A DNA stretch of 39,039 nucleotides, taken from positions 1 through 39,039 of IMG/VR virus record IMGVR_UViG_3300014962_000016. One strand, 5' to 3'. The position numbers were made by a program, and so were the translations under genes. The notes under the pieces were generated by a model that was not told where the DNA came from, ran no database searches, and was given only the letters and a program-made list of their open reading frames with translations. This document shows, piece after piece, positions 1-39,039 of the stretch (the first letter of the stretch is position 1; each line of letters begins with the position of its first letter). The DNA is from a virus.

Positions 1-16
1 TCTGACCTGTACCGGG

Positions 17-26
17 TGCGCCGATC
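17..26. repeat. Half of an inverted repeat completed across the window ends
   Basis: The ten bases here are the exact reverse complement of 39021-39030. If the molecule is circular, the two arms lie about 25 bases apart. A further 5-bp match (CGGTA near 39034-39038 with TACCG at 10-14) extends the stem. It would sit at the stop codon of the small gene that begins at 38883, so it may act as a terminator. This is seen directly; circularity is inferred. Confidence 0.6.
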
Positions 27-39
27 AGTAGCCATCACG

Positions 40-72
40 ACGTGTAAAGATTCGGCCCGATTCTTTACACGT
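40..72. repeat. Perfect 11-bp inverted repeat (operator-like)
   Basis: The arms at 40-50 (ACGTGTAAAGA) and 62-72 are perfectly complementary, with an 11-base spacer. The right arm belongs to the CGATTCTTTACACG repeat that recurs at 98 and 38777. The dyad has no following T-run, so a protein-binding site is more likely than a terminator. The binding protein is unknown. Confidence 0.55.
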
Positions 73-97
73 TCCGAGGACACGCAAAGTTTTGCCC

Positions 98-149
98 CGA
101 TTCTTTACACGTTCTGACGACATGCCAAGTCTTTTACTATCACGTTAGT
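98..149 (+). repeat. 52-bp direct repeat, copy 1, with possible promoter
   Basis: This stretch matches 38777-38828 at 51 of 52 positions. A partial third copy lies 40 bp upstream, where 58-74 matches its first 17 bases. A weak promoter-like pair, TTCTGA (112-117) and TACTAT (135-140) with 17-base spacing, sits inside and would serve the small gene at 166. Each full copy is followed within about 60 bases by a tiny gene, so the repeat is probably a portable promoter or operator cassette. The promoter reading is inference. Confidence 0.6.
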
Positions 150-165
150 TCCACAAGGGAGCCAC

Positions 166-237
166 ATGCTCTACGCAATCGCCACACTTGAACTCATCGC
201 GATCACGGCGCTGATCATCATCGGCACCTGGAACTAG
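166..237 (+). CDS. 23-residue membrane microprotein
   Basis: The ORF starts at ATG behind an AAGGGAG ribosome-binding site seven bases upstream. Its 23 residues are almost entirely hydrophobic (ALITALIIIG-type core) and would form one membrane-spanning helix with almost no soluble part. It directly follows the repeat and promoter cassette at 98-149. I do not recognise a family. Peptides of this kind in phages may affect membrane potential, lysis timing or superinfection, but nothing here shows which. A chance ORF is possible; the good ribosome-binding site argues against it. Confidence 0.45.
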   Translation: MLYAIATLELIAITALIIIGTWN

Positions 238-260
238 TCTCTTATCGTCCCGTAAAGGAC

Positions 261-377
261 ATGCCCATGCGTGAGGTCGTGAAGGCCACCGTGCCCAAAG
301 AGGACCGGGCCGCAGTCATCGCCCACGCGGTCGAGCGGCTGACTCGGCTGAATCTGCCGCCGCTTTACAAGGTCTAA
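261..377 (+). CDS. Small protein of unknown function (38 aa)
   Basis: This 38-residue ORF begins at ATG behind an AAAGGA ribosome-binding site. A second ATG lies two codons in. The sequence is charged and helical-looking (REVVKATVPKEDRAAVIAHAVERL) and ends in a short proline-containing tail. It sits between the membrane microprotein at 166 and the structured region near 400, in the same direction as the tail gene at 633. No family is recognised. Its amphipathic helix could suit a small binding or regulatory protein. Confidence 0.45.
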   Translation: MPMREVVKATVPKEDRAAVIAHAVERLTRLNLPPLYKV

Positions 378-399
378 CTCCCCATCGTCGTCCGCGACT

Positions 400-440
400 G
401 GTGGGGCTTACCGGCTGGGCATCCGGTGAAACTGCCCACC
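400..440 (+). other. Candidate pseudoknot RNA element upstream of a GTG start
   Basis: ACCGG (410-414) can pair with CCGGT (423-427). The hairpin loop holds TGGGCA (416-421), which is complementary to TGCCCA (433-438), so an H-type pseudoknot can form. A competing pairing of GGTGGG (400-405) with CCCACC (435-440) would disrupt it, which gives a two-state appearance. The possible GTG start at 426 lies inside the structure. I do not match it to a known riboswitch class. The pairings are seen; function is inferred. Confidence 0.35.
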
Positions 441-629
441 CCCTGTCGTTTACCAAGAAGTAGACGACGGGGTATGTCGGCACGTTCGTGCCGTTTCACC
501 TCGCAACTGTTGCTATTGAATCCGCACGTTCACGGTTTCGGCACGGTCGTGCCGGTTTACGAACAGGAGCTGTTTGTGGATGACGACATCTGGGAGTTCC
601 TGGGTTATGTGGAATATGACGAGGACTGA
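426..629 (+). CDS. Uncertain small protein with acidic C-terminus
   Basis: A 67-residue ORF opens at GTG and ends three bases before the tail gene at 633. The N-terminal half is arginine- and serine-rich and looks unlike a normal protein. The last 25 residues (VYEQELFVDDDIWEFLGYVEY and on) look like genuine acidic protein sequence. The true start may be further in, for example ATG at 474 or a later GTG. Two near-identical GC palindromes lie inside the reading frame. It may be a short gene coupled to the tail gene, or the region may be mainly a regulatory RNA. Confidence 0.35.
   Translation: MKLPTPCRLPRSRRRGMSARSCRFTSQLLLLNPHVHGFGTVVPVYEQELFVDDDIWEFLGYVEYDED
478..554 (+). repeat. Two near-identical 16-bp palindromes
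   Basis: CGGCACGTTCGTGCCG (478-493) and CGGCACGGTCGTGCCG (539-554) are self-complementary and differ by one base in the centre. Each could form a tight 7-bp hairpin in RNA or bind a dimeric protein as DNA. They are 61 bp apart, upstream of the tail gene at 633. Neither has a T-run. They may belong to the same structured leader as the pseudoknot at 400-440. Confidence 0.5.
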
Positions 630-632
630 TAA

Positions 633-2528
633 GTGACCGTATCGACAGACATCACCGATTCCACACTGCTTGATATCGGTATCGCCTATTCGTCCAGCCT
701 GACCTCGTACAGCCTCGGCGCGTTCTCGTATGAGTGGGCGATTGCTGGTCAGCCGTTCCTCGGTATCCCGTCTGATGAGTTCCCGATGACTCGTGCGTTT
801 ACGACGGTGAAGAAGGAACAGTTTGATAATCAGACTGATCCTGGTGAGCAGTCGTTGTCGGGTTGGTGGCTGCGTAGCCAGCGGGATTTCGGTGGTGGTG
901 CTGGCATCACGTTCCTTGAGCCTGCGAATGACGAGCGGACGATGCGTCGGTTCGCTTCATCTGTCGGCATTGATGTGTGGACGCCTGGCGAGTTCAAGCT
1001 CCTCCGCAGTATGAGTGCGGGGCAGGCGGCAGCAGGAACCTGTAGGGCCGTGTCTGTGGTGAATGGGAGTACGAACTATGTCTATTACACGACTGGTAGC
1101 AAGGTATACCGTTCAGACGGTTCGACCTCTACGGAGATCACTGGATGGACTGGTGCGCCGTCATGGCTGGTCTCAACTGGCGACGGCGTGTGGGGATTCC
1201 ATTCTACTGGGATTGATTTTAGTGCTGCTTCTGGTACGACTGCTGCCTCCAAGTGGACAGGTGCAGGTTCCGCTGGCAAAGGCTGGTGGGTTAAGCAGCG
1301 GTTGATTGCGGCCTATGGGGCTGCCTTGTATGAGTTGGGTGGTTTCACTGGTGGCGCTCTACCAACTGCTTTGTACACGCATCCTTCTACCGGCTGGACT
1401 TGGTCTGCTGCGTGTGACATCCCTGGTGCGATCCTTGTTGCTGGCTATAGCGGCAACCAGAGCACCATCTACAAGCTCACCGTGGATGAAGCTGATGGAA
1501 CGCTCCCTACCCTTTCGGCAGCCGTAACGATTGCCGATCTGCCTGTCGGTGAGTACGTCACAGGCATGATCTCCTATCTCGGTGCCTATGTGATCTTGGG
1601 TACGAACAAGGGTGTGCGGATTGCGACGGTGAATAACACCGTGTACGCCTCCGGTATCCAGATGACCTACGGGCCGCTGACCTACAAGTCTTCCTCTCCT
1701 GTGGAGCATTTCACTGCACAGGACAGGTTCGTGTATGCGGGTGTGAAGAACGAGATCGATGGAAAGTCAGGTGTGATCCGCATTGATCTATCTGATCTTG
1801 ACGAGGCAGGGCGAGGAGCTTGGGCTACCGACGTTTCCACCGGGGTCACGGGAACCGTGGATGGGGTCTGCCTGCTGGGTGCCTCTGATCGTGTCTGCGT
1901 TGGTGTTAATTCCTCAGGCGTCTACATAACTTCGGCTTCTACGTTGGTGTCTTCTGGCACGTTGACGACGGGCCAGGTCCGGTACAACACGTTGGAGAAC
2001 AAGTCGTTCCGGTTCTTGAATGTGCGCCGTTACGGCGAGTTGAAGGGCACCGTGAATGTGAAGACGGTGCAGGCACATGGGACTGAGGCTGACCTGTACA
2101 CGTTCCCTGAGGCGTCTTCCAATGTGGAGATTCAGGTGGTGCCTTCGGCTCCTGTGGAGTCGTTGGGGTTGAAGTTCACGCTGACTCGTTCTGCTGGGGA
2201 TTCCACGAAGGGTCCGGTGATTCGTGGCTGGCAGTTCAAGGCGTTGCCTGCTGTGCCCCGTAAGCAGGAGTGGCGTATCCCGCTGATGTGTTTTGATCAG
2301 GAGACCGACAGGTACGGGCAAAAGGTCGGCTATCCCGGCTATGCAATGACACGCTGGCAGAACCTTCGTAACGCCTTGATCGATGGCACACCTGTGGTCC
2401 TACAGGACTTCATGGCGAAGGAGACGTACACGGTGCTGATTGAGGACATCCAGATGGTGCAGACCTCTCCTCCGCGATATCAGTCCGGTCTAGGCGGTGT
2501 GCTGGTCGTGACTTGCCGGGAGTTGTGA
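633..2528 (+). CDS. Large tail protein, probable beta-propeller-like minor structural protein
   Basis: The 631-residue protein starts at GTG behind GAGGA. It is rich in Gly, Ser, Thr, Val and aromatic residues and has many short beta-strand-like repeats such as YYTTGSKVYRSDGS and GVWGFHSTGIDF, which suggests a beta-propeller or beta-rich spike fold. The last 90 residues (QEWRIPLMCFD and on) look like a compact end domain of the kind seen in actinophage minor tail proteins. It precedes the holin and endolysin genes and overlaps the next gene by one base. A role at the distal tail or in host contact is inferred from position and composition. No catalytic motif was seen. Confidence 0.7.
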   Translation: MTVSTDITDSTLLDIGIAYSSSLTSYSLGAFSYEWAIAGQPFLGIPSDEFPMTRAFTTVKKEQFDNQTDPGEQSLSGWWLRSQRDFGGGAGITFLEPANDERTMRRFASSVGIDVWTPGEFKLLRSMSAGQAAAGTCRAVSVVNGSTNYVYYTTGSKVYRSDGSTSTEITGWTGAPSWLVSTGDGVWGFHSTGIDFSAASGTTAASKWTGAGSAGKGWWVKQRLIAAYGAALYELGGFTGGALPTALYTHPSTGWTWSAACDIPGAILVAGYSGNQSTIYKLTVDEADGTLPTLSAAVTIADLPVGEYVTGMISYLGAYVILGTNKGVRIATVNNTVYASGIQMTYGPLTYKSSSPVEHFTAQDRFVYAGVKNEIDGKSGVIRIDLSDLDEAGRGAWATDVSTGVTGTVDGVCLLGASDRVCVGVNSSGVYITSASTLVSSGTLTTGQVRYNTLENKSFRFLNVRRYGELKGTVNVKTVQAHGTEADLYTFPEASSNVEIQVVPSAPVESLGLKFTLTRSAGDSTKGPVIRGWQFKALPAVPRKQEWRIPLMCFDQETDRYGQKVGYPGYAMTRWQNLRNALIDGTPVVLQDFMAKETYTVLIEDIQMVQTSPPRYQSGLGGVLVVTCREL

Positions 2529-2776
2529 TGCCGACCTGGCTTGACGAAGCAAGCGAGCTGCTGACCTGGTTGACGATCCTGTCGATCCTGCTGGGAGGTA
2601 TCGCTGTATTGATCAGGTGGTGGACGAAGTGGCTGCGTGGCGTGATCAGAGATGAGATCAGCGAACACACCTACCTGATCTCCCCGAATGCGAATGGTGG
2701 TCTTTCCCTTCCTGATGTGAACAGGAAGTTGGACCGGGTGATGAAGCACCTACAGATTGAGGATGAGAATGTTTGA
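2528..2776 (+). CDS. One-TM membrane protein, holin-like or lysis accessory
   Basis: The 82-residue protein starts at an ATG that overlaps the TGA of the tail gene, with GGGAG upstream. An upstream in-frame start at 2513 is less likely. One hydrophobic helix (LTILSILLGGIAVLIRWW) near residues 15-33 is followed by a charged tail ending in a helix (DVNRKLDRVMKHLQIEDE). Small one-span proteins of this form commonly sit next to lysins in actinophages. It could be a second holin, an antiholin or a pinholin partner of the protein encoded at 2769, whose start it overlaps by 8 bases. Confidence 0.6.
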   Translation: MPTWLDEASELLTWLTILSILLGGIAVLIRWWTKWLRGVIRDEISEHTYLISPNANGGLSLPDVNRKLDRVMKHLQIEDENV

Positions 2777-3020
2777 CACGTTGTTTTGGAAGGCTGCTGC
2801 GGAGCGTGCAGTAAAGACGTTCGCGCAGTCTTTGGTTGCGCTGTTCATTGCTGGTGTGACGATCCTGTCGATTGACTGGGTTCAGGCTCTTGCCGTGTCT
2901 GGTACGGCTGCCCTGGTGTCGGTGCTGACTTCAATTGCTTCGTCTCGTCTTGGCCCGTTTGATGGTCCGTCGTTGACGGATGAGGCACTGGTTGAGCCTG
3001 ACTTTGAGGATGTTGCATGA
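2769..3020 (+). CDS. Holin, r1t-like family
   Basis: The 83-residue protein has the pattern of r1t-type actinophage holins: an N-terminal FWKAAAERAVKTFAQSLVALF helix, a second hydrophobic segment (LAVSGTAALVSVLTSIAS) and a polar C-terminus. Two membrane spans are expected. I chose ATG 2769 over 2757 or 2763 because GAGG at 2759-2762 lies six bases upstream. Holins oligomerise in the inner membrane and open lesions that release the endolysin. The amidase gene directly downstream, with an ATGA overlap, fits this. Confidence 0.8.
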   Translation: MFDTLFWKAAAERAVKTFAQSLVALFIAGVTILSIDWVQALAVSGTAALVSVLTSIASSRLGPFDGPSLTDEALVEPDFEDVA

Positions 3021-3667
3021 GTGGTCCGTCGTATGGTCAAGTGATTCGTGCCATCAAGAAGTGGGGCAAGCGTGCCGGGGTGAAGGTGACGATTGATTCC
3101 GGTGCAAAGACTCGCTGCCGTCCGTGGTCGTATGGTTTGCGCGGCATGATCATCCATCACTGGGCTGGCGTAGGTGATGGTGGCCTGGAATGGATGGCCG
3201 CAAGAGGCGAGTCGTACCCCTATTGCAATGCTGCGGTACGCACTGACGGTGAGATCGTGGTGTTCGCTGCCGGGTCAGCCTGGGGATCGGGGACGGGTGG
3301 TCCGTGGACGGATGCTGGTATCCCGAAGGATCAGGCGCACCTGTACTGCTTTCAGGTGGAGAACGAGTCGTGGGGCATTGAGAAGGATTTCACTCCTGCC
3401 ATGTTTGCGGCGAATGCGGCGATTGCCTGTGCCTTGCGTGAGGTAGGTGGCGAGTACTTCCCTGACTTCACTCGCTGCGCGAACCATAAGGATTGGACGA
3501 ACGGTACGGGCGGTGTCTCGAATTACCGTCTGCCGACGTATGGCCGGAAGAATGACACGTTGTACAACCCTGGTCAGTTCCGTAAGCCAGCTCAAATCCT
3601 GTGGGACAAGTACCAGTCTGGTGGGATTGTGGCTCGGGTGAAGAGCCTGCTGTCCCCTAATTCTTGA
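3017..3667 (+). CDS. Endolysin, N-acetylmuramoyl-L-alanine amidase (Amidase_2/PGRP-like)
   Basis: The 216-residue protein is expected to cleave the bond between muramic acid and L-alanine of peptidoglycan. The zinc ligands of the Amidase_2/PGRP fold are visible: HH at residues 47-48 (IIHHWAG) and His157 in CANHKDW, with GRKND near 176-180, a signature common in actinophage amidases. Glu115 in VENESW is a further candidate active-site residue. There is no signal peptide, consistent with holin-dependent release, and no obvious separate wall-binding domain beyond about 40 C-terminal residues. It starts in an ATGA overlap with the holin and is the last gene before the terminator at 3732. Confidence 0.88.
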   Translation: MSGPSYGQVIRAIKKWGKRAGVKVTIDSGAKTRCRPWSYGLRGMIIHHWAGVGDGGLEWMAARGESYPYCNAAVRTDGEIVVFAAGSAWGSGTGGPWTDAGIPKDQAHLYCFQVENESWGIEKDFTPAMFAANAAIACALREVGGEYFPDFTRCANHKDWTNGTGGVSNYRLPTYGRKNDTLYNPGQFRKPAQILWDKYQSGGIVARVKSLLSPNS

Positions 3668-3731
3668 TCTGTAATTGATATAGGTACTTGCTCACCCTAA
3701 CATAACAGAACGCTCTCAGAGCCAATCTGAG

Positions 3732-3781
3732 CGACTAACCCCCTCCCTGGGTATCTCACCTAGGGAGGGGGCCATTAGTCG
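3732..3781. terminator. Bidirectional terminator hairpin
   Basis: A 14-bp stem with one G-U pair (3739-3752 with 3758-3771) and a 5-base loop is extended by an outer 7-bp stem (3732-3738 with 3775-3781). It lies between the rightward lysis genes and the leftward integrase unit, where convergent transcription must be stopped. T-runs are weak on both sides. Confidence 0.8.
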
Positions 3782-3816
3782 TTCTATGGGCCTTTAAAAT
3801 GGCAGCAAAGCCTATA

Positions 3817-4050
3817 CTAGAGGTTGGCTCTGCTGATCTCTGTCTTCTTCATCCTGTATTGGGGTCTGACATTGTTGATCTTGGCCCTGCGACTGAGCTT
3901 GACCATGTCCCCCATCTTCGACTTGTAGCACTGGGTACACAGGTCGATCTCCCACGGCTTGCCCTTGGAGTACTCCCAGACCACCGTCATGGTCTCCACA
4001 TCCCTGTCCGATTTGCACAGGTCACAGATGCGGCGCTGTTCCACTGCCAT
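3817..4050 (-). CDS. Small zinc-ribbon protein next to the integrase
   Basis: The 77-residue protein carries two CxxC knuckles (CDLC and CTQC, about 28 residues apart) and a basic C-terminus (KLSRRAKINNVRPQYRMKKTE), so it probably binds zinc and nucleic acid. I chose ATG 4050 because GGGAGG lies seven bases upstream; an in-frame ATG at 4065 lacks a good site. It follows the integrase in the same leftward unit. It could be an excision factor or other DNA-binding partner of the integrase, but no classical Xis winged-helix is visible. Specific function is unknown. Confidence 0.65.
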   Translation of the reverse strand: MAVEQRRICDLCKSDRDVETMTVVWEYSKGKPWEIDLCTQCYKSKMGDMVKLSRRAKINNVRPQYRMKKTEISRANL

Positions 4051-4066
4051 CAGGTTGCCTCCCATG

Positions 4067-5077
4067 TCAGACGGCTTTCAGTTCTGACACTGTACCTAGC
4101 ACTGGCATGTCAGGGAACATAGGCTTGCCAGCCAGCATCTCGTTTCGCTGCACCCGCTCCAGCTCCAGGCCCAAGTAATGCTCGGTGATGCTGCCCTTGG
4201 AGTGGCCCAACATGGCCTGCACCCTGCGGAGAGCCCCGTCGTAGCCCTCAGACCGGAGCCTGTCGAACAGGCAGCGAGCCCCTGACCTACGCAGCACATG
4301 GCCTCCGACCCCCTTCTCTGTCAGGCCTATGGCCTTCAGCGGCCTGCCAGCAGCCCGGTAGGGATGGCTCATGGCCTTCGTCGGGTTCAGTGGGGCAGGC
4401 TCCCCTGAGGGAGCCAGACGATTGGTCAGCGGGTTGTGCCGCATGGGCAGCGGTCCCTTGGCAGGGACCAGATACCAGTCCCCATCCAATTCGCCTGCCT
4501 GCCTGCGGTACTCATTCAGCCACCGGACCATCTCGGTCTTCAACTCCGTGACCATCGGCAGGGTGTCAGCCTCCTTGGTCTTGTGCCTGTAGATGCTCAC
4601 CGTGTTCGCATCGAAGTCCAAGTCCTTGATCTTCAAGGTCTGGATCTCTGAGGCACGGCAGAAGGTGAACAGGCCCAGGGCTACCACTGCCCTGTCCCTG
4701 GGGTCTGTGGCTGCCTCCAGCACACGAGTGAAGTCTTCGATGCCGATGCGTGGCATCTCCACTCGTGGTGGCTTCAGCGGCCTCCAGCCCTCGGTCGGGT
4801 CGTAGTCCCGCAGCATCCAGTTCTGCCTGCGGCAGTAGGCAAAGAACAGCCTGTAGTTCACCAGCTTCAGGTTGTGTGTCTTCGCTCCCCACTGGTGGGA
4901 GGCGAAGACCTTGTCGATGTGTTCAGGCCTGACGTTGGCAACGTAGATGTTGCCTATCACTGCCAATGCACCGCGAAGTGCAGTTTCATGGGTCCGTACC
5001 GTGTTCCGTTCCAGACCCTTGGCCCGAAGGTGCTGTAGGTATTCGTCTACGGCATCGGAAAAAGGCTTGTGTTTCAT
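4067..5077 (-). CDS. int: Tyrosine site-specific integrase
   Basis: The 336-residue protein is a complete tyrosine recombinase. An N-terminal SAM-like core-binding domain (residues 5-90) precedes the catalytic domain, in which the full set is visible: Arg141 (FCRASE), a beta-hairpin Lys at 166 or 168, His260 and Arg263 (HVLRR), His292 (LGHS) and nucleophile Tyr301 (HYLG). It should integrate the phage at a host tRNA gene, since a tRNA-3'-end-like sequence lies just upstream at 5166-5197. No obvious arm-binding domain is seen at the N-terminus. It is transcribed from the operator-bearing promoter at 5114-5142, divergently from the HTH gene at 5371. Confidence 0.93.
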   Translation of the reverse strand: MKHKPFSDAVDEYLQHLRAKGLERNTVRTHETALRGALAVIGNIYVANVRPEHIDKVFASHQWGAKTHNLKLVNYRLFFAYCRRQNWMLRDYDPTEGWRPLKPPRVEMPRIGIEDFTRVLEAATDPRDRAVVALGLFTFCRASEIQTLKIKDLDFDANTVSIYRHKTKEADTLPMVTELKTEMVRWLNEYRRQAGELDGDWYLVPAKGPLPMRHNPLTNRLAPSGEPAPLNPTKAMSHPYRAAGRPLKAIGLTEKGVGGHVLRRSGARCLFDRLRSEGYDGALRRVQAMLGHSKGSITEHYLGLELERVQRNEMLAGKPMFPDMPVLGTVSELKAV

Positions 5078-5113
5078 GGCTAATCTCCAGTTCTGACGAG
5101 TTGACTGTGTTTA

Positions 5114-5142
5114 TTCTTACATGACAGCGGTCATGTGTGCAA
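5114..5142 (-). promoter_or_regulatory. Integrase promoter with operator in its spacer
   Basis: On the minus strand a -35 box TTGCAC (5142-5137) and a -10 box TAAGAA (5119-5114) are separated by exactly 17 bases. The spacer is almost entirely the dyad described at 5119-5136, so a bound protein would block polymerase. A start near 5107 would leave a leader of about 30 bases before the integrase ATG. Confidence 0.55.
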
Positions 5143-5149
5143 ACATGTC
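5119..5149. promoter_or_regulatory. Operator-like dyad plus extra half-site
   Basis: ACATGAC (5119-5125) and GTCATGT (5130-5136) form a perfect 7-bp inverted repeat with a 4-base spacer. A third half-site, ACATGTC, lies at 5143-5149. The motif ACATGACAG recurs in leaders near 13350 and 16570. The HTH protein encoded at 5371 is the nearest candidate ligand; that link is inference. Confidence 0.55.
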
Positions 5150-5165
5150 AGAACAACTAGCACTG

Positions 5166-5197
5166 CCCGAAGGGTTCAAGTCCCCCCTCGGACACTT
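5166..5197 (+). other. Candidate attP core resembling a tRNA 3' end
   Basis: The bases at 5170-5194 read as the last part of a tRNA: T-stem GGG, T-loop TTCAAGT, CCC, then acceptor strand CTCGGAC and discriminator A. The partner 5' acceptor strand and the rest of the tRNA are absent. Tyrosine integrases commonly use tRNA 3' ends, and this sits about 90 bp from the integrase start. The acceptor strand implies a host tRNA beginning GTCCGAG, possibly a leucine tRNA. Confidence 0.6.
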
Positions 5198-5313
5198 GCA
5201 GTCGTTTTACAGCTCTGACGTGGGAAAACGCTCCGAAAATCCTCGTACACCTGTTCGTTTTTCGGGAACCGAAGTTACCCGTGGGTAGTAAAACAATCTT
5301 AACCCCCCGGTTT

Positions 5314-5342
5314 TGGACATGCCTCCTGTCACTAACTAACAT
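5314..5342 (+). promoter_or_regulatory. Rightward promoter for the HTH gene
   Basis: TGGACA (5314-5319, five of six matches to the -35 consensus) is followed after 17 bases by TAACAT (5337-5342). Transcription would begin near 5349, about 22 bases before the ATG of the HTH gene. It is divergent from the integrase promoter. Confidence 0.6.
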
Positions 5343-5370
5343 GGTTAATGACCCAGGTTGGAGGCACCTG

Positions 5371-5829
5371 ATGGCACCACCGAAGTACACCCCTGACAAG
5401 ACCACGTTCCAGCGATGGCTGGCAGAGGACCCACCACCCACGCACCAGCAGATGGCAGACCGAGTATTCGAGCAAACAGGACACCGGGTGTCCCGTGCAG
5501 CCATCACCTTGGCCCTCATGAACTACGGCCTGACGAAGGCCAGGCCTCGCTACAAGGAGTACCTGCCCTGGCGAGTGAGGACTGATCACATCAAGGCCTA
5601 CCCTGCGCGAATGCTGCGGCTCCTGGGCCGCAGGGACGCAGGCGGTGAGCTCACCGAGAAAGAAGCAGACTTGCTCAATTCTTGGTTAGAAAACCTTGCG
5701 ACAGAAGAACTCATCGTCGCCTACGACGGCGACGATGAGACAGGCTTTCACTACGTTGATGCACGTTTCAAGGATCATGATGATCCTGCCCTGCCGATTA
5801 GGAAGAAGCAGATTCACCTGAGTAGATGA
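5371..5829 (+). CDS. HTH DNA-binding protein, candidate immunity repressor or lysogeny switch
   Basis: The 152-residue protein starts at ATG behind GGAGG with 7-base spacing; longer in-frame starts reach back to 5281 but lie over the promoter. Residues 20-50 (HQQMADRVFEQTGHRVSRAAI) read as a helix-turn-helix. The C-terminal half has a conserved-looking block (YPARMLRLLGRRDAG, LNSWLENLATEELIVAYD, ending PIRKKQIHLSR) that I recall from uncharacterised actinophage proteins. Its position between a divergent integrase and the early operon, with its own promoter and terminator, is the usual place of a repressor. No second repressor-like gene is seen. A role as Cro or early activator cannot be excluded. 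Confidence 0.65.
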   Translation: MAPPKYTPDKTTFQRWLAEDPPPTHQQMADRVFEQTGHRVSRAAITLALMNYGLTKARPRYKEYLPWRVRTDHIKAYPARMLRLLGRRDAGGELTEKEADLLNSWLENLATEELIVAYDGDDETGFHYVDARFKDHDDPALPIRKKQIHLSR

Positions 5830-5847
5830 TATCTGTCAGTACAGATA
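5830..5847. promoter_or_regulatory. Perfect 7-bp dyad at the end of the HTH gene
   Basis: TATCTGT (5830-5836) and ACAGATA (5841-5847) are perfect inverted repeats around CAGT. The motif overlaps the TGA stop of the HTH gene and abuts the terminator. The related sequences CTGACAGATAC and CTGTCAG recur at the late promoter (18160-18195) and near 5897. It may be an operator of the regulatory circuit. Confidence 0.45.
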
Positions 5848-5848
5848 G

Positions 5849-5881
5849 AGAGCCGCAGCCCTTGGAGGCTGCGGCTCTTTT
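5849..5881 (+). terminator. Strong rho-independent terminator after the HTH gene
   Basis: A 12-bp perfect stem (5849-5860 with 5867-5878), a 6-base loop and a short T-run (TTTT at 5878-5881) form a textbook intrinsic terminator. It separates the HTH gene from the early operon that begins at 6029. Confidence 0.88.
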
Positions 5882-6028
5882 CTGTACCACTGGTTTCTGT
5901 CAGGCCTGATAGATACAGTCTAGCCACGAGACGCCGGAGAAAACCAAACTGGGATTGCCATCGGCGTGTCGCCTCAACAAACTGTTAATGAAGGCCTAAG
6001 GTCTGCCTATAAGCGAGAGAGGTGAACG
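5882..6028 (+). promoter_or_regulatory. Presumed early-operon promoter region
   Basis: This gap follows a strong terminator and precedes a long operon, so it should hold a promoter. I see an extended -10-like TGATAGATA (5907-5915) beside a TCAGGCCTGA palindrome (5900-5909), and a TATAAG (6008-6013) with a poor -35. Neither is convincing. No ORF with a good start was found. Confidence 0.35.
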
Positions 6029-6247
6029 ATGGAAGAACAGCGTCGGGGGGAGCTGGTGGAAATTGCCGCCGATGACACGGCTATCGCCGTGAGTTGCCTT
6101 CCCCAGTGGACGAGCGAGGACTGGGACATGGCCTGGTCTGCCGCTGACCTGACGGGCGTGACCGCCCGACTGGATGCCTGGGGAACCGAGGGCAACGGAA
6201 CCGAATGGTTCTGCTTCAGCCGACTTGCCGAGGAGGTGGCTGCGTGA
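6029..6247 (+). CDS. First gene of the early operon, unknown function (72 aa)
   Basis: The 72-residue acidic protein starts at ATG behind GAGAGAGG. It is rich in Trp, Glu, Asp and Ala (QWTSEDWDMAWSAADLTGV and on) with no recognised domain. It overlaps the next gene by a GTGA. Its first position in the replication operon suggests an early host-interaction or regulatory role, but nothing in the sequence shows this. Confidence 0.65.
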   Translation: MEEQRRGELVEIAADDTAIAVSCLPQWTSEDWDMAWSAADLTGVTARLDAWGTEGNGTEWFCFSRLAEEVAA

Positions 6248-6429
6248 TTGAGATTCCGCACCTGTCCTACAGCCAGTACAACGAGTACGTCGGCTGCGGT
6301 GAGCGTTACCGCCTGACACGCCTGGTGGGCGTGAAGGAAGACCCGGCCTACTGGTTCGCCGGGGGGTCTGCACTGCACGAGGCCACTGAAGCCATCGACA
6401 AGGCACTGTTTGAGGAGTACCAGGCGTGA
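6244..6429 (+). CDS. Cas4-like PD-(D/E)XK exonuclease, N-terminal part of a split gene
   Basis: This 61-residue ORF starts at GTG in a GTGA overlap behind GAGGAGG. It holds the N-terminal signature of actinophage Cas4/RecB-like nucleases: IEIPHLSYSQYNEYVGCGERYRL, then WFAGGSALHEATEA, where the GGSALHE block corresponds to the conserved histidine-containing helix. In related phages this runs on as one protein of about 260-300 residues. Here it stops at TGA and the remainder is encoded from 6426 in another frame. Both parts keep their conserved motifs, so the two chains may assemble, or the break may be a sequencing or natural frameshift. Confidence 0.75.
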   Translation: MIEIPHLSYSQYNEYVGCGERYRLTRLVGVKEDPAYWFAGGSALHEATEAIDKALFEEYQA

Positions 6430-7118
6430 ACAACTACCTAGAGCTTGGCCTGGATGCGTTCCGCGCATCCTTCGACAAGCACCTTGCCGAAGTGGAGCCT
6501 GGCGCACATATTCGCAGTGCTGGTCGTCCGACGAAAGCGAACCCGAATGGCGAGGACGCTGCCTGGTGGCAGGCGAATGCGCCTGCGTTCATCCAGTCGT
6601 GGATCACCTGGCGTCAGAACAATCCGAATCTGCACATCTTGAACCTTGATGGCACGCCCGGTATCGAACTGGAGGTGAAGGCCACGGTCGATGTGGACGG
6701 CAAGGATGTCCTGCTCAAGGGCTTCATCGACCGGGTGTTCACCGATGCCAACACAGGCGACCTGTTGATTGTCGATTTGAAATCGGGCCGGAATGCACCA
6801 TCGGGTCTTCAGGTTGCGTTCTATCGCCGTGCCATGAAGGAGACTTTCGGCATTGATGCAGGCTTCGGTGCCTACTGGATGGCACGCGAGGGAACCCTGT
6901 CCACGATCCATGACCTGAGCCAGTACCCCGACGAGGTCGTGGACTACTGGATTGCCACCACCTACAAGGGCATCACTAACCAAATCTTTCTGCCGCAAGT
7001 CAGCAGCCTCTGCAAGGGCTGTGGCGTGCAGAAGCATTGCTATGTCTTCAACCGCAACACCCGTTTTTCACCCGTCGATGTAAACATGCCAGAAGCACAG
7101 GAGGCAGACCATGTCTAG
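6426..7118 (+). CDS. Cas4-like PD-(D/E)XK exonuclease, C-terminal catalytic part
   Basis: This 230-residue ORF starts at a GTG overlapping the stop of the N-terminal part. It carries the nuclease core: GFIDRVF (motif with the first Asp), LLIVDLKSGR (the D-x-K motif, near residues 115-123) and LQVAFYRRA (the conserved Gln helix). Near the end, LCKGCGVQKHCYVF gives three clustered cysteines, like the iron-sulfur-binding cysteines of Cas4/AddB enzymes. The enzyme probably processes DNA ends during replication or recombination. It is followed by a putative ssDNA-binding partner, a helicase and a resolvase in the same operon. Confidence 0.82.
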   Translation: MNNYLELGLDAFRASFDKHLAEVEPGAHIRSAGRPTKANPNGEDAAWWQANAPAFIQSWITWRQNNPNLHILNLDGTPGIELEVKATVDVDGKDVLLKGFIDRVFTDANTGDLLIVDLKSGRNAPSGLQVAFYRRAMKETFGIDAGFGAYWMAREGTLSTIHDLSQYPDEVVDYWIATTYKGITNQIFLPQVSSLCKGCGVQKHCYVFNRNTRFSPVDVNMPEAQEADHV

Positions 7119-7572
7119 CACTGAAGCACCGTTCCGAGCGACCCTGCCCGTGGAGATCGCAGGGCACAAGATTCTCCTCACCGCTGGTGGTGACACCGTG
7201 GGTGAGTACACGCTGCGCTGGGCCGAGCTGGCCGAGGCAGCACCCAATCTCGTGGAGTCCTTCAGCCTCATCATCGGGGCGATCAACGCACAGCCGTTGA
7301 CTCAGTCTCAGCAGTACACCCCGCCTCCGGTGGCTGCTGATGGTGGCGGCTGGAACGTAGCACCGCAGACCTCTGCCCCGGTCGCGCCCCCCGCTACGTT
7401 CCAGTCGGCCACCGCTCCGGTGTGCGCTCACGGTCCCCGCAATCCTGTGTCCAAGGTGGGTGCGAAGGGTCCGTGGAAGGCATGGATGTGCAACGTGCCA
7501 CAGGGTGGCACCAAGTGCGAGCCCGTGTGGATCAAGCGTGGCACCCCTGAGTGGGACAACTTCCCCGCCTAG
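7111..7572 (+). CDS. Putative recombination accessory protein with C-terminal zinc-ribbon-like end
   Basis: The 153-residue protein starts at ATG behind AGGAGG and overlaps the nuclease gene by 8 bases. An N-terminal folded part (residues 1-60) is followed by a Pro/Ala/Gln-rich linker and a C-terminal module CAHGP ... WMCNVPQGGTKCEPVW, with Cys/His pairs that look able to bind zinc. Proteins of this form often follow the Cas4-like nuclease in actinophages and I suspect single-strand DNA binding. This rests on position and composition only. Confidence 0.6.
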   Translation: MSSTEAPFRATLPVEIAGHKILLTAGGDTVGEYTLRWAELAEAAPNLVESFSLIIGAINAQPLTQSQQYTPPPVAADGGGWNVAPQTSAPVAPPATFQSATAPVCAHGPRNPVSKVGAKGPWKAWMCNVPQGGTKCEPVWIKRGTPEWDNFPA

Positions 7573-7575
7573 GCG

Positions 7576-8358
7576 ATGAGGCGACTAGACCGTGCAGTCA
7601 ACCAACTGGATCGGGGCGGGGCAGTCATCCCTGTCCCGTTCCGATCCTGGGCTGACTACCAAATCAGCATCCGAAGGGGTGAGGTGTCGATGATTGCTGG
7701 CCCACCCGGTGCAGGCAAGTCCACCCTCGCCCTGTCCGTTGCCATGCTGTCCGGTGTCCCCACGCTGTACGCCAGCATGGACACACACGAGGCCACGATG
7801 GCGCTGCGTGCCACCGCCATGGTCACAGGCCTGCCGCAGTTGGAGGTGGAGAACAGGATCAGGCAGGACTCCTCGTGGGCTGCCAACATCTTGGCATCCA
7901 AGGCCAGCCACATCACATGGATGTTCGACTCCTCCCCCTCCCTGCAAGACCTGGCTGACGAGATCGCCCTGTACCGGGAGGTACAAGGGGACAACATGCA
8001 ACTGCTCGTGGTGGACAACATGATCGATGTCACCCACGAGTCAGGCGATGAGTTCTCCTCGCTGCGCTCACTGTCCAGGGAGCTCAAGTGGTGGAGCAGG
8101 GAAACAGGCTGTGCGACGTTGGCCTTGCATCACACATCGGAGTCCTACACAGGCAATCCTTGCCCTCCCCGCGCAGCACTGCACGGCAAGATCGCACAGA
8201 TTCCCTCATTGATCCTGACGTTGGCTTCGCCAACGGACGGACTGATGTCCATTGCCAGCGTGAAGAACAGGTACGGGCCTGCCGATCCGTCAGGCCAGAC
8301 CGCCATGTGGATGGACTACAACCCCTCCACCATGCAGATCAAGGACATCAACCTGTGA
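7576..8358 (+). CDS. RecA/DnaB-type replicative helicase ATPase
   Basis: The 260-residue protein has a clear Walker A (GPPGAGKS, residues 42-49) and Walker B (LLVVDN, Asp147) and an HHTSES stretch near residue 190 that matches the arginine/histidine motif region of DnaB-type helicases. Its length covers only the C-terminal RecA-like domain; a DnaB N-terminal domain is missing. It is likely the fork helicase or a helicase loader. It lies between the recombination genes and the primase genes. RadA/Sms-like ATPases are the main alternative. Confidence 0.8.
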   Translation: MRRLDRAVNQLDRGGAVIPVPFRSWADYQISIRRGEVSMIAGPPGAGKSTLALSVAMLSGVPTLYASMDTHEATMALRATAMVTGLPQLEVENRIRQDSSWAANILASKASHITWMFDSSPSLQDLADEIALYREVQGDNMQLLVVDNMIDVTHESGDEFSSLRSLSRELKWWSRETGCATLALHHTSESYTGNPCPPRAALHGKIAQIPSLILTLASPTDGLMSIASVKNRYGPADPSGQTAMWMDYNPSTMQIKDINL

Positions 8359-8474
8359 AGGAGTTCAAGGCTGACTGTCAGCGAGGCCAGTGCAAGAGCC
8401 TGGTCAAGATGGTGACGTTCGATAACGAGGAGAACACCGTCTGCCTGGATTGCGGGACGGTACACAGTGGCTGA
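8355..8474 (+). CDS. 39-residue zinc-ribbon microprotein
   Basis: This short ORF starts at GTG in a GTGA overlap with the helicase and overlaps the resolvase by 8 bases. It contains Cys8-x4-Cys13 and Cys30-x2-Cys33, the two knuckles of a minimal zinc ribbon. The overlap on both sides and AAGGA upstream support a real gene. It may bind nucleic acid or a polymerase subunit; the partner is unknown. Confidence 0.6.
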   Translation: MKEFKADCQRGQCKSLVKMVTFDNEENTVCLDCGTVHSG

Positions 8475-8862
8475 CATCACTGCTCGGAACAAGGCGAACA
8501 AGCGCAAGGGCGCTGACTTTGAGATCGACATTGTTCAGTACATGCGGGAACGCTTCCTGCATACGGAGCGCCTGACCAAGGCTGGCAAGGATGACGAAGG
8601 TGACGCTGTCATCAGGGTGAGAGACCTCGCCGTGGTGCTGGAGTGTAAGAACGAGAAGGCCATCGACCTGTCCGGTTACATGAACGAGGCCACGTTGGAG
8701 GCCCGTAACTGGGAAGCCAAGCGCATCCATGAGCCCTCCCCCGCTGCCCTCGTGATCGGGGCAGCCATCGTCAAGCGACGCAACCAGTCCATCCACAAGT
8801 CCTATGTCGTCATGGAGGCTGATGACTTTGCCGCACTCCTCTTACACCTACAGACCCGGTGA
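8467..8862 (+). CDS. Holliday-junction resolvase-like PD-(D/E)XK nuclease
   Basis: The 131-residue protein starts at GTG. It has the layout of Hjc-like phage resolvases: an N-terminal basic segment with Glu19 (KGADFEIDI), Asp46 (DEGDAVI) and the ExK motif Glu59-Cys-Lys61 (VLECKNEKAIDL), followed by a helical tail. Such enzymes cut branched DNA made during replication and recombination before packaging. It sits directly upstream of the primase genes with overlapping ends. Confidence 0.82.
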   Translation: MADITARNKANKRKGADFEIDIVQYMRERFLHTERLTKAGKDDEGDAVIRVRDLAVVLECKNEKAIDLSGYMNEATLEARNWEAKRIHEPSPAALVIGAAIVKRRNQSIHKSYVVMEADDFAALLLHLQTR

Positions 8863-9211
8863 CCTATGGCGCGTTCTGAGGCACTACCAGTGGAAGTTGC
8901 CCTCACCGAAGGGACATTGGCAGACCATCTCGTGCGGAATGCACGAGGACAAGAACCCTTCCTGCCGGGTGAACGATTCCACGGGCGGGGTTGCCTGCAT
9001 GTCATGCGGGTTCAGGGGGGATGTCGTGAAGCTGGTCAAGGAGATGGAAGGAGTTGAGTACCGGGATGCTTTCCGAATCGTTGAGGCTCTCACTAGCGGA
9101 AGCAGCAGCGACCTACCACGCCAGCGTGGACGAAGCAGCGGGGTATCTGGCTCAACGCGGCATTACGAAAGAGGCGGCAGCAGCACATCTGCTCGGCTAC
9201 GTCACGGCTGA
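8822..9211 (+). CDS. DNA primase, zinc-finger (CHC2) part
   Basis: This ORF holds a CHC2 primase zinc finger: Cys38-x2-His41 (SCGMHEDKNPS) and Cys59-x2-Cys62 (ACMSCGFRGD), followed by a helix (VVKLVKEMEGVEYRDAFRIVEAL). The start is uncertain: ATG 8822 follows GGAGG at only three bases, and TTG 8828 has better spacing. The C-terminal 40 residues are a low-complexity Ser/Arg tail over the start of the Toprim ORF at 9066. In several actinophages primase is likewise encoded as two overlapping ORFs. It recognises template sequence for primer synthesis together with the next protein. Confidence 0.75.
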   Translation: MTLPHSSYTYRPGDLWRVLRHYQWKLPSPKGHWQTISCGMHEDKNPSCRVNDSTGGVACMSCGFRGDVVKLVKEMEGVEYRDAFRIVEALTSGSSSDLPRQRGRSSGVSGSTRHYERGGSSTSARLRHG

Positions 9212-9689
9212 GAACGCAGCCGTAGGCCACGACGCCTACGTTGGCAGGCTTGCCATTCCCTACCTGACCCCGACAGGCGTGACCGACATCCGGTTCCGTG
9301 CGATAGCCGACGACGCCTCCCCCAAGTACCTAGGCCGCATCGGTGCGGAACTCATGATGTACAACGTGCTGGCCTTCCGTGTGCCCAGTGACTTCATTGC
9401 CATCTGTGAAGGCGAGATCGACACCATCACAGCCAACACTCTTGCTGGTATCCCAGCCGTAGGGCTGGCTGGAGTCAATGCCTGGAAGGGCTTCTATTCC
9501 CGTGCCTTCCTTGACTATCAGCGGGTGCTGGTCCTGGCTGACGGTGACCAACCCGGCAAGGAGATGGGCAAGAAGATCGCCTCCGTTGTGGAGCAGGCCG
9601 TCGTCATCACCATGCCAGACGGCATGGATGTCAACAGCACCTATCTCGCAGAGGGTGCCGATGGAATCAGGAGGAGGGCTGGTGTCTAG
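9066..9689 (+). CDS. DNA primase, Toprim catalytic part
   Basis: The 207-residue protein has the primase Toprim fold: Glu in FIAICEGEID, then VLVLADGDQPG with the D-x-D pair, preceded by a DnaG-like N-terminal stretch (RLAIPYLTPTGVTDIRFRAI and PKYLG). ATG 9066 is chosen; TTG 9054 lies too close to the AAGGAG site. It overlaps the zinc-finger ORF in another frame by about 145 bases. Together the two should supply primer synthesis for the phage fork with the helicase at 7576. Confidence 0.82.
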   Translation: MLSESLRLSLAEAAATYHASVDEAAGYLAQRGITKEAAAAHLLGYVTAENAAVGHDAYVGRLAIPYLTPTGVTDIRFRAIADDASPKYLGRIGAELMMYNVLAFRVPSDFIAICEGEIDTITANTLAGIPAVGLAGVNAWKGFYSRAFLDYQRVLVLADGDQPGKEMGKKIASVVEQAVVITMPDGMDVNSTYLAEGADGIRRRAGV

Positions 9690-9808
9690 TGACACAGCAC
9701 GACTGGAATATTCTTACGACCCAAATACAGGGTCTTGGTTTGGCGGTTCTTGGTATCGACCAACGCACCGGGATCATCGTGGTGAAGGTGCCGAAGCTGA
9801 AGAAGTGA
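9689..9808 (+). CDS. 39-residue microprotein of unknown function
   Basis: A GTG start shares its first base with the primase stop codon, behind a GGAGGAGG site, and the ORF ends in a GTGA overlap with the next gene. The 39 residues are hydrophobic in the middle (GLGLAVLGIDQRTGIIVVKV) and basic at the end (KLKK), like a small two-strand beta unit. It would be missed by length filters. Coupling on both sides is the main evidence that it is real. Confidence 0.5.
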   Translation: MTQHDWNILTTQIQGLGLAVLGIDQRTGIIVVKVPKLKK

Positions 9809-10104
9809 AGCCGTCCTTCGCTATGGCGCTGGCCTCTATCTATGACCAGGCAGAGGAACTGCTGCTGTCCAAGCAGCGGGACTACGGGCCTGACAACATT
9901 GCCAAAAGTCCTTTCGGTCCCCTGTTCGGGCTGCTGGTTCGCATGTATGACAAGCAGGCCAGGGCTGTGAACCTTGTGAGCAAGGGCCATCAGGCACAGC
10001 ATGAGTCCCTGGAGGACACGTTCATTGACTTGCTGAACTATGCAGCCATCGGGCTGCTGGTGCTGCGTGGTCAGTGGCCTGGCGTGAAGGCAGGCGAATG
10101 GTGA
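9805..10104 (+). CDS. DUF1599/MazG-like nucleotide-associated protein
   Basis: The 99-residue protein starts at GTG inside a GTGA overlap. The pattern LLSKQRDYGPDNI, then RMYDKQARAVNL and ESLEDTFIDLLNYAAIGLLVL matches the all-alpha NTP-pyrophosphohydrolase-like (MazG-related, DUF1599) family, whose acidic residues bind magnesium and nucleotides. It may hydrolyse or sense dNTPs and so shape the phage nucleotide pool. It is the last clear nucleotide-metabolism gene of the replication operon. Confidence 0.72.
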   Translation: MKPSFAMALASIYDQAEELLLSKQRDYGPDNIAKSPFGPLFGLLVRMYDKQARAVNLVSKGHQAQHESLEDTFIDLLNYAAIGLLVLRGQWPGVKAGEW

Positions 10105-10220
10105 GCCACCATGCGCTGTGCCCTGCACAGGTTGAAGTTTCTGATGGGTGGCTGGCATGGGCACCGGACTGTGTCTGCGACCTGATTACTGAAGCCAAGG
10201 CAGACGATGACAACCGCTGA
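10101..10220 (+). CDS. Zinc microprotein with CxCDLI signature
   Basis: This 39-residue ORF starts at GTG in a GTGA overlap. It reads HALCP near the start and CVCDLITEAKADDDNR at the end, so three cysteines and two histidines can bind one zinc. The same plan, HDPLCP and CQCDLIEEVRDDQDRR, is seen in the gene at 38883 on the far side of the genome, making the two likely paralogues. Similar short CxCDLI proteins are common in actinophages, but their function is unknown to me. Confidence 0.6.
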   Translation: MSHHALCPAQVEVSDGWLAWAPDCVCDLITEAKADDDNR

Positions 10221-10446
10221 TCATGGATTCCCTGACGCCACAGAGATGGTTGACCCTGTGGTCTACGCCCATCTCACATCAGGCAAGGTCATTGAGTTCC
10301 ATGAAGTGAGTGTCATTGAGTTAGGCAAGAGGCTGCATCACTGGGGGTTCGTCGTCCTTGCTGACGGCGAAGGTGAGTACTGCGTTCTGTTCAAGCACGG
10401 GGTAGCCGCTCTTACTGCGGGTGCGATTCATTCGCCCAACAGTTAG
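10207..10446 (+). CDS. Small protein of unknown function (79 aa)
   Basis: The 79-residue protein starts at ATG behind AAGG and overlaps the previous microprotein by 14 bases. It contains a likely beta-strand-rich core (HLTSGKVIEFHEVSVIELG, then FVVLADGEGEYCVLFKHGVAALTAG) reminiscent of small SH3-like or PilZ-like barrels, but I recognise no family. It lies in the replication operon just before the phosphoesterase. Confidence 0.6.
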   Translation: MTTADHGFPDATEMVDPVVYAHLTSGKVIEFHEVSVIELGKRLHHWGFVVLADGEGEYCVLFKHGVAALTAGAIHSPNS

Positions 10447-10457
10447 GAACCCACGCC

Positions 10458-11201
10458 ATGCGGCGTATCTGGATAATCTCGGACCTTCAAGTTCCGTTTC
10501 ACGACCGTAAGGCCGTCGATGCACTGGCGCAGTGCATTGCGGATATGAAAGGCCCAGACGATCTGGTCTGCACAGCAGGCGATGAGATCGATCTGCAAAC
10601 CATCAGTCGCTGGTCCCAGGGCACAGCCCTGGAATGGGAACGGTCCATCGGTAAGGACCGTGACCTCACCGTACAAGTGCTGCGTGACCTACAGGTTGAG
10701 GTCTGCGTCAGAAGTAATCACACTGACCGCCTCTACAACGCCGTGATGAAGCGACTGCCAGGCCTGCTCGGGCTGCCAGAGATAGAGCTGCCCAACTTCC
10801 TCAGGTTCCCTGACCTTGGCATCCACTACTCAGAGGGTGCCTACCCCGTAGCCCCTGGCTGGAACCTCATGCACGGCGATGAGGCTGGCATGAGCCAGAT
10901 CGCAGGGCAGACAGCGGCAGGCCTAGTACGCAAGGTCGGTACGTCTGTCGTATGTGGTCACACACATAGGCTCGGGCTCCAGCCCTACACCACTTCGGTC
11001 AACGGCAAGGTCACTCGCACTCTGCACGGGTTTGAGGTTGGCAACCTCATGGACATGTCGAAGGCCAAGTACGCCAAGACTCACAACTGGCAGCAGGGCT
11101 TTGGCCTGCTGTATGTGGATGGCAACACGGTGATCCCCTGCCCTGTGCCCATTGAGAAGAAGTCCTTTGTCGTGGAAGGGGTCCAGTACAAGTGGAACTG
11201 A
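10458..11201 (+). CDS. Calcineurin-like metallophosphoesterase
   Basis: The 247-residue protein shows the dinuclear-metal phosphoesterase motifs in order: D-x-H variant (SDLQVPFH, Asp9 and His15), GDEID (Asp42), SNHTDR (Asn87, His88), HGD (His139) and GHTHR (His168, His170). The third motif is usually GNH(E/D); here glycine is replaced by serine and the acid sits one residue later. Substrates could be nucleic acid, cyclic nucleotides or a protein phosphate. Phages carry related enzymes next to replication genes, but the substrate is not shown by the sequence. Confidence 0.85.
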   Translation: MRRIWIISDLQVPFHDRKAVDALAQCIADMKGPDDLVCTAGDEIDLQTISRWSQGTALEWERSIGKDRDLTVQVLRDLQVEVCVRSNHTDRLYNAVMKRLPGLLGLPEIELPNFLRFPDLGIHYSEGAYPVAPGWNLMHGDEAGMSQIAGQTAAGLVRKVGTSVVCGHTHRLGLQPYTTSVNGKVTRTLHGFEVGNLMDMSKAKYAKTHNWQQGFGLLYVDGNTVIPCPVPIEKKSFVVEGVQYKWN

Positions 11202-11818
11202 CTGACCGGGAGCTACAGGTCATCACGCAGGGGGCTATGAATGCACACAGGGCACAGCGGGAGTTCATGCCGCTGCCTGACCTCATCAACGAGGGTGTGC
11301 TGTGGGCACTGGAGCATGAGCGCAAGGTGCTGATGTGGCGGGAGAAGGGCAAGTACGGGGAGAACCTGTTGCGGCACAGCGTGAAGCAGAAGTGCCTGTC
11401 GATCATTGCCTCGGAACGCAAGCGGGTGTACCGCCTGGAGCGGGACGACATTGCGTATTACAACCCCGCTGTAGTCAGGGAGATTCTGCCGGACATTTTC
11501 GATACTGATGATTGGACTAGCTCTAGCCAGTCGCAGATGACAGACAAGGTGTCGGGTGTATCCAGGCCCAGTGAGGGCAACACTCGCTTGGCAACGGTGA
11601 TCGATGTGCTGAGTGCCTTCCAGTCCCTGTCCGATGAGGACCAGACGCTGCTGCGGGAACTGTACGCAGATGGTGGCATCACACAACAGGTGCTGGCTGT
11701 GACTTTGGATGTGACAGAGAAGACGGTGGCTCGTCGTGAGCAGCGTGCCATTCAGAAGATCGTGGACAGATTGGGCGGTGAGTTGCCGTGGTGGGATTCC
11801 AAGAGGAGAGCAGGATGA
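11192..11818 (+). CDS. Sigma-70-region-4-like HTH protein, possible late activator
   Basis: The 208-residue protein starts at GTG overlapping the phosphoesterase. The C-terminal part (SLSDEDQTLLRELYADGGITQQVLAVTLDVTEKTVARREQ) has the spacing of a sigma-factor region 4 helix-turn-helix. The N-terminal part (DLINEGVLWALEH, then LLRHSVKQKCLSIIASERKRV) resembles region 2-like helices. It is near the end of the early operon, a usual place for a switch to late expression. It could bind host RNA polymerase at the late promoter near 18181. A plain HTH regulator is an alternative. Confidence 0.65.
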   Translation: MELTDRELQVITQGAMNAHRAQREFMPLPDLINEGVLWALEHERKVLMWREKGKYGENLLRHSVKQKCLSIIASERKRVYRLERDDIAYYNPAVVREILPDIFDTDDWTSSSQSQMTDKVSGVSRPSEGNTRLATVIDVLSAFQSLSDEDQTLLRELYADGGITQQVLAVTLDVTEKTVARREQRAIQKIVDRLGGELPWWDSKRRAG

Positions 11819-11946
11819 GTTGGTGGGGTTGGCTGATCGGAATAACCCTTGGTATTGCTGGATTTTTGACAGGTTGGTCTGCTGCTGTCGTGTGCAAGGC
11901 TATCCTTTCGGAGCCTCACGATGTCTGGGAGGACGAGGAGTGGTGA
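11815..11946 (+). CDS. 43-residue membrane microprotein
   Basis: The ORF starts in an ATGA overlap with the sigma-like gene and ends just before the terminator at 11949. It is a Trp/Gly-rich single span (WWGWLIGITLGIAGFLTGW) followed by a short acidic tail (SEPHDVWEDEEW). No family is recognised. As the last gene of the early operon it may act at the host membrane. Confidence 0.6.
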   Translation: MSWWGWLIGITLGIAGFLTGWSAAVVCKAILSEPHDVWEDEEW

Positions 11947-11948
11947 GC

Positions 11949-11997
11949 GAGGGCTGGTAGTCACAGTCCTGACAGGCACCGTTCGTTACCAGCCCTC
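11949..11997. terminator. Long inverted repeat between convergent operons
   Basis: GAGGGCTGGTA (11949-11959) is perfectly complementary to 11987-11997, with a 27-base loop. It lies between the ends of the rightward early operon and the leftward small-gene operon. A T-run is lacking, so a factor-dependent or bidirectional terminator is inferred from position. Confidence 0.6.
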
Positions 11998-12015
11998 CGC
12001 ACCATAGGCACTCAG

Positions 12016-12258
12016 TCATGTCCGTGGCATTCCCACGAGAACATCCGTGCCATCCACACCCAACTCAGACTCACCGTAGATTGCATCAAGAATCTCACTG
12101 CGATAGCAGACACCCAGCACACAGTCATCCAGTGCTGTGCTGGGTGGGATGTTGAGCCTGTCTACCTCGGTCAGCCAGTCTCGCACATGCTCCACAGTCA
12201 CACGACCATGATTGTCTAGGTACACGCTGATCACCGCATCAGACTTCACTTCACTCAT
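12016..12258 (-). CDS. Small protein of unknown function (80 aa)
   Basis: The 80-residue protein starts at the ATG with AGGAG about eight bases upstream; a longer frame reading back to 12414 is antisense noise. It reads SDAVISVYLDNHGRVTVEHVRDWLTEVDRLNIP and looks like a compact alpha/beta protein. It is the last gene of the leftward operon and overlaps the upstream gene by 8 bases. No family is recognised. Confidence 0.65.
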   Translation of the reverse strand: MSEVKSDAVISVYLDNHGRVTVEHVRDWLTEVDRLNIPPSTALDDCVLGVCYRSEILDAIYGESELGVDGTDVLVGMPRT

Positions 12259-12451
12259 CGTCCTGTCTCCTGATCTTGAACGCACGCAGCTTGTCCACAT
12301 ATGCCCACAGTTCGTCCCGCACCACACCCTCCGGATGGGATGCAGCCCACTGCATGAAGGTTTTCTCAATGTGTTCCCGCATGAACCTGGCTCCCTCGGA
12401 GAAGCCTTCATCACGGATACGCCTGTAGTCAGGCATCAATAGTTGGCTCAT
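12251..12451 (-). CDS. Small helical protein of unknown function (66 aa)
   Basis: The 66-residue product is a charged, mostly helical protein (FSEGARFMREHIEKTFMQWAAS, then VVRDELWAYVDKLRAFKIRRQDDE). Three consecutive start codons lie at 12457, 12454 and 12451; I chose the last for its spacing to GAGAG. It overlaps both neighbours, which implies coupled translation. Function is unknown. Confidence 0.6.
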   Translation of the reverse strand: MSQLLMPDYRRIRDEGFSEGARFMREHIEKTFMQWAASHPEGVVRDELWAYVDKLRAFKIRRQDDE

Positions 12452-12665
12452 CATCACTCTCAGTCGGGGCTATCAGATAGGCACCACAGGCCAGGCAGAG
12501 AACGTCCGTGAAGTACATGGCGACCTGTCTGTCGTGGAAAATCGTGATCGTTGCGAAGTTGTTGTTCCCGCAAAGACACACATGGGTAGGGCCAGCCCAC
12601 CTGTAGTCAGGGCCACCCTCACTCAGCTCGTGGAAGATGTGCGACCACGGCTTCACCTCGCTCAC
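12429..12665 (-). CDS. Small zinc-knuckle protein (78 aa)
   Basis: This 78-residue protein starts at a GTG that overlaps the TGA of the upstream gene. It has CLCG (residues 30-33) and CLAC (near 57-60), two CxxC-type knuckles set in a beta-rich stretch (NFATITIFHDRQVAMYF), so a zinc-ribbon fold is likely. It is one of several cysteine-rich small proteins in this operon. No specific function can be given. Confidence 0.6.
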   Translation of the reverse strand: MSEVKPWSHIFHELSEGGPDYRWAGPTHVCLCGNNNFATITIFHDRQVAMYFTDVLCLACGAYLIAPTESDDEPTIDA

Positions 12666-12826
12666 AGTGGGCTGACCACCAGTGAGTCAGTACCCGTAGC
12701 GTGCTGGCAGACACAGCCGGTGCAGCGTGCATGTTCCTGTGCTGCCAGGTGCAGGAAGTGCAGCCCTCCCCCAGCACGCCAGGAACGGTTCCACTGTGCC
12801 CCTTTGAGGCACGGCTGACAGATCAT
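12662..12826 (-). CDS. Small cysteine-rich protein (54 aa)
   Basis: The ORF starts at ATG in an ATGA overlap with whiB behind GGGAGGTG. It carries CQPC at the N-terminus and CTGCVCQH in the second half, so four to five cysteines and a histidine are placed to bind zinc. Similar short proteins ending in CxCQH are frequent in actinophage accessory operons. Co-translation with WhiB suggests a shared regulatory setting. Confidence 0.6.
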   Translation of the reverse strand: MICQPCLKGAQWNRSWRAGGGLHFLHLAAQEHARCTGCVCQHATGTDSLVVSPL

Positions 12827-13110
12827 GCACACCTCCCAGGTATCCACTCCAGATGGTGCGTGCGCTCCAGGCTGATGCCTCGCCTGCGTCGCTCGCTCTC
12901 CCGCACTCTCGGCAGCAGGCCACCCCAGATGCCCCACTCCTCGTGGTGAATGGCGTACTCCCGGCAGGCGAACATGATCGGGCACGAGTAGCACATGCTG
13001 ATAGCAACACGCATATCCCTCGTGACCGTGCCGTTGAGGGGGAAGTCAAAGAACAGGTCCCCGTGGACCTGGGTGCAAGGCTCTGATCCCGTGTAATCAG
13101 GCCGCTGCAT
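12823..13110 (-). CDS. whiB: WhiB-family iron-sulfur transcription factor
   Basis: The 95-residue protein has the diagnostic WhiB pattern: Cys12, then Cys40-x2-Cys43-x5-Cys49 (ISMCYSCPIMFACREYA), followed by the GIWGG turn (residues 60-64) and a basic C-terminal segment (RESERRRRG). WhiB proteins bind a 4Fe-4S cluster through these four cysteines and act with the primary sigma factor; they occur only in Actinobacteria and their phages. Phage WhiB proteins can repress host whiB genes, as shown for mycobacteriophage TM4. This is the strongest evidence for the host phylum. It lies in the leftward operon with coupled neighbours. Confidence 0.92.
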   Translation of the reverse strand: MQRPDYTGSEPCTQVHGDLFFDFPLNGTVTRDMRVAISMCYSCPIMFACREYAIHHEEWGIWGGLLPRVRESERRRRGISLERTHHLEWIPGRCA

Positions 13111-13111
13111 G

Positions 13112-13327
13112 TCAGGCTGCCTTGGCTACTTGCTCAACCAGCTCGGTCAGCCCCACCTCATCAAACCCGTAGGCATCGACGGCGATACGGGCGTAGTCCA
13201 TGGCCCACCGTGGTGCCCACGGTGCCGGGTAGGGGTCGAACCCCTTCTCCTTGCAGTAGTGAAGGTAGAGGGCACGGGCCAGGGCTGACACGGCCTGGTC
13301 TACCTCATGGTCTGTTGATACAGACAT
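13112..13327 (-). CDS. Small protein of unknown function (71 aa)
   Basis: The start at 13327 is set by AAAGGAG four bases upstream; the frame is open back to 13357 but passes through the leader repeat. The protein is largely helical (DQAVSALARALYLHYCKEKG, then WAMDYARIAVDAYGF) with a central proline-rich turn. It is directly upstream of whiB and may be translated from a leader with the ACATGACAG motif. No family is recognised. Confidence 0.65.
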   Translation of the reverse strand: MSVSTDHEVDQAVSALARALYLHYCKEKGFDPYPAPWAPRWAMDYARIAVDAYGFDEVGLTELVEQVAKAA

Positions 13328-13360
13328 GATACTCCTTTCGTTGGTTCGTTCTGTCATGTT
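13328..13360 (-). promoter_or_regulatory. Repeated leader (start-associated) sequence with operator-like motif
   Basis: On the minus strand this reads ACATGACAGAACGAACC then AACGAAAGGAG before the ATG at 13327. The same two blocks occur before the gene at 16540, and the second block before 17347. ACATGACAG also matches the integrase operator at 5119. It resembles start-associated sequences described in some mycobacteriophages and may combine a ribosome-binding site with a regulatory site. Confidence 0.5.
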
Positions 13361-13376
13361 AGGTTAGGGGGTTTGC

Positions 13377-13559
13377 TTAGTCCTGCGACACGCCGTCTGT
13401 CCTGGCATCAACCCACAGCAACAGGTCAGAGATCACATCAACTGCCACATCCTGAGGACCCAGCAATGCCAGGTCTTTGCCAACCATCTCCATGTAGGCC
13501 TCGGCCACAGCCTCACCCCGCAAGATCGCCTGATCTATTTCGGTCAGTTCCGTGTCCAT
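13377..13559 (-). CDS. Small acidic protein of unknown function (60 aa)
   Basis: The ATG at 13559 has GGAAGGAG seven bases upstream and overlaps the methyltransferase by 16 bases. The 60 residues are acidic and helical (DTELTEIDQAILRGEAVAEAY, then DVAVDVISDLLLWVDART). No domain is recognised. Its overlap with the methyltransferase suggests a linked role or simple compaction. Confidence 0.6.
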   Translation of the reverse strand: MDTELTEIDQAILRGEAVAEAYMEMVGKDLALLGPQDVAVDVISDLLLWVDARTDGVSQD

Positions 13560-14215
13560 TCCAGACTCCTTCCGGCATGTAAGCATTGCTTGCCAATGTG
13601 ATGCGTGTAGGCAGGGGGGAACCCCTCCTTGAGTTCGTTCCATGTGAGGTCACGGGTCACGCCCATCACCTCACGGCCATGCTCCACGTTGCGTGCAGTC
13701 CTGCCGCCTTGCGGGATGTCGTCCTTGGGAACGTGGTACACACCCCAAGGCCTGCCCTGCTCCTTGTGCTTGCAGCCTGATCCCACCAGTGGCACAGCAT
13801 CAGACAGGAACAGGCGATGCCTTCTCACTCCCAGTCCATAGGCGCTGCCGCATTCCACTGCTGCGCCTGCCATGCCTGGTGCCCCCGGCACGTTCTCCAC
13901 CACCCACGGGGTGGCCTGCTCGCGCAGGAGCGCCAGTGTTGGCGTAAGTAGATCGTCATACTTGGCCTTGCCTCCTTGTGCTGTGCGTAGGTGCTTCGCC
14001 CTCGTGTGTGCCTGACAGGGAGGAGAAGCATGGATGAGGTCGAACTGTGCGAGGTAGTCGCGATCTCGCAGGAGCTCGAGCGCGTCACCTTGGATGAACT
14101 CGTAGGGATAATGAGGCTGCGGATTGATGTCCATGCCTGTGATATGTGTGTATCCAGCCAGGTGATAGCCATCAGAGGCCATGCCAGCCCCGCAGTACAG
14201 GTCAAGGAGCCTCAT
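13544..14215 (-). CDS. C5-cytosine DNA methyltransferase
   Basis: The 223-residue protein has the main motifs of C5 methyltransferases: motif I LDLYCGAGMASDGYHLAG (residues 4-21, SAM binding), GMDINP (motif II), GDALELL, the catalytic HASPPCQAH with Cys67, and VVENVPGA (residues 105-112, motif VI). It is short compared with bacterial Dcm enzymes (about 350-420 residues), with a reduced target-recognition region, a size common in actinophages. No restriction partner is seen nearby, so protection from host restriction is the likely role. It starts in an ATGA overlap. Confidence 0.88.
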   Translation of the reverse strand: MRLLDLYCGAGMASDGYHLAGYTHITGMDINPQPHYPYEFIQGDALELLRDRDYLAQFDLIHASPPCQAHTRAKHLRTAQGGKAKYDDLLTPTLALLREQATPWVVENVPGAPGMAGAAVECGSAYGLGVRRHRLFLSDAVPLVGSGCKHKEQGRPWGVYHVPKDDIPQGGRTARNVEHGREVMGVTRDLTWNELKEGFPPAYTHHIGKQCLHAGRSLEWTRN

Positions 14216-14370
14216 TCGATCCCCAATCTGCGCTCTCGGTCCATCTCAAACTCAATGTCGTCCCACTTGCTGTACGACTCCTCTGCCTCCTCCTGATCCA
14301 TGCGCTCGGCGCACTCAGGACACAGGCCCAGGCGATACAAGGAGCAGCACTCATCTGATGCGATAGACAT
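14212..14370 (-). CDS. Small cysteine-containing protein (52 aa)
   Basis: The start is set by GGAAGGAG before ATG 14370. The product reads DECCSLYRLGLCPECAERMDQEE and has CC plus CPEC, able to form one zinc site, followed by a very acidic and charged helix. It overlaps the small membrane gene at its start and the methyltransferase at its end. Function is unknown. Confidence 0.6.
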   Translation of the reverse strand: MSIASDECCSLYRLGLCPECAERMDQEEAEESYSKWDDIEFEMDRERRLGIE

Positions 14371-14509
14371 TCCTCTCCTTCCGATATGTTTGTATCTGCT
14401 CACGCAGAACAGCGTTCTGGTAGCGCAGGTTGCGCCACTCATCCCAGGCGATGATCAGTGCAGGCCCGACGATGAACACGCTCACGATCAGCACGATGCC
14501 CTCAATCAC
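14351..14509 (-). CDS. 52-residue membrane protein with cytoplasmic helix
   Basis: The ORF starts at GTG in a GTGA overlap behind GAGGAGG. A hydrophobic N-terminus (VIEGIVLIVSVFIVGPALIIA) forms one membrane span, followed by a charged coiled-coil-like helix (WDEWRNLRYQNAVLREQIQ). The AAACATATCGGAAGGAG leader of the next gene lies inside its coding sequence. It could affect the cell envelope or anchor a partner; nothing more specific can be said. Confidence 0.6.
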   Translation of the reverse strand: MIEGIVLIVSVFIVGPALIIAWDEWRNLRYQNAVLREQIQTYRKERNVYRIR

Positions 14510-14706
14510 GATGCCTCCTCAGTGTTCAACTCATACTCATGCAAGTCATCAGCAGGGATGCCCACCTTGTCAGCGCACCGCTGGCACACAGGCACCATCT
14601 CCCCATCAGGTCCAGCAGACGCCCACTCCGCAGGCCTGTCGCACTTGACAAACCACTCACACATCAGGCGCAGGCCAGCCTCGGTCTCCATCACTGTCAC
14701 GTTCAT
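14506..14706 (-). CDS. Small zinc-finger-like protein (66 aa)
   Basis: The ATG at 14706 has GGAG eight bases upstream. The protein contains MCEWFVKC (C-x6-C) and VCQRCADKVG (CxxC), so a four-cysteine zinc site is likely. Similar short proteins ending in such knuckles occur in actinophage accessory regions. It is coupled to the membrane gene downstream by GTGA. Function is unknown. Confidence 0.6.
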   Translation of the reverse strand: MNVTVMETEAGLRLMCEWFVKCDRPAEWASAGPDGEMVPVCQRCADKVGIPADDLHEYELNTEEAS

Positions 14707-14707
14707 G

Positions 14708-14899
14708 TCATGCTCCAATCGACTGATAAGGACAGGATGCCCTGTCATGGCTGGCATCACGATGCGAACAGGTAGGGCCGATCTCAATCATGCCTGCAAA
14801 GCTCCGCTCCTCGGCACAATCTCCGCAGTACCGGGCTGGAATGCTCGGCTCCTGCCACTCCACATTCTGACTGTCGCAGCCATTGCAATGCCTGTACAT
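14708..14899 (-). CDS. Small zinc-ribbon protein (63 aa)
   Basis: The start has GGAGG eight bases upstream. The product carries HCNGC, YCGDC and CSHRD-x-SHD-x3-SC, giving at least six cysteines and several histidines, enough for one or two zinc sites. It is one of the most cysteine-rich proteins of the operon. A nucleic-acid- or protein-binding role is likely but not shown. Confidence 0.6.
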   Translation of the reverse strand: MYRHCNGCDSQNVEWQEPSIPARYCGDCAEERSFAGMIEIGPTCSHRDASHDRASCPYQSIGA

Positions 14900-14900
14900 G

Positions 14901-15272
14901 TCAGGCCTCCTGATTCACGAGCGCGAAGAACTGGTCGAATGTGTGCGTCGGTCCTGTGCTGGTGTCGCCTTCTTCCTGCCAGGTGTCGATGGTCTCCACC
15001 GTGCGAGTCTCCCAGTCCACAACGTAGGCGTAGGGGTAGTCGGGTTCAGTGAACTTGTCGATGGACAGGCCATAGCCGACCTCGCTAGGCCAGGCATCAC
15101 CGATGATGTGCGAGACAGCGATGCGGGTGGCGTAGTCAGGGTCACCCCACCGTGCCTCGGCTTTGCGGATGGCCTGCTGCATGGTGGCAAGTTGCTCGTC
15201 GCCACCCCAGTGCGAGTACAGGAACAGGATGTGTCCCTCACTCTTGAATCCGAATACTGCGCGATCTCCCAT
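14901..15272 (-). CDS. Conserved actinophage protein of unknown function (123 aa)
   Basis: The ATG at 15272 follows AAAGGAAC. The sequence begins MGDRAVFGFKSEGHILFLYSHWGGDE and contains ARWGDPDYATRIAVSHIIGD and YPYAYVVDWETRTVETID, blocks that I recall as conserved in many actinophages without an assigned role. It looks like an alpha/beta domain. It is in the middle of the leftward operon and is one of the few members likely to have many homologues. Confidence 0.72.
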   Translation of the reverse strand: MGDRAVFGFKSEGHILFLYSHWGGDEQLATMQQAIRKAEARWGDPDYATRIAVSHIIGDAWPSEVGYGLSIDKFTEPDYPYAYVVDWETRTVETIDTWQEEGDTSTGPTHTFDQFFALVNQEA

Positions 15273-15300
15273 TGCTCTGTTCCTTTCTGTGATGTTGATA

Positions 15301-15945
15301 TTAGTGGTTGCGCTTGTCGATGACAGCCTGCGACACCTTGCGTGATGCACCATGCGGGATGAACGCGATGGTCACAGCGCGATCCCGCTTCATGCAGAGT
15401 TTGCACTCTGCACAGGTCACTCCCCTGGTCTGGTTCGGGCAGACGATGACGCGCTTGCCTGCGACCTTGGTCCCGATGATCGGGTCGTCCTCCCCCGATG
15501 CGACCAACACGGTATCCCAACCGTTCGCCGTTGCCTTCTGGAGTTCCTCCGTGGTCTCACAGGATGCGTTCGGCACGAGGTTGGCAGGGAACTCCGCAGG
15601 CGAACGGTCAGGCCAGGAGTGCAGGTACGTCCAGCCCAAGGTGTCAGGCCTGTCCTCGTGCGCTGCTCCCATTGCCTGGACATATTCCTCGGTCGGTTCT
15701 CCTGACACAGCGTGACGCACGAGGCTGCCCGTAGGCAGGCTACGGATACCGTCAGCGGTCAGCTCCAGATTAGAGTTGCCGTACTTGTCTGCGATCTTGA
15801 ATGGACTGTTGCCCATCGTTCCCTGGTTGGCGTAGCAGATGGACAGGAACGGGCATCGGTCTGGACAGGTGTCTCCGGTGATGTACGTTGCTGCGACCTT
15901 GCCTGTCTTGGCATTGTTCGTCTTCGGTACGAGATGAACCTTCAC
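15301..15945 (-). CDS. Cysteine-cluster protein, phage DUF7227-like
   Basis: The 214-residue protein starts at GTG in a GTGA overlap behind GGAGGA. It opens with beta-like KVHLVPKTNNAKTGKVAATYITG and then DTCPDRCPFLSICYA, a C-x3-C-x5-C cluster, and later has VICPNQTRGVTCAECKLCM with four more cysteines. Two cysteine clusters in one protein suggest an iron-sulfur or zinc site. I associate the CPxxCPFxxxCYA block with an uncharacterised phage family (recalled as DUF7227), but that name is from memory. It is the largest non-enzymatic protein of the leftward operon. Confidence 0.6.
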   Translation of the reverse strand: MKVHLVPKTNNAKTGKVAATYITGDTCPDRCPFLSICYANQGTMGNSPFKIADKYGNSNLELTADGIRSLPTGSLVRHAVSGEPTEEYVQAMGAAHEDRPDTLGWTYLHSWPDRSPAEFPANLVPNASCETTEELQKATANGWDTVLVASGEDDPIIGTKVAGKRVIVCPNQTRGVTCAECKLCMKRDRAVTIAFIPHGASRKVSQAVIDKRNH

Positions 15946-16112
15946 TCTGGGTCCTCCAATCCACAGGCCTTGGCGATGCGTGCATGGATGTTGGCTAGTT
16001 GCGTAGCCAAGGCGACTGCCTCCAGTCGATTGACCATCCCGTAGCCGTTCGCGATCTTGGCTGTCAGTCGTTCAAGGTCGATGAGTGCGTCAGATACTGC
16101 GTCCCGGTCCAT
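15942..16112 (-). CDS. Small helical protein of unknown function (56 aa)
   Basis: I placed the start at ATG 16112, five bases after the stop of the upstream gene and behind GGGGGA; ATG 16127 is a possible alternative. The protein is one long amphipathic helical unit (DALIDLERLTAKIANGYG, then EAVALATQLANIHARIAKACG) that could form a dimeric coiled coil. No family is recognised. Confidence 0.55.
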   Translation of the reverse strand: MDRDAVSDALIDLERLTAKIANGYGMVNRLEAVALATQLANIHARIAKACGLEDPE

Positions 16113-16116
16113 ATCG

Positions 16117-16293
16117 CTATCCCCCATGAGTTGCGTAGTAGTGGCGCTTGACCTGGCTTGCGGCTTGTCGCACCGTTGCCTTGGGGTAGAGGCGGTTCCA
16201 CTCGCACTTACCGCACTCGGCAAGCACTCCCTCGCCCTCCCATGCCTCAAGTCGCCTTGCCTCATACATTGTGTTGGGCCATTTGATCCTCAT
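16117..16293 (-). CDS. Small C2H2-type zinc-finger protein (58 aa)
   Basis: The ORF starts at ATG with GAGG six bases upstream. It contains Cys27-x2-Cys30 (ECGKC) and His51 and His56 (RHYYATH) separated by a basic helix (PKATVRQAASQVKR), which is the layout of a C2H2 zinc finger. C2H2 fingers are rare in bacterial viruses outside such small proteins. It is likely DNA- or RNA-binding. No target can be named. Confidence 0.55.
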   Translation of the reverse strand: MRIKWPNTMYEARRLEAWEGEGVLAECGKCEWNRLYPKATVRQAASQVKRHYYATHGG

Positions 16294-16300
16294 GTCTGCC

Positions 16301-16540
16301 TCACTTCACCTTGATCGTGTCGCCGGACTTGATGACCTGCGCGTACCACTTGCGACTCTTGTACGGATCGGGGCCCACGACGTAGTACGTCCCGTCGGGT
16401 GCCTCGCTCACGGCTCCGTCGTACTCGTTGCCGAAGACCGACGTTGCCTCTAGGTACGTCGTGTGTCCTGCCTTGATGGCGTCGGTCAGTGCCTTCTTGC
16501 TCGCGAAGCGAGTGTTGTCGTCAGACCAGATTCCCTGCAT
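16301..16540 (-). CDS. Small protein of unknown function (79 aa)
   Basis: The ATG at 16540 is preceded by the AACGAAAGGAAC leader. The 79-residue protein reads as a small alpha/beta domain with many aromatic residues (GIWSDDNTRFASKKALTDAI, then DGTYYVVGPDPYKSRKWYAQV, ending GDTIKVK). No family is recognised. Having its own leader repeat suggests a separately controlled or highly expressed gene. Confidence 0.65.
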   Translation of the reverse strand: MQGIWSDDNTRFASKKALTDAIKAGHTTYLEATSVFGNEYDGAVSEAPDGTYYVVGPDPYKSRKWYAQVIKSGDTIKVK

Positions 16541-16574
16541 GGTGCGTTCCTTTCGTTTAGGTTGCGTCTGTCAT
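16541..16574 (-). promoter_or_regulatory. Repeated leader sequence with operator-like motif, second copy
   Basis: On the minus strand this is TACATGACAGACGCAACC followed by AACGAAAGGAAC and the ATG at 16540. It matches the leader at 13328-13360 in both blocks. The shared ACATGACAG motif links both leaders to the integrase operator. Confidence 0.5.
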
Positions 16575-16581
16575 GTATGGA

Positions 16582-16821
16582 TCAAGCAAGCGAGATGGCG
16601 CCTGTATCGGTCAGGTACTCCTCCAGGGCAGCGCGTAGCGCGTCATCGGTCACGAGGTAGGGCTCCTGTTCGTGCGCGTCCCTCATCCAGTCCCACGGCC
16701 TCACCTGTACGAGGTCTAGGCACTTGCCGTCAGGGCTGTAGATGTCTGCTGTCCGGTAGCCCCGGTAGTAGATGCTCCAACCTAGGGTCGGGTGAATCAA
16801 CTTTCGGTCAATGTTGCTCAT
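16582..16821 (-). CDS. Small protein of unknown function (79 aa)
   Basis: The ATG at 16821 lies behind AGGAGGT. The 79-residue product has a beta-rich N-terminal half (HPTLGWSIYYRGYRTADIYS) and an acidic helical end (DALRAALEEYLTDTG). No domain is recognised. It sits in the first third of the leftward operon. Confidence 0.65.
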   Translation of the reverse strand: MSNIDRKLIHPTLGWSIYYRGYRTADIYSPDGKCLDLVQVRPWDWMRDAHEQEPYLVTDDALRAALEEYLTDTGAISLA

Positions 16822-16835
16822 GGTGTGCGTACCTC

Positions 16836-17015
16836 CTAGTCATCGATGGTGTAGACCAGTTCCATCTTGGTGATGTAGGCGTCGGGATAGTCCTGCATGG
16901 TCAGGTCTACGGCTTCTCGCATGTCGGTCGTGTGCCAGGTCCGTGCGGCGTAGCCGCTGGAGCCAGGCGCGAGGTCATAGGTCACGCGGATAGCGTCGGG
17001 TGCCTTAGGGATCAT
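16836..17015 (-). CDS. Small protein of unknown function (59 aa)
   Basis: The ATG at 17015 is preceded by AAACATATCGGAAAGGAC, the same leader type as at 14370. The 59-residue protein looks like a small alpha/beta fold (DAIRVTYDLAPGSSGYAARTW, DMREAVDLTMQDYPDAYITK). It just misses a 60-residue cutoff. No family is recognised. Confidence 0.65.
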   Translation of the reverse strand: MIPKAPDAIRVTYDLAPGSSGYAARTWHTTDMREAVDLTMQDYPDAYITKMELVYTIDD

Positions 17016-17044
17016 CGTATTGTCCTTTCCGATATGTTTATATG

Positions 17045-17347
17045 CTACCCAAAGAGTAGGCCCATGCGGATAGGTTCCACAGACTTACGTTCTGTTTCGT
17101 AGTCCACGCGGGTGTAACGGATCACGGGAGCATCGTCTGCGACGGTAGCCACGGGAGCCACTAGCCCATCGGAGCCGATAACCTCACGCCGTGGACGGCG
17201 TGCAGGCTTGCGACCGTAGGCCGGAGCATATCCGTCAGGATTGGATGCCGTCCGCAGACCATAGGCACGGCGAGCCGTGACCATAGGTTGCCTGCTGGCA
17301 TCGATCCATGAGGGACCGTAGACCGTCGCGCTCGTGGCGCGACGCAT
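17045..17347 (-). CDS. First gene of the leftward operon, basic protein (100 aa)
   Basis: The ATG at 17347 has GAAAGGAG with the CGAAACGAAAGGAG leader. The protein is arginine-, tyrosine- and proline-rich (ARRAYGLRTASNPDGYAPAYGRKPARRPRREV) and probably disordered in its first two thirds, so nucleic-acid or protein binding is plausible. It is the promoter-proximal gene downstream of the candidate promoters near 17398-17547. No family is recognised. Confidence 0.6.
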   Translation of the reverse strand: MRRATSATVYGPSWIDASRQPMVTARRAYGLRTASNPDGYAPAYGRKPARRPRREVIGSDGLVAPVATVADDAPVIRYTRVDYETERKSVEPIRMGLLFG

Positions 17348-17397
17348 AGCCTGTCTCCTTTCGTTTCGTTTGGCCTAGCCTGTCCTTACTGATCCTT

Positions 17398-17427
17398 ACC
17401 TTACCACTACTCTGCCTAGCCTGTCAA
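17398..17427 (-). promoter_or_regulatory. Leftward promoter candidate P1
   Basis: On the minus strand a perfect TTGACA (17427-17422) is followed after 18 bases by TAAGGT (17403-17398). Transcription would start about 45 bases before the first leftward gene. The surrounding GGCTTGACAG block is repeated at 17540. Confidence 0.55.
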
Positions 17428-17517
17428 GCCTTGCCGGAAGGTTTCCTAGTGTTCCCCGGGCGTCCCGTTTGGTATGGGAATCTGGCCTAGTGGCCTGTCC
17501 TCTTGACTTGTAGTGCC

Positions 17518-17547
17518 ATCTAATCACAAGCAGCGTTCCTCTGTCAA
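17518..17547 (-). promoter_or_regulatory. Leftward promoter candidate P2
   Basis: A second perfect TTGACA (17547-17542, minus strand) is followed after 18 bases by TTAGAT (17523-17518), with a TG two bases upstream. It duplicates the -35 context of P1. A third TTGACA near 17614 has no fitting -10 box. Confidence 0.45.
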
Positions 17548-17767
17548 GCCTAGCATCCCCTATGGTTGGTCACGGTTCGGTAACGGAATCAGGGCAGGAT
17601 AGCTGAACTGTCAACTATCTAATATCAAGGCCAGGTCAAGCTGAGGTTACGGTGGCGTAGGTTACTGGACAGTAGGTTAGGTCAGGTCAGACAGGCCAGG
17701 CTAGGCATAGGGGGTATGCCCTGGCAGGCATGGCTTACTAGTCTCCCGACCTAGTAGGCAGGAGAGG

Positions 17768-17794
17768 TATTGTCTACACTTAGTATAGACAATA
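17768..17794. repeat. Perfect 9-bp dyad, operator-like
   Basis: TATTGTCTA (17768-17776) and TAGACAATA (17786-17794) are perfect inverted repeats with a 9-base spacer. The AT-rich arms and even spacing fit a dimeric regulator. It lies between the divergent promoter candidates. Confidence 0.6.
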
Positions 17795-17866
17795 GGGACC
17801 CCTCCCCCTGGCCTTGCCTGGCCCCCCTGGAGGGGGACTAGGCCTACTATCGACAGGTCAGCAGCA

Positions 17867-17891
17867 GGGCAGGCACCCCCCTGGCCTGCCC
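17867..17891. repeat. GC-rich inverted repeat
   Basis: GGGCAGGC (17867-17874) pairs perfectly with GCCTGCCC (17884-17891) across a 9-base CCC-rich spacer. No T-run follows. It belongs to a very C-rich tract (17795-17900) that could slow replication or transcription, or form an origin structure. Confidence 0.5.
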
Positions 17892-18129
17892 GTGCAGGGG
17901 TCAGCTTGACCCTAGCCTTTTAAACTTACCTGTATACATATATATATACTATTGACCTCTAGTTGTGCGTTGTATTGTGCTGTTCTGACAGTCCTAGCTT
18001 GACCCCTGTCTGTCCTATTTTGACCCTATATGTCTGATTTTTAGGTAACGATTTGGTAACAAGTGCTGTTTCAGGTGTCCGGTTGGACAGGTCTGAACGA
18101 GGAATATATATATAGAACCTATTACTAAA

Positions 18130-18152
18130 GGCAGCCCCTTCAGGGGGCTGCC
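18130..18152. terminator. Hairpin terminator upstream of the late promoter
   Basis: GGCAGCCCC (18130-18138) pairs perfectly with GGGGCTGCC (18144-18152) around a 5-base loop. A weak T-rich tail exists only on the minus strand. It probably insulates the late promoter from transcription arriving from the control region. Confidence 0.6.
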
Positions 18153-18159
18153 GTACAGG

Positions 18160-18211
18160 TACTTCTGACAGTACTTACTTCTGACAGATACAGATAAGTA
18201 GTACCTATAAC
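18160..18211 (+). promoter_or_regulatory. Late promoter with 12-bp direct repeats
   Basis: TACTTCTGACAG occurs at 18160-18171 and 18176-18187, 16 bp apart. The second copy contains CTGACA (18181-18186, five of six matches to -35), and TATAAC (18206-18211, five of six matches to -10) follows after 19 bases. The repeats, on one DNA face about 1.5 helical turns apart, may be activator or repressor sites. This should drive terL and the structural genes. Confidence 0.55.
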
Positions 18212-18240
18212 GCGATCCAGATGCCGGTGATCTGGATCGC
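18212..18240. promoter_or_regulatory. Perfect 11-bp dyad at the late transcription start
   Basis: GCGATCCAGAT (18212-18222) and its reverse complement (18230-18240) flank a 7-base spacer, immediately after the -10 box. The expected start near 18218 falls inside it, so it is more likely an operator than an RNA hairpin unless transcription begins upstream. Confidence 0.55.
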
Positions 18241-18259
18241 TTCTGTGTCTGTACCTGGC

Positions 18260-18284
18260 GGGAGTCCCCTCGCCGGGGACTCCC
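18260..18284 (+). other. Perfect 10-bp hairpin in the late leader
   Basis: GGGAGTCCCC (18260-18269) and GGGGACTCCC (18275-18284) form a 10-bp stem with a 5-base loop about 40 bases before the terminase start. It should exist in late mRNA. It may protect the 5' end, control terL translation or act as an attenuator. Confidence 0.6.
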
Positions 18285-18322
18285 TTATAGGTGTCCCCTG
18301 ATTTCCCGCCGAAGAGGTGCCT

Positions 18323-20197
18323 GTGGCTGAGAAGGGCCGAAAGCGTAATGAGTCGCCTGCGGAGGCGAAGAAGAAGTTCCTGTTTGCCCTGGGTGAGGGC
18401 CGGAATATCAATGATGCCCTGACGGTGTGTGGCCGTACCCGGTCCACCTACGAGCTGTGGCGCAGGACCGACCATGAGTTCGCTTCTGCCGCTGACCGGG
18501 TGCGGAACATGAGGGCGACGGCTCGGATGGAGCCTGGGGAGGAGTTGTCCTTCCCCGAGTTCTCTGAGCGGTTTCTGGACGCCAAGGTGTTTGGACACAT
18601 GTCCAATGTGGTGGACCTGATTGAGGGCCGTGAGCCTGGCTGGGTGCATCCGGCGATGACCTGGGAGCCGGGTGAGAAGGACTTGGTCATCGTGAACATG
18701 CCGCCTGAGCATGCGAAGACCACGAGCGTGACGATCAACTACGTCACCTACCGGATCGCGATGGACCCGAATATTCGGGTGATCATCGTGAGCAAGACCC
18801 AGGACATGGCGAAGAAGATGCTCTACGCCGTAAAGACCCGCCTGACCCATCCTCGCTATGCGGAGATGATTGCGAAGTACGGGCCGGTGGGTGGCTATGA
18901 CAAGAACTCCGAGGCCTGGAATCAGAACATGATCTACGTCTCGGATGAGGCGCGGGATTCTGGTGAGAAGGACCCGACCGTGCAGGCCTTGGGTGTGCGG
19001 GGTCACATTTATGGCGCTCGCGCTGATCTGATCATCATGGATGACTGCGTCGATCTCACGAACGCGCACGAGTACGAGAAGCAGATCGACTGGTTGCAGT
19101 CGGAGGTCATCTCCCGTATCTCCTCCACGGGTGCCTTGCTGGTGGTGGGGACAAGGCTGGCAAGCAAGGACCTGTATTCGGAGCTGCGTGATCCGGCGCG
19201 GTATCCCGATGAGAAGTCGCCGTGGACGTACCTGGCGATGCCTGCGGTGCTGGAGCCTGCCGACGACCCGAAGGATTGGGTGACGTTGTGGCCGAGGTCC
19301 AATCAGCCTGAGCCTGGCGCACGGGGTGAGAGCGCGGAGCCTGATGAGGATGGCTTATACCCGAAGTGGGATGGGCTGCGCCTGTCGAAGAAACGGGCAC
19401 GGGTCTCCCCCAGGGCGTGGGCTTTGGTGTACCAGCAGCAGCATGTGGCAGACGACGGCATCTTCTCTGCGGAGGCGTTGAGGGCGTCGATCAACGGCAA
19501 CCGCATGACGGGGCTCATGCCGAGGGGCATGGTGAACTGCCGAGCCAACGGCATGGATGGGCTCATCTGCCTGGCTGGCCTTGACCCGGCGATGGCAGGG
19601 CACACGGCTGCGGTGGTGATCGGGCTGGACCCGTCCACGCAGAAGCGATATGTGCTGGACATCTGGAACAAGGCCGCGATGACCCCTGATGGCATCAGGG
19701 AGATGATCCGCGAGTGGACGGTGAAGTACGGCATCACCGAATGGCGGGTGGAGAAGAACGCTTTCCAGTCGATGCTGACCCAGGACCGCGAGGTGCGGGA
19801 GTTCCTGGCAGGCCAAGGCGCGGTGCTGCGGGAGCACTTCACTGGCGCGAACAAGCACGATGTGGATTTCGGTGTGGCGTCGATGACGACGCTGTGGGCT
19901 GGCTGGCAGGACAAGCGCCAGTTGATCGAACTGCCGTCCACGGCGATCAGTGAGGCAAGCAAGGCACTGGTGGAGCAGTTGCTGATCTGGCATCCGGCTG
20001 CCCCGAAGAATCAGAAGACCGACATTGTCATGGCGCTGTGGTTTGCCGAGCTGGCCTGCCGTGATCGTGTCATGGCGATGAGCAACTTCGCTCGCTCCCA
20101 TGTGCGGAACCCGTTCGCTACGCAGTGGGATATGTCGCGCCGCACCACAGTGAACCTGAATGACGCTGAACGTGATCGCATGTTCGTAAGCCTGTAA
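18323..20197 (+). CDS. terL: Terminase large subunit with N-terminal HTH extension
   Basis: The 624-residue protein (GTG 18323, preferred over 18317 because AGAGG lies five bases upstream) is the packaging motor. Residues 10-62 (FLFALGEGRNINDALTVCGRTR, YELWRRTDHEFASAAD) read as a homeodomain-like HTH of the kind found in small terminase subunits. The ATPase follows: Walker A-like MPPEHAKTT (126-134), Walker B LIIMDD (236-241) and the coupling motif VVGTR. The nuclease has Asp421 (LAGLDPAMAG), Glu near 474 (WRVEKNAF) and Asp near 583 (KTDIVMALW). No separate small subunit is visible, so the extension may supply DNA recognition. It is the first late gene, 10 bases before portal. Confidence 0.92.
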   Translation: MAEKGRKRNESPAEAKKKFLFALGEGRNINDALTVCGRTRSTYELWRRTDHEFASAADRVRNMRATARMEPGEELSFPEFSERFLDAKVFGHMSNVVDLIEGREPGWVHPAMTWEPGEKDLVIVNMPPEHAKTTSVTINYVTYRIAMDPNIRVIIVSKTQDMAKKMLYAVKTRLTHPRYAEMIAKYGPVGGYDKNSEAWNQNMIYVSDEARDSGEKDPTVQALGVRGHIYGARADLIIMDDCVDLTNAHEYEKQIDWLQSEVISRISSTGALLVVGTRLASKDLYSELRDPARYPDEKSPWTYLAMPAVLEPADDPKDWVTLWPRSNQPEPGARGESAEPDEDGLYPKWDGLRLSKKRARVSPRAWALVYQQQHVADDGIFSAEALRASINGNRMTGLMPRGMVNCRANGMDGLICLAGLDPAMAGHTAAVVIGLDPSTQKRYVLDIWNKAAMTPDGIREMIREWTVKYGITEWRVEKNAFQSMLTQDREVREFLAGQGAVLREHFTGANKHDVDFGVASMTTLWAGWQDKRQLIELPSTAISEASKALVEQLLIWHPAAPKNQKTDIVMALWFAELACRDRVMAMSNFARSHVRNPFATQWDMSRRTTVNLNDAERDRMFVSL

Positions 20198-20206
20198 GGA
20201 GGCCGA

Positions 20207-22039
20207 GTGCCAAGCACGACTGAGGTTGCTGGCCTCTACAACCGTCTGCGCGTGGTGAACAACGACCGCGATCAGCGTATGCGCGAGATCAAGCTGGTGC
20301 GTTCAGGGCAGATGGACTACGTCTTCCCTGAGTTGTTCCCGACTGAGGGTCCGTTCACGCGACCGATTGTCGCGAACATGATCGATGTCGCGGCACGCGA
20401 CCTGGCCGAGGTGATCGCACCACTCCCCTCGTTCAACTGCTCGTCCTCGTCTAGCGTGTCGGATGCTGCGCGCCGTTTCGCGGAGAAGCGCACCCGTATC
20501 GCAGGGCATTACGTCGTGTACTCCCAGTTGCAGAAGCAGTCCTACACGGCTGCCGACAGGTATGTGACCTACGGGTTCGTGCCGGGGATCATTGAGATCG
20601 ACTGGGACGAGAAGATGCCACGCATCAAGTGGCTGGATTCGATGGGCACCTATGTCCTGCGAGACCGTCGCGACCGGGTGAAGGCACTGTTCCAGACGAT
20701 CACCTATCACATTGATGATCTGATTGCGAAGTTCCCGCACCTTGAGGGCGTCATCATGTCCCAGGTGCCGGGGTCCGCGACCCGCATTGAGATTGTGCGG
20801 TATCACGATGCCGAGGCTGACATCTTGTTCATGCCTGGTGATGGTGGCATCGAACTGGTACGGACACCGAATCCGGTGGGCAAGTGCCTCGCGGTCATGG
20901 TGCAGCGTCCTGGCCTGGACGATGACCCGCGTGGGCAGTTCGATGATGTGATCGCGGTACAGGTCGCGAAGTCACGGTTCGCCCTGCTGGCGATGGAGGC
21001 AGCGCAGAAGTCGGTGCAGGCACCGATTGCCCTGCCGCAGGATGTGCAGGAACTGTCCCTGGGCGCTGACGCCGTCTTGCGGTCCACGACACCGGAGAAG
21101 ATCAGGCGTATCCCGCTGGAAGTGCCGATGGCTGCCTTCCAAGAGCAGGGCGTGCTGGACAACGAACTGAAACAGGGTTCGCGTTACCCCGAGGTGCGTG
21201 GCGGCAACATGGATGCCTCCATCGTCACCGGGCGCGGCGTGCAAGCCCTCATGTCTGGGTTCGACACCCAGGTGCAGACCGCGCACGCCATGTTCGCGGA
21301 AGCCTACACAGACCTCATTGCCCTCTGCTTCGAAGTTGAGGAGCGGTTGTGGCCTTCGTTCAAGAAGACCATTCGGGGCAATGACAACGGAACCCCATAT
21401 GAGATTTCGTACAAGCCCGAGACGGACATCCGTAGCGATTACTCGGTTGATGTGCAGTACGGTCTCATGGCGGGTCTGGACCCTAACCGTGCATTGGTGT
21501 TTGGGTTGCAGGCCCGTGGGGACCGCCTTATCTCGCAGGACTGGCTGCGCCGCCAGTTGCCGTTCTCGCTGAATGCCAGCGAGGAAGAGCAGAAGCTGGA
21601 CATTGAGGATATGCGTCAGGCGTTGCGGCAGGCTGTCGCGGGTTACGCGCAGGCAATCCCGGTGCTGGCGCAGAACGGCCAGGACCCTGGGGAGATTCTT
21701 GCTCGCCTGGCAACCATCATCGAAGGTCGCCAGAAGGGCAGGCCTATTGAGGAAGTGGTCGCGGAAGCGTTTGCTCCCGAAGAGCCCCCACCTGGCATGG
21801 TTGAGTCCCCGGATGCAGGCGCTGCCCCGGTCCCTGGCGCTCCCGGTGAGGCTCCCATGCCAGGTGGTGACAACATGGAAGGCATCGATGCGACTGGTCG
21901 TCTGCGCGGTGTTGCCCCTGGTCAAGAGGGTTTGCCTCCCGGTGGCAGGCCTGATCTGAACTTCCTTCTTGCTGGTTTGACTTCGCGTGGCGAACCAAAC
22001 CTTTCAGCAGCAGTGTCACGCAGAGTTCCAATCGGTTAA
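20207..22039 (+). CDS. Portal protein
   Basis: The 610-residue protein starts at GTG behind AAGGAGG just after terL, the standard place of portal. It contains MREIKLVRSGQMDYVFPELFP, a long mixed alpha/beta body with a predicted stem-crown region (NELKQGSRYPEVRGGNMDASIVTGRGVQALMSGFDTQVQ, with clustered helices), and a Pro/Gly/Ala-rich C-terminus (EEPPPGMVESPDAGAAPVPGAPG). Twelve copies would form the ring at one capsid vertex through which DNA passes and to which TerL docks. Motif evidence is weak, so the call rests mainly on length, order and overall composition. Confidence 0.82.
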   Translation: MPSTTEVAGLYNRLRVVNNDRDQRMREIKLVRSGQMDYVFPELFPTEGPFTRPIVANMIDVAARDLAEVIAPLPSFNCSSSSSVSDAARRFAEKRTRIAGHYVVYSQLQKQSYTAADRYVTYGFVPGIIEIDWDEKMPRIKWLDSMGTYVLRDRRDRVKALFQTITYHIDDLIAKFPHLEGVIMSQVPGSATRIEIVRYHDAEADILFMPGDGGIELVRTPNPVGKCLAVMVQRPGLDDDPRGQFDDVIAVQVAKSRFALLAMEAAQKSVQAPIALPQDVQELSLGADAVLRSTTPEKIRRIPLEVPMAAFQEQGVLDNELKQGSRYPEVRGGNMDASIVTGRGVQALMSGFDTQVQTAHAMFAEAYTDLIALCFEVEERLWPSFKKTIRGNDNGTPYEISYKPETDIRSDYSVDVQYGLMAGLDPNRALVFGLQARGDRLISQDWLRRQLPFSLNASEEEQKLDIEDMRQALRQAVAGYAQAIPVLAQNGQDPGEILARLATIIEGRQKGRPIEEVVAEAFAPEEPPPGMVESPDAGAAPVPGAPGEAPMPGGDNMEGIDATGRLRGVAPGQEGLPPGGRPDLNFLLAGLTSRGEPNLSAAVSRRVPIG

Positions 22040-22048
22040 GGAGAAACA

Positions 22049-22258
22049 ATGGCAGTTCCCAATGCAGCGCCGAAGAAGCCTGCGAATCAGGGTGGTAAGG
22101 CGGCTGCGAATGTGCAGCCTGTGAATGCGTTTGAGGCGTCTGCATCAAATACGAATGGGATGCCGCACATGTATGACCCGTCTACGGGGAATTGGCAGGA
22201 TCACGCGCAGCGGACTTCGCCGCGTGGGTTCGGTGGTTCAGGCAAGGGAGCGAAGTAA
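22049..22258 (+). CDS. Small structural-operon protein (69 aa)
   Basis: The ATG follows AAGGAG. The 69 residues are low-complexity, with Ala, Asn, Gly and Lys (PNAAPKKPANQGGKAAANVQP) and a Gly-rich end, so it is probably disordered. It overlaps the next gene by one base. It may be a minor virion or assembly component; no family is recognised. Confidence 0.55.
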   Translation: MAVPNAAPKKPANQGGKAAANVQPVNAFEASASNTNGMPHMYDPSTGNWQDHAQRTSPRGFGGSGKGAK

Positions 22259-22401
22259 TGGCTGGCGTGAAGAAGAATCTGGGCAGCATGGCTGCCACTG
22301 CTAAGACTCAGAAGAAGATGGGTTCTGCTGCGAACAAGGCGGCTACTGCTGCTTCTAAGGCGCAGTTTGGTGGCGTGAAGCAGCCCAAGAAGGGTCGCTG
22401 A
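22258..22401 (+). CDS. Basic Lys/Ala-rich microprotein (47 aa)
   Basis: The ORF starts at ATG overlapping the preceding stop (TAATG) behind GGGAG. It is dominated by Lys and Ala (KKNLGSMAATAKTQKKMGSAANKAATAASKAQ) and has no acidic residues, so it resembles a histone-tail-like DNA-binding peptide. It may coat or condense packaged DNA or act as a small internal virion protein. The next gene starts in its stop codon. Confidence 0.55.
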   Translation: MAGVKKNLGSMAATAKTQKKMGSAANKAATAASKAQFGGVKQPKKGR

Positions 22402-22550
22402 TGTGTAACTGGTGCGGCTGCCAGGCTCAGACAAAGGGCTATGGCGGCAAGGAGATGCCCAACGACACTGCGAAGCATGAGCGCACGGAGTCGCAGCAGG
22501 AGCAGATGATGGAGTACGGCAAGGTCGTGAACCCCAAGGCTCCGAAGTAG
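22401..22550 (+). CDS. Small protein with CxxCxC motif (49 aa)
   Basis: It starts at ATG in a TGATG overlap. The N-terminus MCNWCGCQAQ has three cysteines that could bind zinc or form a disulfide; the rest is hydrophilic and Glu/Gln-rich (HERTESQQEQMMEYGKVV). Similar CxxCxC starts occur in small phage proteins between portal and capsid. Function is unknown. Confidence 0.55.
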   Translation: MCNWCGCQAQTKGYGGKEMPNDTAKHERTESQQEQMMEYGKVVNPKAPK

Positions 22551-22552
22551 CA

Positions 22553-22819
22553 ATGGCTTCAAAGAAGGACCCGCGCCTTGAGCGCGCTGGCGTTGAAGGC
22601 TACAACAAGCCGAAGCGCACACCGAATCACCCGACCAAGTCACACGTTGTTGTGGCGAAAGAGGGCGACAAGATCAAGACGATTCGTTTTGGTCAGCAGG
22701 GTGTGACGGGTGACAAGCAGCCGACTGCACGCCAGAAGGCGTTCAAGGCACGGCATCGGGAAAACATTGCGAAAGGCAAGATGAGCGCAGCCTATTGGGC
22801 TGACCGCGTGAAGTGGTAG
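22553..22819 (+). CDS. Conserved basic phage protein, DUF5872-like
   Basis: The 88-residue protein contains KPKRTPNHPTKSHVVVAKEGDKIKTIRFGQQGVTG and ends in a basic helix with AKGKMSAAYWADRVKW. I recall this block as a conserved phage domain (probably named DUF5872) near structural genes, including large viruses. It is small and strongly basic, so nucleic-acid contact is likely. It sits between portal and the internal virion genes. Confidence 0.65.
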   Translation: MASKKDPRLERAGVEGYNKPKRTPNHPTKSHVVVAKEGDKIKTIRFGQQGVTGDKQPTARQKAFKARHRENIAKGKMSAAYWADRVKW

Positions 22820-22828
22820 GGAGCCGGG

Positions 22829-23095
22829 ATGGATGACGACGACGACATCACAGAAATCGAAGAGGTCGTGACCGTTATCGAACCCACTCCCTGGTTTAAC
22901 GCTGACACGGTGGCGACATCCATGATGTTTGCGAACCAGTTGGCTCAGGCTGCTGCTGACCATTTTCAGAACCTTGCGTTGCTGGCGTTGGGCCAGTCGG
23001 CGCATGAGTGGGTGCAGCGGGATCGTGAGGAGTTCGCGGCTGAGACTGCTGTGGACATTCTGAAACTTCCAGAGACGGGTGAGACGAATGGCTAA
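22829..23095 (+). CDS. Small acidic protein of unknown function (88 aa)
   Basis: The ATG has TAGGGAG upstream. The protein starts with an acidic run (DDDDDITEIEEVVTVIEP) followed by helical blocks (DTVATSMMFANQLAQAAADHFQNLALLALG) and an acidic end. It overlaps the next gene by 8 bases. Such acidic plus helical proteins can be scaffold or chaperone-like. No family is recognised. Confidence 0.6.
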   Translation: MDDDDDITEIEEVVTVIEPTPWFNADTVATSMMFANQLAQAAADHFQNLALLALGQSAHEWVQRDREEFAAETAVDILKLPETGETNG

Positions 23096-23555
23096 TGGTC
23101 ATGGTGGGGATCGTGTTCCCGCTAATCCTGCGCCTGTGTCTGGGCCGGGAAGTATGTCGCGCCGCACAGATGGTCAGGGTGCGCGATACATGGCGGGTGG
23201 TCAGTACGGCGAGGGTCAGGAGATGATGGATTTGCAGACATCAGCTCCGATGTCCAAGGCTCCTGCTGTTCCGAAGCCTCGCGCTGGTCGCGGTGGCGGC
23301 GCTGCAATGCAGGATGCTGGAGCAGGCGTCACTCCCCTGTTTGCTCCGACTGAGCGTCCTGATGAGCCGATCACGGCTGGCGCACCGTTTGGTGCGGGTC
23401 CTGGCCCAAGTACGCCTACGCTGAATCAGGAAAGCAGCAACGAAACTGTCATGCTGCAACGGTACTTGCCAGCATTGAAGGCCATTGCTAACAGCGACCA
23501 GGGAACTCCGTCGTTTCGACGGTTTGTTCGATTCATTGAATCAGGTGCGCGTTGA
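23088..23555 (+). CDS. Gly/Ala/Pro-rich protein (155 aa)
   Basis: The start at 23088 is the first ATG behind GGGTGAG. The first 110 residues are low-complexity Gly, Ala, Pro and Arg, probably disordered; the last 45 (ETVMLQRYLPALKAIANSDQGTPSFRRFVRFIESGAR) form a helical module. Its location before the giant virion protein suggests a minor virion or assembly role. No family is recognised. Confidence 0.6.
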   Translation: MANGHGGDRVPANPAPVSGPGSMSRRTDGQGARYMAGGQYGEGQEMMDLQTSAPMSKAPAVPKPRAGRGGGAAMQDAGAGVTPLFAPTERPDEPITAGAPFGAGPGPSTPTLNQESSNETVMLQRYLPALKAIANSDQGTPSFRRFVRFIESGAR

Positions 23556-23698
23556 GTTTTGTCAAACATGTTGATGCCATTGTGTCTGCCATTGGAGCAC
23601 AGCATCCCGGTATCGTGCTGAATCTTGCGTCTGTTGACTGGCAGTCAGAGCAGGACCGTGATGCGTTCCTTGCAGCCTTGACAAGGCCACGCCAGTAA
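23552..23698 (+). CDS. 48-residue protein with TTG start
   Basis: This short ORF starts at TTG in a TTGA overlap and ends in a TAATG overlap with the giant gene. It reads FVKHVDAIVSAIGAQHPGIVLNLASVDWQSEQDRDAFLAAL, a plausible small helical protein. The coupling on both sides is the main support. No function can be given. Confidence 0.45.
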   Translation: MSFVKHVDAIVSAIGAQHPGIVLNLASVDWQSEQDRDAFLAALTRPRQ

Positions 23699-26600
23699 TG
23701 CTGATCAAGCCTGGTGGTGGCACGGCATATTCGGCTCCTACTGCGCAGTCGAATCCTGAGTTCACGCCCGAGCGCACTGTCGTGCCTCCGCGTGTTCCGG
23801 CATCCGTGACTGCGCCAAGCGGCATAAGTACGGCTGGACCAAATCCAGACATGGGGAACTTGTGGAATTCCTTCTTGTCCTTTGGCAATAACGCATTAAG
23901 CACGGTCGGCCAGGTGATGACCGGGGCCATTGATGCGATTCCTGGGGCCAAGACATTCTTTGATGCCTACGACTGGACGATGGCGCGAGAGAATCAGGTC
24001 GCCGTTTGGGGCTTGTCGGCATTGCCTGGTGGACCGAGGACGGCTACCTGGGATGAAGCCAACCAGATCAGCTTTGGGCAGATGGCCCGAACTGTCGAAT
24101 CACAGGCGTACAAGAATCCTGCCGTCATGGCTGCAACGAACGCCTTCGGATTTGGTTTTGTCCCGTTTATTGCGCAAGTCGGCAACAAGCCTTACGCAGC
24201 CGACAACTTTGACATCTACAACCCAGAGATGCGCAAAGCGGCATTTGAAGACGACATCTTCGGGCGCATTGCCTCAGGTGTGAGTGATGCTGCCTTTGAC
24301 TGGTACGCCGACCCAGGCGTAGTGCTGGGAAAGGCAACCAAGGTTGCACGCTTTGGCATGAATCTGGGTGACAAGTCCTTCATGGGCTTGACGAACAGGA
24401 CCGTGCGCACTGAGGCAGACCGAGTTGTCCTCGCTGCCGAGCTGGATGCTCACCAGTTGTGGCTGCAATCGGGCGGTGTTGCCGGAAAGCAGACAGCGTT
24501 TGGCACAGCCGTAGAGCGCACGCTGTCAAAGGACGCAGCACAGGTCTACTTCGATCCGATTGCACGATCCTCAACAAACCGCAACCTCGTATCGTCACTG
24601 CTAGGCGAATCGACAGACTTTCGCACCTCTGCCCTTATCGTCAAGGCTGGCCTTGGGGACTTCAACGCCGTTCGCGTCCTTGAACAAGAGGCCGCATCCA
24701 CAGCAGATGCACTGACTCGCGCTACGCGCCTCAGTGACGAGATGGCTGCTTCCATGCGCAAGCCCATTACTGAGCTGACGACTGACGACTGGTGGATTCA
24801 GGCTCCTGAGTTTGTGGACCGTCAGGTCCGTATCGTGGAAGACCTCACGGCTCGTGACAAGCTCCTTCAGAACGCATTGGATATGGCATCCAATGTCGGG
24901 ACAATTCGCAAAGCCGGGTCTGCGTTTGTCACAATGGAGCGGTTCAAGACCGCATCCGTTGCCCGTGCCACTAGGCGTAAGTACGACCCTAATGCGCGTA
25001 CATGGAGCAATGCTCCTGGCTGGGCAGAGCAGATTTTTCAGCGCAACCCCTGGGTGCGCCCGACACGGGTATGGCACTGGGCTTCGGGCGAGCGTCCCGC
25101 TGGTCAGGTCGTGATTGACGGCGCTCCATCGTATGACTCTGCTACGGAGTTGTTTGCTGCCCTGGATTCGACGCCCGTACTGAATCGCAATGCCGAGACC
25201 GTTGCGCTGAAGCAGCAGTTGATGAACGACTTCCTTGCGCAGGACACGGTCGAGGGCCGGATGCAGTCCCTGGTCAACATTGAGTCGGCAGTACTGGGTG
25301 AGATTGCGGCCAAGTACGGCGTTGATAAGGCAGTGGCGCAGAAGATTTACGAGAGTTTCAACAAGGCTCGGTCGAGCGCCACCAAGTTTTTCCAAGAGCG
25401 TGGCTTCCTTGTCGATACAGACGGCACGGTGATTCGCTCACCAGCGTTGCGTTCGCAGTTGGCTGAGGCTGTGCCAATGATGGACTTTCGGCTCATGGAG
25501 GCGTTGGTTCGTCGCCAGCAGAGCAGCCTGCGCCGCGTCGGCGGCGGTGCATTGGATGTTGCCGATCAGGTGTTGACACCGTTCTACACAGCATGGAAGG
25601 CATCTGTGCTGTTCCGCGTCGGCTACACGATCCGCAACGTCCTTGAAGGCAATCTGCGATCTGCTGCTGCTGTCGGATTCATTCCGATGCTGGCAGAGCC
25701 CAAGGGGTCGCTCGTGCGCTTTGCCCGTAACGCCTACAGGCGTGAGATGGCAAGCATGAGCATGGCTGCCGACATTGCCCTTGGTCGCAGCCCACGCCAC
25801 ATCACTGACCGCATCAAGCAGCTCCGTGATGCCAGAGTGGTTGTCCAGCAGGACATCGAACGTAACCTCTACGACACGACCCTGCTGCGCACCTATGAGC
25901 CTGACGAGGCTATCGGCTGGGCCTCTATGCCTGAGGCTGAGTACATCGCTCGCACCACGGAGCATGGCACGCAGTTCAATCTTGCTGACTTTGAGGGTGC
26001 AGTGCTGCTGCCCCCGAATGACACCACCAGATTCCGGCGTCTACTGGGGTCGCAGGAGCGTTCTGAGTTCCAGCGGCTGCACGAGTTGCAGCAGAACGGT
26101 GAAGTGCTGACCGGGTCTGAGGCTGCTAGGTATCGCACGCTCAGGGCCAAGGCCTCTCGCTCCTATCTTCGTGATTTGCAGGCTGCTGGCCTAGATGTTG
26201 TCGTGCGGGACGGCAAGACCGGGTTCCGTGTTGTTCGTAACCCCAGCGACATCCCTGACGAGGTGCTGGTTCCGCTGCCGAAGAGTCGGCGCGGTGTGCC
26301 TGCACAGGCGGTTGAGGATCAGAACGTCGGCTGGGCGCAGACTGGGTTTGATCTTCGGGCAACCCCGAATCTCACACCGGACATCTACCTTGTAGAGCGG
26401 TGGCGTCCACAGGTGCAGGCAAGCGTGGCAATGGGCCAGGCGGTGCCCGGTCGCGTGGCACGGCAGGCGCGAGTGAAGAACCCGAAGCCAGTAACGCAGC
26501 GCATTCCTGATCCGACTGATGCGCAGCAGGAGCTGGGTGCCAGGCTGAATCAGCGTCTCATCGACATCGATGAGCAGATCGCTGACTATGAGGAGCGCCT

Positions 26601-28992
26601 GCGTCAGACGCTGACGAAGCGCACGAAGTACGAGTCGCGTGAGTACTACGGGGATTCGGGTGCCTTTGCCGGGGACTACGGCCCTATTGCCCGTAAGAAT
26701 GCTTCGGCTGATCAGACGTATGAAAACGTCATCCTTGACTCTACGTCGCTGACCGAGCAGCGTCTTCAGCGCGAGACCACAAGCTGGGGACGCATCGACC
26801 CAGAGGCTCCTAACTACTGGAGCGAACTGACGCACGTTGCGAATTACCAGTTCCGCAACGATGCAGTCGGCAAGTTGGCTCTGGCTGGACAGCCAATGGA
26901 AGAGGCTCGCGCCTGGATCATGTCACGCAAGGGCGCTGACTACCGCAAGCAACTGCGAATCAACGCTGACAACGTGGATGATCATGTGCGTGCCATCTAC
27001 GACATGATCGACAGGTACATTCCTGACCCTGCTTTGCGTATGCGGCTGGCAGAGGATGTTGTTCCTGGCCCTGAGATTAGGGCTGCCTTGGAGAATCGGG
27101 CAGACATTACGCTCTCTCCCATTCATGGTCGTGACTTGCAGGCCATGACCACTGGAGGCAAGGCTGCCGAATGGTGGAATGACACCATCTCGCACATCTA
27201 CAAGATTCTTGGCACGATTCCTGAGAATCGTGCTGTGCGTCATCCGTTCTACGCGAACATGTGGGAGACCGAGTCTTCGCGTCTACTGGACATGGCGCGT
27301 CGCCAAGGCATTGAGCTGACTGACGAGGCAAAACTGGCTATCGATGCCGCAGCACACAAGTTTGCCCTGCGCGAGACAAAGCGCACCCTGTACACGATTG
27401 AGCGGTACTCCAATCCTGCCATTGTGCTGAAGTGGTTGATGCCGTTCTTCCCAGCCATTGAGAACACGTTCAAGGTGTGGCTTCGACTGGGTTGGAATGA
27501 TCCGTCGATTATTGCTCGTGCGAACCTGATCTGGAATGCCCCGAATCGTATGGGCATGGTGGTGGATTCCGAGATGAATCCGGTGCCTGCTGGAGCCACA
27601 TTCAGCAGCGACCAGTTCATTCGCCTGCCTGAGTCGTTCCGTAAGGCGCTGTCGAAGTACACGCCGGGTGGCCTTGTGCCTGACATCCCCAAGGGTTCCA
27701 TCAACGTCGTCCTTCAGGGTGAGACACCTGTGCTGCCTGGCCTGGGACCGATGGTGACGGTTCCTGCCTCCATGATGGTGGCAGCGCAGCCTGGGCTTGA
27801 GGACACGATTAAGCAGTTTGTCGGTGAAACTGGCTACCGGACATTGATTCCGTTTGGGCGGCCATCGGCTGATCCGCTGGACTACTTGCTTCCCGCTGTT
27901 GCCAATCGCGTCCGTGCGCAGGGTGATGAGAACTCTGGTGACTTTGCCAAGTCCATTGTCATGATCTGGCGTGACATGCACACCAAGTGGCTTGAAGGCG
28001 GTCAGATTGGCCCAGAGCCGAAGGCTGACCAAGCCATTGAACAGGCTCGTGAGTACTGGAAGCTGCGGACCTGGGCTAACGCCGTTGCCCCATTCTCGCT
28101 GCGGTTCACCACGCCATATGACTTCTACATCGACAAGTACCGCGAGTACACGCAGCAACTGGGGTACGAGGATGGTCTAAACAAGTTCCGTGAGGACTTC
28201 CCTAACTACACCATCTACGCAGAGTCGATCACGCAGAACACCACGGGCATGGAGTCCTCGCAGCAGGCATACAGCATGTTGACGAAGAACCAGTCGCTGT
28301 GGAACGAGATCGTGAACCTGAACCCCAAGCTGGGGCAGTTGATCACGAACCCCACTCAACGCGGTGAGTTCTCTGACGCGGTGTACGAGTGGCAGCAAGG
28401 CCGACCCATTGCTCCTGGGTCGTCTGACACGTTCCGTGACCCGAAGAGCGTGCAGAAGTTTCGTGACGCCTACTACGTTCACGAGGGCTGGGCCGACTAC
28501 ATGGCAAAGCGCGCCATCGTGGACGAGATGCTGGCACAGCGTGGCCTGACTTCAGTTACCCAGAAGGGCGCAGAAGACATTGCTGACGCCTGGAGGCAGT
28601 ACAAGGACAAGCTGGCCGCTGATAATCCGGCCTGGGATGCGGACTTCAAGGATCACAACTCTGAGTCCACGATTGATAAGACCATCAAGGCATTCAGCAT
28701 GATTGCTGCGAATCCGCAGTTCCGTCAGACCACATCAAATCCGACCATGTGGACGTTTGTGGATCAGTATCTCCAGGGTCGGCAGACGATTATTCAAATG
28801 CTGCAAGATCGCGAGAACCAAGGCAAGTCTGGCACCTTCTCTAGCAACAGCAATGCCGACATTCAAGATGCCTGGGAACAGTATGTGGCAAAGCTGACAT
28901 CACAGAACACTGATTTTGCTGACCTGTATAACCGCTGGCTGGATGGCGATTCGATGCTGCCCGTAACGATGGCATCGGGTACGGGCCAATGA
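23698..28992 (+). CDS. Giant internal virion / DNA-ejection protein candidate (1764 aa)
   Basis: The largest gene of the window starts at ATG in a TAATG overlap. The 1764-residue product begins with a disordered Pro/Ser/Ala segment and then alternates soluble helical parts with amphipathic or hydrophobic segments, for example residues 627-665 (FYTAWKASVLFRVGYTIRNVLEGNLRSAAAVGF region) and near 1240-1265 (IVLKWLMPFFPAIENTFKVWLRLGW region). It lies between portal and capsid, where podoviruses such as T7 and N4 encode internal ejection proteins. No lytic transglycosylase motif was noticed. It probably forms part of an ejectosome that crosses the cell envelope. A tape-measure role is less likely because of its position upstream of capsid. 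Confidence 0.65.
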   Translation: MLIKPGGGTAYSAPTAQSNPEFTPERTVVPPRVPASVTAPSGISTAGPNPDMGNLWNSFLSFGNNALSTVGQVMTGAIDAIPGAKTFFDAYDWTMARENQVAVWGLSALPGGPRTATWDEANQISFGQMARTVESQAYKNPAVMAATNAFGFGFVPFIAQVGNKPYAADNFDIYNPEMRKAAFEDDIFGRIASGVSDAAFDWYADPGVVLGKATKVARFGMNLGDKSFMGLTNRTVRTEADRVVLAAELDAHQLWLQSGGVAGKQTAFGTAVERTLSKDAAQVYFDPIARSSTNRNLVSSLLGESTDFRTSALIVKAGLGDFNAVRVLEQEAASTADALTRATRLSDEMAASMRKPITELTTDDWWIQAPEFVDRQVRIVEDLTARDKLLQNALDMASNVGTIRKAGSAFVTMERFKTASVARATRRKYDPNARTWSNAPGWAEQIFQRNPWVRPTRVWHWASGERPAGQVVIDGAPSYDSATELFAALDSTPVLNRNAETVALKQQLMNDFLAQDTVEGRMQSLVNIESAVLGEIAAKYGVDKAVAQKIYESFNKARSSATKFFQERGFLVDTDGTVIRSPALRSQLAEAVPMMDFRLMEALVRRQQSSLRRVGGGALDVADQVLTPFYTAWKASVLFRVGYTIRNVLEGNLRSAAAVGFIPMLAEPKGSLVRFARNAYRREMASMSMAADIALGRSPRHITDRIKQLRDARVVVQQDIERNLYDTTLLRTYEPDEAIGWASMPEAEYIARTTEHGTQFNLADFEGAVLLPPNDTTRFRRLLGSQERSEFQRLHELQQNGEVLTGSEAARYRTLRAKASRSYLRDLQAAGLDVVVRDGKTGFRVVRNPSDIPDEVLVPLPKSRRGVPAQAVEDQNVGWAQTGFDLRATPNLTPDIYLVERWRPQVQASVAMGQAVPGRVARQARVKNPKPVTQRIPDPTDAQQELGARLNQRLIDIDEQIADYEERLRQTLTKRTKYESREYYGDSGAFAGDYGPIARKNASADQTYENVILDSTSLTEQRLQRETTSWGRIDPEAPNYWSELTHVANYQFRNDAVGKLALAGQPMEEARAWIMSRKGADYRKQLRINADNVDDHVRAIYDMIDRYIPDPALRMRLAEDVVPGPEIRAALENRADITLSPIHGRDLQAMTTGGKAAEWWNDTISHIYKILGTIPENRAVRHPFYANMWETESSRLLDMARRQGIELTDEAKLAIDAAAHKFALRETKRTLYTIERYSNPAIVLKWLMPFFPAIENTFKVWLRLGWNDPSIIARANLIWNAPNRMGMVVDSEMNPVPAGATFSSDQFIRLPESFRKALSKYTPGGLVPDIPKGSINVVLQGETPVLPGLGPMVTVPASMMVAAQPGLEDTIKQFVGETGYRTLIPFGRPSADPLDYLLPAVANRVRAQGDENSGDFAKSIVMIWRDMHTKWLEGGQIGPEPKADQAIEQAREYWKLRTWANAVAPFSLRFTTPYDFYIDKYREYTQQLGYEDGLNKFREDFPNYTIYAESITQNTTGMESSQQAYSMLTKNQSLWNEIVNLNPKLGQLITNPTQRGEFSDAVYEWQQGRPIAPGSSDTFRDPKSVQKFRDAYYVHEGWADYMAKRAIVDEMLAQRGLTSVTQKGAEDIADAWRQYKDKLAADNPAWDADFKDHNSESTIDKTIKAFSMIAANPQFRQTTSNPTMWTFVDQYLQGRQTIIQMLQDRENQGKSGTFSSNSNADIQDAWEQYVAKLTSQNTDFADLYNRWLDGDSMLPVTMASGTGQ

Positions 28993-29010
28993 CGATTCCT
29001 GAGGTGATGG

Positions 29011-30000
29011 ATGTCTAAAGTGTATGTACCCGGCTACGGGTATGTGGACTCGTCAGGCCCTGGCACTTCGGGTTCTGTTGCGGGTGGCGGTAAGCCAGCC
29101 GATTCTGGTCAGCGACGGCCTGCGCCAGCGCCGCAGGCAACCTCTTCATCGAATGATCCATTTTCCGCGCTGGGTGTGACACCTTCTCCCTCTTACACAA
29201 CCACAATCGCGACCACAACTGCATCCACGACTGCGACTGGATATCAGCGTCCCCCTGGGCTCGCATATCCGCTTAACGGATACGGAGGCTGGGGACAGCA
29301 AACTGGATACCAGTATGGGGTGCGTTTGGGATCAAACCCCGACGCCACAGAACTATTTCCATACGGCTATGCCATTCGGCCTGAAGGCGAATCAACAGAT
29401 TCGTGGCTGCAACTTGATCCCGCGTATCGGAATTGGCTGAATAATCTGGCAAAGAACGAAAACGTGGGTTCAAGTTCGTCCACAGGTCGCATGTTGTGGG
29501 AGCGATTGAACAATCTGGCAGCAGAGCAGACGCAATCGGGTCAGATGACCTCTCCGCATCTTCTTGCTGCACAACTTGCCTACGACGCAGGCGTGTCACC
29601 GACCGAGGGTCGTGATGGATCAACATCGTCAAGTTCAGGCAGTGGCTCTTATGGTGGCGGTGGAGGCTATGGAGGTGGAGGCGGTGGTGGAGGTGGTCAG
29701 GTTTCCCTGACCAATCCAACATCAGCTCGCAGCCTGCTACTGCAAACCATGCAGAACGTCCTGGGTAGGAACCCAACAGAGTCTGAGTATTCGACGTTCT
29801 TGCAGACGTTGAACGAGGCTCAGATGGGTAACCCGATGACTGTGGGTGTTGAGGGTGACACGGTTGTGCAGTCTGGTGGGGTTGACCCCGGTGTGTTGGC
29901 CCTTGAGTTCGCGCAGGGCGCGGAGGATTACAAGTCCCGTGAAGCGTCCAAGTATTACAACATGTTCATGGCTGCGTTAGGTGGTGCCGCTGGTGGCTGA
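29011..30000 (+). CDS. Internal virion protein candidate with Gly-rich tract
   Basis: The 329-residue protein starts at ATG behind GAGGTG. It opens with a tail of Gly, Ser, Pro and Thr, has an aromatic stretch (GYQRPPGLAYPLNGYGGW), a poly-glycine tract near residues 210-230, and a helical C-terminal domain (SARSLLLQTMQNVLGRNPTESEYSTFLQTLNEAQ). It follows the giant protein and precedes two more large virion candidates. A structural role in the ejection complex is inferred from order only. Confidence 0.6.
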   Translation: MSKVYVPGYGYVDSSGPGTSGSVAGGGKPADSGQRRPAPAPQATSSSNDPFSALGVTPSPSYTTTIATTTASTTATGYQRPPGLAYPLNGYGGWGQQTGYQYGVRLGSNPDATELFPYGYAIRPEGESTDSWLQLDPAYRNWLNNLAKNENVGSSSSTGRMLWERLNNLAAEQTQSGQMTSPHLLAAQLAYDAGVSPTEGRDGSTSSSSGSGSYGGGGGYGGGGGGGGGQVSLTNPTSARSLLLQTMQNVLGRNPTESEYSTFLQTLNEAQMGNPMTVGVEGDTVVQSGGVDPGVLALEFAQGAEDYKSREASKYYNMFMAALGGAAGG

Positions 30001-31108
30001 TCAGGAGAACAAGGCACCGTTTGCGATTCGCCAGATTCGCTATGAGATCAGTCAGGCTGAGGCTGAGGTTAAGCGCCTTCAGAAGGAGAAGGCTGGCGAT
30101 ACCGCTATTGATGCGGCCAAGGAGAAACTGAAGGAACTTCAGAAGACCCTGGAGAGGATGACTTCGGGGAATGCTGGTGACCGCCGTGATGAGCGGCGCG
30201 ACTTCCTTGGGGATTACTATAACGAACTTGGTGGCGCTTGGGTTGCTCGCCTTGTCAAAGAGGACGGCGAACTTCGCAAGCTGATTGAAGAGGCCATCCG
30301 TAAGGGCTGGGATCAGCAAGAGTTCTCTGATGCCTTGTATCAGACGAAGTGGTGGACCGATCCGAACAAGTCTGGTTCGTGGAAGTCTGCGTTCCAGATG
30401 GAGTTCGCTGCCGATCAGACGGCTTGGAACGATTCGCTGGATGAGGCGAAGATCGCTATCGCTGACTTGGCTGACTCCATGTACAACATGGTGATTCCTG
30501 CGGACATTCTTGACAAGATCGCACGCCGTTACCTGTACCAGGGCTGGTCTAAGAACGATAACCGTGGCCTGCGGGAGTATTTGGCGCGGGAGTTCAGGAC
30601 GCAGTCCTCAAAGGAGGATGCAACTATCAGCCCTGGTGGGATGCTGGTTGATACGGAGCGGTCTTTGCGTGACGCTGTTCGAGGTTTCGGCCTATACCGT
30701 GATGACGCCTGGATCACGAGTACGGCTCAGAAGATTCTTGATCCGAATGCGAAGTTCTCTCAGGACGACGCTTGGAACGAGTTGATTTCGGAAGCGGAAA
30801 GCATGTATCCAGTTTTCGCGGGGAAACTTTCCAAGGATCGTTCCGTGCGTGATGTGGCTTCCGGGTATCTGAATCAGCTTGCTCGCTATCTGGAGATCAA
30901 TGACCCGAACATGGTGGAGTTGTCTGATCCACTGTTGCAGAAGGCGTTCACAAACTTGGATGACAAGAGCAATCCTACGTTGATGCCGTTGTGGCAGTTC
31001 ACGCAGGAAATTAAGAAGGATGGTCGCTGGCAGTACACGACGAATGCGTTGGATACCTACTCTTCGATTGGGTCTGATCTGGCTCGCATGATGGGATTCG
31101 TGAGGTAG
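29993..31108 (+). CDS. Helical internal virion protein candidate (371 aa)
   Basis: I start at GTG 29993, which overlaps the preceding stop and follows AGGTGG; GTG 29981 is possible. The N-terminus is a strong coiled coil (IRYEISQAEAEVKRLQKEKAGDTAIDAAKEKL). The remaining protein is helical with many Trp and Asp (WWTDPNKSGSWKSAFQMEF, RRDFLGDYYNELGG). It is probably a rod-like component of the ejection apparatus. No enzymatic motif was seen. Confidence 0.6.
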   Translation: MADQENKAPFAIRQIRYEISQAEAEVKRLQKEKAGDTAIDAAKEKLKELQKTLERMTSGNAGDRRDERRDFLGDYYNELGGAWVARLVKEDGELRKLIEEAIRKGWDQQEFSDALYQTKWWTDPNKSGSWKSAFQMEFAADQTAWNDSLDEAKIAIADLADSMYNMVIPADILDKIARRYLYQGWSKNDNRGLREYLAREFRTQSSKEDATISPGGMLVDTERSLRDAVRGFGLYRDDAWITSTAQKILDPNAKFSQDDAWNELISEAESMYPVFAGKLSKDRSVRDVASGYLNQLARYLEINDPNMVELSDPLLQKAFTNLDDKSNPTLMPLWQFTQEIKKDGRWQYTTNALDTYSSIGSDLARMMGFVR

Positions 31109-31110
31109 GG

Positions 31111-32367
31111 ATGGCTGCACAGGGCGGTAGTAATAGTGGCAAGGGTAAGGACAAGCCACCGAGTGGCGGTCCTAAGCCGAGACCACCGCAGCCGGGTCGG
31201 CCTCCGCGACCTGGGTACAAGTGGGTTTGGAATGGCAACGCTTGGGTTGAGCAGCGCGATCCTTCCTATACGGGGCCTGGGAGTAATCCTCCGGTAGCGC
31301 AACCATCTGCCCCTCCCGGCGATGGCGGGGAAACCGGCACCGAACCAACAACACCCACCACCGGCTCCCCTGGTGCTGCCTGGGTGTGGGACGGCACAAA
31401 GTGGACAAGGCCGGGTCAACCCAGCGACGGGAAGCCGTATATCTGGGATGACAATCTTGGCTGGCAGCTTGATTCTCGCCTTATGGCGTCTCGCACGAAC
31501 GCCAAAGACTACATGGTTGGTCTGTTCAAGCAGTTCGGATTCGGTGACGCCGATGTCACGGCACTCACTGGTCTGATCGATCAGTGGGTGCAGCAGGGAT
31601 TGGCTGATGCTGGTACTGAGCCGGTGCTTATGCAGTTCCGCAACACTGACATTTACAAGCGTCGCTTTGCCGGGATGGCTGAACTGATCGGCAGGGGTCA
31701 GGCGATCAGTGAGGCTGAGTACATTCAGCTTGAGTCTTCGTACCGCAACGTGATGAAGAATTACGGTCTGCCGGAAACGTATTACGACACGCCTTCGGAC
31801 TATGCACGCCTGATTGGTGCTGGGTTGTCGGTGAATGAGGTGGAGCAGCGTGTGGTTGCTGCGAAGCAGGCCATGAATCCGCTGGTTGCCCAGGAGTTGA
31901 AGCAGTATTACAGCGTTGAGGACGGCGACCTGACGGCGTACATGCTGGGCTTGACTGATGAGAAGGGCCTGCAACTGGCTTCTGCCCGTAATCAGGAGCA
32001 GATTCGCACGCAGGCAAGGACGGCACAGATCGGTGGCTATGCGGAGGCTGCCGGGTTCAAGATGGACTTGGCAGCCTCGTCTGCCTTGGCGGGTACTGCC
32101 GTGGGTCAGACCGTTGACCCGTTCAATGTGGGTACTGCCGCGAACTTGCAGGGCACGTTTGATCAGGCTCGTAGGAATGCGACCCGTGAGAAGACGCTGG
32201 CGTCAATTGATAAGGAAGCCTATACGGAGCAGGACACGCTGCTTGCCACGTTCGGTGACGACAAGAAGAAGTTGGCGTCGGAAAAGCGTGCTGCCCGTGA
32301 ACGTGCAAGGTTCGGTGGTTCGTCCGGTGTCGGTGGGACATCACTTGGTATTGCGAGGAATCTGTGA
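31111..32367 (+). CDS. Internal virion protein candidate with Pro-rich start (418 aa)
   Basis: The ATG lies two bases after the preceding stop. The first 130 residues are Pro/Gly-rich with WVWNGNAWVEQ and AAWVWDGTKW units, a repeated Trp-containing motif. The rest is helical with coiled-coil-like stretches (EAAGFKMDLAASSALAGTA, AYTEQDTLLATFGDDKKKLASEKRAARERARFGG). It is the last large protein before the tRNA-like genes and scaffold. Function is inferred from context. Confidence 0.58.
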   Translation: MAAQGGSNSGKGKDKPPSGGPKPRPPQPGRPPRPGYKWVWNGNAWVEQRDPSYTGPGSNPPVAQPSAPPGDGGETGTEPTTPTTGSPGAAWVWDGTKWTRPGQPSDGKPYIWDDNLGWQLDSRLMASRTNAKDYMVGLFKQFGFGDADVTALTGLIDQWVQQGLADAGTEPVLMQFRNTDIYKRRFAGMAELIGRGQAISEAEYIQLESSYRNVMKNYGLPETYYDTPSDYARLIGAGLSVNEVEQRVVAAKQAMNPLVAQELKQYYSVEDGDLTAYMLGLTDEKGLQLASARNQEQIRTQARTAQIGGYAEAAGFKMDLAASSALAGTAVGQTVDPFNVGTAANLQGTFDQARRNATREKTLASIDKEAYTEQDTLLATFGDDKKKLASEKRAARERARFGGSSGVGGTSLGIARNL

Positions 32368-32420
32368 GACATGACGATGAGAAGTACGACTGGTATCGCT
32401 GGCATGTAATCAGCAAGTGA
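32364..32420 (+). CDS. Possible 18-residue peptide
   Basis: A GTG in a GTGA overlap opens an 18-residue reading frame (RHDDEKYDWYRWHVISK) ending seven bases before the first tRNA-like gene. The composition looks protein-like, and the overlap is typical of this genome. It is very short and could be chance. Confidence 0.28.
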   Translation: MRHDDEKYDWYRWHVISK

Positions 32421-32426
32421 TGCCTC

Positions 32427-32513
32427 GGGGGTGAATGGCAAGCGGGAAGCGTGAAACGTCCAGGGGACGTTAACAGTCGCTCCTGAACCTGGGTTCGATT
32501 CCCAGCACCTCCA
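32427..32513 (+). tRNA. Class II tRNA-like gene, atypical anticodon loop
   Basis: The ends pair as a 7-bp acceptor stem with one G-U (GGGGGTG with CACCTCC), followed by discriminator A. A T-arm CTGGG-TTCGATT-CCCAG and a 3-bp variable arm (CAG/CTG) are clear. The anticodon stem AACGT/ACGTT closes a 7-base loop CCAGGGG, which lacks U33 and gives a nominal AGG. The loop can collapse further (CC with GG). The D-stem is weak, two pairs only. The 87-base length and long variable arm fit class II. A decoding role is doubtful; a processing site is possible. Confidence 0.6.
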
Positions 32514-32525
32514 CCTGTTCCACAA

Positions 32526-32593
32526 ATCCCGTCCTCTGGGAGGGAACCCGTCTCCAAAACGGGTTCAGCAAGGTTCGATTCCTTGACGGGGTG
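32526..32593 (+). tRNA. tRNA-Trp (CCA) with shortened D-arm
   Basis: The acceptor ATCCCGT pairs with ACGGGGT, leaving G73, and A1-U72 plus G73 match tryptophan identity. The anticodon arm CCCGT-CTCCAAA-ACGGG has U33 and CCA anticodon, with two additional pairs. The T-arm is CAAGG-TTCGATT-CCTTG. The region between acceptor and anticodon stem is only 14 bases instead of about 19, giving a 4-bp D-stem with a 3-base loop. No encoded CCA follows the discriminator. It lies between virion genes; the D-arm truncation may limit function. Confidence 0.75.
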
Positions 32594-32714
32594 CTCCACA
32601 CCCAGACCGACCAGCCCTGGGGTGCGAATCAAAGACTGGTAGTCACAGCCATGCCTTACTCCCCTGTTTGGCATGTGGGTGGCGACTCAACGGATGAGAG
32701 AAGGGTGCGAGCCA

Positions 32715-33212
32715 ATGGCTCAGAACGAGTACGAAGACTTCGATGATGACGACTACGGTGACAGCAATGCCCTGTCGGAAGTTCGCAAGGCCCACAAGGC
32801 AGCGACCCGCCGCATCAAGGAGCTGGAAGCGGAACTCACAAGTTTCCGCACCGAGTCCCGTAAGCGCAGCGTGGAGTCCGTGCTTACGTCCCGTGGGTTT
32901 AACCCGAAGATTGCTGACCTGATTCCTGAGGGTCTGACTTCTAGTGATGAGATCACTGCTTGGCTTGATGAGCGTAGCGACGTTTTCCAGCCAGTGACCG
33001 CTGGCGGTAGTGACGGCACGCCCGATGAGCAGATGCAGGCTCCACAGGTGCAGGCACCTCCTGGGATGCAGCAGTTTACGGATGTTCTCAATGCGGGACA
33101 GGCACCGAGTGGTGACGAGACCCAGATTATGCAGATGATCGCTTCAGCGAAGACTCCTGAGGAGTTGAACAAGTTGATCTTCGGTAATCCGTCTGGTCCC
33201 CCGGTGTTCTAA
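32715..33212 (+). CDS. Capsid scaffolding protein candidate
   Basis: The ATG at 32715 follows AAGGG; a reading frame from 32673 is unlikely. The 165-residue protein starts very acidic (EYEDFDDDDYGD), has a coiled coil (VRKAHKAATRRIKELEAELTSFRTES), a middle helical part and a Gln/Pro-rich, acidic tail. Size, acidity and coiled coil just upstream of the capsid gene are typical of phage scaffolds. It probably guides capsid assembly and leaves or is degraded. No protease gene was recognised. Confidence 0.75.
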   Translation: MAQNEYEDFDDDDYGDSNALSEVRKAHKAATRRIKELEAELTSFRTESRKRSVESVLTSRGFNPKIADLIPEGLTSSDEITAWLDERSDVFQPVTAGGSDGTPDEQMQAPQVQAPPGMQQFTDVLNAGQAPSGDETQIMQMIASAKTPEELNKLIFGNPSGPPVF

Positions 33213-33253
33213 ATTTCCGGTTTCTATCCTGTGAAAGGTGGTGAATCTCAGCA

Positions 33254-34213
33254 GTGGCGAACACCTACACTGGTTCTGCCACGATCAGTAATCAGACTGG
33301 CCTGACGAATCTTGTCCAGACTGCTTACGATCGTTATGTTGAGATGGCTCTGCGTTCGCAGCCGCTCATCCGTGACATTGCAGATAAGCGTCCTGTGCAG
33401 CAGGCCATGCCTGGTTCCTCCGTCGTGTTCCAGATTTACTCTGATCTGGCGCAGGCAACCAGCACTCTTACTGAGAACGTGGACCCTGATGCGGTTGCCC
33501 TGAGCAACACCAGCACCGTGTCAGTGACCCTCAATGAGTACGGCAATTCTGCCCTGCTTACGAGGAAGCTTGGTCTGTTCTCCCTGTCCGATGTCGATCC
33601 TGCGGCAGCGGACATTATCGCTTACAACCTTGCTGACTCGCTGGATGCTGTTGCGAACGGTGTTCTGCGTGGTGGTGCGAACGTCCGGTACGCCCGTGAC
33701 GCTTCGGACACTCCGTCTTCGACGGATACGGTTGAGGCGACGGACACGATTGCACTGACGGATATCCGTTACTGCGTGTCCAAGCTTCGTGCTGGTCTTG
33801 CTGTGCCCCGTCAGGGTTCCCTGTACGCGGCCTACATCCATCCTGAGGTGTCGCACGATCTTCGTAGCGAGACCACTGGTGGCGGTTTCCAAGACCTCCA
33901 CAAGTATGACGCCAGCGAGAACTTCTGGCCTGGCTTCATCGGTACTATCGATGGCGCGTACTTCATTGAGACGCCTCGTATGTACAACGCGACTGACGGT
34001 GCTTCGTCTGCTCGCGTGTTCCGTACCATCCTCGTTGGCAAGCAGGCTCTGGCCGAGGCTGTCGCTGAGGAGCCGCATGTGGTCATCGGTCCTGTGACTG
34101 ACAAGCTCATGCGCGCACGCCCCATCGGCTGGTACGGCGTTCTGGGTTGGGCGCGTTACCGCGCTGCTGCACTGTGGCGCATTGAGTCGTCCAGCAGCAT
34201 CAACTCTGCCTGA
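33254..34213 (+). CDS. Major capsid protein, N4-gp56-like
   Basis: The 319-residue protein starts at GTG behind GAAAGGTGG. It has a HK97-fold-like composition and shows N4-gp56-family blocks: LVQTAYDRYVEMALRSQPLIRDIADKRPVQQAMPGSSVVFQIYSD near the N-terminus, LTENVDPDAVALSNTSTVSVTLNEYGNSALLTRK, and a C-terminal block with YIHPEVSHDLRSETTG. It follows the scaffold candidate and precedes a strong hairpin at 34229, as expected for the most highly expressed virion gene. The protein should form the icosahedral shell. Confidence 0.88.
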   Translation: MANTYTGSATISNQTGLTNLVQTAYDRYVEMALRSQPLIRDIADKRPVQQAMPGSSVVFQIYSDLAQATSTLTENVDPDAVALSNTSTVSVTLNEYGNSALLTRKLGLFSLSDVDPAAADIIAYNLADSLDAVANGVLRGGANVRYARDASDTPSSTDTVEATDTIALTDIRYCVSKLRAGLAVPRQGSLYAAYIHPEVSHDLRSETTGGGFQDLHKYDASENFWPGFIGTIDGAYFIETPRMYNATDGASSARVFRTILVGKQALAEAVAEEPHVVIGPVTDKLMRARPIGWYGVLGWARYRAAALWRIESSSSINSA

Positions 34214-34228
34214 CAATCACTGACGTTT

Positions 34229-34264
34229 CCGTAGGGCCACTCATATAGCGGGGTGGCCCTACGG
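34229..34264 (+). terminator. Stem-loop after the capsid gene
   Basis: A perfect 12-bp stem (34229-34240 with 34253-34264) encloses a 12-base loop. It follows the capsid stop by 16 bases and has no T-run. It probably attenuates transcription or protects the capsid mRNA 3' end. Confidence 0.7.
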
Positions 34265-34282
34265 GCGTTGGAAGGACAACAC

Positions 34283-34603
34283 ATGGCTTGTAGGACCGGA
34301 TGCTATACGAAGGACCACCGCTCGTATGGGGAGTGCCTGAGGGCTGCTTCCCTGCGGGTGGGTTGGGGACGCTCCCATCTGGGCATTGACCGGAGCAGGG
34401 AGAAGGGCAAAGAGACTGAGCTTGATCTGTACCGCCGTGCAAGGGCTGCCGGGATTCAGCCTGCCACGACAAGGACTCCTGACATCCGTAAGGCAATGGA
34501 GGTCAGTGAGAAGGCGGGTGCCGCCTTTGATGCTACGAACAACACATTTGCAAATGGTGCCCATTACAGCCCCAGAACGGGGCAAGTAGTTAAGTTCGAT
34601 TAG
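34283..34603 (+). CDS. Conserved actinophage protein with Cys-x3-Cys start (106 aa)
   Basis: The ATG at 34283 follows GGAAGGA; reading frames from 34253 are unlikely. The product begins ACRTGCYTKDHRSYGECLRAASLRVG, a block with three cysteines and one His that is conserved in many actinophages downstream of capsid, and has a basic helical centre (ELDLYRRARAAGIQPATTRTPDIRKAME). Zinc binding is possible. Function in the head is inferred only. Confidence 0.68.
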   Translation: MACRTGCYTKDHRSYGECLRAASLRVGWGRSHLGIDRSREKGKETELDLYRRARAAGIQPATTRTPDIRKAMEVSEKAGAAFDATNNTFANGAHYSPRTGQVVKFD

Positions 34604-34612
34604 GAGATACAG

Positions 34613-35041
34613 GTGGCGAACGCTGTTTTCCCGAAGGCCAAGGAAGGCTTTCTTGACGGGTCCATTGACCTAGATACTGCGAGCATCAAGGTGGCCCTGG
34701 TTCGTGGCTACACTTACAGCTCGTCTCATTCCACGGTGTCTGATGTGACGGGTGCTGGGGCTACGCTTCATGCGACCTCGTCTGGCCTGGCGTCGAAGAC
34801 GGTGACGAACGGCGTGTTTGATGCCGCCGATATCACGTTCACGACCCCGGCTACAAACTCCAATGATCACAGCCTGCTGGTGTTCCAGTCGTCGTCCTCT
34901 ACTGGTGGCGCTGATGTGGCTGCTTCCAGTCAGCGTCTGATTGCCTGGATTGATACGGGCACGGGTATCCCGATCAAGCCTGCCGGTGGGGATATCACTG
35001 TGGTGTGGGATTCGGGCGCGAACAAGATTTTCAGCCTCTGA
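34613..35041 (+). CDS. Conserved small beta-rich phage structural protein
   Basis: The 142-residue protein starts at GTG behind AGGAGA. It reads ANAVFPKAKEGFLDGSIDLDTASIKVALVRGYTYSSSHSTV, then a beta-rich middle, ending GGDITVVWDSGANKIFSL. This pattern (start with VFPK, VDL, IKVALV, end with ITVVWD, GxNKIF) is that of a conserved phage tail or head decoration protein family I recall from several phages. It could be a head-decoration or tail-tube-associated protein. No specific role is proven by sequence. Confidence 0.65.
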   Translation: MANAVFPKAKEGFLDGSIDLDTASIKVALVRGYTYSSSHSTVSDVTGAGATLHATSSGLASKTVTNGVFDAADITFTTPATNSNDHSLLVFQSSSSTGGADVAASSQRLIAWIDTGTGIPIKPAGGDITVVWDSGANKIFSL

Positions 35042-35044
35042 TAG

Positions 35045-35857
35045 ATGCCTACGGCATTTGATGTAACAGAGCGCCCAGTTTTCAAACTGGGTCCAGTACT
35101 GAACCTGACGGTCTATCCGACTGCTATTGCTTCAGGTGAGGCGTTCGGCACGGCACAGGCGAACACTGTGCTGTCTGCCACGGGCGTGGCTTCTGTTGGT
35201 GATGTGGGTACGGTTGCTGTCACTGCTGCTGTTGCTGCTTCTGGCATTGATGCGGGTACTGGTGCTGCGGGTTCTGTCACGCTCACAGCGTCTGTCACGG
35301 CAGAGGGTGTCGCGGGGTCTGGTGCTGCTGGTGACCCGTCTACGACCGCTTACGCTCCAGCCAGCGGCATCGGGTCGGCTGCTGCCGTGGGTGCCGCTAC
35401 AGCGTTCACCTCTATGGGTCCTGCTGGTATTGATGCCGCGACTGGATCGGTGGGAACGCCGAGCCTGAATCTGGTGATGTCCCCTGCCGGGATTGCCGGA
35501 TCGGAACAGTTCGGGGATGCGGACACTCTCGCCACCGTGTTCGTGATCCCTGGCCCATTTGATCCTACGAATGAGTTCGGTGACCCTGTCGTGACGAAAC
35601 GTGGATGGATATTCCGTAATCCGACGATCCAGCTTGGCTGGCGTTTCCAGAAACGCTACGAGGGTGTGTCCCTGCTGAAGGAGAACGGGACATGGGTTGA
35701 GGTCTCCCATCCTGATCTGGAGCGGACGAAGTCGGCTGAGAAGTATCTGCCGGGTGGTCATGACCATGTCGTCTCTGATGCTTTGAAGGCTGACTTGATC
35801 GCTGCCGGGTACACGGTGTCGGACGAGGTTGTAACCACGGAGGACTACAAGTCGTGA
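35045..35857 (+). CDS. Tail protein with about 22-residue repeats (270 aa)
   Basis: The ATG lies just after the preceding stop. Residues 20-165 are an array of about seven imperfect 20-25-residue repeats built on the plan TAIASGEAFGTAQ then xxxATGVASVGDVGT, with G-I/V-x-S/A-G motifs; such repeats occur in phage tail proteins and spike connectors. The C-terminal 100 residues form a different globular domain with PTIQLGWRFQKRYEGVSLL and KYLPGGHDHVVSDALKADLI. The repeat number may vary among relatives. It is coupled to the next gene by GTGA. Confidence 0.68.
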   Translation: MPTAFDVTERPVFKLGPVLNLTVYPTAIASGEAFGTAQANTVLSATGVASVGDVGTVAVTAAVAASGIDAGTGAAGSVTLTASVTAEGVAGSGAAGDPSTTAYAPASGIGSAAAVGAATAFTSMGPAGIDAATGSVGTPSLNLVMSPAGIAGSEQFGDADTLATVFVIPGPFDPTNEFGDPVVTKRGWIFRNPTIQLGWRFQKRYEGVSLLKENGTWVEVSHPDLERTKSAEKYLPGGHDHVVSDALKADLIAAGYTVSDEVVTTEDYKS

Positions 35858-36741
35858 CTACTTTCAATGAGTTGACAGATGATGTGCTGTCAATGCTGCG
35901 TGGTTATGTGCGTTCGCAGGAGTCGGTGACTGCCCTGAATGGGTCGGTGAATGCTACGGCTACCTCCCTCACTGTGGATAACGGTGGGCGTCTGGGCATG
36001 GGCCGTGCCGAGATCGATGACGAACTGGTGTACATCGATTCCATTACGGGGAACTCTGTGGCGTTGCAGCCGTGGGGTCGTGGCGTGGATGGGACGACTG
36101 CCGCTACCCATGCCGATAACGCGAAGGTGCTGTATAACCCGCTGTTCCCCAGGTTCTATGTGAAGCGTGCGATCAACGACACGATCCAGTCGATGGGTGT
36201 GGAGTTGAAGGCGCAGGGCGTGGAGACGTTCACGTTCGTGGCTGCCAGGACGACCTATGAACTGCCTGCGTCTACGTTCGCGGTGCAACAGGTGACCTGG
36301 CAGTTGGTGGGTCCTTCCCGTATTTGGGAGCCTGTGAAGCGGTGGCGTTACGACTCTAATGCGAATACGACGCAGTTCCCTAACGGCAGGACGATTGACA
36401 TATGGGACATGATCGTGCCGGGTCGCACGGTTCAGGTGCAGTACCTGAAGGAGCCGACGCTGCTGTCAGCGGGAACGGACACCCTGGAATCCACGACAGG
36501 TTTTCCTGCCTCGTGCCGGGATGTGGTGGCCCTTGGGACGGCGGCACGACTTGTGTCAACTATCGATGTTGCTTTGCTGGACCCGTCGTCAGTGCAGGCA
36601 GGCTTCTTTGATGAGCGCCGCCAGATCGGGTCCGCGTCGAATGTGGCTCGCACCATTTATGCGCTGTATCAGCAGCGCCTGTCTGAGGAGCTTGCAAGGT
36701 TCCGTGATCAGCGCAATACGCCCGTCCATTATCGGAAGTAG
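35854..36741 (+). CDS. Head-tail adaptor or tail-tube-like protein (295 aa)
   Basis: The protein starts at GTG in a GTGA overlap. Features are an N-terminal helix (TFNELTDDVLSMLRGYVRS), a beta-rich region (NGGRLGMGRAEIDDELVYIDSITGN, VALQPWGRGVDGTTA), a long helical insert and an Arg/Gln-rich helical C-terminus (LYQQRLSEELARFRDQRN). The order scaffold, capsid, small proteins, then this gene fits a podovirus adaptor (P22 gp4-like) or connector. The call rests on context and length. Confidence 0.55.
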   Translation: MTTFNELTDDVLSMLRGYVRSQESVTALNGSVNATATSLTVDNGGRLGMGRAEIDDELVYIDSITGNSVALQPWGRGVDGTTAATHADNAKVLYNPLFPRFYVKRAINDTIQSMGVELKAQGVETFTFVAARTTYELPASTFAVQQVTWQLVGPSRIWEPVKRWRYDSNANTTQFPNGRTIDIWDMIVPGRTVQVQYLKEPTLLSAGTDTLESTTGFPASCRDVVALGTAARLVSTIDVALLDPSSVQAGFFDERRQIGSASNVARTIYALYQQRLSEELARFRDQRNTPVHYRK

Positions 36742-36746
36742 GATAG

Positions 36747-37577
36747 ATGGCCCGTAGGTATTATTCGTCTACTGCGGTAGCGACGACTCTGTCTGGGTCG
36801 TTGAACAATTCCAGTACGTCTGTGTCTGTGACGGCCCTGTCAGGCTTCCCTAATTCGACACCGTGGACAGCTATCATTGACAAGGACTCTGCCTCTGAGG
36901 AGGTTGTGACTGTCACGAACGTGTCGGGTACGACGCTGACGGTGACTCGTGGCGTTGATGGCACTTCGGCTGTTTCCCATAATGCTGGTGCTTCGTTCTC
37001 GCATGGTGTGTCAGCTCGTGATTTTGACGAGGCGAACAGCCACGTTAATGACACGACCACGGATGTTCACAGCCAATACATCGTTAAATCGCTCCTTAAC
37101 GCCAAGGCGTCCCTCCTCACGGCGACCGCTGCCAGCACCCCTGCCGCTCTCGCTGTTGGCACTAACGGCTATCGCCTAGAGGCAGCATCCGGTGAGTCCA
37201 CGGGCCTCAAGTGGGCAGCCGATCCCGTCTGCATTGCGGTTGCCGTAAGCGACGAGACCACGGCCATCACGACCGGGACGGCAAAGGTCACGTTCCGTAT
37301 GCCGTGGGCCATGACGGTGACGGCGGTACGGGCGTCCCTGTCCACGGCGTCATCGTCCGGTAATCCGACGTTCGACATCAACGAGGGCGGCACCTCCATC
37401 CTCGGGGCGAATAAGTTGAGTATCGACGCCAACGAGAAAACGTCTACGACGGCTGCAACTGCGACAACGATCAGCGACAGCGCCCTGGCCGACGATTCCG
37501 AGATCACCATTGACATTGACACGGCAGGCACCGGGGCCAAGGGGGCAAAGGTGTATCTCATCGGGACGAAGGCATGA
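36747..37577 (+). CDS. Tail-fibre-like structural protein (276 aa)
   Basis: The ATG lies in a TAGGATAG context after the preceding stop. The N-terminal 95 residues are beta-rich (STAVATTLSGSLNNSSTSVSVTALSG, VTVTNVSGTTLTVTRGVDGTSAV), likely a fibre attachment part; the C-terminal part with FRMPWAMTVTAVRASLSTASSSGNPTFDINEGGTSILG, ending ITIDIDTAGTGAKGAKVYLIGTKA, resembles a C-terminal domain of phage fibres. It is coupled by ATGA to the glycine-rich adhesin. It probably forms the tail fibre shaft or tip. Confidence 0.68.
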   Translation: MARRYYSSTAVATTLSGSLNNSSTSVSVTALSGFPNSTPWTAIIDKDSASEEVVTVTNVSGTTLTVTRGVDGTSAVSHNAGASFSHGVSARDFDEANSHVNDTTTDVHSQYIVKSLLNAKASLLTATAASTPAALAVGTNGYRLEAASGESTGLKWAADPVCIAVAVSDETTAITTGTAKVTFRMPWAMTVTAVRASLSTASSSGNPTFDINEGGTSILGANKLSIDANEKTSTTAATATTISDSALADDSEITIDIDTAGTGAKGAKVYLIGTKA

Positions 37578-38380
37578 CCGTATTCTTTGTGAATCCGTTT
37601 ATGGTGCAGCCGTCTAATCCGACTGGCGGCACCATCACCGAATCCGGTGGCTATCGGTATCACACGTTCAATGCGTCAGATACGTTTTCCACACCTACCT
37701 CAAAGTCCATTGATTACGTCATCATCGCTGGTGGCGGCGGTGGCGGTAGCGGCGGGTATGGATACTGGGGCACGTACCGGACCGTTTATGGCGGTGGTGG
37801 GGGCGCTGGTGGACGGCTGACCGGATCGGCAACATTGTCCGCGGGTGACTACTCCATCGTGGTCGGTGGCGGCGGTAGTACGGATGCGAACGGATCAAAC
37901 ACTACGTTCAACGGCAATACGGCTACTGGCGGCGGATGCGGTGGGGCAAACGGTAACGGCGCTACTGGCGGGTCGGGCGGCGGTGGCAGCCGTGGAGCCA
38001 ACAGCGCGTTCAACGGCGGTAGCGGTACTAGCGGGCAAGGCAACTCTGGCGCAAACGCCGACATTCCGGTTAATGCAGCAGGCGGCGGCGGTGGATCGGC
38101 TGCCGCTGGCTCCAGTGGCGCTGGTGGTAACGGCAGCACCGACTACTCCGTAGCGCGAGCAGGCGGCGGCGGCGGCGCTCGGCTTGACTCAACGACCGGA
38201 ACAGGCGGCACAGGCGGCGGCGGCGCTGGTGGTTACAACATCAGCGGGACGTACACGGCACCGACCGGGGGGACGACCAATTCTGGCGGCGGCGGGGGCG
38301 GGTCCGCAGGCAACAGCAGCGGCATTTCTTCCGGCGCCTCTGGTGGCAGCGGTGTCGTCATCATCCGGTACGCGATCTAG
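37574..38380 (+). CDS. Glycine-rich adhesin-like tail protein
   Basis: The 268-residue protein starts at ATG in an ATGA overlap. A short beta-rich start (GGTITESGGYRYHTFNASDTF, then DYVIIAGGGGGGSGG) is followed by many poly-Gly blocks of four to six residues and ends in SGVVIIRYAI. Such runs form polyglycine II sandwich folds in the receptor-binding adhesins of T-even phages (gp38-like), with loops deciding host range. The nucleotide sequence is correspondingly repetitive in GGCGGC. It is likely a host-recognition protein. Confidence 0.75.
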   Translation: MTVFFVNPFMVQPSNPTGGTITESGGYRYHTFNASDTFSTPTSKSIDYVIIAGGGGGGSGGYGYWGTYRTVYGGGGGAGGRLTGSATLSAGDYSIVVGGGGSTDANGSNTTFNGNTATGGGCGGANGNGATGGSGGGGSRGANSAFNGGSGTSGQGNSGANADIPVNAAGGGGGSAAAGSSGAGGNGSTDYSVARAGGGGGARLDSTTGTGGTGGGGAGGYNISGTYTAPTGGTTNSGGGGGGSAGNSSGISSGASGGSGVVIIRYAI

Positions 38381-38389
38381 GAGAAACTT

Positions 38390-38749
38390 GTGGCCCATTT
38401 CGCGCAGATTGATACAGACGGCACGGTATTGCAGGTCATTTGTGTCAGCAACGCTAACGCCCCTGATCCAGCCCCGGCGCACTCAGAGCCGTTGGGTCAG
38501 GCATTCATCGCATCGCTGGGATTGACTGGCGAATGGCGACAAACTTCCTACCACGGCAATTTCCGCAAGCAATACGCCGGAATTGGGTTCCAGTATCACG
38601 CCGATGGCGACGTTTTTACCAAGCCCAAGCCGTATCCGTCTTGGATACTTGACGCCGATTACGAATGGCAGCCTCCGATTCCGATGCCGACCGAGGGTGG
38701 CCCCTGGTCGTGGGACGAAGCCACCTTGTCGTGGGTGGCGCTTACCTAG
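38390..38749 (+). CDS. Conserved small tail-region protein (119 aa), aquatic-phage type
   Basis: The 119-residue protein starts at GTG behind AGGAGA. It reads AHFAQIDTDGTVLQVICVSNANAPDPAP, contains WRQTSYHGNFRKQYAGIGFQY and KPYPSWILDADYEWQPPIPMP, and ends in a WDEATLSW block. I recall close patterns in marine and freshwater phage tail-fibre regions (start AHFAxID, QTSYNGNFRKNYAG, KPYPSW), so it supports an aquatic setting. A tail-fibre accessory or chaperone role is likely. It is the last gene before the repeat cassette. Confidence 0.7.
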   Translation: MAHFAQIDTDGTVLQVICVSNANAPDPAPAHSEPLGQAFIASLGLTGEWRQTSYHGNFRKQYAGIGFQYHADGDVFTKPKPYPSWILDADYEWQPPIPMPTEGGPWSWDEATLSWVALT

Positions 38750-38776
38750 GAATAACGGACATGCAAAGGATCGGCG

Positions 38777-38828
38777 CGATTCTTTACACGTTCTGACGAC
38801 ATGCCAAGTCTTTTACTGTCACGTTAGT
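38777..38828 (+). repeat. 52-bp direct repeat, copy 2
   Basis: It matches 98-149 at 51 of 52 positions. In the circular map the two copies are 360 bp apart and flank the small zinc gene at 38883. The possible -10 box differs by one base here (TACTGT instead of TACTAT). A shorter upstream piece, GGACATGCAAAG, also matches sequence near 78. Confidence 0.6.
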
Positions 38829-38882
38829 GACAGGGCGTGTCGGCCCGGCCTGACAGTCGCACCACGCTGAGAGGATGAGGGC

Positions 38883-39039
38883 ATGACTCACGACCCCCTG
38901 TGCCCGGTTGCGCGACATGCTGAGAACCATTGGGACCCGGCGTATCACTGCGTCAACTGGCCAGAGCATTGCGACCCTGAGTGCCAGTGCGACCTCATTG
39001 AGGAAGTGCGGGACGACCAGGATCGGCGCAACGCGGTAG
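38883..39039 (+). CDS. Zinc microprotein with CxCDLI signature, runs off the window end
   Basis: The ATG follows GAGAGGATGAG. The visible 52 codons read MTHDPLCPVARH, then YHCVNW, EHCDPECQCDLIEEVRDDQDRR; five cysteines and several histidines suggest zinc binding. It shares HDPLCP and CxCDLI with the gene at 10101. The frame is open at the window end; joining base 1 adds one codon and a TGA at 3-5, giving 53 residues. It lies between the two 52-bp repeats with its own possible promoter, a moron-like unit. Confidence 0.65.
   Translation, partial: MTHDPLCPVARHAENHWDPAYHCVNWPEHCDPECQCDLIEEVRDDQDRRNAV

Follow-up and report, generated by a model that had tools for sequence, protein, structure and literature searches.

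Identification of a tRNA 3′ end in the virus genome

The window analysed here, the whole 39,039-nucleotide stretch of the aquatic virus record IMGVR_UViG_3300014962_000016, carries next to an integrase gene a short block that resembles the end of a tRNA. Does this block mark the site at which the virus integrates and, if so, into which gene of which host? The initial annotation had described the region 5166–5197 as the T-arm, acceptor strand and discriminator of a tRNA, and predicted an attachment site (attB) in a host tRNA gene.

A tRNA 3′-end block is indeed present beside the integrase, as had been read from the sequence. Its exact match to host genes is narrower than the proposed interval (5166–5197, with the match placed at 5170–5194) and comprises the 24 nt GGGTTCAAGTCCCCCCTCGGACAC at positions 5172–5195 of the plus strand (Table 1). 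This sequence can be parsed as GGG (bases three to five of the T-stem 5′ strand), the T-loop TTCAAGT, CCCCC, CTCGGAC, A73 and C74. The acceptor 3′ strand and the discriminator are as described, but the T-arm is incomplete: AAGGG stands opposite CCCCC, so that three of the five T-stem pairs form. Most relatives likewise have bases other than GG in the two positions to the left of GGG. ARAGORN and Rfam, run on the window, call no tRNA at 5172–5195, and the block is thus a tRNA fragment. It occurs once in the window, and 100 dinucleotide shuffles produced no match to it even with up to three mismatches allowed.

Table 1. Position, strand and supporting evidence of features in the window
Feature	Position	Strand	Evidence and remarks
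Tyrosine integrase, 336 aa	4067–5077	−	PF00589 (1.2e-14), phrog_1 (3.6e-35); transcribed away from the core
Candidate integrase or excisionase arm sites TTACATGA, GTCATGTG, AACATGTC	5114–5160	+	Suggested by sequence and alignment A2
Putative attP core	5172–5195	+	Matches 24 nt at the 3′ terminus of actinobacterial tRNA-Leu(GAG) without a mismatch; starts in the T-stem 5′ strand and stops at C74
T-loop heptamer TTCAAGT; putative strand-exchange (overlap) region	5175–5181	+	Lies between the T-stem halves; suggested by the L197/L198 swap and by Ms6 (PMC1762012)
Block TCTGACGTGGGAAAACGCTCC, P′ side; possible arm site or operator	5214–5234	+	Largely conserved in near relatives (alignment A2)
Imperfect palindrome AGTTACCC-GT-GGGTAGTA; candidate repressor operator	5273–5290	+	Alignment A2; AGTTACCCnnnGGGTAACTT in relatives
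Repressor-like gene, start codon unsettled	5281–5829	+	phrog_3929 transcriptional repressor (1.2e-18); would adjoin the rebuilt tRNA after integration
WhiB-like regulator	12823–13110	−	PF02467 (3.8e-11); actinobacterial and actinophage hallmark

The matching host gene

A scan of public bacterial genomes for the exact 24-mer returned at least 119 stretches or loci, with 121 copies among the matches listed. Of these 121 copies, ARAGORN assigns 116 to complete genes for tRNA-Leu(GAG), with whose 3′ ends the phage block is exactly identical. Two of the remaining five lie in tRNA genes cut off by a contig edge or a run of Ns (L084, L101), and three lie outside any tRNA (L062, L070, L142). Two of the matches listed have record titles that are not actinobacterial, an ‘uncultured bacterium’ and an ‘Acidobacteria’ MAG; the genomes of both belong to the same taxonomic order as a MAG of Ca. 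Nanopelagicales (L159, genome G060). All other titles are actinobacterial. The expectation that actinobacterial tRNAs would match the block at their 3′ ends is borne out by these data, and the target can be named as tRNA-Leu(GAG). The further prediction that the host acceptor starts with GTCCGAG does not hold as a rule: GTCCGGG makes up the acceptor 5′ strand in 97 of the 116 tRNAs listed, GTCCGAG in 16 and GTCTGGG in three. It need not be GTCCGAG, because a G·U pair is tolerated.

Linkage of the core to an integrase clade

The core lies 94 nt upstream of the start codon of a complete integrase gene, and the encoded protein is a site-specific recombinase with intact catalytic residues (R141, K166, H260, R263, H292 and Y301, invariant in 18 relatives; alignment A1). 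Virus contigs hold the 22-mer used as a query at 49 loci; a tyrosine integrase is found no more than 362 nt away in 38 of them, and 48 of the 49 contain no complete tRNA. All copies in virus contigs continue with AC, two bases that lie outside the query.

We also approached the association from the protein side, gathering loci by integrase similarity alone (alignment A1). This yielded 68 loci, 65 of them with enough upstream DNA. The core was present with zero to three mismatches in 44 of the 65 testable virus loci, and its orientation was identical in all 44; measured from the start of the match, the distance was 86–121 nt in 43 loci and 414 nt in one. Given that A1 had been built from core-positive loci, 44/65 is no population estimate, and the informative part is the clean split in the integrase tree, where a single branch (SH-aLRT 100, quick method) parts 43 core-positive from 21 core-negative rows. 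The core trait occupies one clade and occurs in 0 of 21 members of the sister clade (L207, L208, L210–L213, L217, L222–L226, L228–L231, L234–L236, L238 and L240). Around the core-negative integrases, a search for T-arm-like sequence gave only scattered matches, none of them convincing, and other tRNA targets for the sister clade were rejected for want of such a match. Annotated phages, searched with the integrase or with 3 kb of DNA, contained no close relative.

The presence of a 3′ end alone, with a broken T-stem, might also mean that a phage tRNA gene, or a stretch acquired by transduction long ago, has decayed here and that there is no active attP. We regard this as very unlikely. Dozens of phages have almost the same T-stem base as the left edge of the block, amid unrelated flanks and beside the integrase start; the core remains tRNA-compatible as the flanks diverge; and a remnant would not track the integrase clade.

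Natural variation of the core

Five attP regions of the window type share an invariant 24-nt block and differ in their flanks (alignment A2), and repeated TTACATA/TTACTTACC motifs occur in relatives between the core and the integrase. The 88-kb contig IMGVR_UViG_3300005532_000007 (L010, L021) has the same core and flanks at both ends, as if a circle had been opened at attP. The most telling comparison is that of L197 with L198 (IMGVR 3300010354_000009 and 3300010370_003359), which have no differences in 1,301 flanking bases (200 + 90 + 1,011) and differ in two of the 24 core bases, both in the T-loop (TTCGATT and TTCAAGT). Similar tRNA-compatible core variants are seen in further phage pairs. 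Both L197/L198 alleles are found in Nanopelagicales tRNAs; the phage alleles GATTC, AATTC and AAATC also occur in Nanopelagicales tRNA genes, which ARAGORN identifies as tRNA-Leu(GAG) for the loci read.

The L197/L198 swap is consistent with a T-loop position of strand exchange or capture. It is conceivable, at a little short of an even chance, that all aquatic actinophage integrases of this clade are committed to tRNA-Leu(GAG) and that only the T-loop and acceptor letters of the core are swapped with host variation, in which case the core allele would be a record of the last host lineage.

Model of integration

When the 5′ part of the host tRNA gene was joined in silico to the window core and the DNA downstream of it, ARAGORN recognised tRNA-Leu(gag) for six of six hosts; it found no tRNA in attP or on the in-silico attR side. 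Since the join yields a complete tRNA-Leu(GAG), the host would keep an intact gene at attL after integration: the cut would be made good by the phage, which brings the 3′ portion of the tRNA, running from the T-stem as far as C74. The proposal that the attachment core beside the integrase is a copy of an actinobacterial tRNA 3′ end is supported by the identity match, the integrase linkage, the conservation across the clade and the rebuilding in silico. With the natural core-allele swaps added, we consider it highly likely that 5172–5195 is the attP core of a temperate actinophage that integrates in tRNA-Leu(GAG) by means of the 4067–5077 integrase, with the tRNA rebuilt at attL. From this framework we infer the exchange point, the arm sites, the regulation and actual lysogeny; that the phage is able to form lysogens is very probable.

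According to the attP model, the tyrosine integrase would recombine the core with the identical 3′ end of the host tRNA-Leu(GAG) gene. Strand exchange would most likely take place in the T-loop, with the T-stem halves acting as inverted arms. At attL, the host 5′ part and the phage core would together form the restored tRNA, with the repressor side of the phage lying next to it; at attR, the displaced host 3′ fragment would be left as an orphan core beside the integrase. The predicted attL junction runs from tRNA-Leu(GAG) into phage sequence starting TTGCAGTCGTTTTACAG; the predicted attR junction runs from the phage left arm, ending in CACTGCCCGAA, through the core into the chromosome.

Integration into a tRNA gene can also proceed in another manner. 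The K4/L mycobacteriophages resemble our phage in having a tyrosine integrase, an attB in a host tRNA gene and phage-encoded tRNAs, but they do not rebuild the tRNA and need a phage tRNA of the same isotype (PMC10865867). Such tRNA-dependent lysogeny, in which the core is too short to rebuild the tRNA and the phage supplies a same-isotype replacement, is a known mechanism in actinophages, and our phage does appear to encode tRNAs, for Pro and Trp. However, the shared core is not about 10 bp but 24 nt long and extends to C74, it rebuilds tRNA-Leu(GAG) in silico, and the window contains no tRNA-Leu. On these grounds we rejected this mechanism, to which we attach very little probability. Selection for a tRNA-like RNA element, such as a 3′-end or regulatory mimic, is extremely improbable and was likewise rejected: the T-loop and acceptor strand are recognisable, but the T-stem 5′ strand has not been kept (AAGGG, and mostly no GG before GGG in relatives) and is left unpaired, the acceptor strand has no partner, Rfam and ARAGORN report no match, and the conserved trait is linear identity with the host gene.

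Search for lysogens

Prophages joined at the matching tRNA were the remaining expectation of the initial annotation, and none with this integrase was encountered in any genome searched. We compared the integrase alignment with a general set of genome contigs and, in addition, with 166 Nanopelagicales, 398 Microbacteriaceae and 396 phylum-wide genomes and found no lysogen with an integrase of this clade, using a search that works on known virus records as a positive control. A different element apparently does occupy the gene. In the Nanopelagicales genome G035 (loci L273 and L274), contig C63 holds tRNA-Leu(GAG) and, 53 nt downstream of the tRNA, the gene of a different tyrosine integrase; repressor-like and primase/helicase genes come next. 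An orphan, attR-like core sits on C79, a separate contig that may carry the other end of the element. Nanopelagicales genomes with two copies mostly have two complete tRNA-Leu(GAG) calls, with one cut at a contig end, and an orphan copy is present only in G035. Among the first 80 genome loci, every integrase near the tRNA lies on its 3′ side.

The likely host

The block had been expected to give a direct handle on the host. It does narrow the host to Actinomycetota with a matching tRNA, but it does not single out one host, as the 24-mer is carried by Streptomyces, Mycobacterium, Micromonospora, Nocardioides, Microbacteriaceae and Nanopelagicales. The exact 24-mer is present in 105 of 166 Nanopelagicales genomes (63%), 36 of 199 Microbacteriaceae (18%) and 31 of 396 genomes sampled across the phylum (8%). 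These differences between the three groups are not due to chance; they gauge the prevalence of the target, not infection. Matches to tRNAs alone give a broad taxonomic assignment only (Mizuno et al. 2013, PMC3861242). In that study, too, hosts of metagenomic phages were assigned from an integrase and an exact tRNA fragment; its actinobacterial case was a tRNA-Val match of 43 bp that pointed specifically to Ca. Actinomarina, and our 24-nt Leu core falls far short of that specificity.

The WhiB gene and the kinship to Streptomyces Beephvirinae described below are independent pointers to Actinomycetota. The GC content of the phage is 58%, and sampled matching Nanopelagicales loci range from about 50 to 74% GC. 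Streamlined low-GC Nanopelagicales (39.5% GC; G131, G137) carry CCCCCTTCGGACAC, which is not an exact match. We put the case for a mid-GC aquatic actinobacterium, plausibly a member of the Nanopelagicales, at roughly even, and Nanopelagicales of about 56–60% GC are the best-supported guess.

Comparison with known phages

The closest parallel for the core is mycobacteriophage Ms6 (PMC1762012), another actinophage with a tyrosine integrase. The 26-nt Ms6 core, AGGGGTTCGAATCCCCTTAGCTCCAC, covers the same tRNA segment as 5172–5195: both begin in the T-stem 5′ strand and end with A73 C74. In Ms6, the choice between tRNA-Ala genes depends on base changes in the 7-bp T-loop (PMC1762012), and the L197/L198 swap suggests that the T-loop has a similar role here. 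The likeness is one of cores, and there are differences: Ms6 uses tRNA-Ala, whereas our phage has a 24-nt core matching tRNA-Leu(GAG), and its integrase belongs to a clade for which all known members come from virus contigs. The attachment core is a well-supported case of an ordinary, known type, a tRNA docking site; the clade-wide specificity and the natural core-allele swaps are its features that merit further attention.

Several uses follow from these findings. They name tRNA-Leu(GAG) as the target gene of an uncultured phage and tie this phage to Actinomycetota, and the integrase clade provides a testable rule, namely that virus contigs with such an integrase should target tRNA-Leu(GAG). 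It may be possible to read the host allele from the letters of the core. An integration vector for poorly tractable aquatic actinobacteria could also be developed from the integrase and attP.

The phage is also related to the Beephvirinae, represented by the Streptomyces phages Percastrophe, FlowerPower and Manuel. The terminase is 48–51% identical, a phrog_11667 protein is about 36% identical, and the order of portal, tail, tRNA and capsid genes is the same; the assignment as Beephvirinae-like rests on the homologous terminase and on this gene order, with a tRNA block before the capsid gene. The regions of kinship are window 18317–39039 and 633–2528. ARAGORN predicts tRNA-Pro and tRNA-Trp at 32427–32594, and Rfam at its gathering score reports neither. 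Beephvirinae have arrays of ~20 tRNAs at exactly this place, which is flanked by the final tail gene and by the gene that precedes the capsid gene, and the two tRNAs are probably a reduced array of that type. Percastrophe and FlowerPower differ from our phage in having no annotated or detected integrase and no core, while the window has integrase, repressor and attP; a repressor is likewise neither annotated nor detected in these two phages.

The window also encodes a C-5 cytosine DNA methylase domain (PF00145; 13544–14215, minus strand), and the relative L009 encodes one too (7822–8835). A near-identical stretch, TTCTTTACACGTTCTGACGACATGCCAAGTCTTTTACT-TCACGTTAGT, lies near both contig ends (window 60–150 and 38766–38830) and is a possible promoter or operator repeat.
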